Source: Gemmatimonadota bacterium
Lineage (GTDB): Bacteria; Gemmatimonadota; Gemmatimonadetes; Gemmatimonadales; Gemmatimonadaceae
Length of the DNA: 42,057 bases
Assembly (NCBI GenBank): GCA_028287285.1
Contig: JAQBPY010000055.1
Span: 1-42,057, forward strand
Reading direction: 5' to 3'
In this document: positions 1 through 42,057 of the stretch, piece after piece
How the letters are laid out: each line of letters starts with the position of its first letter
Position numbering within the stretch: position 1 is the first letter of the stretch
Made by a program: the position numbers and the translations under genes
Notes under the pieces: model-generated
Told to the model about the DNA's origin: nothing
What the model saw: only the letters and a program-made list of their open reading frames with translations
Databases searched by the model: none

Positions 1-2
1 TC

Positions 3-230
3 GGGCGCATTGCGCGCGAGGGAACGGACGTGCTCGTGTTGTTCAGTGAGGGCGATCCCGGCCTGGACTTTCTCACGCTCAACCACGCCCACGACCTATC
101 GCGGCTGCGGCGGTTGTCGAATTTCCGGCTTCACGTCGTTGACGACGCGGATCATACGTTCACGTCCATCGATGCGCGGCGTCGGGCGAGTGCGCTACTG
201 ACCGAGCACTTGCTCGCGCACCACCCGTGA
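3..230 (+). CDS. C-terminal end of an alpha/beta hydrolase (partial)
   Basis: The reading frame is open from the left edge and ends in TGA at 228-230; the true start lies outside the window. The 75 visible residues look like the last part of an alpha/beta hydrolase fold. A hydrophobic strand (VLVLFSEGDPGLDF) would carry the acidic member of the triad, and DADHTF carries a histidine in the usual place for the catalytic base. Exosortase A loci often contain alpha/beta hydrolases of unknown substrate with a similar ending, which fits the neighbours, but the fragment is too short to separate that from other serine hydrolases. The stop overlaps the GTG start of the next gene by four bases, so the two are probably co-translated. 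Confidence 0.6.
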   Translation, partial: GRIAREGTDVLVLFSEGDPGLDFLTLNHAHDLSRLRRLSNFRLHVVDDADHTFTSIDARRRASALLTEHLLAHHP

Positions 231-1540
231 AACAGGCCGGCCCAAGTGCCGCCTACGTCGCTGCCGCGCCCGTCGTCCCGGGGGGCGCGGCATACGTGGG
301 GGAGAGCGGGTTGGTTGGAACGGTTGGGGAGCCGACAGACGCCCGCGTACCATCGCTCGACGGATTGCGCGCCGTCGCGATCGTACTGGTGATCATGCAC
401 AACGCCGGTTCCGTGCAAGGTGCCTTTGACGGAATCGGCCTGCGGGTGTGGGGCGTGATATCTAACGCAGGGTGGGTCGGCGTACAGCTCTTCTTCGCCT
501 TGTCCGGGTTCCTCATCACGCGGATTCTGCTGTGGGGAAAGGGTGAGCCGGGTTGGTTGCGAAGCTTCTACGTGCGACGACTGCTCCGCATCGTGCCGTT
601 GTACTATGCCTTTCTCCTGCTGGTCTTCCTTGTAGCTCCCCGCGTGGCCGTACTCCAGTCGCTGGCCAGGGGAGGCACTGCCGCGCCGGGCTGGTACTGG
701 CTTTATCTGGCGAACTGGTCGCAACCGTTCCTGGATGGCCCGCACGGACTTCCGCATGTGTGGTCGCTCTGTGTCGAAGAGCAGTTCTACCTCCTCTGGC
801 CGGTAATCATCGCATTGTCGAGCGAACGCGCCATCGCGTGGATTGCGGGGGGAACTGTGATCGGCGCGGTCGTGGCGAGGCTTGGTTTGCACGCCTTTCT
901 CCCGCAGGCGGTCGCCGCATCAGCTGCTTACACCTGGACGATCTGTCGCGCTGATACGATCGCGCTTGGTGCGCTGGTGGCGCTTGGACTACGAAATCGT
1001 GGGATGAATGCCTGGATGCGTACCCACCTGCGAACGGCGCTCGTTGTCGCTGCCGTTGTTGCATTGTTGGCGCTCGGGATACAGCATGGTTTTCCGCCAG
1101 AGGAAACCTTGGGTGAGGCGGTCAACCAGCCACTCGCTGGCATTCTCTCCGCGCTTGTGGTCATGGCGTGTGTATGCGGAGATCGCACCGACGCGCAGCG
1201 AGGCCGCACTCAGGTCGCGTTTCAGCGAGTGCTTTCGGCGAGGTGGTTGAGGAGTATCGGCAAGTATAGCTATGCCATCTATGTCTTGCACCTGCCAGTC
1301 CACATTCTGCTGAGTGGGACATTCCACGGAATGATGGTGCGTGGCAGCGGCGGCACGCGCTTCTTCGCGCACGCCGGGTACACCGCGCTGGTGCTTGGCG
1401 TTTCCTACGTGCTAGCGCTCGTCACATGGAACCTGCTTGAGCAGCCCTTCCTTTCGCTCAAGCGCTTCTTCCCCATGCCGGCGCGTCAGGGCAATATAGG
1501 AACGAGACGGTTGGGACCTGATCATCCGCGCAGAGATTGA
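227..1540 (+). CDS. Acyltransferase family 3 (OafA-like) membrane protein, copy 1
   Basis: An integral membrane acyltransferase of the family that moves acetyl or other short acyl groups onto sugars of surface polysaccharides. The family opening DGLRAVAIVLVIMH is at residues 45-58, with the conserved histidine at 58. It is followed by a glycine-rich FALSGFLITRIL segment, the FYVRRLLRIVPLYY arginine motif and the WSLCVEEQFYLLWP motif, then a run of hydrophobic helices. At 437 residues it has normal length. The GTG start at 227 is chosen because it makes a four-base GTGA overlap with the upstream stop and leaves a short cytoplasmic N-terminus. The second acyltransferase begins three bases after its stop and shares the same motif set, so the pair probably arose by tandem duplication. 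The acyl donor and sugar acceptor cannot be read from sequence. Confidence 0.9.
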   Translation: MKQAGPSAAYVAAAPVVPGGAAYVGESGLVGTVGEPTDARVPSLDGLRAVAIVLVIMHNAGSVQGAFDGIGLRVWGVISNAGWVGVQLFFALSGFLITRILLWGKGEPGWLRSFYVRRLLRIVPLYYAFLLLVFLVAPRVAVLQSLARGGTAAPGWYWLYLANWSQPFLDGPHGLPHVWSLCVEEQFYLLWPVIIALSSERAIAWIAGGTVIGAVVARLGLHAFLPQAVAASAAYTWTICRADTIALGALVALGLRNRGMNAWMRTHLRTALVVAAVVALLALGIQHGFPPEETLGEAVNQPLAGILSALVVMACVCGDRTDAQRGRTQVAFQRVLSARWLRSIGKYSYAIYVLHLPVHILLSGTFHGMMVRGSGGTRFFAHAGYTALVLGVSYVLALVTWNLLEQPFLSLKRFFPMPARQGNIGTRRLGPDHPRRD

Positions 1541-1543
1541 TCG

Positions 1544-2797
1544 ATGCACATGATTGCGCCTGCTTCCCTTGCCTCGCCCATTGCTCCGCCGCTCGCGCCC
1601 TCCGCACCCGCGATCCCCTCGAAAGGCCGCAGCCGACATGTTCGCGAGCTGGATGGCATTCGAGGGATCGCGGTAATTCTGGTCCTCCTGTACCACTTCT
1701 TTATCTATCATCGGTCATACGCCGCCCAGGATCCGTCGTGGCTTCAGCCCATGGCGAGGCTGTTCGATATCGCGAGCGCCATGGGTTGGGTCGGCGTGGA
1801 GATGTTCTTTGTCCTGTCGGGATTTCTGATCACTGGCATCCTCGACGACGCGCGTGGTCACGCAGGTTACTTTCGATCCTTCTACGGCCGGCGTGCCCTG
1901 CGCATCCTGCCGCTCTACTATGCGGTGCTGCTCATCCATCTGGTGGTGTTCTCGCATGAGACGCTGCCGGTGTGGGCGAACATCCGATACGTCGAACTCC
2001 ATCAGGGCTGGTACTGGTTGTTCCTGACCAACTTCCTATTTGCGTCGCCGGCCGGTTGGCATCGGCTCACGTCGCATTTCTGGACCCTCGCCATCGAGGA
2101 GCAATTCTACCTGGTCTGGCCCATGCTCGTATTCTGGCTCGACCGGCGACACATGATGCGCCTGTGCCAGTTTACGCTCTGTGCGGCTTTTGCGCTCCGT
2201 CTCTTCCTGCTATGGGACGGTGTGGCCGCGCAGGAGCTCTACCTGCTCACACCAACGGAGCTCGATGGCCTAGTGGCAGGGGCGTTCCTTGCGCTGGCGG
2301 TTCGCCAGAAGGGCGAAGCGCCCTTCGTCCTTCGTCAGGGCAGGTGGTTCGCGGCCATTGCGGCCCTCGTCCTCGCCGCTGTCATTCTCCTGCGACGCGG
2401 GCTGGCATTTACGGACCCCGTTGTGTCGCTCGTCGGTTTCAGCAGCTTTGCGATCGTGTTCGGCGCGCTGATATTTCTCGCCGCGCGGGGTTCCTCCGCG
2501 CAGGGTGCGACGGCGACGCCGCTGAGCCGCACGCTCGGAACCCCACTACTGACGTTCTTCGGCCGCTATAGCTACGCCATCTACCTCCTTCACATGCCGA
2601 TCATTCAGCTCTGGCGCGCGCCACAGCGAGCGGAGACGTGGCTGGTGGGCGACGGCATGGCACCCTTCGTTGCTCATCTGTGCTACGTGCTCGTGGTCAG
2701 CGCATCAGTAGCCGGCGCGGCGCTATTGAGCTGGTACTTGTTCGAGCAACCGATGCTGGCACTACGACCGCGAAAGCTCGGGCTCAGCGATGACTAA
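1544..2797 (+). CDS. Acyltransferase family 3 (OafA-like) membrane protein, copy 2
   Basis: A 417-residue membrane acyltransferase. The family signature ELDGIRGIAVILVLLYH ends at histidine 51. FFVLSGFLITGIL, the arginine-rich FYGRRALRILPLYY and FWTLAIEEQFYLVWP follow in the expected order, with about ten predicted membrane helices. It closely parallels the gene three bases upstream: both have GWVGV before the glycine motif and a WYWL segment before the EEQFYL motif. This suggests duplication and divergence, perhaps to acylate two positions or use two donors. The ATG at 1544 is the first start after the upstream stop; a second ATG lies two codons later. It probably sits in one transcript with the preceding gene. 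It ends about 200 bases before a convergent acyltransferase gene. Confidence 0.9.
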   Translation: MHMIAPASLASPIAPPLAPSAPAIPSKGRSRHVRELDGIRGIAVILVLLYHFFIYHRSYAAQDPSWLQPMARLFDIASAMGWVGVEMFFVLSGFLITGILDDARGHAGYFRSFYGRRALRILPLYYAVLLIHLVVFSHETLPVWANIRYVELHQGWYWLFLTNFLFASPAGWHRLTSHFWTLAIEEQFYLVWPMLVFWLDRRHMMRLCQFTLCAAFALRLFLLWDGVAAQELYLLTPTELDGLVAGAFLALAVRQKGEAPFVLRQGRWFAAIAALVLAAVILLRRGLAFTDPVVSLVGFSSFAIVFGALIFLAARGSSAQGATATPLSRTLGTPLLTFFGRYSYAIYLLHMPIIQLWRAPQRAETWLVGDGMAPFVAHLCYVLVVSASVAGAALLSWYLFEQPMLALRPRKLGLSDD

Positions 2798-2996
2798 CGC
2801 CCCGTGCTCCCATTTCGTCCAGCCGCGCTTTGCGGCGTACGCCCTTTGGACTCCCAGGCGTGATGCTCATGCGTATAACCGGATAGAGTGGATCACCAGA
2901 ACCACCGCGATTTGCCTGCCATCGCGAACGTCAACCGACAGGACGTCGCATGGGCCTCGTCAGGCGCAGGGGACGACGGAGGTAGCCTAAATTTCG

Positions 2997-4151
2997 TCAA
3001 TTGCGCTGTAAGCCACGTATAGTGAGGAGTGCGTCGCGGCCCTCGCCACTGTTCCGCCTCGGTAAGCGGATGTGTCGGGCTAATTTAAGCGAAGGTTGCT
3101 CCACGACGGCATGCATGACATAGGCGGCGGCAATGCTGCACAGGATGGCCGCGACAAGCGTCGCGCTCGCGACGATAGGGTTTAGTGACGGCCCCGCTTT
3201 CGTACGCACAAGTGAGATCAGTCGCCAGCCGACCGATAGATGAACGAGGTAGAGGCTGTACGATATGCGAGCGAGGAACTGACTCGCTCGGCCGCACAGC
3301 CAACTCTGCATCCTTCCAAGAGCTGCTGCAGACACGATCAGCATGGCAGCAGCTACGGCAACTTCCGAAGAATGCGCGCGGTAGGCCGGCGCATGCAGGG
3401 CGAGGATCGCAGCCACCACTGTCGCACAAAACCCGATGAAGATCCCGACAGAAATGCGTTTCGATACACAGCACCATGCTACAATGCCGAGGGCGAATTG
3501 GAACCACCGATCGATGAAGAGCCCCGGAAACGGGAGAGGGAGCGCGCCAAGCCAAATAGCTATCGAGAGGTAGAATGCGCCGAGAAAAAGGATGTTCCTC
3601 GCCGCGTCCGGGCGATAGGCGGCCGGGATCCGGTGCCACACCACAAGCCCCGATACCAGCACGGCATAGAACTGGACCTCATAGGTGAGGCTCCAAAAAA
3701 CGGGCAAAACGTTCGGCAGCCCGAGAAAGCGCTGCAAGTACATGACGTTCGCGGCGACTGTCTGCCAAGTTGGGATGGCGGTCGCTAGATGAGGGAAAAA
3801 CAACAGGCTCAACCTCATCAAGAGCAATTCGACAGCGATCGTGATCCAAAGCGGAGGGTCTAGGCGAATCGATCGTCGAAGTCCAAAGCGCAACAGATAT
3901 CTCGCCGAACGCTCGCCGTCGCGCACGCTGTGCGCAATGACGAACCCACTCAAAACAAAGAAGATCTCCACGCCGAGATTTCCGTTCAGGCACACTGCGG
4001 AAATCCACTTAGGCAGCCATTCGTGCACAGATGGGAAGAGATTTTCGTGGAAATGAAAGACCACGACCATCATCGCAGCGATCCCTCGCAATCCATCCAC
4101 GAAGATGTAGCGAACCGGTTCCTCGGGGGCGGTGCTCTGGATCGCTGTCAT
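2997..4151 (-). CDS. Acyltransferase family 3 membrane protein
   Basis: A third OafA/ExoZ-type membrane acyltransferase, on the opposite strand to the first two. It shows FVDGLRGIAAMMVVVFH at residues 18-33 with the conserved histidine at 33, EIFFVLSGFVIAHSV, an arginine-rich LLRFGLRRSIRLDPPLW loop, and FWSLTYEVQFYAVL in place of the more common EEQFYL. The histidine-rich VVFHFHENLF is typical of the succinoglycan-type branch of the family, which is inference. I place the start at the ATG at 4151 because it clears the upstream glycosyltransferase stop (4166-4168) by 14 bases. An ATG at 4208 in the same frame would add 19 residues and overlap that gene by 43 bases; neither has a clear ribosome-binding site. 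It is probably co-transcribed with the glycosyltransferase. Confidence 0.88.
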   Translation of the reverse strand: MTAIQSTAPEEPVRYIFVDGLRGIAAMMVVVFHFHENLFPSVHEWLPKWISAVCLNGNLGVEIFFVLSGFVIAHSVRDGERSARYLLRFGLRRSIRLDPPLWITIAVELLLMRLSLLFFPHLATAIPTWQTVAANVMYLQRFLGLPNVLPVFWSLTYEVQFYAVLVSGLVVWHRIPAAYRPDAARNILFLGAFYLSIAIWLGALPLPFPGLFIDRWFQFALGIVAWCCVSKRISVGIFIGFCATVVAAILALHAPAYRAHSSEVAVAAAMLIVSAAALGRMQSWLCGRASQFLARISYSLYLVHLSVGWRLISLVRTKAGPSLNPIVASATLVAAILCSIAAAYVMHAVVEQPSLKLARHIRLPRRNSGEGRDALLTIRGLQRN

Positions 4152-4165
4152 CGATCGAGCTTGGA

Positions 4166-5341
4166 CTACAGGTGAGGAATGGATGCGGATCGGCGCGTCG
4201 GCTCCCATAAATGGTCATCGTAGCCAAGCAGGACGCGCAAGATTGCGTGCAGCACGGCGAGGTTCGCGGCAACAGAAAATGAGACTAACGACAAGAAGCG
4301 GGGGAGCCGACGCGACGATGGCCAGCGCGCGCCGATCGCAGCCAACAGCAGCACTAGTACCACGCATCCGAGAATTCCCGCTGCCCATGCATGATGTGTA
4401 GCCATAACCGTCAGTCCAACGCTGCCGACAACCACCGAAGCAGGTACCAGCCAACGACAGATCTTGTGGCTGAAGAGCTTCCAGGAAAATGAGCCGAACT
4501 CGGATGGGTCAAGCAGACGCTGGTTGTGCAGGAGTGTTTCCATGCCACGCGCCATGGTGCGTACCTTGCGACGATACTCCGCCTTAAGTGAGGTCGTCCG
4601 GGGCACGTAGCAGAGCGCATCGTTAACTGATACCGAGCGGTAGCCGTGTGTCCGGGCCGTCAGTGCGGCGGAGAAATCGCGACTTAGGTCCGCGCGGACT
4701 GGCAGGCGGTGCAGGGACTCGCGGATCGCGTAGCCCGAGCCCGACGCGCCTACGATGCCGCCGGTGAGCGTCTCGAGCTCGCGAATACGCATCTCATAAC
4801 CCACGTAGCCTGCCTCCGCGGTATTGGCGGTCGCAGAATCTCGCGACACACTCACGTCGCTGGTGGACGCGACGCCGATCGACGGATCTGCCATCGCCTG
4901 GACGAGCCGGCCTACCGCCGCCGGATGAAGACGGACTGACGAGTCCGTATTGATGACGATCTCGCCACGTAGCAGCGCGCACGAGGCATTTTCCGCAGCG
5001 GTCTTTCCGGAGCGCGTGCTCATGCGCAATAGTTCAACCCCCCGATCGGAATACTCGCGGACTATCTCATCAGTCTTGTCAGTGGAGGCATCGGACAGCA
5101 CGAGGATCTGCAGGCACTCGGCCGGGTAGTCTTGCGCAAGCAGCGCCTCAATTGCGCCGCGAATCTGGACTTCCTCGTTGTACGCCGGCAGCACGATGCT
5201 CACAAGTGGAGTTTGGCGTTCCGGAGCGTCGGCTGGCGATCGACCCATCGCCATGACCCACAGCATAAGGGGATAGAGGGCATAAGTGTACATGACCAGC
5301 ACCACTGGTACGCCTAGCAGAATCGAGCCGACGCTGGTCAC
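4166..5341 (-). CDS. Membrane-anchored glycosyltransferase family 2
   Basis: A processive-type GT2 enzyme with a cytoplasmic GT-A domain held between membrane helices. From the N-terminus there is one strong helix (VTSVGSILLGVPVVLVMYTY). The GT-A domain follows, with VSIVLPAYNEEVQIRG, LVLSDASTDKTDEIV, INTDSSVRLHPAA (DxD-like) and RDFSAALTARTHGY, then an RRKVRTMARGM acceptor-loop motif and three C-terminal helices. It likely adds or polymerises sugars at the inner membrane. The frame stays open upstream to 5662, but the first ~100 residues of that extension look non-coding and would run into the divergent phosphatase gene. The GTG at 5341 is therefore preferred, with a weak GGAT upstream. ATG codons at 5566 and 5662 are alternatives. 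Confidence 0.85.
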   Translation of the reverse strand: MTSVGSILLGVPVVLVMYTYALYPLMLWVMAMGRSPADAPERQTPLVSIVLPAYNEEVQIRGAIEALLAQDYPAECLQILVLSDASTDKTDEIVREYSDRGVELLRMSTRSGKTAAENASCALLRGEIVINTDSSVRLHPAAVGRLVQAMADPSIGVASTSDVSVSRDSATANTAEAGYVGYEMRIRELETLTGGIVGASGSGYAIRESLHRLPVRADLSRDFSAALTARTHGYRSVSVNDALCYVPRTTSLKAEYRRKVRTMARGMETLLHNQRLLDPSEFGSFSWKLFSHKICRWLVPASVVVGSVGLTVMATHHAWAAGILGCVVLVLLLAAIGARWPSSRRLPRFLSLVSFSVAANLAVLHAILRVLLGYDDHLWEPTRRSASIPHL

Positions 5342-5521
5342 GATGAGATCCGAACGTAGAGGTTTTGTAGAGGCATCAGTATCCCCGAGAGACGGGCGAA
5401 GCCTGTCGGAGGCAACACCCGGTCCGCGCGCGACTAATGGCCGAACGAGGTATATTGCACGCTCGCGCTCCGCACCGACCTCGAACGACGGTCGAATGCT
5501 AGCCCCTGCCGCTCCCGCCGA

Positions 5522-6172
5522 ATGACATTCGTGACCCAGCCCTTGGAATCGGAGCCACTCGTTCATGACGGTACACCCACGGTAACTCTCTGGAGACGGG
5601 CGACCGTATTGACACGGAGTGTCTACCGACGCATCCGGGAGATATGCCAAGGTATTCTCCATCCGAGGCGCCGCCGAAGCGCGCGCGCGCGCTTGCTCCG
5701 CGCTGCGCCTGTGGAGTCCGTCCTATTCATCTGTCACGGCAACATCTGCCGCAGTTCGTACGCGGAGTTTGCGTTCCGTCGCCAGGCGAGCGGCGTGGCC
5801 CTCGTCGTTGAATCGGCCGGGTTCGTGGGTCCGGACCGGCAACCCCCGAGCGTGGCACTTCAAGTCGCGCTGCGTCGGGGACTCGACATGAGCGCCCATC
5901 GTTCGCGGCTGCTCACCCAGCCGATGCTCGACAAGGCGGGAATCATCGTAGTGATGTCGGCAGAGCAGGCGGCAGTCGTTCGGATAAGCGTGCGCCGAGA
6001 TGTGGTGATCGTGCTCGGCGATCTCGACCCCCAACCGATCACGTCCCGCACTATTCGTGACCCGTGGAGCGCCGGCGCTGATGTGTTCGAGGCGAGCTAT
6101 GACAGGATTGACCGATGCCTGCCCGACCTGATGCTCGCCCTCGGCGCGGTTCCCGCCGCGACACACAAATGA
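5522..6172 (+). CDS. Low-molecular-weight protein tyrosine phosphatase-like protein
   Basis: The catalytic loop C71-H-G-N-I-C-R77 followed by SS is the C(X)5R signature of low-molecular-weight tyrosine phosphatases. A DPW sequence late in the protein supplies the general-acid aspartate of the family's DP loop. In exopolysaccharide loci such enzymes (Wzb/EpsB type) dephosphorylate the chain-length co-polymerase tyrosine kinase; no kinase gene lies in this window, so that role is inferred. The domain usually starts a few residues before the catalytic loop. Here about 64 basic, arginine-rich residues precede it if the ATG at 5522 is used. That extension may be real or the start may be later, for example a GTG at codon 64. 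The stop overlaps the deacetylase ATG by four bases (ATGA), so the two are likely translationally coupled. Confidence 0.85.
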   Translation: MTFVTQPLESEPLVHDGTPTVTLWRRATVLTRSVYRRIREICQGILHPRRRRSARARLLRAAPVESVLFICHGNICRSSYAEFAFRRQASGVALVVESAGFVGPDRQPPSVALQVALRRGLDMSAHRSRLLTQPMLDKAGIIVVMSAEQAAVVRISVRRDVVIVLGDLDPQPITSRTIRDPWSAGADVFEASYDRIDRCLPDLMLALGAVPAATHK

Positions 6173-7074
6173 CCCCCCCCCATCAGCGAATCCGTCACCA
6201 CTTTACTGTGGACGTCGAGGAGCATTTTCAGGTCTCGGCGATGGAACCATACGTGGCTCGCAGTGAGTGGGACGACCTTCCGAGTCGAGTTGAGAGTAGC
6301 ACGAGGCTGATTCTCGACCAGCTTGCGCGGAATGACGCCCGTGGGACCTTTTTCACGCTTGGATGGATCGCCCAGCGACACCCTGACCTCGTGAAAGCCA
6401 TCCATCGCGAGGGACATGAGGTGGCGTCGCATGGCTGGGGACACGAACGCATCACGCGACTCACGCCCGCGCAATTCCGGGAATCGGTCCGGGACTCAAA
6501 GGCCATTCTCGAGGACATCACCGGTCGGGCGGTTCTCGGATATCGTGCGCCGAGCTTTTCGATCGTGCGCGGTGCGGAATGGGCGCTGGAGATCCTCATC
6601 GAGGAAGGGTACCGTTATGACTCCAGCTTGTTTCCGGTGCGGCGATCTGGATACGGTTTCGACGGTGGAGAGCGTGATCCGCACGTACTGGCTCTCGGTA
6701 CGGGGACATTACATGAGTTTCCTCCAGCCACATTGCGCTGGGGCGGACGAGTGCTACCAGCCGGCGGAGGGGCATACTTCAGGCTTTTTCCTCCCGCCTT
6801 CGTCGGGTCGGCACTGCGGTCCGCGGAGCGTCGCGGCGTACCCGCCACCTTCTACATTCATCCTTGGGAGCTGGACCCGGGCCAGCCCAGGTTGAAAGTG
6901 CCGTTGCTCACACGCGTACGCCATTATGGCGGTCTTGATGGGACGGCAGCGCGCATCAAACGATTACTCCTCGAGTTCGAGTGGAAGCCGATTGCTGAGA
7001 CGTTCCTTCTCGCGTCGCCTGAGGCAGCGAAAGCACAGGTCTCGCAGCTACGGCCCCCGAATACCCAACAATAG
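6169..7074 (+). CDS. Polysaccharide deacetylase, XrtA/PEP-CTERM-associated type
   Basis: A NodB-fold carbohydrate esterase of 301 residues. FTVDVEEHFQVSAMEP at 12-27 holds the catalytic and metal aspartate region, SHGWGH (H88, H92) is the metal-binding H-x3-H motif, and GYRAPSFS (124-131) completes the active site. An FYIHPWELDPGQPR block lies near the C-terminus. This arrangement is what I know from deacetylases of exosortase A exopolysaccharide loci. It would remove N-acetyl groups from the polymer or its precursor. No signal peptide is evident, so action may be cytoplasmic or on the inner leaflet. The ATG at 6169 is chosen because it overlaps the phosphatase stop by four bases; an upstream in-frame ATG at 6115 would run 57 bases into that gene. 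Confidence 0.9.
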   Translation: MTPPHQRIRHHFTVDVEEHFQVSAMEPYVARSEWDDLPSRVESSTRLILDQLARNDARGTFFTLGWIAQRHPDLVKAIHREGHEVASHGWGHERITRLTPAQFRESVRDSKAILEDITGRAVLGYRAPSFSIVRGAEWALEILIEEGYRYDSSLFPVRRSGYGFDGGERDPHVLALGTGTLHEFPPATLRWGGRVLPAGGGAYFRLFPPAFVGSALRSAERRGVPATFYIHPWELDPGQPRLKVPLLTRVRHYGGLDGTAARIKRLLLEFEWKPIAETFLLASPEAAKAQVSQLRPPNTQQ

Positions 7075-7415
7075 AAGCGAACTACCTTGGGTGTCTGACT
7101 GATGGTCACCCCATTAACCGGAGCCCAGATCTAGGCTCGGCTGAGTTCCGTGCGTCGATGTGACGTTCATCTTCGCTTCGTTGTTCGCCGTAGGCCTCGC
7201 AGGATTGGGCGTTGCGCACGCCGCATCGCCGTAGTGCCAGATTGTCCGGGTCGTGACGCCGGAACGTCCGAGCAATTTCGATTGGGTGTTGACACCGACC
7301 TCAGTTACGAAACAGCGACGTCGCGCGTTTATCTGTTACATCTAGTTCGAGCAGCGGCCATGTGCGAGCCTCGCAAATTGTTCTTGCCGCCGCCCGCCCT
7401 TCCAGGCTTTGTCCC
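7075..7415 (+). other. Gene-free stretch before the lipoprotein gene
   Basis: No convincing gene is seen here. An open frame at 7150-7419 is arginine-rich, matches nothing I recognise and overlaps the lipoprotein start. The interval holds the palindrome at 7121-7138 and a TTGACA hexamer near 7288 that could be a -35 box, but no good -10 box stands 16-18 bases after it. It probably contains the promoter of the lipoprotein gene. Confidence 0.4.
7121..7138. promoter_or_regulatory. Imperfect 18-bp palindrome, possible operator
   Basis: GAGCCcAGATCTaGGCTC reads the same on both strands apart from the lower-case pair. It lies 47 bases after the deacetylase stop and about 280 bases before the lipoprotein start. 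No T-tract follows, so a terminator is unlikely. An operator is possible but unproven, and chance cannot be excluded. Confidence 0.25.
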
Positions 7416-8825
7416 ATGAATAGTACCTATCGGAAGATGGTTCTCGGCCTGCTCCTTGTCGCTGCGTGCTCGGACGCCTCACCCTCGTCCGCAGCGCTCG
7501 CGACGCAACTGGCGATTACGACGCAGCCGGACAGCGCCATCTCCGGTGTTCCACTGGCGAAGCAGCCAATTGTCGAAGTGCACGACAGCGACGGTAAACC
7601 TGTCCACGCGTCTAAAGCCGTTGTGACCGTTGGTATCGGAAGCGGTAATGGGTCTCTCGCCGGGACGACTTCGGTCTCGGCTGTGAACGGCGTCGCGAAT
7701 TTTACGAACCTCCGCATTACGGGTGCCGGTACCAACACTCTGATTTTCACATCAGCGGACCTGATCAGTGCCACCTCGGCCAGTTTCACCGTTGCGGCGC
7801 CGGTGCAGGCGCCGACGCAGCTCGCGATCACGACGCAGCCAGGTGCCGCCACGAGCGGGTTGGCGTTCGGTATCGAGCCGGTAATTGTTCTGCGCGACGC
7901 GAGCGGCGCTACTGTCTCGGGATCGACGGCGGCAGTCACGGCGGTCATCTCCAGTGGGTTGGGGACGCTGATCGGCGCGACGACAGTGAATGCTGTGAAG
8001 GGTGTCGCCACTTTCACGAATTTGGGGATCACGGGAACGGGCTCGTTTACGCTGACCTTCTCATCGCCCGGTGTTCCCTCGAGCACCTCGTCCTCGTTCG
8101 CGGTTGCCAGTTCGGGCGCGTTCGCTCCCCCGAACATCGCGACGCACGACTTCAACGACGGCACGTTCGGTCCATACACGAACGATACGCCAGGGCACAA
8201 CTCCATCATTGCCGACCCAACAGGGGCTGGCCGCGGCAGCGTCGCGCAGGTTAAATACGACTATCCGGCAAACGGTGGCGGGCAGATCGACCTGAACCAG
8301 TACTTCTCGCTCTACCCAAAGACGTCATATAGCTACGGATCGACGGTGTTCTTTCGCGGCTACGTCTATTTTCCGGCGAATACTGTGAAGCTTACCGACC
8401 AGAACGTGCTTCGGAAGCTGGTCTACTGGCGCACCGATGCGCCCAATCTGACCCAGTGTAATCTGGTGGTGCTCATGTGGGGCGACCAGATCATGATGAA
8501 TGTCGCAACGTCGCCGTCGAACGATGTCAGTTCGCCGCATGGCGTCGCGACGCTGGTCGGCGACCAGTGGACACGCGTGGAGATGCAGGTCACCATGAAC
8601 TCTGCTGCCGCGGTCAACGATGGCATCGTGCGGCTCTGGATTAACGGGTCGCTGGTCTGGGAAAGACTGGACATGCGCCTCACGGAGACCACCGCCAGCG
8701 CCACGGTGAAGTGGGCGTGGTGGGGCATCGGCCACCAGCGCGAAGGGGATGGGATCGAGACGACGGTGGACGAACGCCGCTACTGGGACAACGTCGCGTT
8801 CAGTACGACCCGCATCGGTCCCTGA
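7416..8825 (+). CDS. Lipoprotein with two Ig-like repeats and a polysaccharide lyase/lectin-like domain
   Basis: The N-terminus is a lipoprotein signal: basic MNSTYRK, a hydrophobic stretch and a VAAC lipobox with the lipidated cysteine at residue 18. Two ~98-residue beta-rich repeats follow (30-127 and 134-231), each starting TQLAITTQP and containing a GVA-F-TNL-ITG core, typical of bacterial Ig-like surface domains. The last ~225 residues begin HDFNDGTFGPY and end RRYWDNVAFS. They look like a jelly-roll domain of the polysaccharide-lyase/concanavalin type, with many aromatic residues. The ATG at 7416 is chosen because it gives the signal peptide; an upstream in-frame start at 7362 would bury it. 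I infer a surface-anchored protein that binds or cuts the locus polymer. Catalytic residues cannot be assigned by eye. Confidence 0.82.
   Translation: MNSTYRKMVLGLLLVAACSDASPSSAALATQLAITTQPDSAISGVPLAKQPIVEVHDSDGKPVHASKAVVTVGIGSGNGSLAGTTSVSAVNGVANFTNLRITGAGTNTLIFTSADLISATSASFTVAAPVQAPTQLAITTQPGAATSGLAFGIEPVIVLRDASGATVSGSTAAVTAVISSGLGTLIGATTVNAVKGVATFTNLGITGTGSFTLTFSSPGVPSSTSSSFAVASSGAFAPPNIATHDFNDGTFGPYTNDTPGHNSIIADPTGAGRGSVAQVKYDYPANGGGQIDLNQYFSLYPKTSYSYGSTVFFRGYVYFPANTVKLTDQNVLRKLVYWRTDAPNLTQCNLVVLMWGDQIMMNVATSPSNDVSSPHGVATLVGDQWTRVEMQVTMNSAAAVNDGIVRLWINGSLVWERLDMRLTETTASATVKWAWWGIGHQREGDGIETTVDERRYWDNVAFSTTRIGP
7503..8108 (+). repeat. Tandem Ig-like domain repeat within the lipoprotein
   Basis: Two in-frame units of about 294 bases (7503-7796 and 7815-8108) encode the two Ig-like domains. 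They share the opening QLAITTQP, a central GVA-FTNL-ITG and an ending SF-VA. The DNA still matches closely at the unit starts (near 7508 and 7818), so this is an internal duplication rather than convergent composition. Confidence 0.8.
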
Positions 8826-8837
8826 CCGCACGGGTTG

Positions 8838-8869
8838 AAGCGCGGAGCGGCCCGGCGCCCCGTGCGCTT
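8838..8869 (+). terminator. Weak hairpin after the lipoprotein gene
   Basis: AAGCGC at 8838-8843 pairs with GCGCTT at 8864-8869 around a GC-rich loop, 13 bases after the stop codon. Only a three-base T run follows, so intrinsic termination would be weak at best. This is seen by eye, without an energy calculation. Confidence 0.3.
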
Positions 8870-8967
8870 TCACCGTGCTTGCCTGCTGCGGACACGTGTT
8901 TCGAATGCTAACTTCGAGTTACGCGTCCCATCGCCCTAGACGGGCCTCGCTCTTTACCAAGTTAATG

Positions 8968-10923
8968 ATGTGCGGAATTGTCGGCCTCATGACGACTGCA
9001 TTCTCCGGAGCGGACGTACTCACGGATCTTGCGCGGTCGATGAGCGATTGCATCGTTCACCGCGGACCGGATGACAGTGGCAGCTGGAGCGATTCCTCCG
9101 CTGGCGTTGCGTTCGGATTTCGGCGGCTTTCTATCCTTGACCTTTCGGCACTCGGTCATCAGCCGATGGCATCGGGATCGGGACGGTTCACGCTCGTCTT
9201 CAATGGCGAGGTGTACAACTACGTCGAAATCCGTGAGATGCTCGAGGCGGATGGAGTACGATTCCGCGGACACTCGGACACGGAGGTTATTCTTGCGTCG
9301 TTCGAACGGTGGGGGGTCGTCGCTGCGGTGCCGCGCTTCGTCGGTATGTTCGCCATCGCGGTGTGGGACACGGAGACACATCGCCTTTCGCTGATTCGCG
9401 ATCGACTCGGCATTAAGCCGCTCTACTATTCGCATCGTCCCGGACTTTTATCGTTTGGATCGGAACTGAAGGCACTTGTCAGAGTTCCGGGCTTTGACGG
9501 AACGATAGATGAGACGGCGCTGAACGCGTACCTGCGTTACCTATATGTTCCCGCACCGCACACGATCTACCGCAGTGTACGGAAACTGTTGCCTGGGCAC
9601 ATCCTTACCATCGATACGGTAAACGAGACGCTGCCCGAGCCGGTGCCATACTGGTCCCTTGACGACGTCTATGCGACCGGGTGCGCCAACCCGCTCGACG
9701 TGTCGGATGAGGAGGTTGTCACCGAACTTCGGCGTATCCTTGCGGAAGCCGTTCGGCTTCGCATGCGGTCAGATGTCCCCATGGGCGCGCTGCTCTCTGG
9801 CGGAATCGATTCTTCGACGGTCGTTGCCCTTATGCAGGAGCATGCGACGCAGCCGACCCGGACCTTCTCGATCGGCTTCCCCGGAACTGCCCACGACGAG
9901 GCGAAGGACGCTGCTCGAATCGCGTCGGCGCTGGGCACGCACCATACGGAGCTATCTGTGACCGCCGCGGACGCGCTGGACGTCGTTCCGCTGCTGCCGG
10001 ATATGTTCGACGAACCTTTTGCGGATCCGTCGCAAATTCCTACCTACCTCGTGAGCAAACTTGCGCGGCGCGCGGTGACGGTCGCGCTGAGCGGGGACGG
10101 TGGTGACGAGGTTTTCGCCGGGTACGAGCGGTATATTCAGGGCGAGCGCGTCATCAGATCACTAGAGCGGATCCCTTCGGCGCTGCGCCGTGCAGCCGGG
10201 GCAACCATCGGCTCGTCGAGCGAGCAGTTCTGGGACCGAGCATACCACGCCGTCGCTCCGTTCGTGGACTCGACGGGCCGCCATCGGTTGGCGGGGCAAA
10301 AGATTGGGAAGCTTGGGAACCTCATGAGCGGCACGTCCGAGGGGCAGATGTATCGGTCCCTCTTGTCGGCGGGCTGGCAGGATCCCTCTGCGGCGCTGGC
10401 ACGTGACGGCGAACGACCAACGCGCATCGACGAGTTGCTGGACCGGCACGCGAGCCTCCCGCTACTCGATCGCATGATGCTCGTCGATCAGCAGAGTTAC
10501 TTGGCTGACGATCTGCTCGCGAAAGTCGACCGCGCCAGCATGGCCGTCAGCCTCGAGGCGCGCGTGCCCCTGCTCGACCATCGAGTGGTGGAATTCGGAT
10601 GGCGTCTGGGCCGTCGCTTCAAGATCCGAGACGGACGAGGCAAATGGGCCCTTCGGCAGGTGCTGTACGGCATGGTCGATCCGCGACTGGTCGACCGCCC
10701 CAAGACCGGTTTCTCCGTGCCGATCGCTTCCTGGCTGCGCGGACCGCTTCGGGAGTGGGGTGAATCAATCCTCTTTCCCACCGGCGTTCGGTCAGATGAA
10801 TGGCTGGATCTTAAACGTCTGCGTAGCACATGGGACAGACTTCAGGCTGGCCGCGATGAAACGGCGCTTGCCCTATGGTCGACGCTGATGTTTCAGTCAT
10901 GGCGGAAGCGCTGGATCAGCTGA
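8968..10923 (+). CDS. asnB: AsnB-like glutamine-dependent amidotransferase
   Basis: A two-domain, 651-residue enzyme of the asparagine synthase (glutamine-hydrolysing) family. The start is fixed by MCGIVGL: cysteine 2 must be exposed as the glutaminase nucleophile, so the ATG at 8968 is used rather than the adjacent ATG at 8965 or the longer open frame. The class II glutaminase domain shows HRGPDDSG (31-38) and FNGEVYNY (78-85). The synthase domain has the ATP-pyrophosphatase loop SGGIDSS (277-283) and ALSGDGGDEVFAGYERY. Relatives in exosortase A loci are annotated as system-associated amidotransferases and probably amidate a sugar acid or amino-acid group of the polymer rather than make free asparagine; that is inference. 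Its last eight bases overlap the convergent GMC gene. Confidence 0.9.
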   Translation: MCGIVGLMTTAFSGADVLTDLARSMSDCIVHRGPDDSGSWSDSSAGVAFGFRRLSILDLSALGHQPMASGSGRFTLVFNGEVYNYVEIREMLEADGVRFRGHSDTEVILASFERWGVVAAVPRFVGMFAIAVWDTETHRLSLIRDRLGIKPLYYSHRPGLLSFGSELKALVRVPGFDGTIDETALNAYLRYLYVPAPHTIYRSVRKLLPGHILTIDTVNETLPEPVPYWSLDDVYATGCANPLDVSDEEVVTELRRILAEAVRLRMRSDVPMGALLSGGIDSSTVVALMQEHATQPTRTFSIGFPGTAHDEAKDAARIASALGTHHTELSVTAADALDVVPLLPDMFDEPFADPSQIPTYLVSKLARRAVTVALSGDGGDEVFAGYERYIQGERVIRSLERIPSALRRAAGATIGSSSEQFWDRAYHAVAPFVDSTGRHRLAGQKIGKLGNLMSGTSEGQMYRSLLSAGWQDPSAALARDGERPTRIDELLDRHASLPLLDRMMLVDQQSYLADDLLAKVDRASMAVSLEARVPLLDHRVVEFGWRLGRRFKIRDGRGKWALRQVLYGMVDPRLVDRPKTGFSVPIASWLRGPLREWGESILFPTGVRSDEWLDLKRLRSTWDRLQAGRDETALALWSTLMFQSWRKRWIS

Positions 10924-12412
10924 CCCTGGTCGGGAGGCGGTCAGCGGTCAACTCGCGCTGCAGGCTGTCGACGCACATCAATGCGAAGGCGGCGATGGTG
11001 AGTCCCGTATTTGCGTGCCCAGTGTACGCCAGAACGGAGCCATCGGCGACGAACAGGTTCGTCGTCCCGAATACGCGGAGGTCCTCGTCCACCACTCCGT
11101 CGGTCGGAGTGGAAGCTATTCTGCACCCACCCGAATGGTGCGCCCCGGAGTCGAGCAGGTCGGAAAAGAGGACGAACTCCTCCACGAGGTCCTTCTGACT
11201 GTGGAGGAACGCTCCGAGGAACCCCTCCAGCGACGCGGTATCCGGCTTCGAGATTCGCCAATGAATCGTGAACCGACCATCGGCGTCGCGCACGATGCAG
11301 TTCGTCTCCGCGGGAAACTGCTCTGCGAACACGAAGCCGGCGATGTAGCGGACCGATGGGAAGACCCCGAAGCGGAAGTTGAGCGCTTCCATGAGCAGGT
11401 CAAGATACCTGAATAGCTGAAGTTTTTCCCACAGCGTTATCTTCGCGCCCCGGTGCCACACGAGCCTGTTCTTGAGCACGTTGTAGTCCCGCGGATTTCG
11501 CATCGAGAACGCCGGCCGCAGGTAGAGCGCGTGATTGCGGTGCGCTGCAATGCCGAGGCTGTCGTCCTTGAGCTTGATCCCGAGGCGGCGTCGGAAGTGG
11601 CCAGTTTTTCCGTACGCGCTCCCGAACATACGCTTCAGGTTTCGTCGCGCCTTCAGCTTCGCCTTGAACACGAAGCCAGTCGGATGGTCGGTGATGTTGC
11701 GCCCTATCGGAAGTTTCGCCAGCGCGGGGTTCACCGCTGCAGCGTTCAACAGCACCTTGACAGATCCGATGCCGCCAGCACAGAGGACGAAGAGATCGGC
11801 CGCGACGGTGGTACTTTGGCCGCTGGGGTGCGCAATTCCCTGCACGGCCGTCGCGCGCGACTCGCCGTCGAAGAGCAGGGTGTCTGCCGTCATCGTAACG
11901 ATCTCGAGCCCGTCCCGCCGCTGAGCATTTTCCAGCAGCGATTTCGTCGAGAAGGGCTTCGACGGAAAGATGAGGACCTTGGGCTCGAACAGTGCCTGAT
12001 CGATGGCGACGGATACACCCTCCCCATCGGCGGCTGTCAAGTCGTCCATGGAGATCTCGGCATCACTCAGCAGGTGAAGGGCCTGGCGGTAGTACCCACA
12101 CAACCGGGCGTAGCTGATGGGATACTTCGGGGATCCTCCCGGACAGCCGGGTGCCTCGATGTCCGATGCATCGAGGGCGATGAGGCCGCCGTGCCAGAAG
12201 TTGGAGCTCCCCCCCAGCCCTTCGCCACGCGTGAATGCCGACTTGAGGCCGTCACCCTCCCACGTCTCATCGGTCGGCATGAGCGGCGCAGGTGTCATTC
12301 CCTGCTCGATGAGAGTGACGCGGTGCCCTGCGGCGGCCATCCGGGCGGCGACGATTCCGCCTGCCAGCCCGCCTCCGACGATGCAGACCCGCTTCCGGTC
12401 ATCAGCGCGCAC
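10916..12412 (-). CDS. FAD-dependent GMC-family oxidoreductase
   Basis: Residues 9-19 form the FAD-binding Rossmann motif (VCIVGGGLAGG). GEGLGGSSNFWHGG is the second FAD-binding block of glucose-methanol-choline oxidoreductases. The C-terminus carries SGAHHSGGC and then ADGSVLAYTGHANTGLT, which holds the catalytic His/Asn pair of the family. It would oxidise an alcohol or sugar hydroxyl; the substrate is unknown. The start is put at the GTG at 12412, preceded by AGGAG four bases upstream. The open frame runs on to 12454 but would then overlap the upstream glycosyltransferase by 53 bases. With the GTG it overlaps by 11 bases, suggesting co-translation. At 498 residues it is of normal length. 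It is convergent with the AsnB-like gene. Confidence 0.85.
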   Translation of the reverse strand: MRADDRKRVCIVGGGLAGGIVAARMAAAGHRVTLIEQGMTPAPLMPTDETWEGDGLKSAFTRGEGLGGSSNFWHGGLIALDASDIEAPGCPGGSPKYPISYARLCGYYRQALHLLSDAEISMDDLTAADGEGVSVAIDQALFEPKVLIFPSKPFSTKSLLENAQRRDGLEIVTMTADTLLFDGESRATAVQGIAHPSGQSTTVAADLFVLCAGGIGSVKVLLNAAAVNPALAKLPIGRNITDHPTGFVFKAKLKARRNLKRMFGSAYGKTGHFRRRLGIKLKDDSLGIAAHRNHALYLRPAFSMRNPRDYNVLKNRLVWHRGAKITLWEKLQLFRYLDLLMEALNFRFGVFPSVRYIAGFVFAEQFPAETNCIVRDADGRFTIHWRISKPDTASLEGFLGAFLHSQKDLVEEFVLFSDLLDSGAHHSGGCRIASTPTDGVVDEDLRVFGTTNLFVADGSVLAYTGHANTGLTIAAFALMCVDSLQRELTADRLPTRVS

Positions 12413-13367
12413 CGCGCTCCTGACTCGAGACGAATGACAGGCTTCGCCCAACATAGTAGAGGTAGAACATCGCCATACCCTTGAGAATGGTGGGGCCGTG
12501 CATCGTCCGGAAGCGCACCCGAACGGACAGGTACAGGTGGGCGAGCAGCAGAATGATTCCCGCCATCGCGAGCCGCCCTGACACTATTGATCCTCCGAGC
12601 ACGATCAGGTGCAGGACTATGAATGCCACCGACATCCACACGACCTTCGACTTGACCGCCCGTTCGAGGCTGACGGTGTCGCCCCCGCCATGCCAGCGTT
12701 CGCGACGAATGAACGACCCAGCGGAGACTGGGTATCCATGATGGATCACCCGTAGCGATGGCTCCGGGGTAACCGGTGCGCCCAGCTTACGAGCGCGGGC
12801 GCAAAGGTCGGGATCCTCTCCGGTCTGCAGCCGAGCATCGAAGCCACGCAGCCGCTCGAACAGGTCACGAGGCACGATCATGTGTGCGGAGCCAAGGCTC
12901 GGCGCATCGCGATCGCGCGACATTTCGGCGAACCAATAGCGCAGGAACCAGTTCCCACTGGCGGGAGCATCGCAGTTGGACCCCGAAAGCGCCATGGGTG
13001 CCTGGAGCACGCGCTGCAAGACGCCCCGCGACTCGCGCTGCCACGCATCCGTGAGGGTGACGTCCGCATCAAGGAAGACGAAAACGTTGCCGAGGGCCGC
13101 CGCGGCCCCCTCGTTTCGCAGCGCGGCGATGGTCGCGACATCGGGCTCGAGCACGATCGCGCCGGCCGCTCGCGCGATGTCACGCGTAGTATCCGTCGAG
13201 TGATGATCCACGACAATTATCTCGACGAGCAGATCCGGTGCGCAGTGCTGCCGAATTGACGCTATGGAAGCGCCGATGAAGCGCTCCTCGTTTCGTGCAG
13301 GCAGGATGAAGGACACATGGGGGACCACGTTGCCACTCACGGCCCAGTCGTAGACGATCGTCCCCAA
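12402..13367 (-). CDS. Glycosyltransferase family 2 with C-terminal membrane helices
   Basis: A GT-A fold sugar transferase of 321 residues. VSFILPARNEERFIGAS opens the nucleotide-binding half, VVDHHSTDTTRDIA follows, FVFLDADVTL contains the metal-binding acidic triplet, and TGEDPDLCARARKLGA holds the ED that usually supplies the base. Two hydrophobic helices near the C-terminus (VVWMSVAFIVLHLIVLGG and MAGIILLLAHLYLSV) anchor it to the membrane. The start is uncertain: a TTG at 13367 opens the frame and GTG codons follow within 15 residues; no ATG precedes the conserved domain. It is transcribed with the GMC oxidoreductase, so the two may act on the same intermediate. Confidence 0.85.
   Translation of the reverse strand: MGTIVYDWAVSGNVVPHVSFILPARNEERFIGASIASIRQHCAPDLLVEIIVVDHHSTDTTRDIARAAGAIVLEPDVATIAALRNEGAAAALGNVFVFLDADVTLTDAWQRESRGVLQRVLQAPMALSGSNCDAPASGNWFLRYWFAEMSRDRDAPSLGSAHMIVPRDLFERLRGFDARLQTGEDPDLCARARKLGAPVTPEPSLRVIHHGYPVSAGSFIRRERWHGGGDTVSLERAVKSKVVWMSVAFIVLHLIVLGGSIVSGRLAMAGIILLLAHLYLSVRVRFRTMHGPTILKGMAMFYLYYVGRSLSFVSSQERGAR
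12417..12421 (-). promoter_or_regulatory. Ribosome-binding site that decides the GMC gene start
   Basis: AGGAG on the minus strand lies four bases before the GTG at 12412, inside the end of the upstream glycosyltransferase. No comparable site precedes the longer start at 12454. Confidence 0.6.
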
Positions 13368-13479
13368 TTTCCCTTTCGTGACTGTTGCGGCGTCATCGGT
13401 TTCCGCCCGTTCCGTTGATCGCGAAGAATATAGTGCCTCCTGGCGCGAAATGGTTCGGCCTGCGAGTGGACATAAGTAG

Positions 13480-14574
13480 TCAGGGAACGGAATTTAGGCG
13501 CGGATGAGCGCGGGGAGATACCGCAAGGACGACGTGCGTGATCAGCCCGGCCATGATCGCGGAACCAGTATCATTGAAGTGGATGAAGTCCCCGAAGAGC
13601 GAGCGTCGCCCATTGAGCGCCTGCTGGGCATCGCCGAGTGGCACATGGTGCGCTGATGCATACTTCCGCATCCGAGACGCAGCGGCTACGTCGAATGTGA
13701 GCAGGGTGAGTGGCCTCGCGCGAGGGGTGAAGTGGTCCCATGACAGCAGGAGCAAGCTATCGCGCGGATCGGGCGGGATCGCGAATCGCATAGCGTGCGT
13801 GACGAGCACGGGCTGCGAACCGCTGGCGCGAATCGCTTTCACTAAGCTGTCCAAATCCGAAATGAAGACATCAACGCGGTCGGTCGGAGGATCGGGAAAA
13901 AACCAGCTCGATGGCTTGCCCGCGGTGTCCGCCGCGATCCAACGGGCTACACGGTGGCTCTGGATGATGTCCGGCGTCGACCAGACGTTGTGGAAATGCT
14001 CAATCAGTCGTGGCCGGGGGGGCAGCTTCGTGTCTGGGGGGGCGTGGCCCGGTAGGGGTGTCCAGCCCGGCGCAACTTCACTCAGGTAGAACGCTGGCGT
14101 GGGGTAGATCACCACGACATCGGGATGGAACTGCGCCGCGTAATATTCCCAGAGCCGGATGATACTTCTCAACCCAGCGCCAGCGATTGCCGCGTTTAGT
14201 ACTTCGTAACAGCCGCTACGCTGCAGGCTATCGCGCAATTGCGCGGGATATTCACGATTTTCAGACTCGTACAGCCCGAAGGACTCAGATGCCCCCAGGA
14301 TCATCACTCGCCGACAGCCCGGCGCGGCCGCCACCGCCATCTCCGGCCCGCGAAAGCCGAACCGGTTCAGTCTCCACTGCTGATAGTGGCCGTTAGGGCG
14401 ACCGCGAATACCGAACCAGTCTCTCAACTTCAGGTCGTGGTCGTAGTCCGGCGTGTGTACCAACGGTACGTCGAGCCGAATCCAGTCATCGATGCGCGCA
14501 GCCGCCTCGGCCGACCCAATGGCGACAGCCGATAGTGCAAACGTAAGAAGCACGCTACGCGCGGAAATGCTCAT
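13480..14574 (-). CDS. SGNH/GDSL-like hydrolase, likely partner of the MBOAT acyltransferase
   Basis: A 364-residue protein with an N-terminal signal or anchor segment (SVLLTFALSAVAIGSAEAA), so it probably acts in the periplasm. GASESFG (94-100) matches the GDS block of SGNH esterases/transferases with the serine at 96, though the usual Asp is Ala. GDFIHFNDTG near the end supplies a D-x-x-H pair. It lies divergent from an AlgI-type MBOAT gene, with 146 bases between the starts. In alginate and related acetylation systems an MBOAT passes the acyl group across the membrane to an SGNH transferase, and this pair fits that scheme. The ATG at 14574 is chosen because it begins the signal sequence; the open frame extends to 14715, almost reaching the MBOAT start. 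Confidence 0.75.
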   Translation of the reverse strand: MSISARSVLLTFALSAVAIGSAEAAARIDDWIRLDVPLVHTPDYDHDLKLRDWFGIRGRPNGHYQQWRLNRFGFRGPEMAVAAAPGCRRVMILGASESFGLYESENREYPAQLRDSLQRSGCYEVLNAAIAGAGLRSIIRLWEYYAAQFHPDVVVIYPTPAFYLSEVAPGWTPLPGHAPPDTKLPPRPRLIEHFHNVWSTPDIIQSHRVARWIAADTAGKPSSWFFPDPPTDRVDVFISDLDSLVKAIRASGSQPVLVTHAMRFAIPPDPRDSLLLLSWDHFTPRARPLTLLTFDVAAASRMRKYASAHHVPLGDAQQALNGRRSLFGDFIHFNDTGSAIMAGLITHVVLAVSPRAHPRLNSVP

Positions 14575-14720
14575 CGTCCAGGTTGACGGAGTTACGATTG
14601 CGTGACGTGGCCGTTCCCAAGGCGTCCTCAAGCGGGATCGGCCTGGCGGACAGCTCGAATCATATCCTCTTCGGACGCGTTGGCGGCATCCGAGGTAACC
14701 GGTGACCGCACTCAACGACC

Positions 14721-16115
14721 ATGCTTTTCAACAGCTTCGTCTTTTTGCTGGCGTTCCTGCCTGTGACGTACGCCGTGTTCTGGTTGCTACCCAGCGCAAA
14801 GTCGCGCTATGTGTGGCTAGCGCTGACCGGGTATGTCTTTTACGGCTATTGGAATCCCCGATTCTGCCTGCTGATGGCATTCTCGACGGTCGTGAGCTTT
14901 TCGGCCGGGCTAGGATTTCTGCGCTGGAGCGATGCCCGCAGACGGCGGCTATGCCTCATCATACCGATCGTGGTGGATCTGAGTCTCCTCGGGTTTTTCA
15001 AGTATTCGAACTTCGCGCTCGATACCGCGCGGGGTGTCGCCAACCTTTTCGGCTGGAATGCGCAGGTAGTGCATTTCGACATCGTCCTCCCGATCGGCAT
15101 CTCGTTCTACACGTTTCACACGATCTCGTACATCGTCGACAGCTACCGAGGGACGATAAAGCCAACCCGTAATTTCTTTGAATTCGCGGCGTACGTCTCG
15201 CTCTTCTCGCAGCTCGTCGCAGGTCCGATTGTTCGCTTCCGCCAGATCGAGGAAGATCTCGAGAATCTTGGGACGGCCGACCGGACTCGCTGGCTCGAGC
15301 GCGGAGTGAGGTTCTTCATCATCGGTCTGGTCGAGAAAGTGATCATCGCTGACTATCTCGCCTATTTCGTCGACTCGGCCTTGGCACATTACGCAACCTT
15401 GTCAACCGTCGGGACCTGGGCCGCGGTCCTCGGCTATACCTTCCAGCTCTACTTCGACTTCTCCGGCTACAGCAGCATGGCCGTGGGCCTCGGGTATCTA
15501 TTTGGCTTGCGCATTCCGCAGAACTTCAATTCGCCGTACAAGTCGGTGGACCCCTCCGACTTTTGGAGACGATGGCACATCTCGCTCTCGACCTGTCTCC
15601 GTGACTATGTGTACATCCCCCTTGGGGGCAACCGCGGTGGAGAGGGGCTGACGTACCGCAACCTCCTTCTGACGATGCTGATCGGCGGACTCTGGCATGG
15701 TGCGAGCTGGACATTCGTCATCTGGGGCGCCTATCACGGTCTGTTACTCGCAGCGCACCGCCAATTTGCTCGCTATTGGGATCCCTTGCCGGCACTCACG
15801 CGGCGAAGCGCTACCTTCCTCGCCGTTACGCTTGGTTGGGTGTGGTTTCGCGCGACGAGCTTTCGGATGGCGACGACGCTCTTCGCGAACATGTTCCGCC
15901 CGGTCGGAGGGGAGACGATTGCCCAGCCCGCAGTGTTCGCACTCCTCATGGTCATTGCAGCAAAGTGGGCATGCTCGGGCCCGAATGCGTTCGATATCGA
16001 GAACCATTGGGTAGATCGGCCCCAACGCCGAGCGTTGTTGGCCGCGGCACTCGGGGCGAGCCTCGCAATCATGGCTGGCGCGGGCTCGTCGCCATTCCTC
16101 TACTTCCAGTTTTAA
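14721..16115 (+). CDS. MBOAT-family O-acyltransferase (AlgI-like)
   Basis: A 464-residue polytopic membrane protein of the membrane-bound O-acyltransferase family. MLFNSFVFLLAFLP, GFFKYSNF and PIGISFYTFHTISYIVD are standard AlgI/DltB-type landmarks. FWRRWHISLSTCLRDYVYIPLGG (277-299 region) and GGLWHGASW (322-330) contain the two conserved histidines, 286 and 326; the latter is the catalytic one in this family. It likely takes an acyl group, usually acetyl, from a cytoplasmic donor to the periplasmic side for transfer to polysaccharide. Its natural partner is the divergent SGNH protein. The ATG at 14721 starts directly with the first helix. After it comes a decayed gene on the other strand. 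Confidence 0.93.
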   Translation: MLFNSFVFLLAFLPVTYAVFWLLPSAKSRYVWLALTGYVFYGYWNPRFCLLMAFSTVVSFSAGLGFLRWSDARRRRLCLIIPIVVDLSLLGFFKYSNFALDTARGVANLFGWNAQVVHFDIVLPIGISFYTFHTISYIVDSYRGTIKPTRNFFEFAAYVSLFSQLVAGPIVRFRQIEEDLENLGTADRTRWLERGVRFFIIGLVEKVIIADYLAYFVDSALAHYATLSTVGTWAAVLGYTFQLYFDFSGYSSMAVGLGYLFGLRIPQNFNSPYKSVDPSDFWRRWHISLSTCLRDYVYIPLGGNRGGEGLTYRNLLLTMLIGGLWHGASWTFVIWGAYHGLLLAAHRQFARYWDPLPALTRRSATFLAVTLGWVWFRATSFRMATTLFANMFRPVGGETIAQPAVFALLMVIAAKWACSGPNAFDIENHWVDRPQRRALLAAALGASLAIMAGAGSSPFLYFQF

Positions 16116-16199
16116 TCGTGGACACAGGAACGGTAGCAGCGGCCGTGCTCCAGCCGGCGCCGTACCGAATTGCCAGCTTCACTCGTGCCAGTCCCGTCA

Positions 16200-16759
16200 C
16201 AGCCTGAAGAAACTGCACCGGAGCTTCGTCGTAGGCGAGCCACCGTGAACCGTTCGATCAGGTGATCACGCGCCGAGTCAAGCACTAGAGCGTCGGCCCA
16301 CGCGTAGTCGAGTCGCTGCTGACCAACGCGCAGCGACATGGAATGTTCGCGCGCCTCGGCAAAGGGCATGGCTCGCGCGATCGTACCAGTAGCATTCGCC
16401 ATCGATCACAGCTGGCGCGACGAACACCGTCACCGGGCAGGCGAATTCCGCGAAGGCCGGGGAAGCAATGTCTCGGAAGTCGCTGTAGCCGTCGTCCACA
16501 GTGAAGGCGACGCGCGCCCTGCGCTGTCCGGACGATCCAACGTCGCTCACGCCGATCAGGGGGACGAAGCCGAATCCCTCCCGATGAAGTATTCGAGGTG
16601 AGTACTCATGGCTGCTGGCTCCTGTCCCGCGCTGCAAAGGTCGGGATTGGCAAACCCGTGCATCATGAACACGGGCACGGCAGGCTGCGACACCGTACGG
16701 AGGGTTCGGGCGACCGCTGGCACCGAGAGCGCACGCACAAGCAACGATTCGAGTCTCAT
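16200..16759 (-). pseudogene. Decayed polysaccharide deacetylase
   Basis: Pieces of one deacetylase are spread over three minus-strand frames. The N-terminus starts at 16759 (MRLESLLVRALSVPAV, then PVFMMHGFANPD) and breaks after THLEY near 16588. The next frame carries REGFGFVPL, the catalytic motif FTVDDGYSDF, PVTVFVAP and CYWYDRASHAL, then breaks near 16380. The third frame continues as AREHSMSLRVGQQRLDYAWAD and fades near 16200. The H-x3-H half of the domain is missing, so the gene is both frameshifted and truncated. Its N-terminus resembles the intact gene entering at 41838 (MMHRFADPD), so it is probably a dead paralogue. The true left limit is uncertain. Confidence 0.75.
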
Positions 16760-16852
16760 GCGCGAAATGACAACATCTCACGGAACGCTGCGCAGCGTGA
16801 TACGTGCGAATCTTGTAGCCTGCCCTCCGAGTAGGCACTATCTTGGGCCACC

Positions 16853-17911
16853 ATGACCTTACCACCGCATCCAGAGCGTACCCAACCCGCGATGATCCGC
16901 TGCATTCCCGCAACAGATGCAATGGAGTGGGACGACTTCGTCCGTGACACGGATGGCGCGAGCTTCTGCCACCTGTGGAGCTGGCAGCACATCATCGAGG
17001 AATCGACCGGCCATGCCGGCGTGTATGCTGAGGCACGCGACACCGAGGGCTCTTTGCTGGGCGTGCTCCCGCTGGTCCACGTGCGAAGCCTACTTTTCGG
17101 TGAGCATCTCGTCTCAGTGCCCTTTCTCAACTATGGGGGGCCCGCCGGCAACGCCGCCGCGCGCGCCGCCCTCACGCAGTGGGCGATCGATGAAGCCGCA
17201 CGTCGGTGCGTAAAGTCGCTGCTCCTGCGCACGCGTCGCGCGGTGTCAGGTGACTTTCCGGTTGCCCAGTCCAAGATCACCGTCATACTTCCCCTTCCCG
17301 CTTCCGCCGACGACCTGTGGAACAAGGGCTTCAATGCAAAGTTTCGCGGCAAGATCAAGCGTCCGCAGCGTGACGGCATGGAGACAAAATTCGGACTTGA
17401 GCACCTCGACGGCTTCTACGACGTGTGGGCGGAGAACATGCGCGACCTTGGTACTCCCGTATTGCCACGCGCATTTTTCGAGCGCATCATCACGATGCTG
17501 CCGGAGCTCGTGTTGCTTGGCGTCACGTACTGGAATGGCCGAGCCGTCGCGGGAGGTTTCGGTTTCATATGGGGTGCGGAGTTCGAGATGACCTGGTCGT
17601 CGTCGGCACGTGCGCTCCGCGCCCAGAAGCCGAACATGCTGCTCTACTGGGACTATATGCGCGAGCTCATCGCCCGCGGCGTGACATCGTTTAATTTCGG
17701 GCGGAGCACTCCCGGCACCGGGCCGCACGAGTTCAAGCGGTCGTGGGGTGGGGTGGACGAATCGCTCCCTTGGATAGAGTGGCCGGACGCGGGTGGTGGC
17801 TCGGGCGAGAGCAAGGCCGCGCAACTCGCGTCAATTGCCTGGCGTCGCCTTCCACTCGTCGTCGCGAATACCTTGGGGCCATTCTTCGCTCGTCAACTCC
17901 CGTGGTGGTGA
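16853..17911 (+). CDS. FemAB-like protein, exosortase/PEP-CTERM-associated type
   Basis: A 352-residue protein of the GNAT/FemAB superfamily. FCHLWSWQHIIEESTGH near residue 40, PFLNYGGPAGN, RGKIKRPQRDGM and the end FNFGRSTPGTGPHEFKRSWGG follow the pattern I know from FemAB-related proteins in XrtA/PEP-CTERM exopolysaccharide loci. Classical FemABX enzymes add amino acids from aminoacyl-tRNA; for this branch the reaction is not established, but transfer of an amino-acid or acyl group to an amino sugar is plausible. The ATG at 16853 is used; a second ATG 13 codons later would also keep the domain. Its TGA overlaps the GTG of the aminotransferase gene by four bases, so the two are very likely co-translated. 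Confidence 0.85.
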   Translation: MTLPPHPERTQPAMIRCIPATDAMEWDDFVRDTDGASFCHLWSWQHIIEESTGHAGVYAEARDTEGSLLGVLPLVHVRSLLFGEHLVSVPFLNYGGPAGNAAARAALTQWAIDEAARRCVKSLLLRTRRAVSGDFPVAQSKITVILPLPASADDLWNKGFNAKFRGKIKRPQRDGMETKFGLEHLDGFYDVWAENMRDLGTPVLPRAFFERIITMLPELVLLGVTYWNGRAVAGGFGFIWGAEFEMTWSSSARALRAQKPNMLLYWDYMRELIARGVTSFNFGRSTPGTGPHEFKRSWGGVDESLPWIEWPDAGGGSGESKAAQLASIAWRRLPLVVANTLGPFFARQLPWW

Positions 17912-19101
17912 CGCCGCTCCGGCTTCGCCAGCAGCTCGCGGCATTCTCTCCCCTTTCGGCCATAACGCTAGCGGCAGCGGCTCTCACACGTCTCAGCGGG
18001 GCGCGCACTGCGCTCGAGGGCGCGGAAACGCTCGTGGCGCACCATTACGACGCGCAAAGGGCGGTGCTCACCGACTCGGGACGGAGCGCGCTGCAGGTCG
18101 CGATCGAGCTAGCGGTGAATGTACGGGGAGAGGAGCGGATCGTGGGATTGCCCGCCTTCCAGTGTTTCGAGGTCGCATCCGCGGCCGTGGGCGCTGGCTG
18201 TCGGATCGACTTCTACGACGTCGATCCGTACACCTTGGGTCCGGACCTTGATTCCCTCGAGCGCATGCTGCGCCGCGGCGTGAAGGTCGTGGTCATCGCG
18301 CCGCTGTACGGAGTGCCCGTGGCCTGGGATGAGGTGCGCGCTCTCGTGGATCTGTACGGCGCGCGCGCCATCGAGGATGCCGCCCAAGGGCACGGAGCAC
18401 GCTGGAACGGAAAGCGGCTCGGATCCCTGGGGCTGCTGAGTGTGGTGAGCTTCGGGCGCGGCAAGGGATGGACCGGTGGGGCGGGCGGCGCCCTCCTGAT
18501 GCGTGGTGACTTCAGCGCCGTCGAACCGCCGATGCAGCACTCGGCTCAGGAGGCGCGGATCTTCGCGGTAACGCTTGTGCAATGGCTCGCCGGGAGACCG
18601 TGGCTTTATGGGCTTCCCGCGTCCGTCCCTTCGCTCGGGCTTGGCGAGACGCGCTATCATGGTCCCACCCCACCAGAACGAATGGCGGCTATCTCCGCAT
18701 CGGTCGTTCGGTGGACGCATGACATGTCGGCCCGCGAAGCCGGCGTGCGCCGCGAGAACGCCGAACGTTGGCGGCTCGAGTTGCCGGCGCGGACCCTAGC
18801 GGGGCTACCCCACCTCACACCGGGAGCGGTGCCCGGGTATCTCCGCTTGCCTATTCGCCTGAGCCCCGCCAGCGCGGCGTCTGCATCGAGCGGGCAAGCG
18901 AAGCGCCTCGGCGTTGCTCGCAGCTATCCGGTGCCCTTGGAACGCGTCGCGGAGATCGCAGGCAACCTGTGCGAGTCGCGTCCAGTCAACCCCGGTGCCG
19001 ACCTCCTCGCCGCGCGCCTCGTGACGCTGCCGACCCACTCACGCTTATCAGAGGACGACCGGAGGGCGATCGTCGACCTGTGCGGCGGCTGGACGTACTG
19101 A
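17908..19101 (+). CDS. DegT/DnrJ/EryC1/StrS-family aminotransferase
   Basis: A PLP-dependent fold type I enzyme of 397 residues. LTDSGRSAL (54-62) binds the cofactor phosphate. EDAAQGHGA (156-164) has the aspartate and glutamine that hold the pyridine ring. SFGRGKGWTGG (181-191) carries the probable Schiff-base lysine, K186. The family converts keto-sugar nucleotides to amino sugars. This branch, with SFGRGKG rather than the usual SFxxxKNL-type loop, is divergent, so another substrate is possible. The GTG at 17908 gives a GTGA overlap with the FemAB stop; the open frame extends upstream to 17743 but only as an antisense-like reading of that gene. A product with a new amine would suit the FemAB neighbour, which is inference. 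Confidence 0.85.
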   Translation: MTPLRLRQQLAAFSPLSAITLAAAALTRLSGARTALEGAETLVAHHYDAQRAVLTDSGRSALQVAIELAVNVRGEERIVGLPAFQCFEVASAAVGAGCRIDFYDVDPYTLGPDLDSLERMLRRGVKVVVIAPLYGVPVAWDEVRALVDLYGARAIEDAAQGHGARWNGKRLGSLGLLSVVSFGRGKGWTGGAGGALLMRGDFSAVEPPMQHSAQEARIFAVTLVQWLAGRPWLYGLPASVPSLGLGETRYHGPTPPERMAAISASVVRWTHDMSAREAGVRRENAERWRLELPARTLAGLPHLTPGAVPGYLRLPIRLSPASAASASSGQAKRLGVARSYPVPLERVAEIAGNLCESRPVNPGADLLAARLVTLPTHSRLSEDDRRAIVDLCGGWTY

Positions 19102-19129
19102 GGCGCACCCGCACAGGCCGCCCGTCGGT

Positions 19130-20137
19130 TCAGACCTGGTAGTACTCCCGATACCAGGTCGCGAACCGGCCAAGCCCCGTCGTGAGTGGCGTTCCCGGCC
19201 GGAAGCCCACGTCACGTTCTAGGTCGCTGACGTCGGCGAACGTCGCAAGCACGTCGCCTGGCTGCATTGGCAGCAGGCGCACGTTCGCAGTGCGCCCAAG
19301 GTGCCGCTCGAGGGTCGAGATCATCTCCAGCAGTTCTACCGGCTCGCTGTTTCCGATGTTGTACACGCGGTACGGCGCGAGGCTCGAGCGCGGGTCAGGG
19401 TTGGCGCTCGACCACTCGCGGTTTACCGCTGCCGGTCGGTCGGTGGTGCGCATCACCCCCTCCACAATGTCGTCAATGTAGGTGAAATCGCGACGCATCT
19501 GGCCATGGTTGTAGACGTCGATCGTTCTGCCGGCGAGGATGTCGCGGGTGAAGGAAAAGTACGCCATGTCCGGGCGGCCCCACGGTCCATAGACCGTGAA
19601 AAAGCGGAGTCCCGTCGTGGGCAGCCGGTAAAGATGACTGTACGTGTGGGCCATCAGCTCGTTCGCTTTCTTCGTCGCCGCGTAGAGACTCACCGGATGA
19701 TCCACCCCCTGCGCGACCGAGAAAGGCATCGTGCTGTTGGCACCATACACCGAGGACGATGACGCGTAGACGAGATGCTCGACCTCGCTATGCCGGCATC
19801 CCTCGAGGATGTTCATGAAGCCCACGAGGTTGCTGTCGACGTACGCATTGGGATTGGACAACGAATAGCGTACGCCGGCCTGGGCGCCGAGATGCACCAC
19901 GCGCGCGAACCGCTCCCGTGCGAACAGCGCTGCCATGCCATCACGGTCGGCAAAGTCGAGCCGCTTGAAACGAAAGCCCTCCCGCGGCGCGAGCCGGGCG
20001 AGGCGCGCCTCCTTCAGCGTCACGTCGTAGTACGAATTCAAGTTGTCGATTCCGACCACCTCGTCACCTCGCTGGAGCAGGCGCTCCGCGAGATGGTATC
20101 CGATGAAGCCCGCCGCGCCGGTGACGAGGATCTTCAT
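19130..20137 (-). CDS. NAD-dependent sugar-nucleotide epimerase (UDP-glucuronate 4-epimerase-like)
   Basis: An extended short-chain dehydrogenase/reductase of 335 residues. TGAAGFIG (6-13) is the NAD-binding motif, serines lie at 127-129, and YAATK (152-156) is the catalytic Tyr-x3-Lys. [16 protein letters not shown] and [16 protein letters not shown] are typical of the UDP-glucuronate 4-epimerase/CapI group, suggesting it supplies UDP-galacturonate or a related sugar. The exact substrate is inferred. The start at 20137 is fixed by the MKILVTG N-terminus and by an ATGA overlap with the stop of the upstream GT4 gene. It is convergent with the aminotransferase, with only 28 bases between, and it is not part of the duplicated module next door. 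Confidence 0.9.
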
Positions 20138-21399
20138 TGGAGTGCCGGTACTTCGGTCACCCACCGAGTGTCGGGCGCCGGGTCGGCGTGGCCGAGCGTC
20201 ATTTGCAGCAAGCGGTCGTTGATTGTGCGGATGTCATAATGCTTGCGTACCCAGTCGCGAGAGGCGTCACCGAGCTTCGCGAGATCGTCCGGGCTCACCT
20301 CAGCGAGCCTGCGAATCGCCATCGCAAGGGCGGCGGAATCCTCGGGCGGAATGGCGAACGGCCGCATCGCATCGGGGATCGATTCAGGTACGCCGCCAAC
20401 CATAGTGGTGATCACCGTGGTGCGGAGCAGCAGCGTCTCTTGGACGATACGGGCCTGGTTCTCTATAAAATTGCCGAACACGATGCTCGGCAGGATCAGC
20501 GCATCCGCGTTGGCCACCTCGCGAAACAGTTCGTTCGAAGACAGGGTCCCGAGAAAGCGGACGTGATCGGAGAGTGCATTGTCGCGGACAAACTGCTCGA
20601 GCGAACGGCGCAAGTGTCCTTCTCCGACAATGGTAAACGAAACGTCGCGCATGCCTTCGCGGATGACGTCGCGCACCGCTTCAAGGGCGAACTGCATCCC
20701 CTTTTCCTCACTCAGCCTCCCCGCAGAGATTAGGCGGAGCCTGCCGTTCGGTCGGAACGTGCGAGGCAGGCCCTGCGGAAACTTCTCGAAGTCGAAGCCA
20801 CCCGGGACGACACGAAGCTTCGCCGGCGCACACCCGCGCTCGACCAGGTGCTGCATCATGAACCGTGTATTGGTGAACACCACGTCGCATTCATCGAACA
20901 CCGTCTGCACTTCTGCCGGCGACAGCTCTCCCGTATAGCGCGGCACCTCGGGTCCGTGGTAGTACAACCCGATCGGGACGCCTGGGTAGAGTCTGTCGAG
21001 CCAGGTGAAGGCGATGGCGCTTGTGAGGTTGTGGATCAGCCAGAGGTCAGGAGCATGCTCTGGCAATACCAGCATCCGGGCCCACTCCGTAATGCGGCGA
21101 CGCGTGCTACCTTGCACGCGCCGGGCGAGGCCGGCCGCGCGCAGACAGAACGAGGGACGACGGACAAGGCTAGTGACAATCCGTCCAAGATACTTCGGGA
21201 CGTCTCGCACAGTATTTGGGTAGTTGATCGTTCGCTGGTCGAGCTTGAACCGCGCGATCGTCTCATTGTCGGCGGATCCCATCGAGCCACTTGAGTAGAT
21301 CGCGATGTCGTGGCCGTCTCGGACGAACTGCGCGAATTCTGTATCGAAACCCGGACGATAACTCGCTGGGTAGTATTGGCTGATGATCGCGATATTCAT
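20134..21399 (-). CDS. Glycosyltransferase family 4 (intact GT4 of duplicated module, copy 1)
   Basis: A GT-B fold retaining glycosyltransferase of 421 residues. [17 protein letters not shown] opens the first Rossmann half. [11 protein letters not shown] (198-207) sits at the domain link, [17 protein letters not shown] (220-236) begins the donor-binding half, and ENQARIVQE is the E-x7-E motif that binds the nucleotide sugar, ahead of MVGGVPESI. It overlaps the epimerase start by four bases and is followed upstream by GT2a after 48 bases, so all three are probably one minus-strand operon. A degraded second copy of this gene lies at 23344-23479. That remnant shares the first 16 residues and the 200-228 region. 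Confidence 0.92.
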
Positions 21400-21447
21400 G
21401 TCAGTTGTTACGGACTTGACGGTGGCGAGCGGTGCTGATACTGGCGA

Positions 21448-22533
21448 TCACGGGGACCCGCGCCTTGCTCGTCGATAAAGCGACCGAGCGATCCGTTCTA
21501 GGGATACCGGCACCGATGCGAGCGCAATGAGGCCCAGCGTGCGACCGTGCCGGGGCTGGTAATATACGGCTCGCGCTAGGGCGCGCCGTGCCGCACCACG
21601 GTTACCTGACTCGAGTTCGGCTTGACCCAGCCAGCGGTAACGGCCAGCAAGCACTCGGCGAAGAGATCGCGTGTCGAGGGGTATCCGGTCGCGATGCGCA
21701 TCGATGAGCGGCAACATCGTCCGGAGGCTGTTGCGCGCTTGGACGACCATCATATCAGGCCGGGTCAGCTGGTCCGCTCCCCCGATACGGTACAGTGCCA
21801 TGGGAATGTCGATGAACCCAACGAGCCCCTCGCGGCACATTCGCATGCACCAGTCGTAGTCTTCCCCCGCACGCATGCTCTCGTCGAAACCGCCTGCCGC
21901 ATCGAGCGCCGATCGGCGGACCATGACGGTGGGCATGTTTATGTAGCTACCGATAAACATCGGGCCGAAGAGGTCGCCGACGTGCGCCGTAGCGGTGCCA
22001 ATGCCCGATGGAAGCGGGAGCTCGAATCGGCGAGGAAATAGTTGATCCATCGGAGTCAACTTCCACGCTGGATATGCGACGCGAGTGTACCGCGGGTGTA
22101 GCATTTCAAGTTGTGCGTTCACTGCCGATACGTCGGTCCAGACGAGGCCGAGTTGTTCGTCCGCGAGCATGCAGGCCACTTCGAGCGCTATCTTGTCTCG
22201 GTCCCAGATGTCGTCCGAGTCACAAAAAGCGATGAACTCGCCAATTGCCATGGCGATTCCGGCGTTTCGCCCGGCCGAAAGGCCGGCATTTGGTTGCCAG
22301 GTGTATTGCACGCGCGGGTCGTGACCGAATTCGCGGGCCACGAGCGCATCAGTTCCGTCGGTTGAACCATCGTCGACGACCAAGACCTCGAGTTCGGCGT
22401 AGCTCTGCGCGAGTACGCTCGACAGTGTTTGCGCCAGACAGTAAGCGCGATTGTACGTGGGAAGCACGATGCTCACCAACCCGCATTTGGCTTGAGGCGC
22501 CGGAGACCTGTGAGTCACGTCGTCGACTGTCAT
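21448..22533 (-). CDS. Glycosyltransferase family 2, GT2a of duplicated module, copy 1
   Basis: A soluble GT-A enzyme of 361 residues. LVSIVLPTYNRAYCLAQTL and VVDDGSTDGTDALV bind the nucleotide, AFCDSDDIWDRDK contains the acidic metal site, and GGFDESMRAGEDYDWCMRM has the ED of the base. The C-terminal third, starting near QARNSLRTMLPL, is a helical tail also found in the second copy. The ATG at 22533 is chosen because it sits ten residues before the end of the variable leader and leaves room for the divergent GT2b remnant; the frame is open to 22623 through that remnant. By eye it is about 70 percent identical to the protein at 23522-24625. Both copies are intact, so both may be used. Confidence 0.9.
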   Translation of the reverse strand: MTVDDVTHRSPAPQAKCGLVSIVLPTYNRAYCLAQTLSSVLAQSYAELEVLVVDDGSTDGTDALVAREFGHDPRVQYTWQPNAGLSAGRNAGIAMAIGEFIAFCDSDDIWDRDKIALEVACMLADEQLGLVWTDVSAVNAQLEMLHPRYTRVAYPAWKLTPMDQLFPRRFELPLPSGIGTATAHVGDLFGPMFIGSYINMPTVMVRRSALDAAGGFDESMRAGEDYDWCMRMCREGLVGFIDIPMALYRIGGADQLTRPDMMVVQARNSLRTMLPLIDAHRDRIPLDTRSLRRVLAGRYRWLGQAELESGNRGAARRALARAVYYQPRHGRTLGLIALASVPVSLERIARSLYRRARRGSP

Positions 22534-22549
22534 TCCGTCAAGTAACCTC

Positions 22550-22554
22550 GGAGG
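22550..22554 (+). promoter_or_regulatory. Surviving ribosome-binding site of the GT2b pseudogene
   Basis: GGAGG stands five bases before a TTG at 22560 that begins the conserved LRALVSVVIPTHNR reading frame. It marks the original start of the dead gene, whose coding sequence no longer reads through. Confidence 0.5.
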
Positions 22555-22559
22555 AAACG

Positions 22560-23271
22560 TTGCGCGCTTTGGTCTCCGTCGTGATACCGACCCACAACAG
22601 GCTCCACTATTTGAGGCAAACACTCCAGTCGGTCATCGCACAAACCCACACGTTTTGGGAGATAACTTGTGATCGATGCCGGTTCGACGGATCCAATCGC
22701 TTCGGTGGTGGAATCCTTCGACGACGTGAGGACTCGGTATATGCCGCAGCCTCACTGAGGCGTATGTGCCGCGAGAAATTAGGCATCGAGAACGCTCAGG
22801 GGGAATTTACGAGCTTCTTGGATTCGCACGACATGTATACGCCTGAGTATATCGCGAAGAAGGTATCGTACGCCACGCAAAATCCCACGGCTGTACCGGT
22901 GGGGCGCGGGCTGTCGCTACGTGGACCGCGACAATGTCGAAATACTCCGTCCAACGTTTGCCCGCCCATCGGAAACTATGAGGAGCTGGCCATCTTTACG
23001 GCCTTCCAGGGGGACCAACAACATTTTCGCAAGGACGGCTTTACTCCGCAAGCTTGGCGGATTCACGAGAACTTGCGCGAGGTCGAGGATAGAGAAATGC
23101 TGCAGCGAATAGCACTTTCAAGGTCACATTGGATTCGTGCAAGAAACGCTAGTGAGTGTTCGTGTTCATGCGGAGGTACGCCCCGGAAGGGATGTGCGAT
23201 CCGTCGAAGGTAGCTATTCGCTGATTCGATCTCAATTGAAGTCGGACGTGCGAAGGAGGTCGGCCGCGTGA
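22560..23271 (+). pseudogene. Decayed glycosyltransferase family 2 (GT2b of copy 1)
   Basis: Segments of a GT2 closely matching the intact GT2b at 24629-25564 appear in order but in different frames. LVSVVIPTHNR and VIAQTHTFWE come first. After a shift near 22670 comes VIDAGSTDPIASVVESF, ended by a TGA. After another shift come FTSFLDSHDMYTPEY and SYATQNP, then GCRYVDRDNVEILRP, YEELAIFTAF, TNNIF, EVEDREMLQRIA, and finally VRVHAEVRPGRDVRSVEGSY to a TGA at 23269. The metal-site DSDD has become DSHD. About 75 C-terminal residues are missing compared with the intact copy. Several frameshifts plus a terminal deletion make it non-functional. Confidence 0.88.
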
Positions 23272-23343
23272 GACTTGTTCAACTTCGGACGTCGGTGCTC
23301 GAGGCGTCGTGAATATATGCGCGCCGTGGTATACTGGGGGCGC

Positions 23344-23479
23344 TCGTCCGGCTGAGATATGTCTGAGTTGTCCGTTCGGTCGGTAGGTCCTGGACTGCTC
23401 GCCTGTAAATCGGTCGAAATCGAAGCCGCCTTGGCCGATAACTGGCGGGGTAATGTTGGCTGATAATGCCGATTTTCAT
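23344..23479 (-). pseudogene. Remnant of glycosyltransferase family 4 (GT4 of copy 2)
   Basis: The minus strand from 23479 reads MKIGIISQHYPASYRP, nearly the same as the N-terminus of the intact GT4 at 21399. It then jumps, one frame over, to GGFDFDRF followed by RTYRPNGQLRHISAGR, which matches residues 200-228 of the intact protein. So roughly residues 17-200 are deleted internally and everything after about 228 is gone. The two ends of the internal deletion in the intact gene both encode a PG-FD stretch, so short homology may have guided the loss. What remains cannot fold as a GT-B enzyme. Confidence 0.82.
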
Positions 23480-23521
23480 TCGGTTCGCGGTCGGTCATCG
23501 TGATGGACTGCGGCTACAATG

Positions 23522-24625
23522 CTACCGCAGCCCCCGTTTGGCCCCGCGGTAGACCGACACCATCGTCTCGGCGAACGGTGCAGGAAGAAGCGCTAGGCAA
23601 AGTAGGCCCAGCGTACGGGCGTGGCTCGGTTGGTAATATATACTTTTGAGGAGCGCTCGCCACGATCGACCACGATGGCCCGCGTCGAGCTCCGCTTCGC
23701 CTAGCCATCGATATCGTCCGGCGAGTACCCGCCGGAGCATGCTCGGGGATAGGTCGATGCGATCTCTGTGCGCGGTAATGAGTGGTAGCATGGTCCGGAG
23801 GCTGTTCCGGGCCTGATCCACCATCAGTGCCGGCCGGGTGATCTGATCGGGCGCACCGATACGATAGTCGGCCATCGGGACGTCCACGAACGCCGCCGGC
23901 GCCTCCAGGCACATGCGTATGCACCAATCATAGTCCTCCCCCGCCCGCATGGTCTCGTCGAACCCGCCGGCGCGATCGAGGAGCAGACGTCGCACCATGA
24001 CAGTCGGCATGTTGATGTAGCTTCCGATAATCATCGGGCCAAAGAGGTCACCAACGTACGCGGTCACGTCAGTCCCGTCCGAATCAAGGTGCAGGGTGAT
24101 CGTCTTCTGGAAGAGCTGCTCCATGGGAGTCATCTGCCACGCAGGGTACGCCACTCGAGTGTAGCGCGGGTGCAACGTCTTGTAGTTGATGTCCACGGCT
24201 ACCACGTCCGTCCAAACAAGGCCGATCCGCTCGTCAGCTCGCATACAGGCAGCCTCAATGGCTATTTTTTCGCGGTGCCAAATGTCGTCGGAATCGCAGA
24301 AGGCGATGTATTCTCCGAGGGCGATAGCAATGCCCCTGTTGCGCGCGGCGGAGAGCCCCGCATTCTGGAACCACGCATATCGAATACGCGGATCGTGTCC
24401 AAATTCCCGCTCGATCAGTTCCCCTGTCCCGTCCGTAGACCCATCGTCGATGATCAACACTTCCATCTGACGATAGCTTTGCTCCAGCACGCTCGAGAGC
24501 GTTTGCCCGAGACAATAGGCACGATTATAGGTGGGTAGAACGATGCTCACCAAGCCAAACGTCACCTGAGGCGTTTCCGATCCAGGGGACTGGTCTGAAC
24601 CCGATTCTAGGCGAGGAGAGTTCAT
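23522..24625 (-). CDS. Glycosyltransferase family 2, GT2a of duplicated module, copy 2
   Basis: A 367-residue GT-A enzyme, paralogue of 21448-22533. LVSIVLPTYNRAYCLGQTL, LIIDDGSTDGTGELI, AFCDSDDIWHREK and GGFDETMRAGEDYDWCIRM carry the nucleotide, metal and base motifs. The segment DLFGPMIIGSYINMPTVMVRR is almost unchanged between copies. The main differences fall around residues 150-180 (QKTITLHLDSDGTD here), which could alter acceptor choice. The start at 24625 lies three bases from the divergent GT2b ATG, so promoter and ribosome-binding elements for each gene must lie within the other. No clear ribosome-binding site precedes this start, and a GTG about 21 codons in is an alternative. The GT4 remnant lies downstream. 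Confidence 0.9.
   Translation of the reverse strand: MNSPRLESGSDQSPGSETPQVTFGLVSIVLPTYNRAYCLGQTLSSVLEQSYRQMEVLIIDDGSTDGTGELIEREFGHDPRIRYAWFQNAGLSAARNRGIAIALGEYIAFCDSDDIWHREKIAIEAACMRADERIGLVWTDVVAVDINYKTLHPRYTRVAYPAWQMTPMEQLFQKTITLHLDSDGTDVTAYVGDLFGPMIIGSYINMPTVMVRRLLLDRAGGFDETMRAGEDYDWCIRMCLEAPAAFVDVPMADYRIGAPDQITRPALMVDQARNSLRTMLPLITAHRDRIDLSPSMLRRVLAGRYRWLGEAELDAGHRGRSWRALLKSIYYQPSHARTLGLLCLALLPAPFAETMVSVYRGAKRGLR
24614..24618 (+). promoter_or_regulatory. Ribosome-binding site of intact GT2b, inside GT2a
   Basis: AGGAG, part of GCGAGGAGAG, stands seven bases before a GTG at 24626 and ten before the ATG at 24629. It lies within the first codons of the divergent GT2a gene. Either start is possible; the proteins differ by one residue. 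Confidence 0.55.
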
Positions 24626-24628
24626 GTG

Positions 24629-25564
24629 ATGTTCACGGTTGATGAGTTGGTTTCAATTGTCATACCGACATACAACCGGAGCGCGCTCCTGCGACAAGCG
24701 ATCGAATCCGTCATGGCGCAAACCCACACAGCGTGGGAAGTCCTGGTGATCGACGATGGGTCGACCGAGCCCATTCAGCAGGTCGTGGAATCATTCCAAG
24801 ACATGCGGATGCGCTACCTCAGGCAACCGCAACAAGGCGTGTCCGTGGCGCGGAACTACGGGATCCAAGAGTCAAAAGGGAAGTTCATAAGCTTCCTCGA
24901 CTCGGATGACATGTACGAGCCCCATTGCCTCGAGGCAAAGATAGTTTATGCGGCAACGCATCCTGACGCGATTGTCATAGGAGCAGGTTGCCGATATATC
25001 AATACGGACAATCAAGAAATCCTTCACCGAACGCCTCCGCGTACCAATGCGACGTACGACGATCTCGCAATCTTCACCGCCTTTCCGGGTGGCACAAACA
25101 ACATTTTTGTCCGAAGCGATGCGTTAGGAGCAACCGGAGGCTTCACTACGCATCTCGTGGAGGCCGAAGATCGCGAGCTCCTTCAGCGACTATCGCGACG
25201 GGGGAGAATAGGATTTGTTCACGATACACTGGTGTGCGTTCGCGTCCATACCGAAGTGCGAAAGGGAAGAGACCTAGAGTCCGTCCGCCCCAGTTATGCC
25301 TGGATAAGGGCACAAATGTCGGATAAGCAATTGAGAGTGCGCTCAGAGGCGTGGGAGTACGTCTCGTTCGGGAGGCGCTACTGGGCGAGAAAGTCGTACG
25401 TGACCGGAGTGTACAACTTCGCCTGTTCTTTCACAAAGTACGTGCCGCAGATCCATCCAGAGTTGTCGCGTCTCCGCACCATCGCCGAAGGTGTCATTCC
25501 GGAGCGACTATACTCTCATTTATCTCGTATATTCCGATCATTCCGGCGTGCGAGGATAGGGTAG
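24629..25564 (+). CDS. Glycosyltransferase family 2, GT2b of duplicated module, copy 2
   Basis: An intact 311-residue GT-A enzyme. LVSIVIPTYNRSALLRQAI, VIDDGSTEPIQQVV, SFLDSDDMYEPHCL and a later VEAEDRELLQRLSR give the nucleotide-binding strand, metal site and base. The C-terminal ~80 residues (from about YAWIRAQM) are helical and basic; this part is missing from the pseudogene copy at 22560-23271. It starts three bases from the divergent GT2a and is followed after 43 bases by the frameshifted acyltransferase on the same strand. GT2b is not close in sequence to GT2a beyond the shared fold, so the two probably add different sugars. Confidence 0.9.
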   Translation: MFTVDELVSIVIPTYNRSALLRQAIESVMAQTHTAWEVLVIDDGSTEPIQQVVESFQDMRMRYLRQPQQGVSVARNYGIQESKGKFISFLDSDDMYEPHCLEAKIVYAATHPDAIVIGAGCRYINTDNQEILHRTPPRTNATYDDLAIFTAFPGGTNNIFVRSDALGATGGFTTHLVEAEDRELLQRLSRRGRIGFVHDTLVCVRVHTEVRKGRDLESVRPSYAWIRAQMSDKQLRVRSEAWEYVSFGRRYWARKSYVTGVYNFACSFTKYVPQIHPELSRLRTIAEGVIPERLYSHLSRIFRSFRRARIG

Positions 25565-25607
25565 CAGGATTGTAGAGCGTTTGACCTCCATGAAGGAATG
25601 ATCCGAA

Positions 25608-26954
25608 ATGCAAAGGAGTGTACAACCATTTGGCGCATTTAAACTTGGAAATGCCCGACTCTCGCAACAGCTGTCGCGCGCCTCAACTCCGGAAGCGTCG
25701 ACGCCGAGTCCACAGATAGGATTACGCGCGCAAGCCTCGTATCGCAGGTCTCGTCGAATGTTTTCCATGGACATCGTACGCGGAGTGGCTGTCGCGCTCG
25801 TCCTGTTGAACCACATGCCGATGGGGACGCTCCCTCCGGCCACGTGGTTTGAGTCATTCGTGAGAACGTTACAAGATGCTGGTTGGGTAGGCGTGGATCT
25901 GTTCTTCGTCCTGTCGGGCTACCTGATCTCACGCATTCTTTTCCAGGAAATTGATCGAACCGGCACCATAGCGTTGGGGCGATTCTGGCTGCGGCGTGGA
26001 TTCAAGATCTGGCCTTCGTATTTTTGTGGCATACGGAGCCATGATGCTGCTCTGGGTCGCATCGAGCCGGCTATTTGGTCTCGGCGATGGACAGGATCAG
26101 CAATTGATTCGCACCATCCTTCCCAACCTCATCTTCGTACAGAACTATTTTCCAGCCGATTGGCGATGGCCGCATAGTTGGTCGATCGCGATCGAGGAAC
26201 ACTTCTATCTCATCCTGCCGGTCCTCTTGGTGGCCTCGATCCGTCGGTGGCACGGAGTTAAGAGAGATCATCCTTCTCATCTTCTGGGTATTGGGTGGCT
26301 TGTCTTCCTCGCCATACTACTGGCCCGCTTGGTGACCATCTTTGTCTGGCCCGCGCCTCCCGGCATCCACGCATGGGAGGCGACGTACTACCCCACGCAT
26401 GTGCGCGCGGACGGTTTGGTGCTCGGTGTCATGTTGGGATACGCATCGAATCGCACCTTCCCCGGCGTGGCGCGTCTGGGCCGGCACGCACGCGCCGCGA
26501 TCACTCTCGCGCTGTGTGCCATGGACTGGTTGTGCTGTTTCCGCGCAACACGTCACCCTTCACCTACACCCTTGGCTTTTCTCTCCTCGCGCTTGCCTTT
26601 GGTGGGGTTGTCCTCGCGGCCCATGAGCATCCGGACTTTGGTTCGGTCGGCTCACGCTGGAAGGTAGCCCTACCAAGGATCTTCGCCTTCCTCGGCGTCT
26701 ACTCCTACACGATCTACCTCGCGCACTCGGTCATTCCCAATTCTCCGGGCTATCTTTTGGCTCTTCGCATGGTGCATCACCTCGCGGGTAACTCCATCTG
26801 GGTGGAACGCGCATTTTTTCTCCTTGCTTCGATCGTCGGTGGTGTGCTGCTCTCACACATCGTCGAGCGCCCCGCTTTGCAGTGGAGGTCGAGGCTGTTT
26901 CCATCGCCGATGAGTTCTGCCGGAGACACGGCAGCCGGTCGCGCACTAGCATAG
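25608..26954 (+). pseudogene. Acyltransferase family 3, broken by two one-base shifts
   Basis: One complete acyltransferase is readable across two frames. AAGGA ten bases before the ATG at 25608 supports that start. The first part has MDIVRGVAVALVLLNH and FFVLSGYLISRIL and ends at KIWPSYF. Removing one T from the five-T run at 26021-26025 restores the next part (VAYGAMMLLWV, then SWSIAIEEHFYLILP) up to ALCAM. One G missing near 26521-26526 would give the final part (GLVVLFPRNTSP, then YSYTIYLAHSVIP and a terminal helix to 26954). The second shift undoes the first. No other defect is seen. Either the gene is recently broken or both shifts are homopolymer sequencing errors; the motifs are otherwise intact. 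Confidence 0.82.
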
Positions 26955-27060
26955 CGAGGCGGCATCTTTCGGGAAACGCCCGGCCGGGCCATTCGTTCGC
27001 GCGTCGCATCGGCTACGGACGCCATCTGACGGAAGCACGAACAGCGCCTGCGCGGTTGCA

Positions 27061-29108
27061 TCATTGGGACCCTCGACCAGCAAGCGCGCGACCCACGAGG
27101 GACGACCGTGGCACCCGCGCCAGTTCGACCGATAGCACGGGTGCGAGAGACTCCGAAAACTGCTTGCTGATGTGGTGCTCGTCTTCATAGCGCACGAGTC
27201 CGTCGGCCATTGCGGGGCACGCTCCACCCGGACAGATGTGGTCGTTCAGGGTCAGGTATGTGGCGCGATCGAGGTGATCGAGAGCGTTGCGTTCTCTCGC
27301 CGCAAAAGACTCATCAACTGCACTGCGTTTGGGAAACGAACACTCACCCACATTACGAAAATGACGCACGAGACATTCTGGAACATCGAACCCTGGTCGG
27401 GGCGTGTCCTGGAATACCACCATGTGTGCGGCACTGGCGTGCGAGCTCCCTGACTGAGCTTCCAAGTCCCTCGGTCCACATGAGGACCCCCTCCGGTTTC
27501 GTCATCGAGATCTGTTGCGACCCGGAGACCAGCGTATATAACCCCGCGTTCGAAACCACCACGATGGTTGCGTGTAGCGAATCTATCCGGGCAAATGCAC
27601 GTCGACGCCATCGGTCACATTCCACGTATGCGCGCCCCAGCGATGGATTGAGGACAGATACCATTGCGGAGGGACAGGCGGACTTGGTAAGTGACACGAG
27701 GCGCCAGCGTCTGCGCGCCGCGACTTGTTCGAGTGCCGGAAACCACTGTGCCGCGTGCGAGTCGCCGAACAGCACCAGCGTGGTGTCACTTGCAACCGCC
27801 CCATAGACGCAAGCGGGTGAAGTATCGCCCGTCAGACTCACATGACATCCATCGGCATATGTCCGTGGCAGATCTGAACGGCCACGAAGGGAGCAAATTC
27901 GGGCCGTCCAAGCCGTGCGCTGGCATACGCTGCAGCTAGGTTGGCAAGTCCCACCGACAGTGCCGCGATAATGACCGCGCCAATGACCGTGGCCACGCTG
28001 CGGCGTTGAAGCAGCTTGGAAACCTGACCGGCTTTTCGACTAGGTAGTACGTCGCGGCGGCAGGAATGAGCGCGGCGATCACCACAATGAGGGACGCTGT
28101 GGGCGACGGATGTGGTACCGTCTCCGCAAAGAACACGAGGAATGGCCAGTGCCACAGGTACCAGCTGTACGAAAGGCGTCCGATGAATCGAAGAGGCTCG
28201 CTACTCAATAGGCCGCCGATGACAGTGACTCCGCGCGCGCCCGAAATCATGATTCCTGCAGTGGCCAGGGTGGGCAGGAGGGTGATCCAGCCAGGGTGTG
28301 ACACGCGTTCCGTCGTAAGCAAGCCGGAAGCAACAAGCACGATGAACGACAGCGCTGAAATCCATTGGGCGTGGCGGATGGGTCGCGACGGAAGCCTCCT
28401 GACGACGATGACCGCCAACGCTCCGATCCCGAATTCCCAGGCGCGCGCTGGAAGCACATAGAACGCAATCACTGGGTACATGCGTCGCAGAAACAGACAA
28501 CCAGCGAATGAGGCCAGCGAGAGCACGACGCCGGCGTTGCGGAAGAAGCTGTTGAATCGCGACATGCCGCGCACGCGCATCGCGATCAGCGCAACAAGTG
28601 GCGCGTAGATGAGGTAAAATTGCTCTTCGACGGAAAGTGACCAGGTATGGAGTAGCGGATCGCGCACCACGTCGCTCGCGAAGGAATCAGTACACCGAAT
28701 CGCAAAGAGAATATTGGAGCCGTAGAGTCCGAAGCTGCGAGCCGTGTGCGCATGCCGAAGCTCCTCGAATGGCGTGAAGAACGCGGCATCTGCCGTAAGG
28801 ACGACTATCATGATGACCGTCCCCGCCGGGAGCAGTCATCTTGCACGACGAGCCCAGAAACCAACGAGCGATAACCTCCCCGTTTTTTCTACTTCATCAA
28901 TCAGCACTCCGGAAATGAGAAAACCTGAAAGCACAAAAAACACGTCGACGCCGAGATAGCCGCCCGGTACCGCAGTGATGTGAGCGTGATACAGAACAAC
29001 AAGAACGATGGCTATTGCCCTCAACCCTTCAATGTCAGGGCGAAAAGCCTAGGAATGGCGTGCCTCGGGTACAGCCCGTGTCGCCTCGGTAGAAAAGGAA
29101 GTAGTCAT
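27061..29108 (-). pseudogene. Acyltransferase-3/SGNH fusion protein, heavily mutated
   Basis: A gene for an OafA-type protein with a C-terminal periplasmic SGNH domain, beginning at the ATG at 29108 (MTTSFSTEATRAV). A TAG at 29049-29051 interrupts it just before FRPDIEGLRAIAIVLVVLYH. A TGA at 28836-28838 stands where CGA would encode arginine, in RRAR-stop-LLPAG. The membrane part continues in frame with WSLSVEEQFYLIYAP to YYLVEKPV. Frames then change near 28025, 27885 and 27440. The SGNH part shows TLVLFGDSHAAQW with the serine block, NDHICPGGACP, and YEDEHHISKQF with a D-x-x-H-like pair near the end. Two nonsense codons and three shifts rule out sequencing error as the full explanation. Confidence 0.87.
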
Positions 29109-29621
29109 CGTCACGTAATTCCGGACGGAGGCAGGACGAAGGGAAGTCGGCGGAAAATACGCGTCGCGATGAGAATCACTCGGCCCCTTTCTGGATAAGG
29201 GTATGCTCGCTTTCGCTCGTGCTCCAGCCAACGGGGCCTCCCGGACCGCGAATGCGGGTGCAGTTGTCGACGAGCAGAACGGCTAGACGCCGCCGAACGA
29301 TGCGAGTTGGTCCTGTTGGAGGTCTCGCGAAGGCGCGCGCGGCGATGGACTCCTCGACGACGGCGAGACGAATCCCCCCCTGGATTGCACGCGAGCCGCA
29401 CTAAATGGGCACGCGGTGCGCCTACCTCAAAACGACTTGGCCCCATAGGTTGCAGCGTGCCTGACTGGGACGTCCTGATATCGCAACCGCACGGTGGTGC
29501 ATGCACGCACCCGACGAGCGCCGCGCACGATGCCCGGCCCACCGAGAAACCATCGAACACGCCACAAATATGAAGGAAAAGCGACGGTCGAAAGGGAGGT
29601 CTCGACGAGGACTCAACAGTG
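29109..29621. other. Gene-free stretch between pseudogene and ABC exporter
   Basis: No recognisable gene. One minus-strand frame stays open through 29111-29734, but its product is rich in arginine and serine, overlaps the ABC transporter end in another frame and resembles no family I know. Another minus-strand frame, around 29190-29400 (containing RRRLAVLLVDNC), is also open without a clear start. These may be scraps of a lost gene or chance open frames in GC-rich DNA. It probably includes the old promoter of the acyltransferase-SGNH pseudogene. Confidence 0.4.
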
Positions 29622-31481
29622 CTATTCGGGCTGTCCGTCGACGCGGGTGGCCGCAGTCTGGTCATTGTGCTGACCCACAAGTGCTCGAAAATTGTCGGAG
29701 GTGCCGAGTAGCTCCGCGTAGGATCCGACCGCAAGGAGATGGCCCTCCTGCAACAAAGCTATGCGCGTACAAGTCTCTACCGTACGAAGACGGTGTGCGA
29801 TAAGGACAACCGTCCGGTCCCCCTGAAGTGCGTGAATCGCTTGCATCACCGCGTCCTCGGTGAGCCCGTCCAGGGCGCTGGTCGCCTCATCGAAGATGAG
29901 CAACTCCGGATCGTGGTACAATGCCCGGGCGATACCAAGCCGCTGCCTCTGTCCGCCCGAAAGCTTCAATCCCCGTTCGCCGATCACAGTGTCCAAGCCA
30001 TGGGGAAGGTCTGGCATGAAACTCTCGATTTGGGCCAGACGGGCGGCACGTTCAACTGCGGTTCTGTCAACGCTGTCGCTCGGCAAGCCGAATGCGATGT
30101 TCTCGGCGATGCTCGCGTTTGACAGAAATACCGACTGCGGCACGTAACCGACATTCATTCGCCAGTTGCGGAGCCGCGCTCCGGAGAGCGGCTCCCCATC
30201 CCACGAGACGACGCCCTGATCGGGCGAGAGCAAGCCAAGCATCAGATCGGCGAGCGTCGATTTGCCCGACCCACTGCGCCCAACCAACCCAAGGCTCTCT
30301 CCGTGCGAGACTGAAAGTGTTATGTTCGCGAGCGCACCCCTCGTCGCGCCAGGATATCTAAAGCTTACGCCTTGTATGTCGAGGCTGGAGGTCGATGAGC
30401 TGGAGCGCGTAGCTGCCTCACTCGGGTGCGGGAACGCACGAGGAATGGAGGCGTGCGTCTCGACCCAATCTGCGTGAAGAGCTTGAAGCGAGGGCAGGAA
30501 GTATCTGATCTCGACTGCAGCGGTATAGACCTGCTGAAGGGCAGGAAGCAGGCGGTACCCCACAAATGCGTAGAGTGCCAGCAGCGGAATGGCCCGCGCA
30601 GCCGCCGACGGATCTCGTATGAGAATTACCAGAGCTACGCCAAGTATACCCCCGAACGCCAAAGGCTCTAACAGGAAACGTGGCATGGCCGCGTTCAAAG
30701 TCCCGGCATTCGAAACGTAGCCAGTACGGTCCGTTGACTCGGCGAATCTTCGACTCGTTTCGAATTCGCGCCCCATTACTATGATATCCTTTACGCCCGC
30801 AAGCCCTTCTTGTGCTGCTCTCTGCCGCCGCTCAGAGTAAAGAGACCAGTCTTTGCCGAGTTGTTCCTGACGCTTGCGGATGGTGAGGTAAAGCAACGCG
30901 TAGCTGCTCCCCAGAATCCCCAAGGTCCAGAATGCAACAAGGGGATTTCGGGACACCAGAAATATCAGGAGGGCGAAAATCACCAGCAGCCGCGAGAAAA
31001 ACTGCAACGCTGAGCCAATCAGCCGAACTACCGATTCCCCGTCGGTGTAAATCACCTTGAGCAATGACGGGGCGTCGCGCCGTGTGTGGAACAAATATGG
31101 TTGAGAGAGGTAGGCGTCGAACAATGCATTGCAGAGTCGCGATCGGCACCGCGCGACGAAACGCAGCTGAATCCAAAGTGCGGACGCGGCGACCACGTTG
31201 CTCGCCACGATAGCGGCGCCTGTCAGGCCTCCAAGCAACAACAAGCGATCGCGAACTGATGCCGCGCCCAGCATGCCTGAAAGGTTCTGAAGTATTTCAT
31301 ACCGATCGAGCGCGCTGGGATCGCTTATGACGCCCATGAAAGGCAGAATGGATGCAACACCAACCACCTCGAACAGCGCCGCAAAGACGGCGGAGGACGC
31401 CACCAGAGCTAAGCGCCTGGCGTCATCGGTCGAGAAGAGGTCGCGCACGAGGGCTCCGACCGCTACAGGAGAAGAACGCAT
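29622..31481 (-). CDS. ABC exporter/flippase with fused permease and ATPase (PglK/MsbA-like)
   Basis: A 619-residue half-transporter. Residues 20-330 are a six-helix exporter membrane domain. The ATPase domain starts near 368 with LDIQGVSFRYPG. It contains Walker A GRSGSGKST (401-409), Q-loop VPQS with Q449, signature LSGGQRQR (507-514), Walker B LLIFDEATSALD (527-538) and the H-loop IAHR. The VFAALFEVVGVASILPFMGVIS opening resembles PglK-type lipid-linked oligosaccharide flippases. I infer it moves the lipid-linked repeat unit, or another lipid-linked glycan, across the inner membrane, since no Wzx-type flippase is visible in this window. It is divergent from the ligase-like operon with 440 bases between. 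Confidence 0.9.
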   Translation of the reverse strand: MRSSPVAVGALVRDLFSTDDARRLALVASSAVFAALFEVVGVASILPFMGVISDPSALDRYEILQNLSGMLGAASVRDRLLLLGGLTGAAIVASNVVAASALWIQLRFVARCRSRLCNALFDAYLSQPYLFHTRRDAPSLLKVIYTDGESVVRLIGSALQFFSRLLVIFALLIFLVSRNPLVAFWTLGILGSSYALLYLTIRKRQEQLGKDWSLYSERRQRAAQEGLAGVKDIIVMGREFETSRRFAESTDRTGYVSNAGTLNAAMPRFLLEPLAFGGILGVALVILIRDPSAAARAIPLLALYAFVGYRLLPALQQVYTAAVEIRYFLPSLQALHADWVETHASIPRAFPHPSEAATRSSSSTSSLDIQGVSFRYPGATRGALANITLSVSHGESLGLVGRSGSGKSTLADLMLGLLSPDQGVVSWDGEPLSGARLRNWRMNVGYVPQSVFLSNASIAENIAFGLPSDSVDRTAVERAARLAQIESFMPDLPHGLDTVIGERGLKLSGGQRQRLGIARALYHDPELLIFDEATSALDGLTEDAVMQAIHALQGDRTVVLIAHRLRTVETCTRIALLQEGHLLAVGSYAELLGTSDNFRALVGQHNDQTAATRVDGQPE

Positions 31482-31921
31482 TTGTTGGGGATATCGCGGC
31501 GAATAACGCGAAAGGGCTGAATAGTGCGCAAGGTCCGCATCGGCATGCCGACTTGGCCGCGCTATGGCAAGAGACTACATCCAACTAGATTGCAGAGCCC
31601 GACTTGTTCGATTGGCGATCCCATGAACTCGTTCGCAAGTTGCGACGGGAACGTCAATGTACGCTGATGTTCACCCCGCTGCGAGAGGCGGGCGTGTTCG
31701 GGGCACTCAAGCCGAACACTAGGTATCGCAATATGCAGGTGCATTCCTGCTTTGTGACACGGGTCTGACAGTTACGCAAGGGTGACCGGCAGTCCGCATG
31801 CCGCCGATCGAACGAAGTTCTGGAGAACTGTGCTGCTCTCTTTCTTTCGATGCAGATTTCCATCGGATTTTCCCTTGGCCAGCGCACTAATGGGACGACC
31901 ATTTGAAAAGGTTCATATTCG
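31482..31921. other. Divergent intergenic region, probable promoters
   Basis: This 440-base space separates the ABC exporter from the ligase-like operon and probably holds both promoters, though no clear -35/-10 pair was seen. From about 31597 to 31773 the plus strand is open (containing DLFDWRSHELVRKLRRE and FTPLREAGVFGALKPN) and has protein-like composition, but it lacks a start codon after the preceding TAG. It may be the tail of a lost gene. Two minus-strand open frames here look random. Confidence 0.4.
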
Positions 31922-33391
31922 ATGAAAGCGTCTCTCTGGCATCGTGCCAGGATGGATCTTCAGCGTCGGGGCCCAATTGGTGAGAATATAGGGACAACTA
32001 TGCGCGCGCGAACCATCAGGCGCCACACGAGCGGAAATGCGACAGCGGTTGCCCTTGATGCCAGAATCTCGCATGCGGGTGAGGCGCCAACGGACCTCTA
32101 CGCCCTGAAGCTGCCGGCCCTGTGGCAAGCCTTCCGGAAGCAGCGTGCGTCATTCTGGTGCATGACGTCCTACCTGTTCTTTGAATACGTCCGTCCCCAG
32201 CAAATATACGAACGACTCCCGAACGTACCGTATAACAAGATCTGCCTGGTCCTCGGCGCCATCTTTTTCGTCGCTGAAGGACGGAGGATTCAATTTGGAA
32301 AGATAGAAGTAGGCTTGCTCCTGTTCTCCATCATCGTGGTTGCATCCTCAGCAGCCGCAACATTCCCTCAAGTATCGTTCGATCATTTGATGGAATGGTT
32401 CAATTGGGTGATCATATACATATTGGTCTCGAACACTGTCGACTCGGAAGTGCGATTTCTGGTGTTCGTGTTCACCATGCACTTGTGGAACCTGAAGATG
32501 TCGGTCCACGGCACGAAGTCGTGGGCGCAGGACGGCTTCGCGTTCCGAGACTGGGGTACAGGGGGAGCCCCGGGGTTCTTTCAGAATTCTGGTGAGTTCG
32601 GACTCGAAATGTGCATCTTCCTCGCGATGCTCGCTCCATGGATCCTCAGTCTGAGGCGGTATTGGTCCAAGTGGAAGTTTCTTTTCTGGATCGGAGTCGC
32701 AACCACGGCCATCACCGGTATTGCCGGATCGTCATCGCGCGGAGCGATCCTCGGTGCCGGCGCCATCGTTGGGACGTGGCTCCTTCGCTCTCGTCAAAAA
32801 GTGCGCACCCTTGTCCTCGCCGTATTGGTCGTCGGATTTGTCTACGTGATCATGCCACCCGAGGCCAGGGCCCGCTATTCGACCATGGGCAATGATGCGA
32901 CATCATTGCAACGGAAGACATTCTGGAAGCAGGGGATGGACATGATGCAGGAGAGTCCGGCTCTAGGCATCGGGTACAAGAACTGGATGGACGTTCACCG
33001 CATGCGATATCCAGGCACGGAGCACATTGTCCAGCACAATATTTTCGTTGAGATCGGGTCGGAGCTCGGCATTGGTTCTATCCTCGTATTCCTTTTCCTT
33101 GTAGGCTGCACGGCAGCTACCAATCGAAAGACTCGGCAAATGCTGAAGGAACGACCTCGCTCGGAGTTCATGATTCAGATGGCCTTCGGTCTCGATGCCG
33201 CGATGATCTCCTACCTCGTAGCCGGTTTTTTCGTGACGGTGTTCTATTATCCGTTCTTCTGGATCAACCTCGCGCTTACCGTCGGACTTCACCGTGCGGC
33301 ACTTGCCAGCACCGTGAGGTCGGCGCGCCGGGATGTAGCGCCGAGGGCATTGCGCCCACGGTCCTTTCCGCTGGCGGCAACACCGACCTGA
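31922..33391 (+). CDS. O-antigen/O-glycosylation ligase-like membrane protein (exosortase A-associated type)
   Basis: A 489-residue protein with about ten to twelve membrane helices. YLFFEYVRPQQIYERLP near residue 80 is a landmark I associate with the putative O-glycosylation ligase of exosortase A loci. GIAGSSSRGAILG lies in the Wzy_C-type domain, and a large periplasmic loop with ALGIGYKNWMDVH and EHIVQHNIFVEIGSELG carries the histidine-rich part typical of O-antigen ligases and polymerases. It likely transfers or polymerises lipid-linked glycan on the periplasmic side. The ATG at 31922 has AAAGG about eleven bases upstream; a later ATG at 32000 would shorten the cytoplasmic leader. It heads a tight operon: the next ATG follows its stop with no gap. 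Confidence 0.82.
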   Translation: MKASLWHRARMDLQRRGPIGENIGTTMRARTIRRHTSGNATAVALDARISHAGEAPTDLYALKLPALWQAFRKQRASFWCMTSYLFFEYVRPQQIYERLPNVPYNKICLVLGAIFFVAEGRRIQFGKIEVGLLLFSIIVVASSAAATFPQVSFDHLMEWFNWVIIYILVSNTVDSEVRFLVFVFTMHLWNLKMSVHGTKSWAQDGFAFRDWGTGGAPGFFQNSGEFGLEMCIFLAMLAPWILSLRRYWSKWKFLFWIGVATTAITGIAGSSSRGAILGAGAIVGTWLLRSRQKVRTLVLAVLVVGFVYVIMPPEARARYSTMGNDATSLQRKTFWKQGMDMMQESPALGIGYKNWMDVHRMRYPGTEHIVQHNIFVEIGSELGIGSILVFLFLVGCTAATNRKTRQMLKERPRSEFMIQMAFGLDAAMISYLVAGFFVTVFYYPFFWINLALTVGLHRAALASTVRSARRDVAPRALRPRSFPLAATPT

Positions 33392-34507
33392 ATGACCAAG
33401 CAGCCGAGAACGGTCCTTGCCGTGATCGAGACCGATGGACCGGGCGGCGCGGAAACAGTGTTCCTGGAGTTGCTCCGCAATCTTGATCCGGCACGCTGGC
33501 GTGGCATAGCGGTCATCCCGGGGACCGGCTGGCTGCACGATCAACTTGTGCACAGCGGCGTCGAGACCTACATCGTGCCTGAGCGGTCGACTTTGGACTA
33601 CCGATATTTCGCACGCCTCGCGCGCCTCGTCCGACACCATCACGTGAGCCTGCTGCATGGACACCTGTTGGGCTCGTCAATACGAGTGGCGATGCTCTCG
33701 CGTCTCGTGGGCATCCCTGCGATCGCGACGCTTCACGGCGCAGCTGATATCGGCCAGCGCGAGCGGTTCTTCGCGATTAAAAGACTGCTACTGCGGAGGC
33801 TTTGCAGAGTCGTGTATGTATCGCAGTCCCTCAGCGTCGAGCTTCACGAGCAGTTGGATATTCCCGGGCTCTCCAGTACCGTAATTCCGAATGGCATCGA
33901 CGCGTCCCGCTTTCGTTCTGCTGGCCGTTCGTCGTTTCGCGCCAGCCTGGGTATTGCCGATGACGAGTTCGTTGTCGGATCAGTAGGCAACCTGAATGCG
34001 GCGAAAGGATTCGATGTGCTGCTCCGGGCTGTCGCTCTGATCCGGTCGCAAGGTGTCAAGTTGCGGGCTGTTATCGTCGGAGACGACATCGGACGTGAGA
34101 GCGCGGCACTTCGTGCGATGCACCGCACGCTCGGTCTTTCGGATGCGGTGATATTCACCGGTTTTCGAAAAGATATCCCAGACGCCCTTGCGTCGTTTGA
34201 TATCTACGCTCTGACGTCGCGCTCCGAGGGCTTCGCAATCTCGCTGGTCGAAGCGATGGCTGCAGCGTGCCCAGTGGTTGCAACGAGGTGCGGTGGCCCC
34301 GAATACATAGTCGATCATGAAGAGACGGGGATATTGGTGGAGAATGGTTCACCGGAGGCAGTTGCCGAAGCGCTCCTTCGGCTTTACGAAGATCCACGGC
34401 TCGCGACGCGTCTTGGGAATGCCGCACGCGCGTCGGTGACGGAGCGATACACGCTGGATGCGCAGGCGCTTCTTTACCAAAAGGAATATGACTCTTGTGC
34501 CCGATGA
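33392..34507 (+). CDS. Glycosyltransferase family 4
   Basis: A 371-residue GT-B enzyme. VLAVIETDGPGGAET begins the acceptor half with the glycine-rich loop. LLHGHLLGSSIR and TVIPNGIDASRF lie mid-protein, VGSVGNLNAAKGFDVLL starts the donor half, and EGFAISLVE is the E-x7-E motif, followed by CGGPEYIVDHEETG. It probably adds one sugar of the repeat unit from a nucleotide donor on the cytoplasmic face. It begins directly at the stop of the ligase-like gene and overlaps the ATP-grasp gene by four bases, so it is translated as part of the operon. Confidence 0.92.
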   Translation: MTKQPRTVLAVIETDGPGGAETVFLELLRNLDPARWRGIAVIPGTGWLHDQLVHSGVETYIVPERSTLDYRYFARLARLVRHHHVSLLHGHLLGSSIRVAMLSRLVGIPAIATLHGAADIGQRERFFAIKRLLLRRLCRVVYVSQSLSVELHEQLDIPGLSSTVIPNGIDASRFRSAGRSSFRASLGIADDEFVVGSVGNLNAAKGFDVLLRAVALIRSQGVKLRAVIVGDDIGRESAALRAMHRTLGLSDAVIFTGFRKDIPDALASFDIYALTSRSEGFAISLVEAMAAACPVVATRCGGPEYIVDHEETGILVENGSPEAVAEALLRLYEDPRLATRLGNAARASVTERYTLDAQALLYQKEYDSCAR

Positions 34508-35694
34508 GCCACGGCGCGCGAATCCTCGTGACCGATGGCGAGCAGCGTGCAACGCTCGCCGCTGTGCGCGCGTGGGGGCATGCCGGATACCGCGTACAGG
34601 TGTGCGCCAGCCGCAAGGGCGCACTGGCGAGCATGTCGCGCTACTGCGAGAGAACCTGGATTGTACCCAACTCGCTTGACCAGCCCGAAGCATTCGCCAC
34701 AGCCATTCTGCATGCCGCAACAGAAGGCTGCGTCGACGTGGTGGTACCCATCACCGAGAGCGCGGTTCTCGCCATCCTGCCACGGCGTGCCGAATTCAAG
34801 GCCGCTATTCCATTTCCATCGCTCCACGCCTTTCGGCGGATTTGCGACAAGCGGTTGGTCGCCGAGCGCGCCGAAAGTCACGGCTTGCCGGCGCCGAAGC
34901 AGCTAGTCATTGAATCCAGGGAGGACGTCGAGACACGAGGTATCCAGGTACAGTTTCCCGTCGTTCTTAAACCTGCCCGCTCCGTGGTCGAGGAGGCGCA
35001 CGGACGCGCAAAGACGAGTGTGACCTACGCGAGCGATCTCTCGGAACTGTCCGATGGGTTGCAGGACTTGCCGGAGTCCGCCTACCCGGTCCTGCTGCAG
35101 GAGCGCGTGATGGGTTACGGAGCCGCGATCTCGCTACTGGTCTGGAACGGACGGGTGGTGGCCGCATTCGCACACCGTCGGCTGCGCGAAAAGCCACCTT
35201 CGGGCGGGGTAAGCGTGCTGCGCGAGTCGATCCCGCTGGACCCGGCACTCCTCGAGCGCTCGACCCGCCTCCTCGCCGACTTCGACTGGCATGGGGTAGC
35301 GATGGTCGAGTTCAAGGTCAGTACGAACACGGGCGATACCTATATAATGGAAGTGAACGGTCGGTTCTGGGGCTCGCTTCAACTGGCGATCGACGCCGGC
35401 GTCGATTTTCCAACCATGCTTGTTCGCTGCGCAATGGGCGAAGTCGTCAACCCAGTGCTGACATACAGGGTGGGTGTGCGCTCGCAGTGGGAATGGGGCG
35501 ATATTGACCATCTGCTCGCCGTATTGCGCCATTCTCCGGAACGACTGGCGGTGCCTCGCGGAACGATTCGAAAGTGGTCAACGCTGAAGAATGTGACGCG
35601 AACATTTCTCGGGGCGAGTCGGGGGGAGATCTTCCGTGTCCGAGACCCGATGCCATTCGTGCGCGAAACGATCGATTGGGTTCAGCGAAGGTAG
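34504..35694 (+). CDS. ATP-grasp family ligase
   Basis: A 396-residue ATP-grasp enzyme. After an N-terminal Rossmann-like part (ARILVTDGEQRATLAAVRA), PVVLKPARS gives the ATP lysine at about K156. LLQERVMGYGAAISLL is the hinge region. MVEFKV and YIMEVNGRFWGS hold the metal ligands E269, E283 and N285. The family joins a carboxylate to an amine, thiol or another carboxylate through an acyl phosphate. Homologues occur in polysaccharide loci, but the substrate here is unknown; an amino-acid to amino-sugar amide is one possibility. The ATG at 34504 overlaps the upstream TGA (ATGA). A TTG nine bases earlier also opens the frame but is less likely. Confidence 0.85.
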   Translation: MSHGARILVTDGEQRATLAAVRAWGHAGYRVQVCASRKGALASMSRYCERTWIVPNSLDQPEAFATAILHAATEGCVDVVVPITESAVLAILPRRAEFKAAIPFPSLHAFRRICDKRLVAERAESHGLPAPKQLVIESREDVETRGIQVQFPVVLKPARSVVEEAHGRAKTSVTYASDLSELSDGLQDLPESAYPVLLQERVMGYGAAISLLVWNGRVVAAFAHRRLREKPPSGGVSVLRESIPLDPALLERSTRLLADFDWHGVAMVEFKVSTNTGDTYIMEVNGRFWGSLQLAIDAGVDFPTMLVRCAMGEVVNPVLTYRVGVRSQWEWGDIDHLLAVLRHSPERLAVPRGTIRKWSTLKNVTRTFLGASRGEIFRVRDPMPFVRETIDWVQRR

Positions 35695-35696
35695 TG

Positions 35697-36893
35697 ATGA
35701 CTTTCCAGGCTCGGGCCGGAGATGGCCTCCTTTGCGTGTGCAATTTCCCGAGCAATACTGGCTTTGCCTGGGATTTTATTGAAAGCCTCTACGCGATGGT
35801 GGCGGATGAACTCGCCCCCTTCGGTGTGCGGACGGTGGTTGCATACCCTCGGATTGACGGCGCACCGCGAACGTTGGAAGGACACGCGGCGAGCGCGGTG
35901 CACCTTCCCGTGAACTATTCTTTGTCAGCTCTCGTGAAATTGCTGCGTTTCGTGCGCGATAAGCGAATTCGCGCTGTCTATCTATCGGACCGAAGCGTCA
36001 CATCACCGCTGCATGTATTTCTCCGCCTCGCCGGTGTGGAGCACATCGTCGTGCACGATCATACCTCCGGCGCTCGGCAACCCGCGTTCGGAGTCAAGCG
36101 TCTCGTTAAGTTGCTTCTGTCGCGTTTCCCGGGATTGATGGCGGACGAGGTGATCGCGGTGAGCGACTACGTTCTTCGACGGCAAGTTGAGGTCGCACTT
36201 GTACCTTCCGGCCGCGCAGTTCGCGTGTGGAATGGCGTAGAGGTGGCGGCCGTGAACCCAACGTCGCACGCCATCCACGATGAGCTTGCAGTTCCACATG
36301 ATCGTCAAGTCGTGGTTTGCTGCTGCCGTGCCCATCCATCCAAGGGGGTGGCTCACGTGCTGCGCGCCTTCGACGACCTGTGGCGCCGCCGCTCCGAAGG
36401 AATGCGACCGGCGCTCGCGTATGTCGGAGACGGACCGGAGCGGCAGCGGCTGGAGCAGCTGCGAACATCGCTGGCGTCGCGCCGAGACATTCATTTCCTT
36501 GGATATCGAACCAATGTGAGCGATCTATTGGCCGGTGCGGATGTTTGCGTGAGTGCGTCCACCTGGCAGGAGGCATTCGGATTGGCAGTGCTCGAGCCTA
36601 TGGCCCTCGGGCGCGCCGTCGTGGGCACGCGGGTGGGCGGCGTGCCGGAGATTCTTCTCGATGGAGAAACAGGTCTGTTGGTGGAGCCGGGTGATGAATC
36701 AGGACTGTCAGCGGCGATTGAGCGTTTGCTTGATGATCCAGAGTTGCGCGCTTCACTCGGGGCTGCAGCGCACGCACGCACACGCGCTCATTTCACCATT
36801 CAGGCGCAGGTGCAAACCCTTAGCCAAATCGTCAGCGCAGGGTTGTCCGGGCGCCGCGCCTCTGTCCATCCTAGCGGCGAGAGCGCGGGATGA
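35697..36893 (+). CDS. Glycosyltransferase family 4
   Basis: A 398-residue GT-B enzyme. LLCVCNFPSNTGFAWDF starts the acceptor half. VHDHTSGARQPAFG and DEVIAVSDYVLRRQ follow, VVVCCCRAHPSKGVAHVL opens the donor half, and EAFGLAVLE is the E-x7-E motif, ahead of RVGGVPEILLDGETG. The ATG at 35697 is preferred: AAGG lies five bases upstream and the ATP-grasp stop is two bases before it. A GTG at 35694 and a much earlier in-frame start at 35574 would overlap that gene. Its own stop overlaps the deacetylase start by four bases. The triple cysteine in VVCCCRAHP, where arginine-rich loops are usual, is uncommon. Confidence 0.92.
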   Translation: MTFQARAGDGLLCVCNFPSNTGFAWDFIESLYAMVADELAPFGVRTVVAYPRIDGAPRTLEGHAASAVHLPVNYSLSALVKLLRFVRDKRIRAVYLSDRSVTSPLHVFLRLAGVEHIVVHDHTSGARQPAFGVKRLVKLLLSRFPGLMADEVIAVSDYVLRRQVEVALVPSGRAVRVWNGVEVAAVNPTSHAIHDELAVPHDRQVVVCCCRAHPSKGVAHVLRAFDDLWRRRSEGMRPALAYVGDGPERQRLEQLRTSLASRRDIHFLGYRTNVSDLLAGADVCVSASTWQEAFGLAVLEPMALGRAVVGTRVGGVPEILLDGETGLLVEPGDESGLSAAIERLLDDPELRASLGAAAHARTRAHFTIQAQVQTLSQIVSAGLSGRRASVHPSGESAG

Positions 36894-37792
36894 GGCGACT
36901 GCTCAAGCGGACGGTGGAGCGTCTCTTGGTGGCGTCGCGCGCGCCCAACTTTGCTACGCGACGTCATCGCAGTGATATCCTGGTGATTGCGTACCACAAC
37001 GTTCGTCGAGCAGGGCGTCAAGTGAATGGCGACCCGAGTCTGCACCTTTCGGAAAAGGACTTCGAGCAGCAGCTCGATGCCATCCTCGAAACGCATGATG
37101 TGATACCTCTTCAGTCCGTATTCGAGCGGGTGGAGGCGCCGCGCCGCGCGCGCATCGTGATAACTTTTGATGACGCCTATTCCAGCGCGCTTGAGGTCGC
37201 GGTTCCGATGCTCGTGCAGCGCGGACTACCAGCCACGATATTTGTCGCCCCCGCATTGCTGGGTATGACGACCTGGTGGGATGAGCTTGGCTCCTTTCCT
37301 GGCGGATTAAGCAAACAAGTGCGGGGTGTAGCCTTAAGTCGTCATCGCGGGGAACGGCAAGCGATCTTGAAAGCGGCAGAGTGTTCGTCCGGCGCTCAAG
37401 CGGACCGCGTTGTTCCTGCCATCGCGAGTCTTGAGCAGGTGCGCGAGATTGCTCAAGCACCCGGAATAAGTATCGGTTCGCACACACTATCCCACAGGAA
37501 TCTCGCCGCACTGGATGCTGAAGACTGCATGCGCGAGCTTTTGGAATCGCGCCGTTGGCTTGAGGTACAAGTGCCAGGGTCGATTCCGTGGATAGCGTAT
37601 CCATACGGATTGTATACACCTACCGTAGCTCGACAGGCGGCAGACGCTGGTTATCGCGGCGCCTTTCGTGTAGATGGTGGCTGGATCCGCCCGAGCGCCG
37701 ATCTTGACGCGTTCACGCTTCCACGCTTCAATGTGCCTTCCGGGATGTCCCTAGACGGATTTCGGCTACGGATAGGCGGGCTCACCGCGTGA
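36890..37792 (+). CDS. Polysaccharide deacetylase (NodB fold)
   Basis: A 300-residue carbohydrate esterase. ILVIAYHNVRR leads into the fold, ITFDDAYSS (91-99) carries the catalytic and metal aspartates 94 and 95, and GSHTLSHRNL (196-205) gives the metal histidines 198 and 202. IPWIAYPYGLYTPTVA and a C-terminal FTLPRFNVPSG complete the domain. It differs in motif style from the XrtA-type deacetylase at 6169 and is closer to the PgaB/IcaB-like group that acts on N-acetylated polymers or precursors. No signal peptide is obvious. ATGA overlap with the preceding GT4 stop fixes the start. A further GT4 gene follows after 22 bases. Confidence 0.9.
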   Translation: MRRLLKRTVERLLVASRAPNFATRRHRSDILVIAYHNVRRAGRQVNGDPSLHLSEKDFEQQLDAILETHDVIPLQSVFERVEAPRRARIVITFDDAYSSALEVAVPMLVQRGLPATIFVAPALLGMTTWWDELGSFPGGLSKQVRGVALSRHRGERQAILKAAECSSGAQADRVVPAIASLEQVREIAQAPGISIGSHTLSHRNLAALDAEDCMRELLESRRWLEVQVPGSIPWIAYPYGLYTPTVARQAADAGYRGAFRVDGGWIRPSADLDAFTLPRFNVPSGMSLDGFRLRIGGLTA

Positions 37793-37814
37793 GCCACAGC
37801 GCCCGGTCTTTGAG

Positions 37815-38966
37815 ATGACTCCGGCTTCTGCGAGGGAGGTGCGGCGGAATGGCGGCCATGTGGTGCATGTTATTGCGCCTGGGGAATTCGGCGGGCTGGA
37901 GCGGGTGGTCGAGTCACTAGCTGAGTCTCAGCGTGCCAGAGGACGCACCGTGTCCGTCATCGCACTTACTCAGCAGGGCATGAGGACGCCACCGCTCTTG
38001 GCGATCCTGCGCAGCGTGGGCATCGAAGTACATGAGGTTACGAGCGGGGGGCGCGCCTATTTATCCCAGGCGAGAAGCATCCGGGCGCTTTGCGCACGGA
38101 TCAAACCGACTATCGTCCACAGTCACGGTTACCTGCCAGACGCACTTGTATCATTCACCCTCGGGGACCGGTACTCGAAGGTGACGACCGTGCATGGATT
38201 TACGGGCGGATCGCTACGCAACAGAGCGTACGAACGACTTCAGCTCCTCTCGTTCCGTCGCTTCGATGCGGTCGCCGTCGTGTCGAACGCTCTGCGTACT
38301 CGACTCATGGAAGCGGGACTGCAAGACAACCGCATCACGGTAATTCGCAATGCGTGGCGATCAACCGGCGACCTTCCGAATCGAAAAGAAGCAAGGAAGC
38401 TTCTCGGGCTTAGCGAGCCCGCGGGTTCCCCTTCTGAGACACTCGTCGGGTGGGTTGGGCGCGTCAGCTGGGAGAAGGGCTTGGATGTGATGGTAGAAGC
38501 GCTGGCACAGTTACGCGACCTTCCCTGTCGGCTTGTGATTCTCGGCGATGGTCCTGACCTGGACCGATCGCGCAAACTTGCGCAACGACTCAACGTTACC
38601 GAAGGCATCCGACACTTGGGTGCGATCCAGGGAGCTGGGAAGTTACTGCGTGCCTTTGATCTCGTTGCCTTGACCTCGCGAACGGAAGGAACTCCGATGA
38701 TCCTGCTCGAAGCGATGGCCGCCGAGGTGCCCATCGTGGCGACGAGTGTGGGTGGGGTGCCGGACGTCCTTACTCCCGGCGACGCGCGCCTTGTACCGTC
38801 AGAAGATCCAGTCGCACTCGCGAAGATGATCCGTGATATACTCGCCGACGGGGTTTCTGCACAAACGCGCGCAGGAAACGCCCGTCGCCGCTTGGCGAAT
38901 CTGTTCGACACGGATAGTTGGATCGACGCATATGATGACCTCTACGCCAGGGCTGGCGGCCATTGA
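37815..38966 (+). CDS. Glycosyltransferase family 4
   Basis: A 383-residue GT-B enzyme. VVHVIAPGEFGGLERVV opens the acceptor half with the glycine loop. IVHSHGYLPDALV and VTVIRNAWRS lie mid-protein, VGWVGRVSWEKGLDVMV begins the donor half, and EGTPMILLE is the E-x7-E motif, followed by SVGGVPDVLTPGD. It is the last member of the operon that begins at 31922, separated from the deacetylase by 22 bases. Three GT4 enzymes in this operon plus one at 20134 imply a repeat unit of several sugars. After its stop come about 230 bases with no gene before the next acyltransferase. Confidence 0.92.
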   Translation: MTPASAREVRRNGGHVVHVIAPGEFGGLERVVESLAESQRARGRTVSVIALTQQGMRTPPLLAILRSVGIEVHEVTSGGRAYLSQARSIRALCARIKPTIVHSHGYLPDALVSFTLGDRYSKVTTVHGFTGGSLRNRAYERLQLLSFRRFDAVAVVSNALRTRLMEAGLQDNRITVIRNAWRSTGDLPNRKEARKLLGLSEPAGSPSETLVGWVGRVSWEKGLDVMVEALAQLRDLPCRLVILGDGPDLDRSRKLAQRLNVTEGIRHLGAIQGAGKLLRAFDLVALTSRTEGTPMILLEAMAAEVPIVATSVGGVPDVLTPGDARLVPSEDPVALAKMIRDILADGVSAQTRAGNARRRLANLFDTDSWIDAYDDLYARAGGH

Positions 38967-39200
38967 TCCGACGGGTGACGTTCACGCCCCATGACGTTGC
39001 ATCGCCGAGTGGGCATGAGCTGCCATGTTGCAGTTGCCCCGTCACTGCCATGGTTAACGGCGCGGGCATTGGTAGCTTGCCCACGAAGTGATCGTGCTCA
39101 GTCGCATTGTTAGCGTACGTTAGTTCAAAGACAGCCCAATTGACGCGTTGGAGCCGTTCAGGGACAGCAGCATGATGCGTATCCACCTTGAATCAATTTG

Positions 39201-40361
39201 ATGACGCCGCCTGCTGATGCATCCGACGGACAGAATCCAGAGGCGATCACGGAGCACACTGCACCCATGGTCACTAACGTATCGCGTAAGCCCGCACACG
39301 CGCGAATACCATCGCTCGATGGCTTGCGGGCGATCTCGATTGGGTTGGTCTTGTGGGCGCATCTTGGGGGCACGCATGGATTCGGGACGAGCCGTGCGCT
39401 GGCGATGATCGACTGGGCCACACTCGGCGTTCGCACGTTCTTTGTGCTTTCAGGCTTTCTCATCACCGGGATACTTCTCACCGAACTGTCACATACGGGG
39501 ACAATCAACCTTCGGCGATTTTATTACCGCAGAACGATGCGGATTTTTCCAGCGTACTATGCCCTCATTGCCGCCGTCGCGGTTGCCGGGAGGCTCGGGT
39601 ATCTGCACCTCGCCCGAGGGGATGTGTTGGCCGCAACATCGTATACGATGAACTATCACAGCGTGCGCGGCTGGTCCCTCGGCCACACCTGGTCGCTTGC
39701 CGTTGAGGAGCAGTTCTATTTACTCTGGCCGGCGACACTGTACCTGTGGGGAGCGCGTCGCGGTCTCGGAGTCGCCTTGGCATTCGTGATCATTGCTCCG
39801 CTCATCCGTATCGCACTTCTCGCAATGCCCGGCGGCGCCACGATCGGATTCTCCTTCGAGACGGTTGCTGACGCGATCGCCGTCGGCTGTCTATTGGCTG
39901 GCCTGCGAGACCAGCTCTGGACGTATTCGGCGTATCGAGCCCTCGTCCAGTCGTGGCGCTTCATCTTGGTGCCTATTGCCATCGGCGCAGCTCTGGCAGT
40001 TCCGCAACTTGAAGCAGACCGTGCCCTCGGCTTGGATCGCGTATGGGTAGGGATCTACAACCTCGTCGGGATCACGGTTATCAACGTCGGCCTTGCACTG
40101 TGTATTGATGCGGCGATTCGAAATCATACCGGTCCCGTAGGTCGCATCTTGAACGCGCGACCGATCATGGCTCTCGGAGTCATGAGTTATTCGATCTACC
40201 TTTGGCAGCAACCGTTCCTCAATCGCAATGTGGACCGGTCAGCAACGCGATTTCCGCTTAATCTCGTACTGACGCTCGTGTGTGCAGCCTTGTCCTACTA
40301 TTTGGTTGAACGCGTGACCCTCCGATTTCGCGATTCGACTGCCCGCACCTCGCGCACCTAG
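39201..40361 (+). CDS. Acyltransferase family 3 (OafA-like) membrane protein
   Basis: A 386-residue membrane acyltransferase. SLDGLRAISIGLVLWAH ends at the conserved histidine 54. TFFVLSGFLITGILL, the arginine-rich FYYRRTMRIFPAYY and HTWSLAVEEQFYLLWP follow, with about ten helices and a short basic C-terminus. It is the best preserved acyltransferase in the right half of the window, where two others are broken, and may be the one still serving this part of the pathway. The ATG at 39201 is used; a TTG just before it is also in frame. No strong ribosome-binding site is visible, and the 234-base space upstream suggests its own promoter. Confidence 0.92.
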   Translation: MTPPADASDGQNPEAITEHTAPMVTNVSRKPAHARIPSLDGLRAISIGLVLWAHLGGTHGFGTSRALAMIDWATLGVRTFFVLSGFLITGILLTELSHTGTINLRRFYYRRTMRIFPAYYALIAAVAVAGRLGYLHLARGDVLAATSYTMNYHSVRGWSLGHTWSLAVEEQFYLLWPATLYLWGARRGLGVALAFVIIAPLIRIALLAMPGGATIGFSFETVADAIAVGCLLAGLRDQLWTYSAYRALVQSWRFILVPIAIGAALAVPQLEADRALGLDRVWVGIYNLVGITVINVGLALCIDAAIRNHTGPVGRILNARPIMALGVMSYSIYLWQQPFLNRNVDRSATRFPLNLVLTLVCAALSYYLVERVTLRFRDSTARTSRT

Positions 40362-40501
40362 TGCAGGGTGGTCACGTTACCCACAACTGGTTCCAGGTCG
40401 GTTGAGCACAGGACGCTGATGCGTGCTGAGGAATTACATTTGCGCGAGGGCTAGGGGCGACAGACAGCGATGCGCGCGTGGGCACGGGCGCTTCGAGCTT
40501 G

Positions 40502-41680
40502 TCACAGGAGCGAACCCAACCAGCGCGCCACATATTGCCGTGCACGAAAGACGCGAAACTTAGCGGAGCGGTCCGTCGCCGTGCGTCGCATGGTGATAGC
40601 GGAGCCAAGCGAATGACTATCGACGGCCTGCTTGCGAGCATTGAAGTAGAATTGCGTGATCTTCGCCGCTCCCATACCAGGGGTATTCAACCAAGCGGGT
40701 ATGCATGCTCGACAGAGTACGTCGACGTCAGTGAGTACCTTGCTGAGCCCAGTGCCCGTGGATGGACACACGCTTTGGAAAGCATCGCCGATCAGTACCA
40801 GTCCTGGACGCTCGACATTCTCAGTCACAAACAGGTCGATAGAAAATACCTCAACGTGTGATGTCAAACGCACTTCGCCACATAGCACGTCCAGCCCGGG
40901 CATCTGGCGATTGAGCTCGGTGATAGGATCGGCTAGATACCTGCGGACGTCCGGATCCGTGGGCGGTTGGTAAGCAAAGAGGTTGGCGCGCATCCCATCT
41001 TTCCTATTGAACAGGGTCAGATAGGCGATTGGCTGGTCGAGCCGACTCGGCGCATATGTCAACGCCTCGAAAGGGAACGGTTCACCCGAGCTTCGTTCGA
41101 TCGAGAATCCGTATGACATCGAATGGTGTTCGCTCACAACTCGCTTCCGCAACCCCAAATTAGCGTGGAGCTTGCTACCGATGCTCCCACACGCGAGAAT
41201 GACTAAGCGAGCCGAGATGCACCTGCCGTCAGACAGTTCCACGTTCTGTAAGTGGTCGGATGCCTGAATGGCCACGACACGACCGGTGATGATCTTGGCC
41301 ACCGCTTCAGCCTCTTGGCGGACCGAATTGACCATGTCGTGATAATGGATTCCATACTGCTCGATGACACGACTCCCCGTGGCCATGCCATTGCGCCCCG
41401 TCACTTCCACATGAATGCGTTGCGCCGTCGCGTGAACCGCATCGAACAACCCCAGTTCGCGAAGCGTGTGCGCCTGGTCAGGCTCAATCTTCTCCGCCTT
41501 GAAGCATGGAGCGCACACAATACGGGGGTCGACAACCATCACACGATACCCCGCACGTCCCAGCACGAACGCTGCGCTCGATCCCGCCAGTCCAGCCCCA
41601 ACGATGCAGACATCCATCACGTCCGGTGCGTCAGTCGCGTCAGCGGACGAAGGCGCCGGCTCCGAACTCGGGAACGTCAT
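40502..41680 (-). CDS. FAD-dependent oxidoreductase (UbiH/PHBH-like)
   Basis: A 392-residue flavoprotein. VCIVGAGLAGSSAAFVLGRAG (24-44 region) is the FAD-binding Rossmann motif. A GD-containing block (LIGDAFQSVCPSTGTG, GD at 298-299) binds the flavin ribityl group as in para-hydroxybenzoate hydroxylase-type monooxygenases, halogenases and geranylgeranyl reductases. The IVCAPCFKAEKIEPDQ stretch near residue 60 is where this superfamily contacts flavin or substrate. The reaction is unknown; hydroxylation, or reduction of a lipid carrier double bond, would both suit the family. It is convergent with the acyltransferase and divergent from the deacetylase at the right edge. It shares no obvious relationship with the GMC enzyme at 10916 beyond FAD use. 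Confidence 0.82.
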   Translation of the reverse strand: MTFPSSEPAPSSADATDAPDVMDVCIVGAGLAGSSAAFVLGRAGYRVMVVDPRIVCAPCFKAEKIEPDQAHTLRELGLFDAVHATAQRIHVEVTGRNGMATGSRVIEQYGIHYHDMVNSVRQEAEAVAKIITGRVVAIQASDHLQNVELSDGRCISARLVILACGSIGSKLHANLGLRKRVVSEHHSMSYGFSIERSSGEPFPFEALTYAPSRLDQPIAYLTLFNRKDGMRANLFAYQPPTDPDVRRYLADPITELNRQMPGLDVLCGEVRLTSHVEVFSIDLFVTENVERPGLVLIGDAFQSVCPSTGTGLSKVLTDVDVLCRACIPAWLNTPGMGAAKITQFYFNARKQAVDSHSLGSAITMRRTATDRSAKFRVFRARQYVARWLGSLL

Positions 41681-41825
41681 GCGAGGAAGCTCTCGATTTT
41701 CACGTGGTCAGCGGGAAGGAGGCATTGAAGCCCTTGGTGAATATAGCCGATTCAGTACGACACGCTTGGCGTGCGTGCTCGAGGACCGAAGCGCCCGATT
41801 TCACGAATCTCGAGTGTCGCCCACT

Positions 41826-41830
41826 GAGGA
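41826..41830 (+). promoter_or_regulatory. Ribosome-binding site of the right-edge deacetylase
   Basis: GAGGA stands seven bases before the ATG at 41838 and fixes that start. Confidence 0.6.
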
Positions 41831-41837
41831 CCGAGCG

Positions 41838-42057
41838 ATGAACGTCAAGAGCATTGCCCTGCAGATCCTCACGCGTCCCGCCGTTCTTCGAGGGTTCACT
41901 CCCTTTACCCGCGATGTCGGCATCATTCTCATGATGCATCGCTTCGCTGATCCGGACATAGGAACGCCCGGGCACGATGCGAATGGCCTGCGCGACAAGC
42001 TGGAATTCCTTCGGGCCAACAACTACACGTTGCTGCGCGTGGACGAACTCGTCGATC
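41838..42057 (+). CDS. Polysaccharide deacetylase, N-terminal part (runs off the window)
   Basis: The first 73 residues of a gene that continues past the right edge. GIILMMHRFADPDIGTPGHD and KLEFLRANNYTLLRVDELV are the typical entry to a NodB-type deacetylase of exopolysaccharide loci, before the TFDD motif that would lie outside. A GAGGA ribosome-binding site supports the ATG at 41838. The same layout (MMHGFANPD, then LEY and REGFGFVPL) occurs in the decayed gene at 16200-16759, so the two are likely paralogues, one alive and one dead. Function is assigned by similarity of this short part only. Confidence 0.72.
   Translation, partial: MNVKSIALQILTRPAVLRGFTPFTRDVGIILMMHRFADPDIGTPGHDANGLRDKLEFLRANNYTLLRVDELVD

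Follow-up and report, generated by a model that had tools for sequence, protein, structure and literature searches.

Reciprocal gene loss after duplication is usually taken to reflect independent losses from redundant duplicates, and the glycosyltransferase locus described here resembles it in that each of two copies lacks what the other keeps. It differs in that the two lost genes adjoin at one seam and appear to have been lost late. The O-antigen clusters of Salmonella offer a second comparison, as outlined in PMC3715488, with a hybrid cluster in group D2 and wzy remnants in groups B1/D1. The likeness, as far as that outline goes, lies in the rebuilding of a polysaccharide locus through recombination of related clusters, in a remnant where they join, and in the serial deletion of a displaced gene. 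The parent clusters of D2, in the same outline, are known and nearly identical to the parts of the hybrid, whereas our searches turned up no parent for the present locus, whose copies are 64% alike in DNA and whose two sets stand in tandem. Remnant sequence at the junction, a hallmark of D2, is present here; as for its other hallmark, two identifiable parent clusters, no close relative of either copy was found in the collections searched. We found no described case of exactly such an arrangement in the literature at the level of titles and the beginnings of abstracts. Our preferred reading, to which we give a probability of roughly 0.7, is that two old, working modules stood head to tail and that their facing inner genes were lost recently, most simply through one event at the seam.

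Two colinear modules and the seam between them

The window, one whole contig of 42,057 nucleotides from a Gemmatimonadota draft genome (6.1 Mb, 441 contigs, 84% complete), carries a surface or exopolysaccharide locus with glycosyltransferases, acyltransferases, an O-antigen-ligase-like membrane protein, polysaccharide deacetylases, an asparagine-synthase-like amidotransferase and an exporter-type ABC protein. Within it, two related three-gene sets lie head to tail, and both genes adjoining the seam are broken. Copy 1 opens with an intact GT4-type gene, GT4-1 (20134-21399, minus strand), which has the GT4-type Pfam domains Glyco_trans_1_4 (1.8e-22) and Glycos_transf_1 (3e-21). It continues with an intact GT2 gene, GT2a1 (21448-22530, minus strand; Glycos_transf_2 at 2e-29), whose open reading frame extends to a GTG at 22623 and whose start we infer to be the ATG at 22530, and ends with the remnant GT2b-1 (22557-23328, plus strand). 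Copy 2 begins with two minus-strand pieces of GT4-2, a middle piece at 23348-23438 that matches 20720-20810 and a 5′ end with the start codon at 23433-23479 that matches 21353-21399. These are followed by two intact GT2 genes, GT2a2 (23522-24625, minus strand; Glycos_transf_2 at 8.9e-31) and GT2b-2, hereafter GT2b (24626-25564, plus strand; 2.2e-34). Against a curated cut-off of 23.3 bits, Glycos_transf_2 scores 103.1 bits in GT2a1, 107.5 in GT2a2 and 119.3 in GT2b. The start codons of GT2a2 and GT2b stand back to back with 0 bases between them (24620-24630), so each promoter would have to sit within the opposite gene, and that of GT2a1 would in the same way fall within the GT2b remnant, which might favour persistence of that remnant.

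Self-comparison of the DNA aligned 21530-23205 with 23604-25285 at 63.8% identity over 1686 columns, in a single, colinear alignment that runs without rearrangement through GT2a and GT2b. GT2a1 and GT2a2 share 67% amino acid identity over 360 codons, and in a tree of 54 rows both GT2a1 with GT2a2 and GT2b with the GT2b remnant formed sister pairs supported at 100/100. The start-to-start spacing of the copies was 2074-2080 in four repeat families, and the two GT2a copies are alike in GC content (0.617 and 0.599). A sequence-only reading had described GT4 (minus), GT2a (minus) and GT2b (plus) as occurring twice in tandem, with GT2b lost from copy 1, GT4 lost from copy 2 and GT2a kept in both. 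Order, strand, homology and the complementary losses are all borne out by these comparisons, and neither pair proved closer to outside genes than to its partner. The copy limits given in that reading, 23271 and 23344, were close, and the limits of the remnants are now added to them; the observation of two colinear homologous modules with broken inner genes is confirmed as a whole. Repeats over 19900-29200 comprised nine direct families and five inverted pairs, none of them paired at the two ends of the module.

Protein-guided alignment follows GT2b-1 from 22557 to 23328 along codons 4-262 of the 312 in GT2b, at 57% amino acid identity over 249 codons, with seven frameshifts, one lost codon and two in-frame stops; the plain DNA alignment stops at 23299. 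The last 50 codons of GT2b were not found in the remnant, nor did the 19-48 bp that separate the two remnants match the end of GT2b any better than shuffled sequence did. Across the seam, the 5′ piece of GT4-2 (23433-23479) is 81% identical to the 5′ end of GT4 and the middle piece (23348-23438) 64% identical to mid-GT4. The score of each piece was reached by none of 300 dinucleotide shuffles, and both have the strand and place expected of them. Approximately 540 bp between the two pieces are absent and everything 3′ of codon 227 is missing, so that the damage consists of the loss of an inner block together with the loss of the 3′ end; a comparison of 23230-23347 with GT4 gave no match above shuffles. 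The seam proper (23329-23347) matches neither gene. Two common 6-mers, ACCCGG and GGACGA, occur at the ends of the GT4-2 inner deletion, but microhomology was rejected as an explanation because windows of the same size share a 6-mer by chance about 30% of the time (0.298, a slight underestimate since skipped pairs were kept in the denominator).

GT2b-1 and GT4-2 are thus adjacent convergent genes, separated by an unmatched gap of 19-48 bp, and each lacks the 3′ end that faces the seam. For this reason a single junction event could have begun the apparent reciprocity, and by parsimony the arrangement is most simply read as one event at the seam, a reading that falls short of proof. The inner loss in GT4-2 and the frameshifts in GT2b-1 show that more than one mutation occurred. 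What may not carry over from the earlier description is reciprocal loss in the sense of two independent losses, given that the two inner genes are neighbours, converge and are both missing the ends that face each other.

The stretch from 22.5 to 29 kb is one of decay, holding the two remnants and two broken acyltransferase genes, with GT2a2 and GT2b intact within it. An acyltransferase-3 gene adjoining copy 2 (25608-26954, plus strand) is split into three overlapping pieces in two alternating reading frames, which cover profile positions 3-86, 77-233 and 239-325. A second acyltransferase with an SGNH domain (27353-29024, minus strand) is apparently broken as well, with at least one stop and one frame change; its pieces lie at 28836-29024, 27936-28811 and 27353-27841, the Pfam analysis having covered the last two.

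Timing of the decay

Mismatches between the GT2b remnant and GT2b in the DNA alignment numbered 72/242, 51/238 and 145/237 at first, second and third codon positions (0.30/0.21/0.61), and the difference between third and other positions was highly significant (p = 4e-20). The protein-guided alignment gave 0.365/0.233/0.655 over 249 codons, and the corresponding values for the working GT2a pair were 0.22/0.20/0.61. For the GT4 pieces the counts were 8/43, 9/44 and 23/42 (p = 9e-5), in a test that covers two short pieces with 129 sites, picked because they are still alignable. From this third-position bias it follows that the inner genes were working long after the modules separated and were lost late; long past constraint is shown for GT2b-1 and, on the short pieces, for GT4-2.

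We also fitted a codon model in which part of the remnant branch evolves neutrally, using the codons of the protein-guided alignment and leaving time and omega to vary freely over a grid. A neutral share of 0 to 5% gave the highest log-likelihood (-1754.4 and -1754.9); a share of 10% cost 3.5 units and complete neutrality of the branch about 53, or about 148 when the GT2a time scale was applied. The time scale of this model is poorly fixed, as the free fit reaches the edge of the grid at t = 30, and fixing a short time instead (t = 5 to 8) raised the best-fitting neutral share to approximately 0.05-0.3 while lowering the likelihood.

The GT2a pair has reached saturation at silent sites, with 98 of 137 four-fold sites differing (0.715 versus 0.718 expected at saturation); in the GT2b pair, 47 of 69 differ (0.681 versus 0.719 expected). 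The GT2b pair is somewhat worse off than the GT2a pair, both in first-position mismatch and in amino acid identity (57% versus 67%). When unique changes were counted against eight outgroup rows, the remnant had more than its partner in six, an equal number in one and fewer in one, and the excess reached p under 0.05 in two of the eight (11:27 and 7:19). This unevenness makes some acceleration in the GT2b remnant likely and leaves the age of the decay loosely constrained. On these comparisons of codons, the modules seem old and the decay young. Most Salmonella pseudogenes are reported to be young and quickly removed (Kuo and Ochman 2010, PMC2916853), and a recent loss of the inner genes fits that report as far as it goes.

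The course of events under our preferred reading would be as follows. Two homologous GT4-GT2a-GT2b modules would have separated long ago, each evolving as a working gene set. Recently, one deletion or joining across the seam would have truncated GT2b-1 and GT4-2 at their adjoining 3′ ends, and further deletions and frameshifts would have gathered later in both inner genes, leaving one full set plus a second GT2a. The complementary pattern of loss would then arise from the geometry of the seam, across which the two inner genes face each other.

Relatives and the origin of the pair

Relatives were sought in overlapping sets of 179, 288 and 395 genomes, with genome searches that score only the best first-look candidates (about 4 to 11 per genome in the broad searches). 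The best identities outside the genome itself were 41% for GT2a, 41% for GT4 and 42%, over a part, for GT2b. A single-module ancestor was not found in the collections searched, and none of the 12 fetched loci in which gene order was compared had the module. Pattern search of species genomes, a single-protein search that finds close relatives only, returned 20 loci with best-segment identities of 27-46%; viral contigs gave four loci at 23-45% identity, and plasmids gave no match at E up to 1e-30. The next GT2a relatives in the tree are single genes from three family members at about 40% identity, and a fourth family member, outside the 54-row tree, has a GT2a match of 39%. Nearest in content among the 12 loci is L063, in which two GT2 genes stand close to a homologue of GT4-1 (37.5%), though the gene order differs. 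In L063 and two further loci from distant genomes (L061 and L062), an ATP-grasp/GT4 framework surrounds the GT4-1 homologue, with the ATP-grasp protein 45-50% identical; L063 also has an MBOAT protein at 66% and L061 a Wzy-like protein at 43%. We regard these three as one type of locus, whose frame is stable while its transferases vary. A locus of another family member (L065, 9589-11382) contains two adjacent GT2b-like genes that are 33% and 36% identical to GT2b, possibly a separate duplication.

The arrangement had been called direct evidence of duplication in the sequence-only reading, and this was too strong, because silent divergence is saturated, neither a single-module ancestor nor a close relative was found in the collections searched, and recombination or transfer may have brought the two sets together. 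Two routes lead to the preferred reading of old modules with late inner loss. On the first, which we put a little short of even odds, the modules came to differ while in separate lineages, transfer or offset recombination later united them, and the facing 3′ ends were lost in the act of joining. A search for GT2a with E up to 1e-60 found no match in any of nine congeners (76-97% complete), and pS for the GT2a pair (0.77) exceeds that of gyrB between this genome and eight congeners (0.46-0.53; the ninth was excluded, its gyrB match being a fragment), although silent sites of gyrB may be slower than those of glycosyltransferase genes. Since the GT2a pair would be older than the genus on this yardstick, a pair kept in place for such a time might be expected in some congener. 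The compact seam is consistent with such a join, as is the result that no gene conversion between the GT2a copies was detected (lowest 30-codon window p = 0.28), and a hybrid O-antigen cluster whose junction carries a remnant element has been published for Salmonella group D2, as outlined in PMC3715488. Weighing against a join are the similar GC content of the two GT2a copies, the head-to-tail order, which is the exact product of a simple tandem duplication, and the searches of the collections, in which neither a donor nor a single-module relative was found. The gyrB match of the genome under study contains one in-frame TAG, perhaps a base error of the draft.

The second route, plausible but distinctly below even odds, starts from an old tandem duplication, either at this site or in some unsampled donor that supplied the cluster as a whole; both copies then worked for a long time before the inner genes were lost late. 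It accounts for the equal order, strand and spacing of the copies, for the GT2a and GT2b/remnant sister pairs and for the long constraint on the lost genes. On the other hand, it needs both copies to have been retained beyond the gyrB-based time for the genus, nine congeners are without a close GT2a, and homogenisation of the tandem pair was not detected. Between the two routes, we slightly favour a join of two diverged modules over duplication in place. The more specific proposal, that diverged modules were stacked by one offset recombination which trimmed both at the seam and left the cell with one complete set plus a second, diverged GT2a, is tentative, and we would sooner bet against it than for it.

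One tandem duplication whose breakpoints fell within both GT4 and GT2b, leaving inner partial genes that never worked, would explain the geometry in one step, as both inner genes lack their seam-facing ends. We consider it very improbable, however, since it predicts near-flat mismatch of approximately 0.69/0.70/0.71 on the GT2a time scale, against the observed 0.30/0.21/0.61 or 0.37/0.23/0.66, and carries the penalty of about 53 log-likelihood units even with time and omega free. The codon pattern already contradicts it, unless a GT2b protein minus its last 50 residues kept working. Least credible of all is an assembly or sequencing artefact of the fragmented draft, which the TAG in gyrB (base errors may exist) and the two broken acyltransferase genes downstream (as a poorly covered stretch could show) might suggest, but the longest exact same-strand word common to the copies is 14 nt, which makes a k-mer-bridged join unlikely, GT2a2 and GT2b, flanked by the remnants on one side and the broken acyltransferases on the other, have uninterrupted reading frames from end to end, and an inner loss of approximately 540 bp is not a base-calling error.

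The surviving transferases and what the locus may mean

Judged by their protein families, the four survivors are predicted to be ordinary GT2 or GT4 enzymes, and in view of the surrounding cluster each would add one sugar to the repeat unit of one polymer. No NCBIfam model among the matches listed reaches its cut-off for GT2a1 (25 of 26), GT2a2 or GT2b. A DXD-type motif binds metal and nucleotide, and the residues D111, S112, D113 and D114 are invariant in 14 aligned proteins, including GT2a1, GT2a2 and GT2b. The GT2a2 model (pLDDT 85) has a predicted GT-A-like fold with this DSDD motif, the fold having been checked for GT2a2 only. Its nearest solved folds are bacterial glycosyltransferases, among them transferases for polysaccharides and teichoic acids, namely 5hea, 2z86 (the chondroitin polymerase of E. 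coli K4), SpsA, TarP and TarS. GT2a2 would be like these GT2 enzymes in family, fold and motif, but differs in sequence, with 14-23% identity among the 50 matches listed, and these do not point to a substrate.

It had further been proposed that the extra GT2a may have a new acceptor or sugar, and our comparisons do not bear this out. Both GT2a copies keep the invariant residues, and the dN/dS estimate for the pair gave an omega of about 0.05, indicating strong constraint. Unique changes were even between GT2a1 and GT2a2 (23:28, 21:22 and 21:23 with three outgroups), and faster evolution of one copy was not detected. The sole hint is a more variable hairpin, in which 14 of 28 residues differ (p = 0.03, with no correction for how the segment was chosen); variation is just as high in the last 61 residues, where 30 differ, and a change of specificity read from the hairpin was set aside as weak.

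Overall, the locus shows gene-cluster remodelling clearly, though in a fairly ordinary form. Losses that complement each other are readily taken for duplication followed by reciprocal loss, and the geometry of a seam can imitate reciprocity, while the divergence of a remnant by codon position can separate late loss from fragments that were dead on arrival. For polysaccharide loci, the pair is an example of how an extra transferase may arise. If diverged modules were indeed stacked, a transferase would have been gained in one step, without two identical copies ever having been present.
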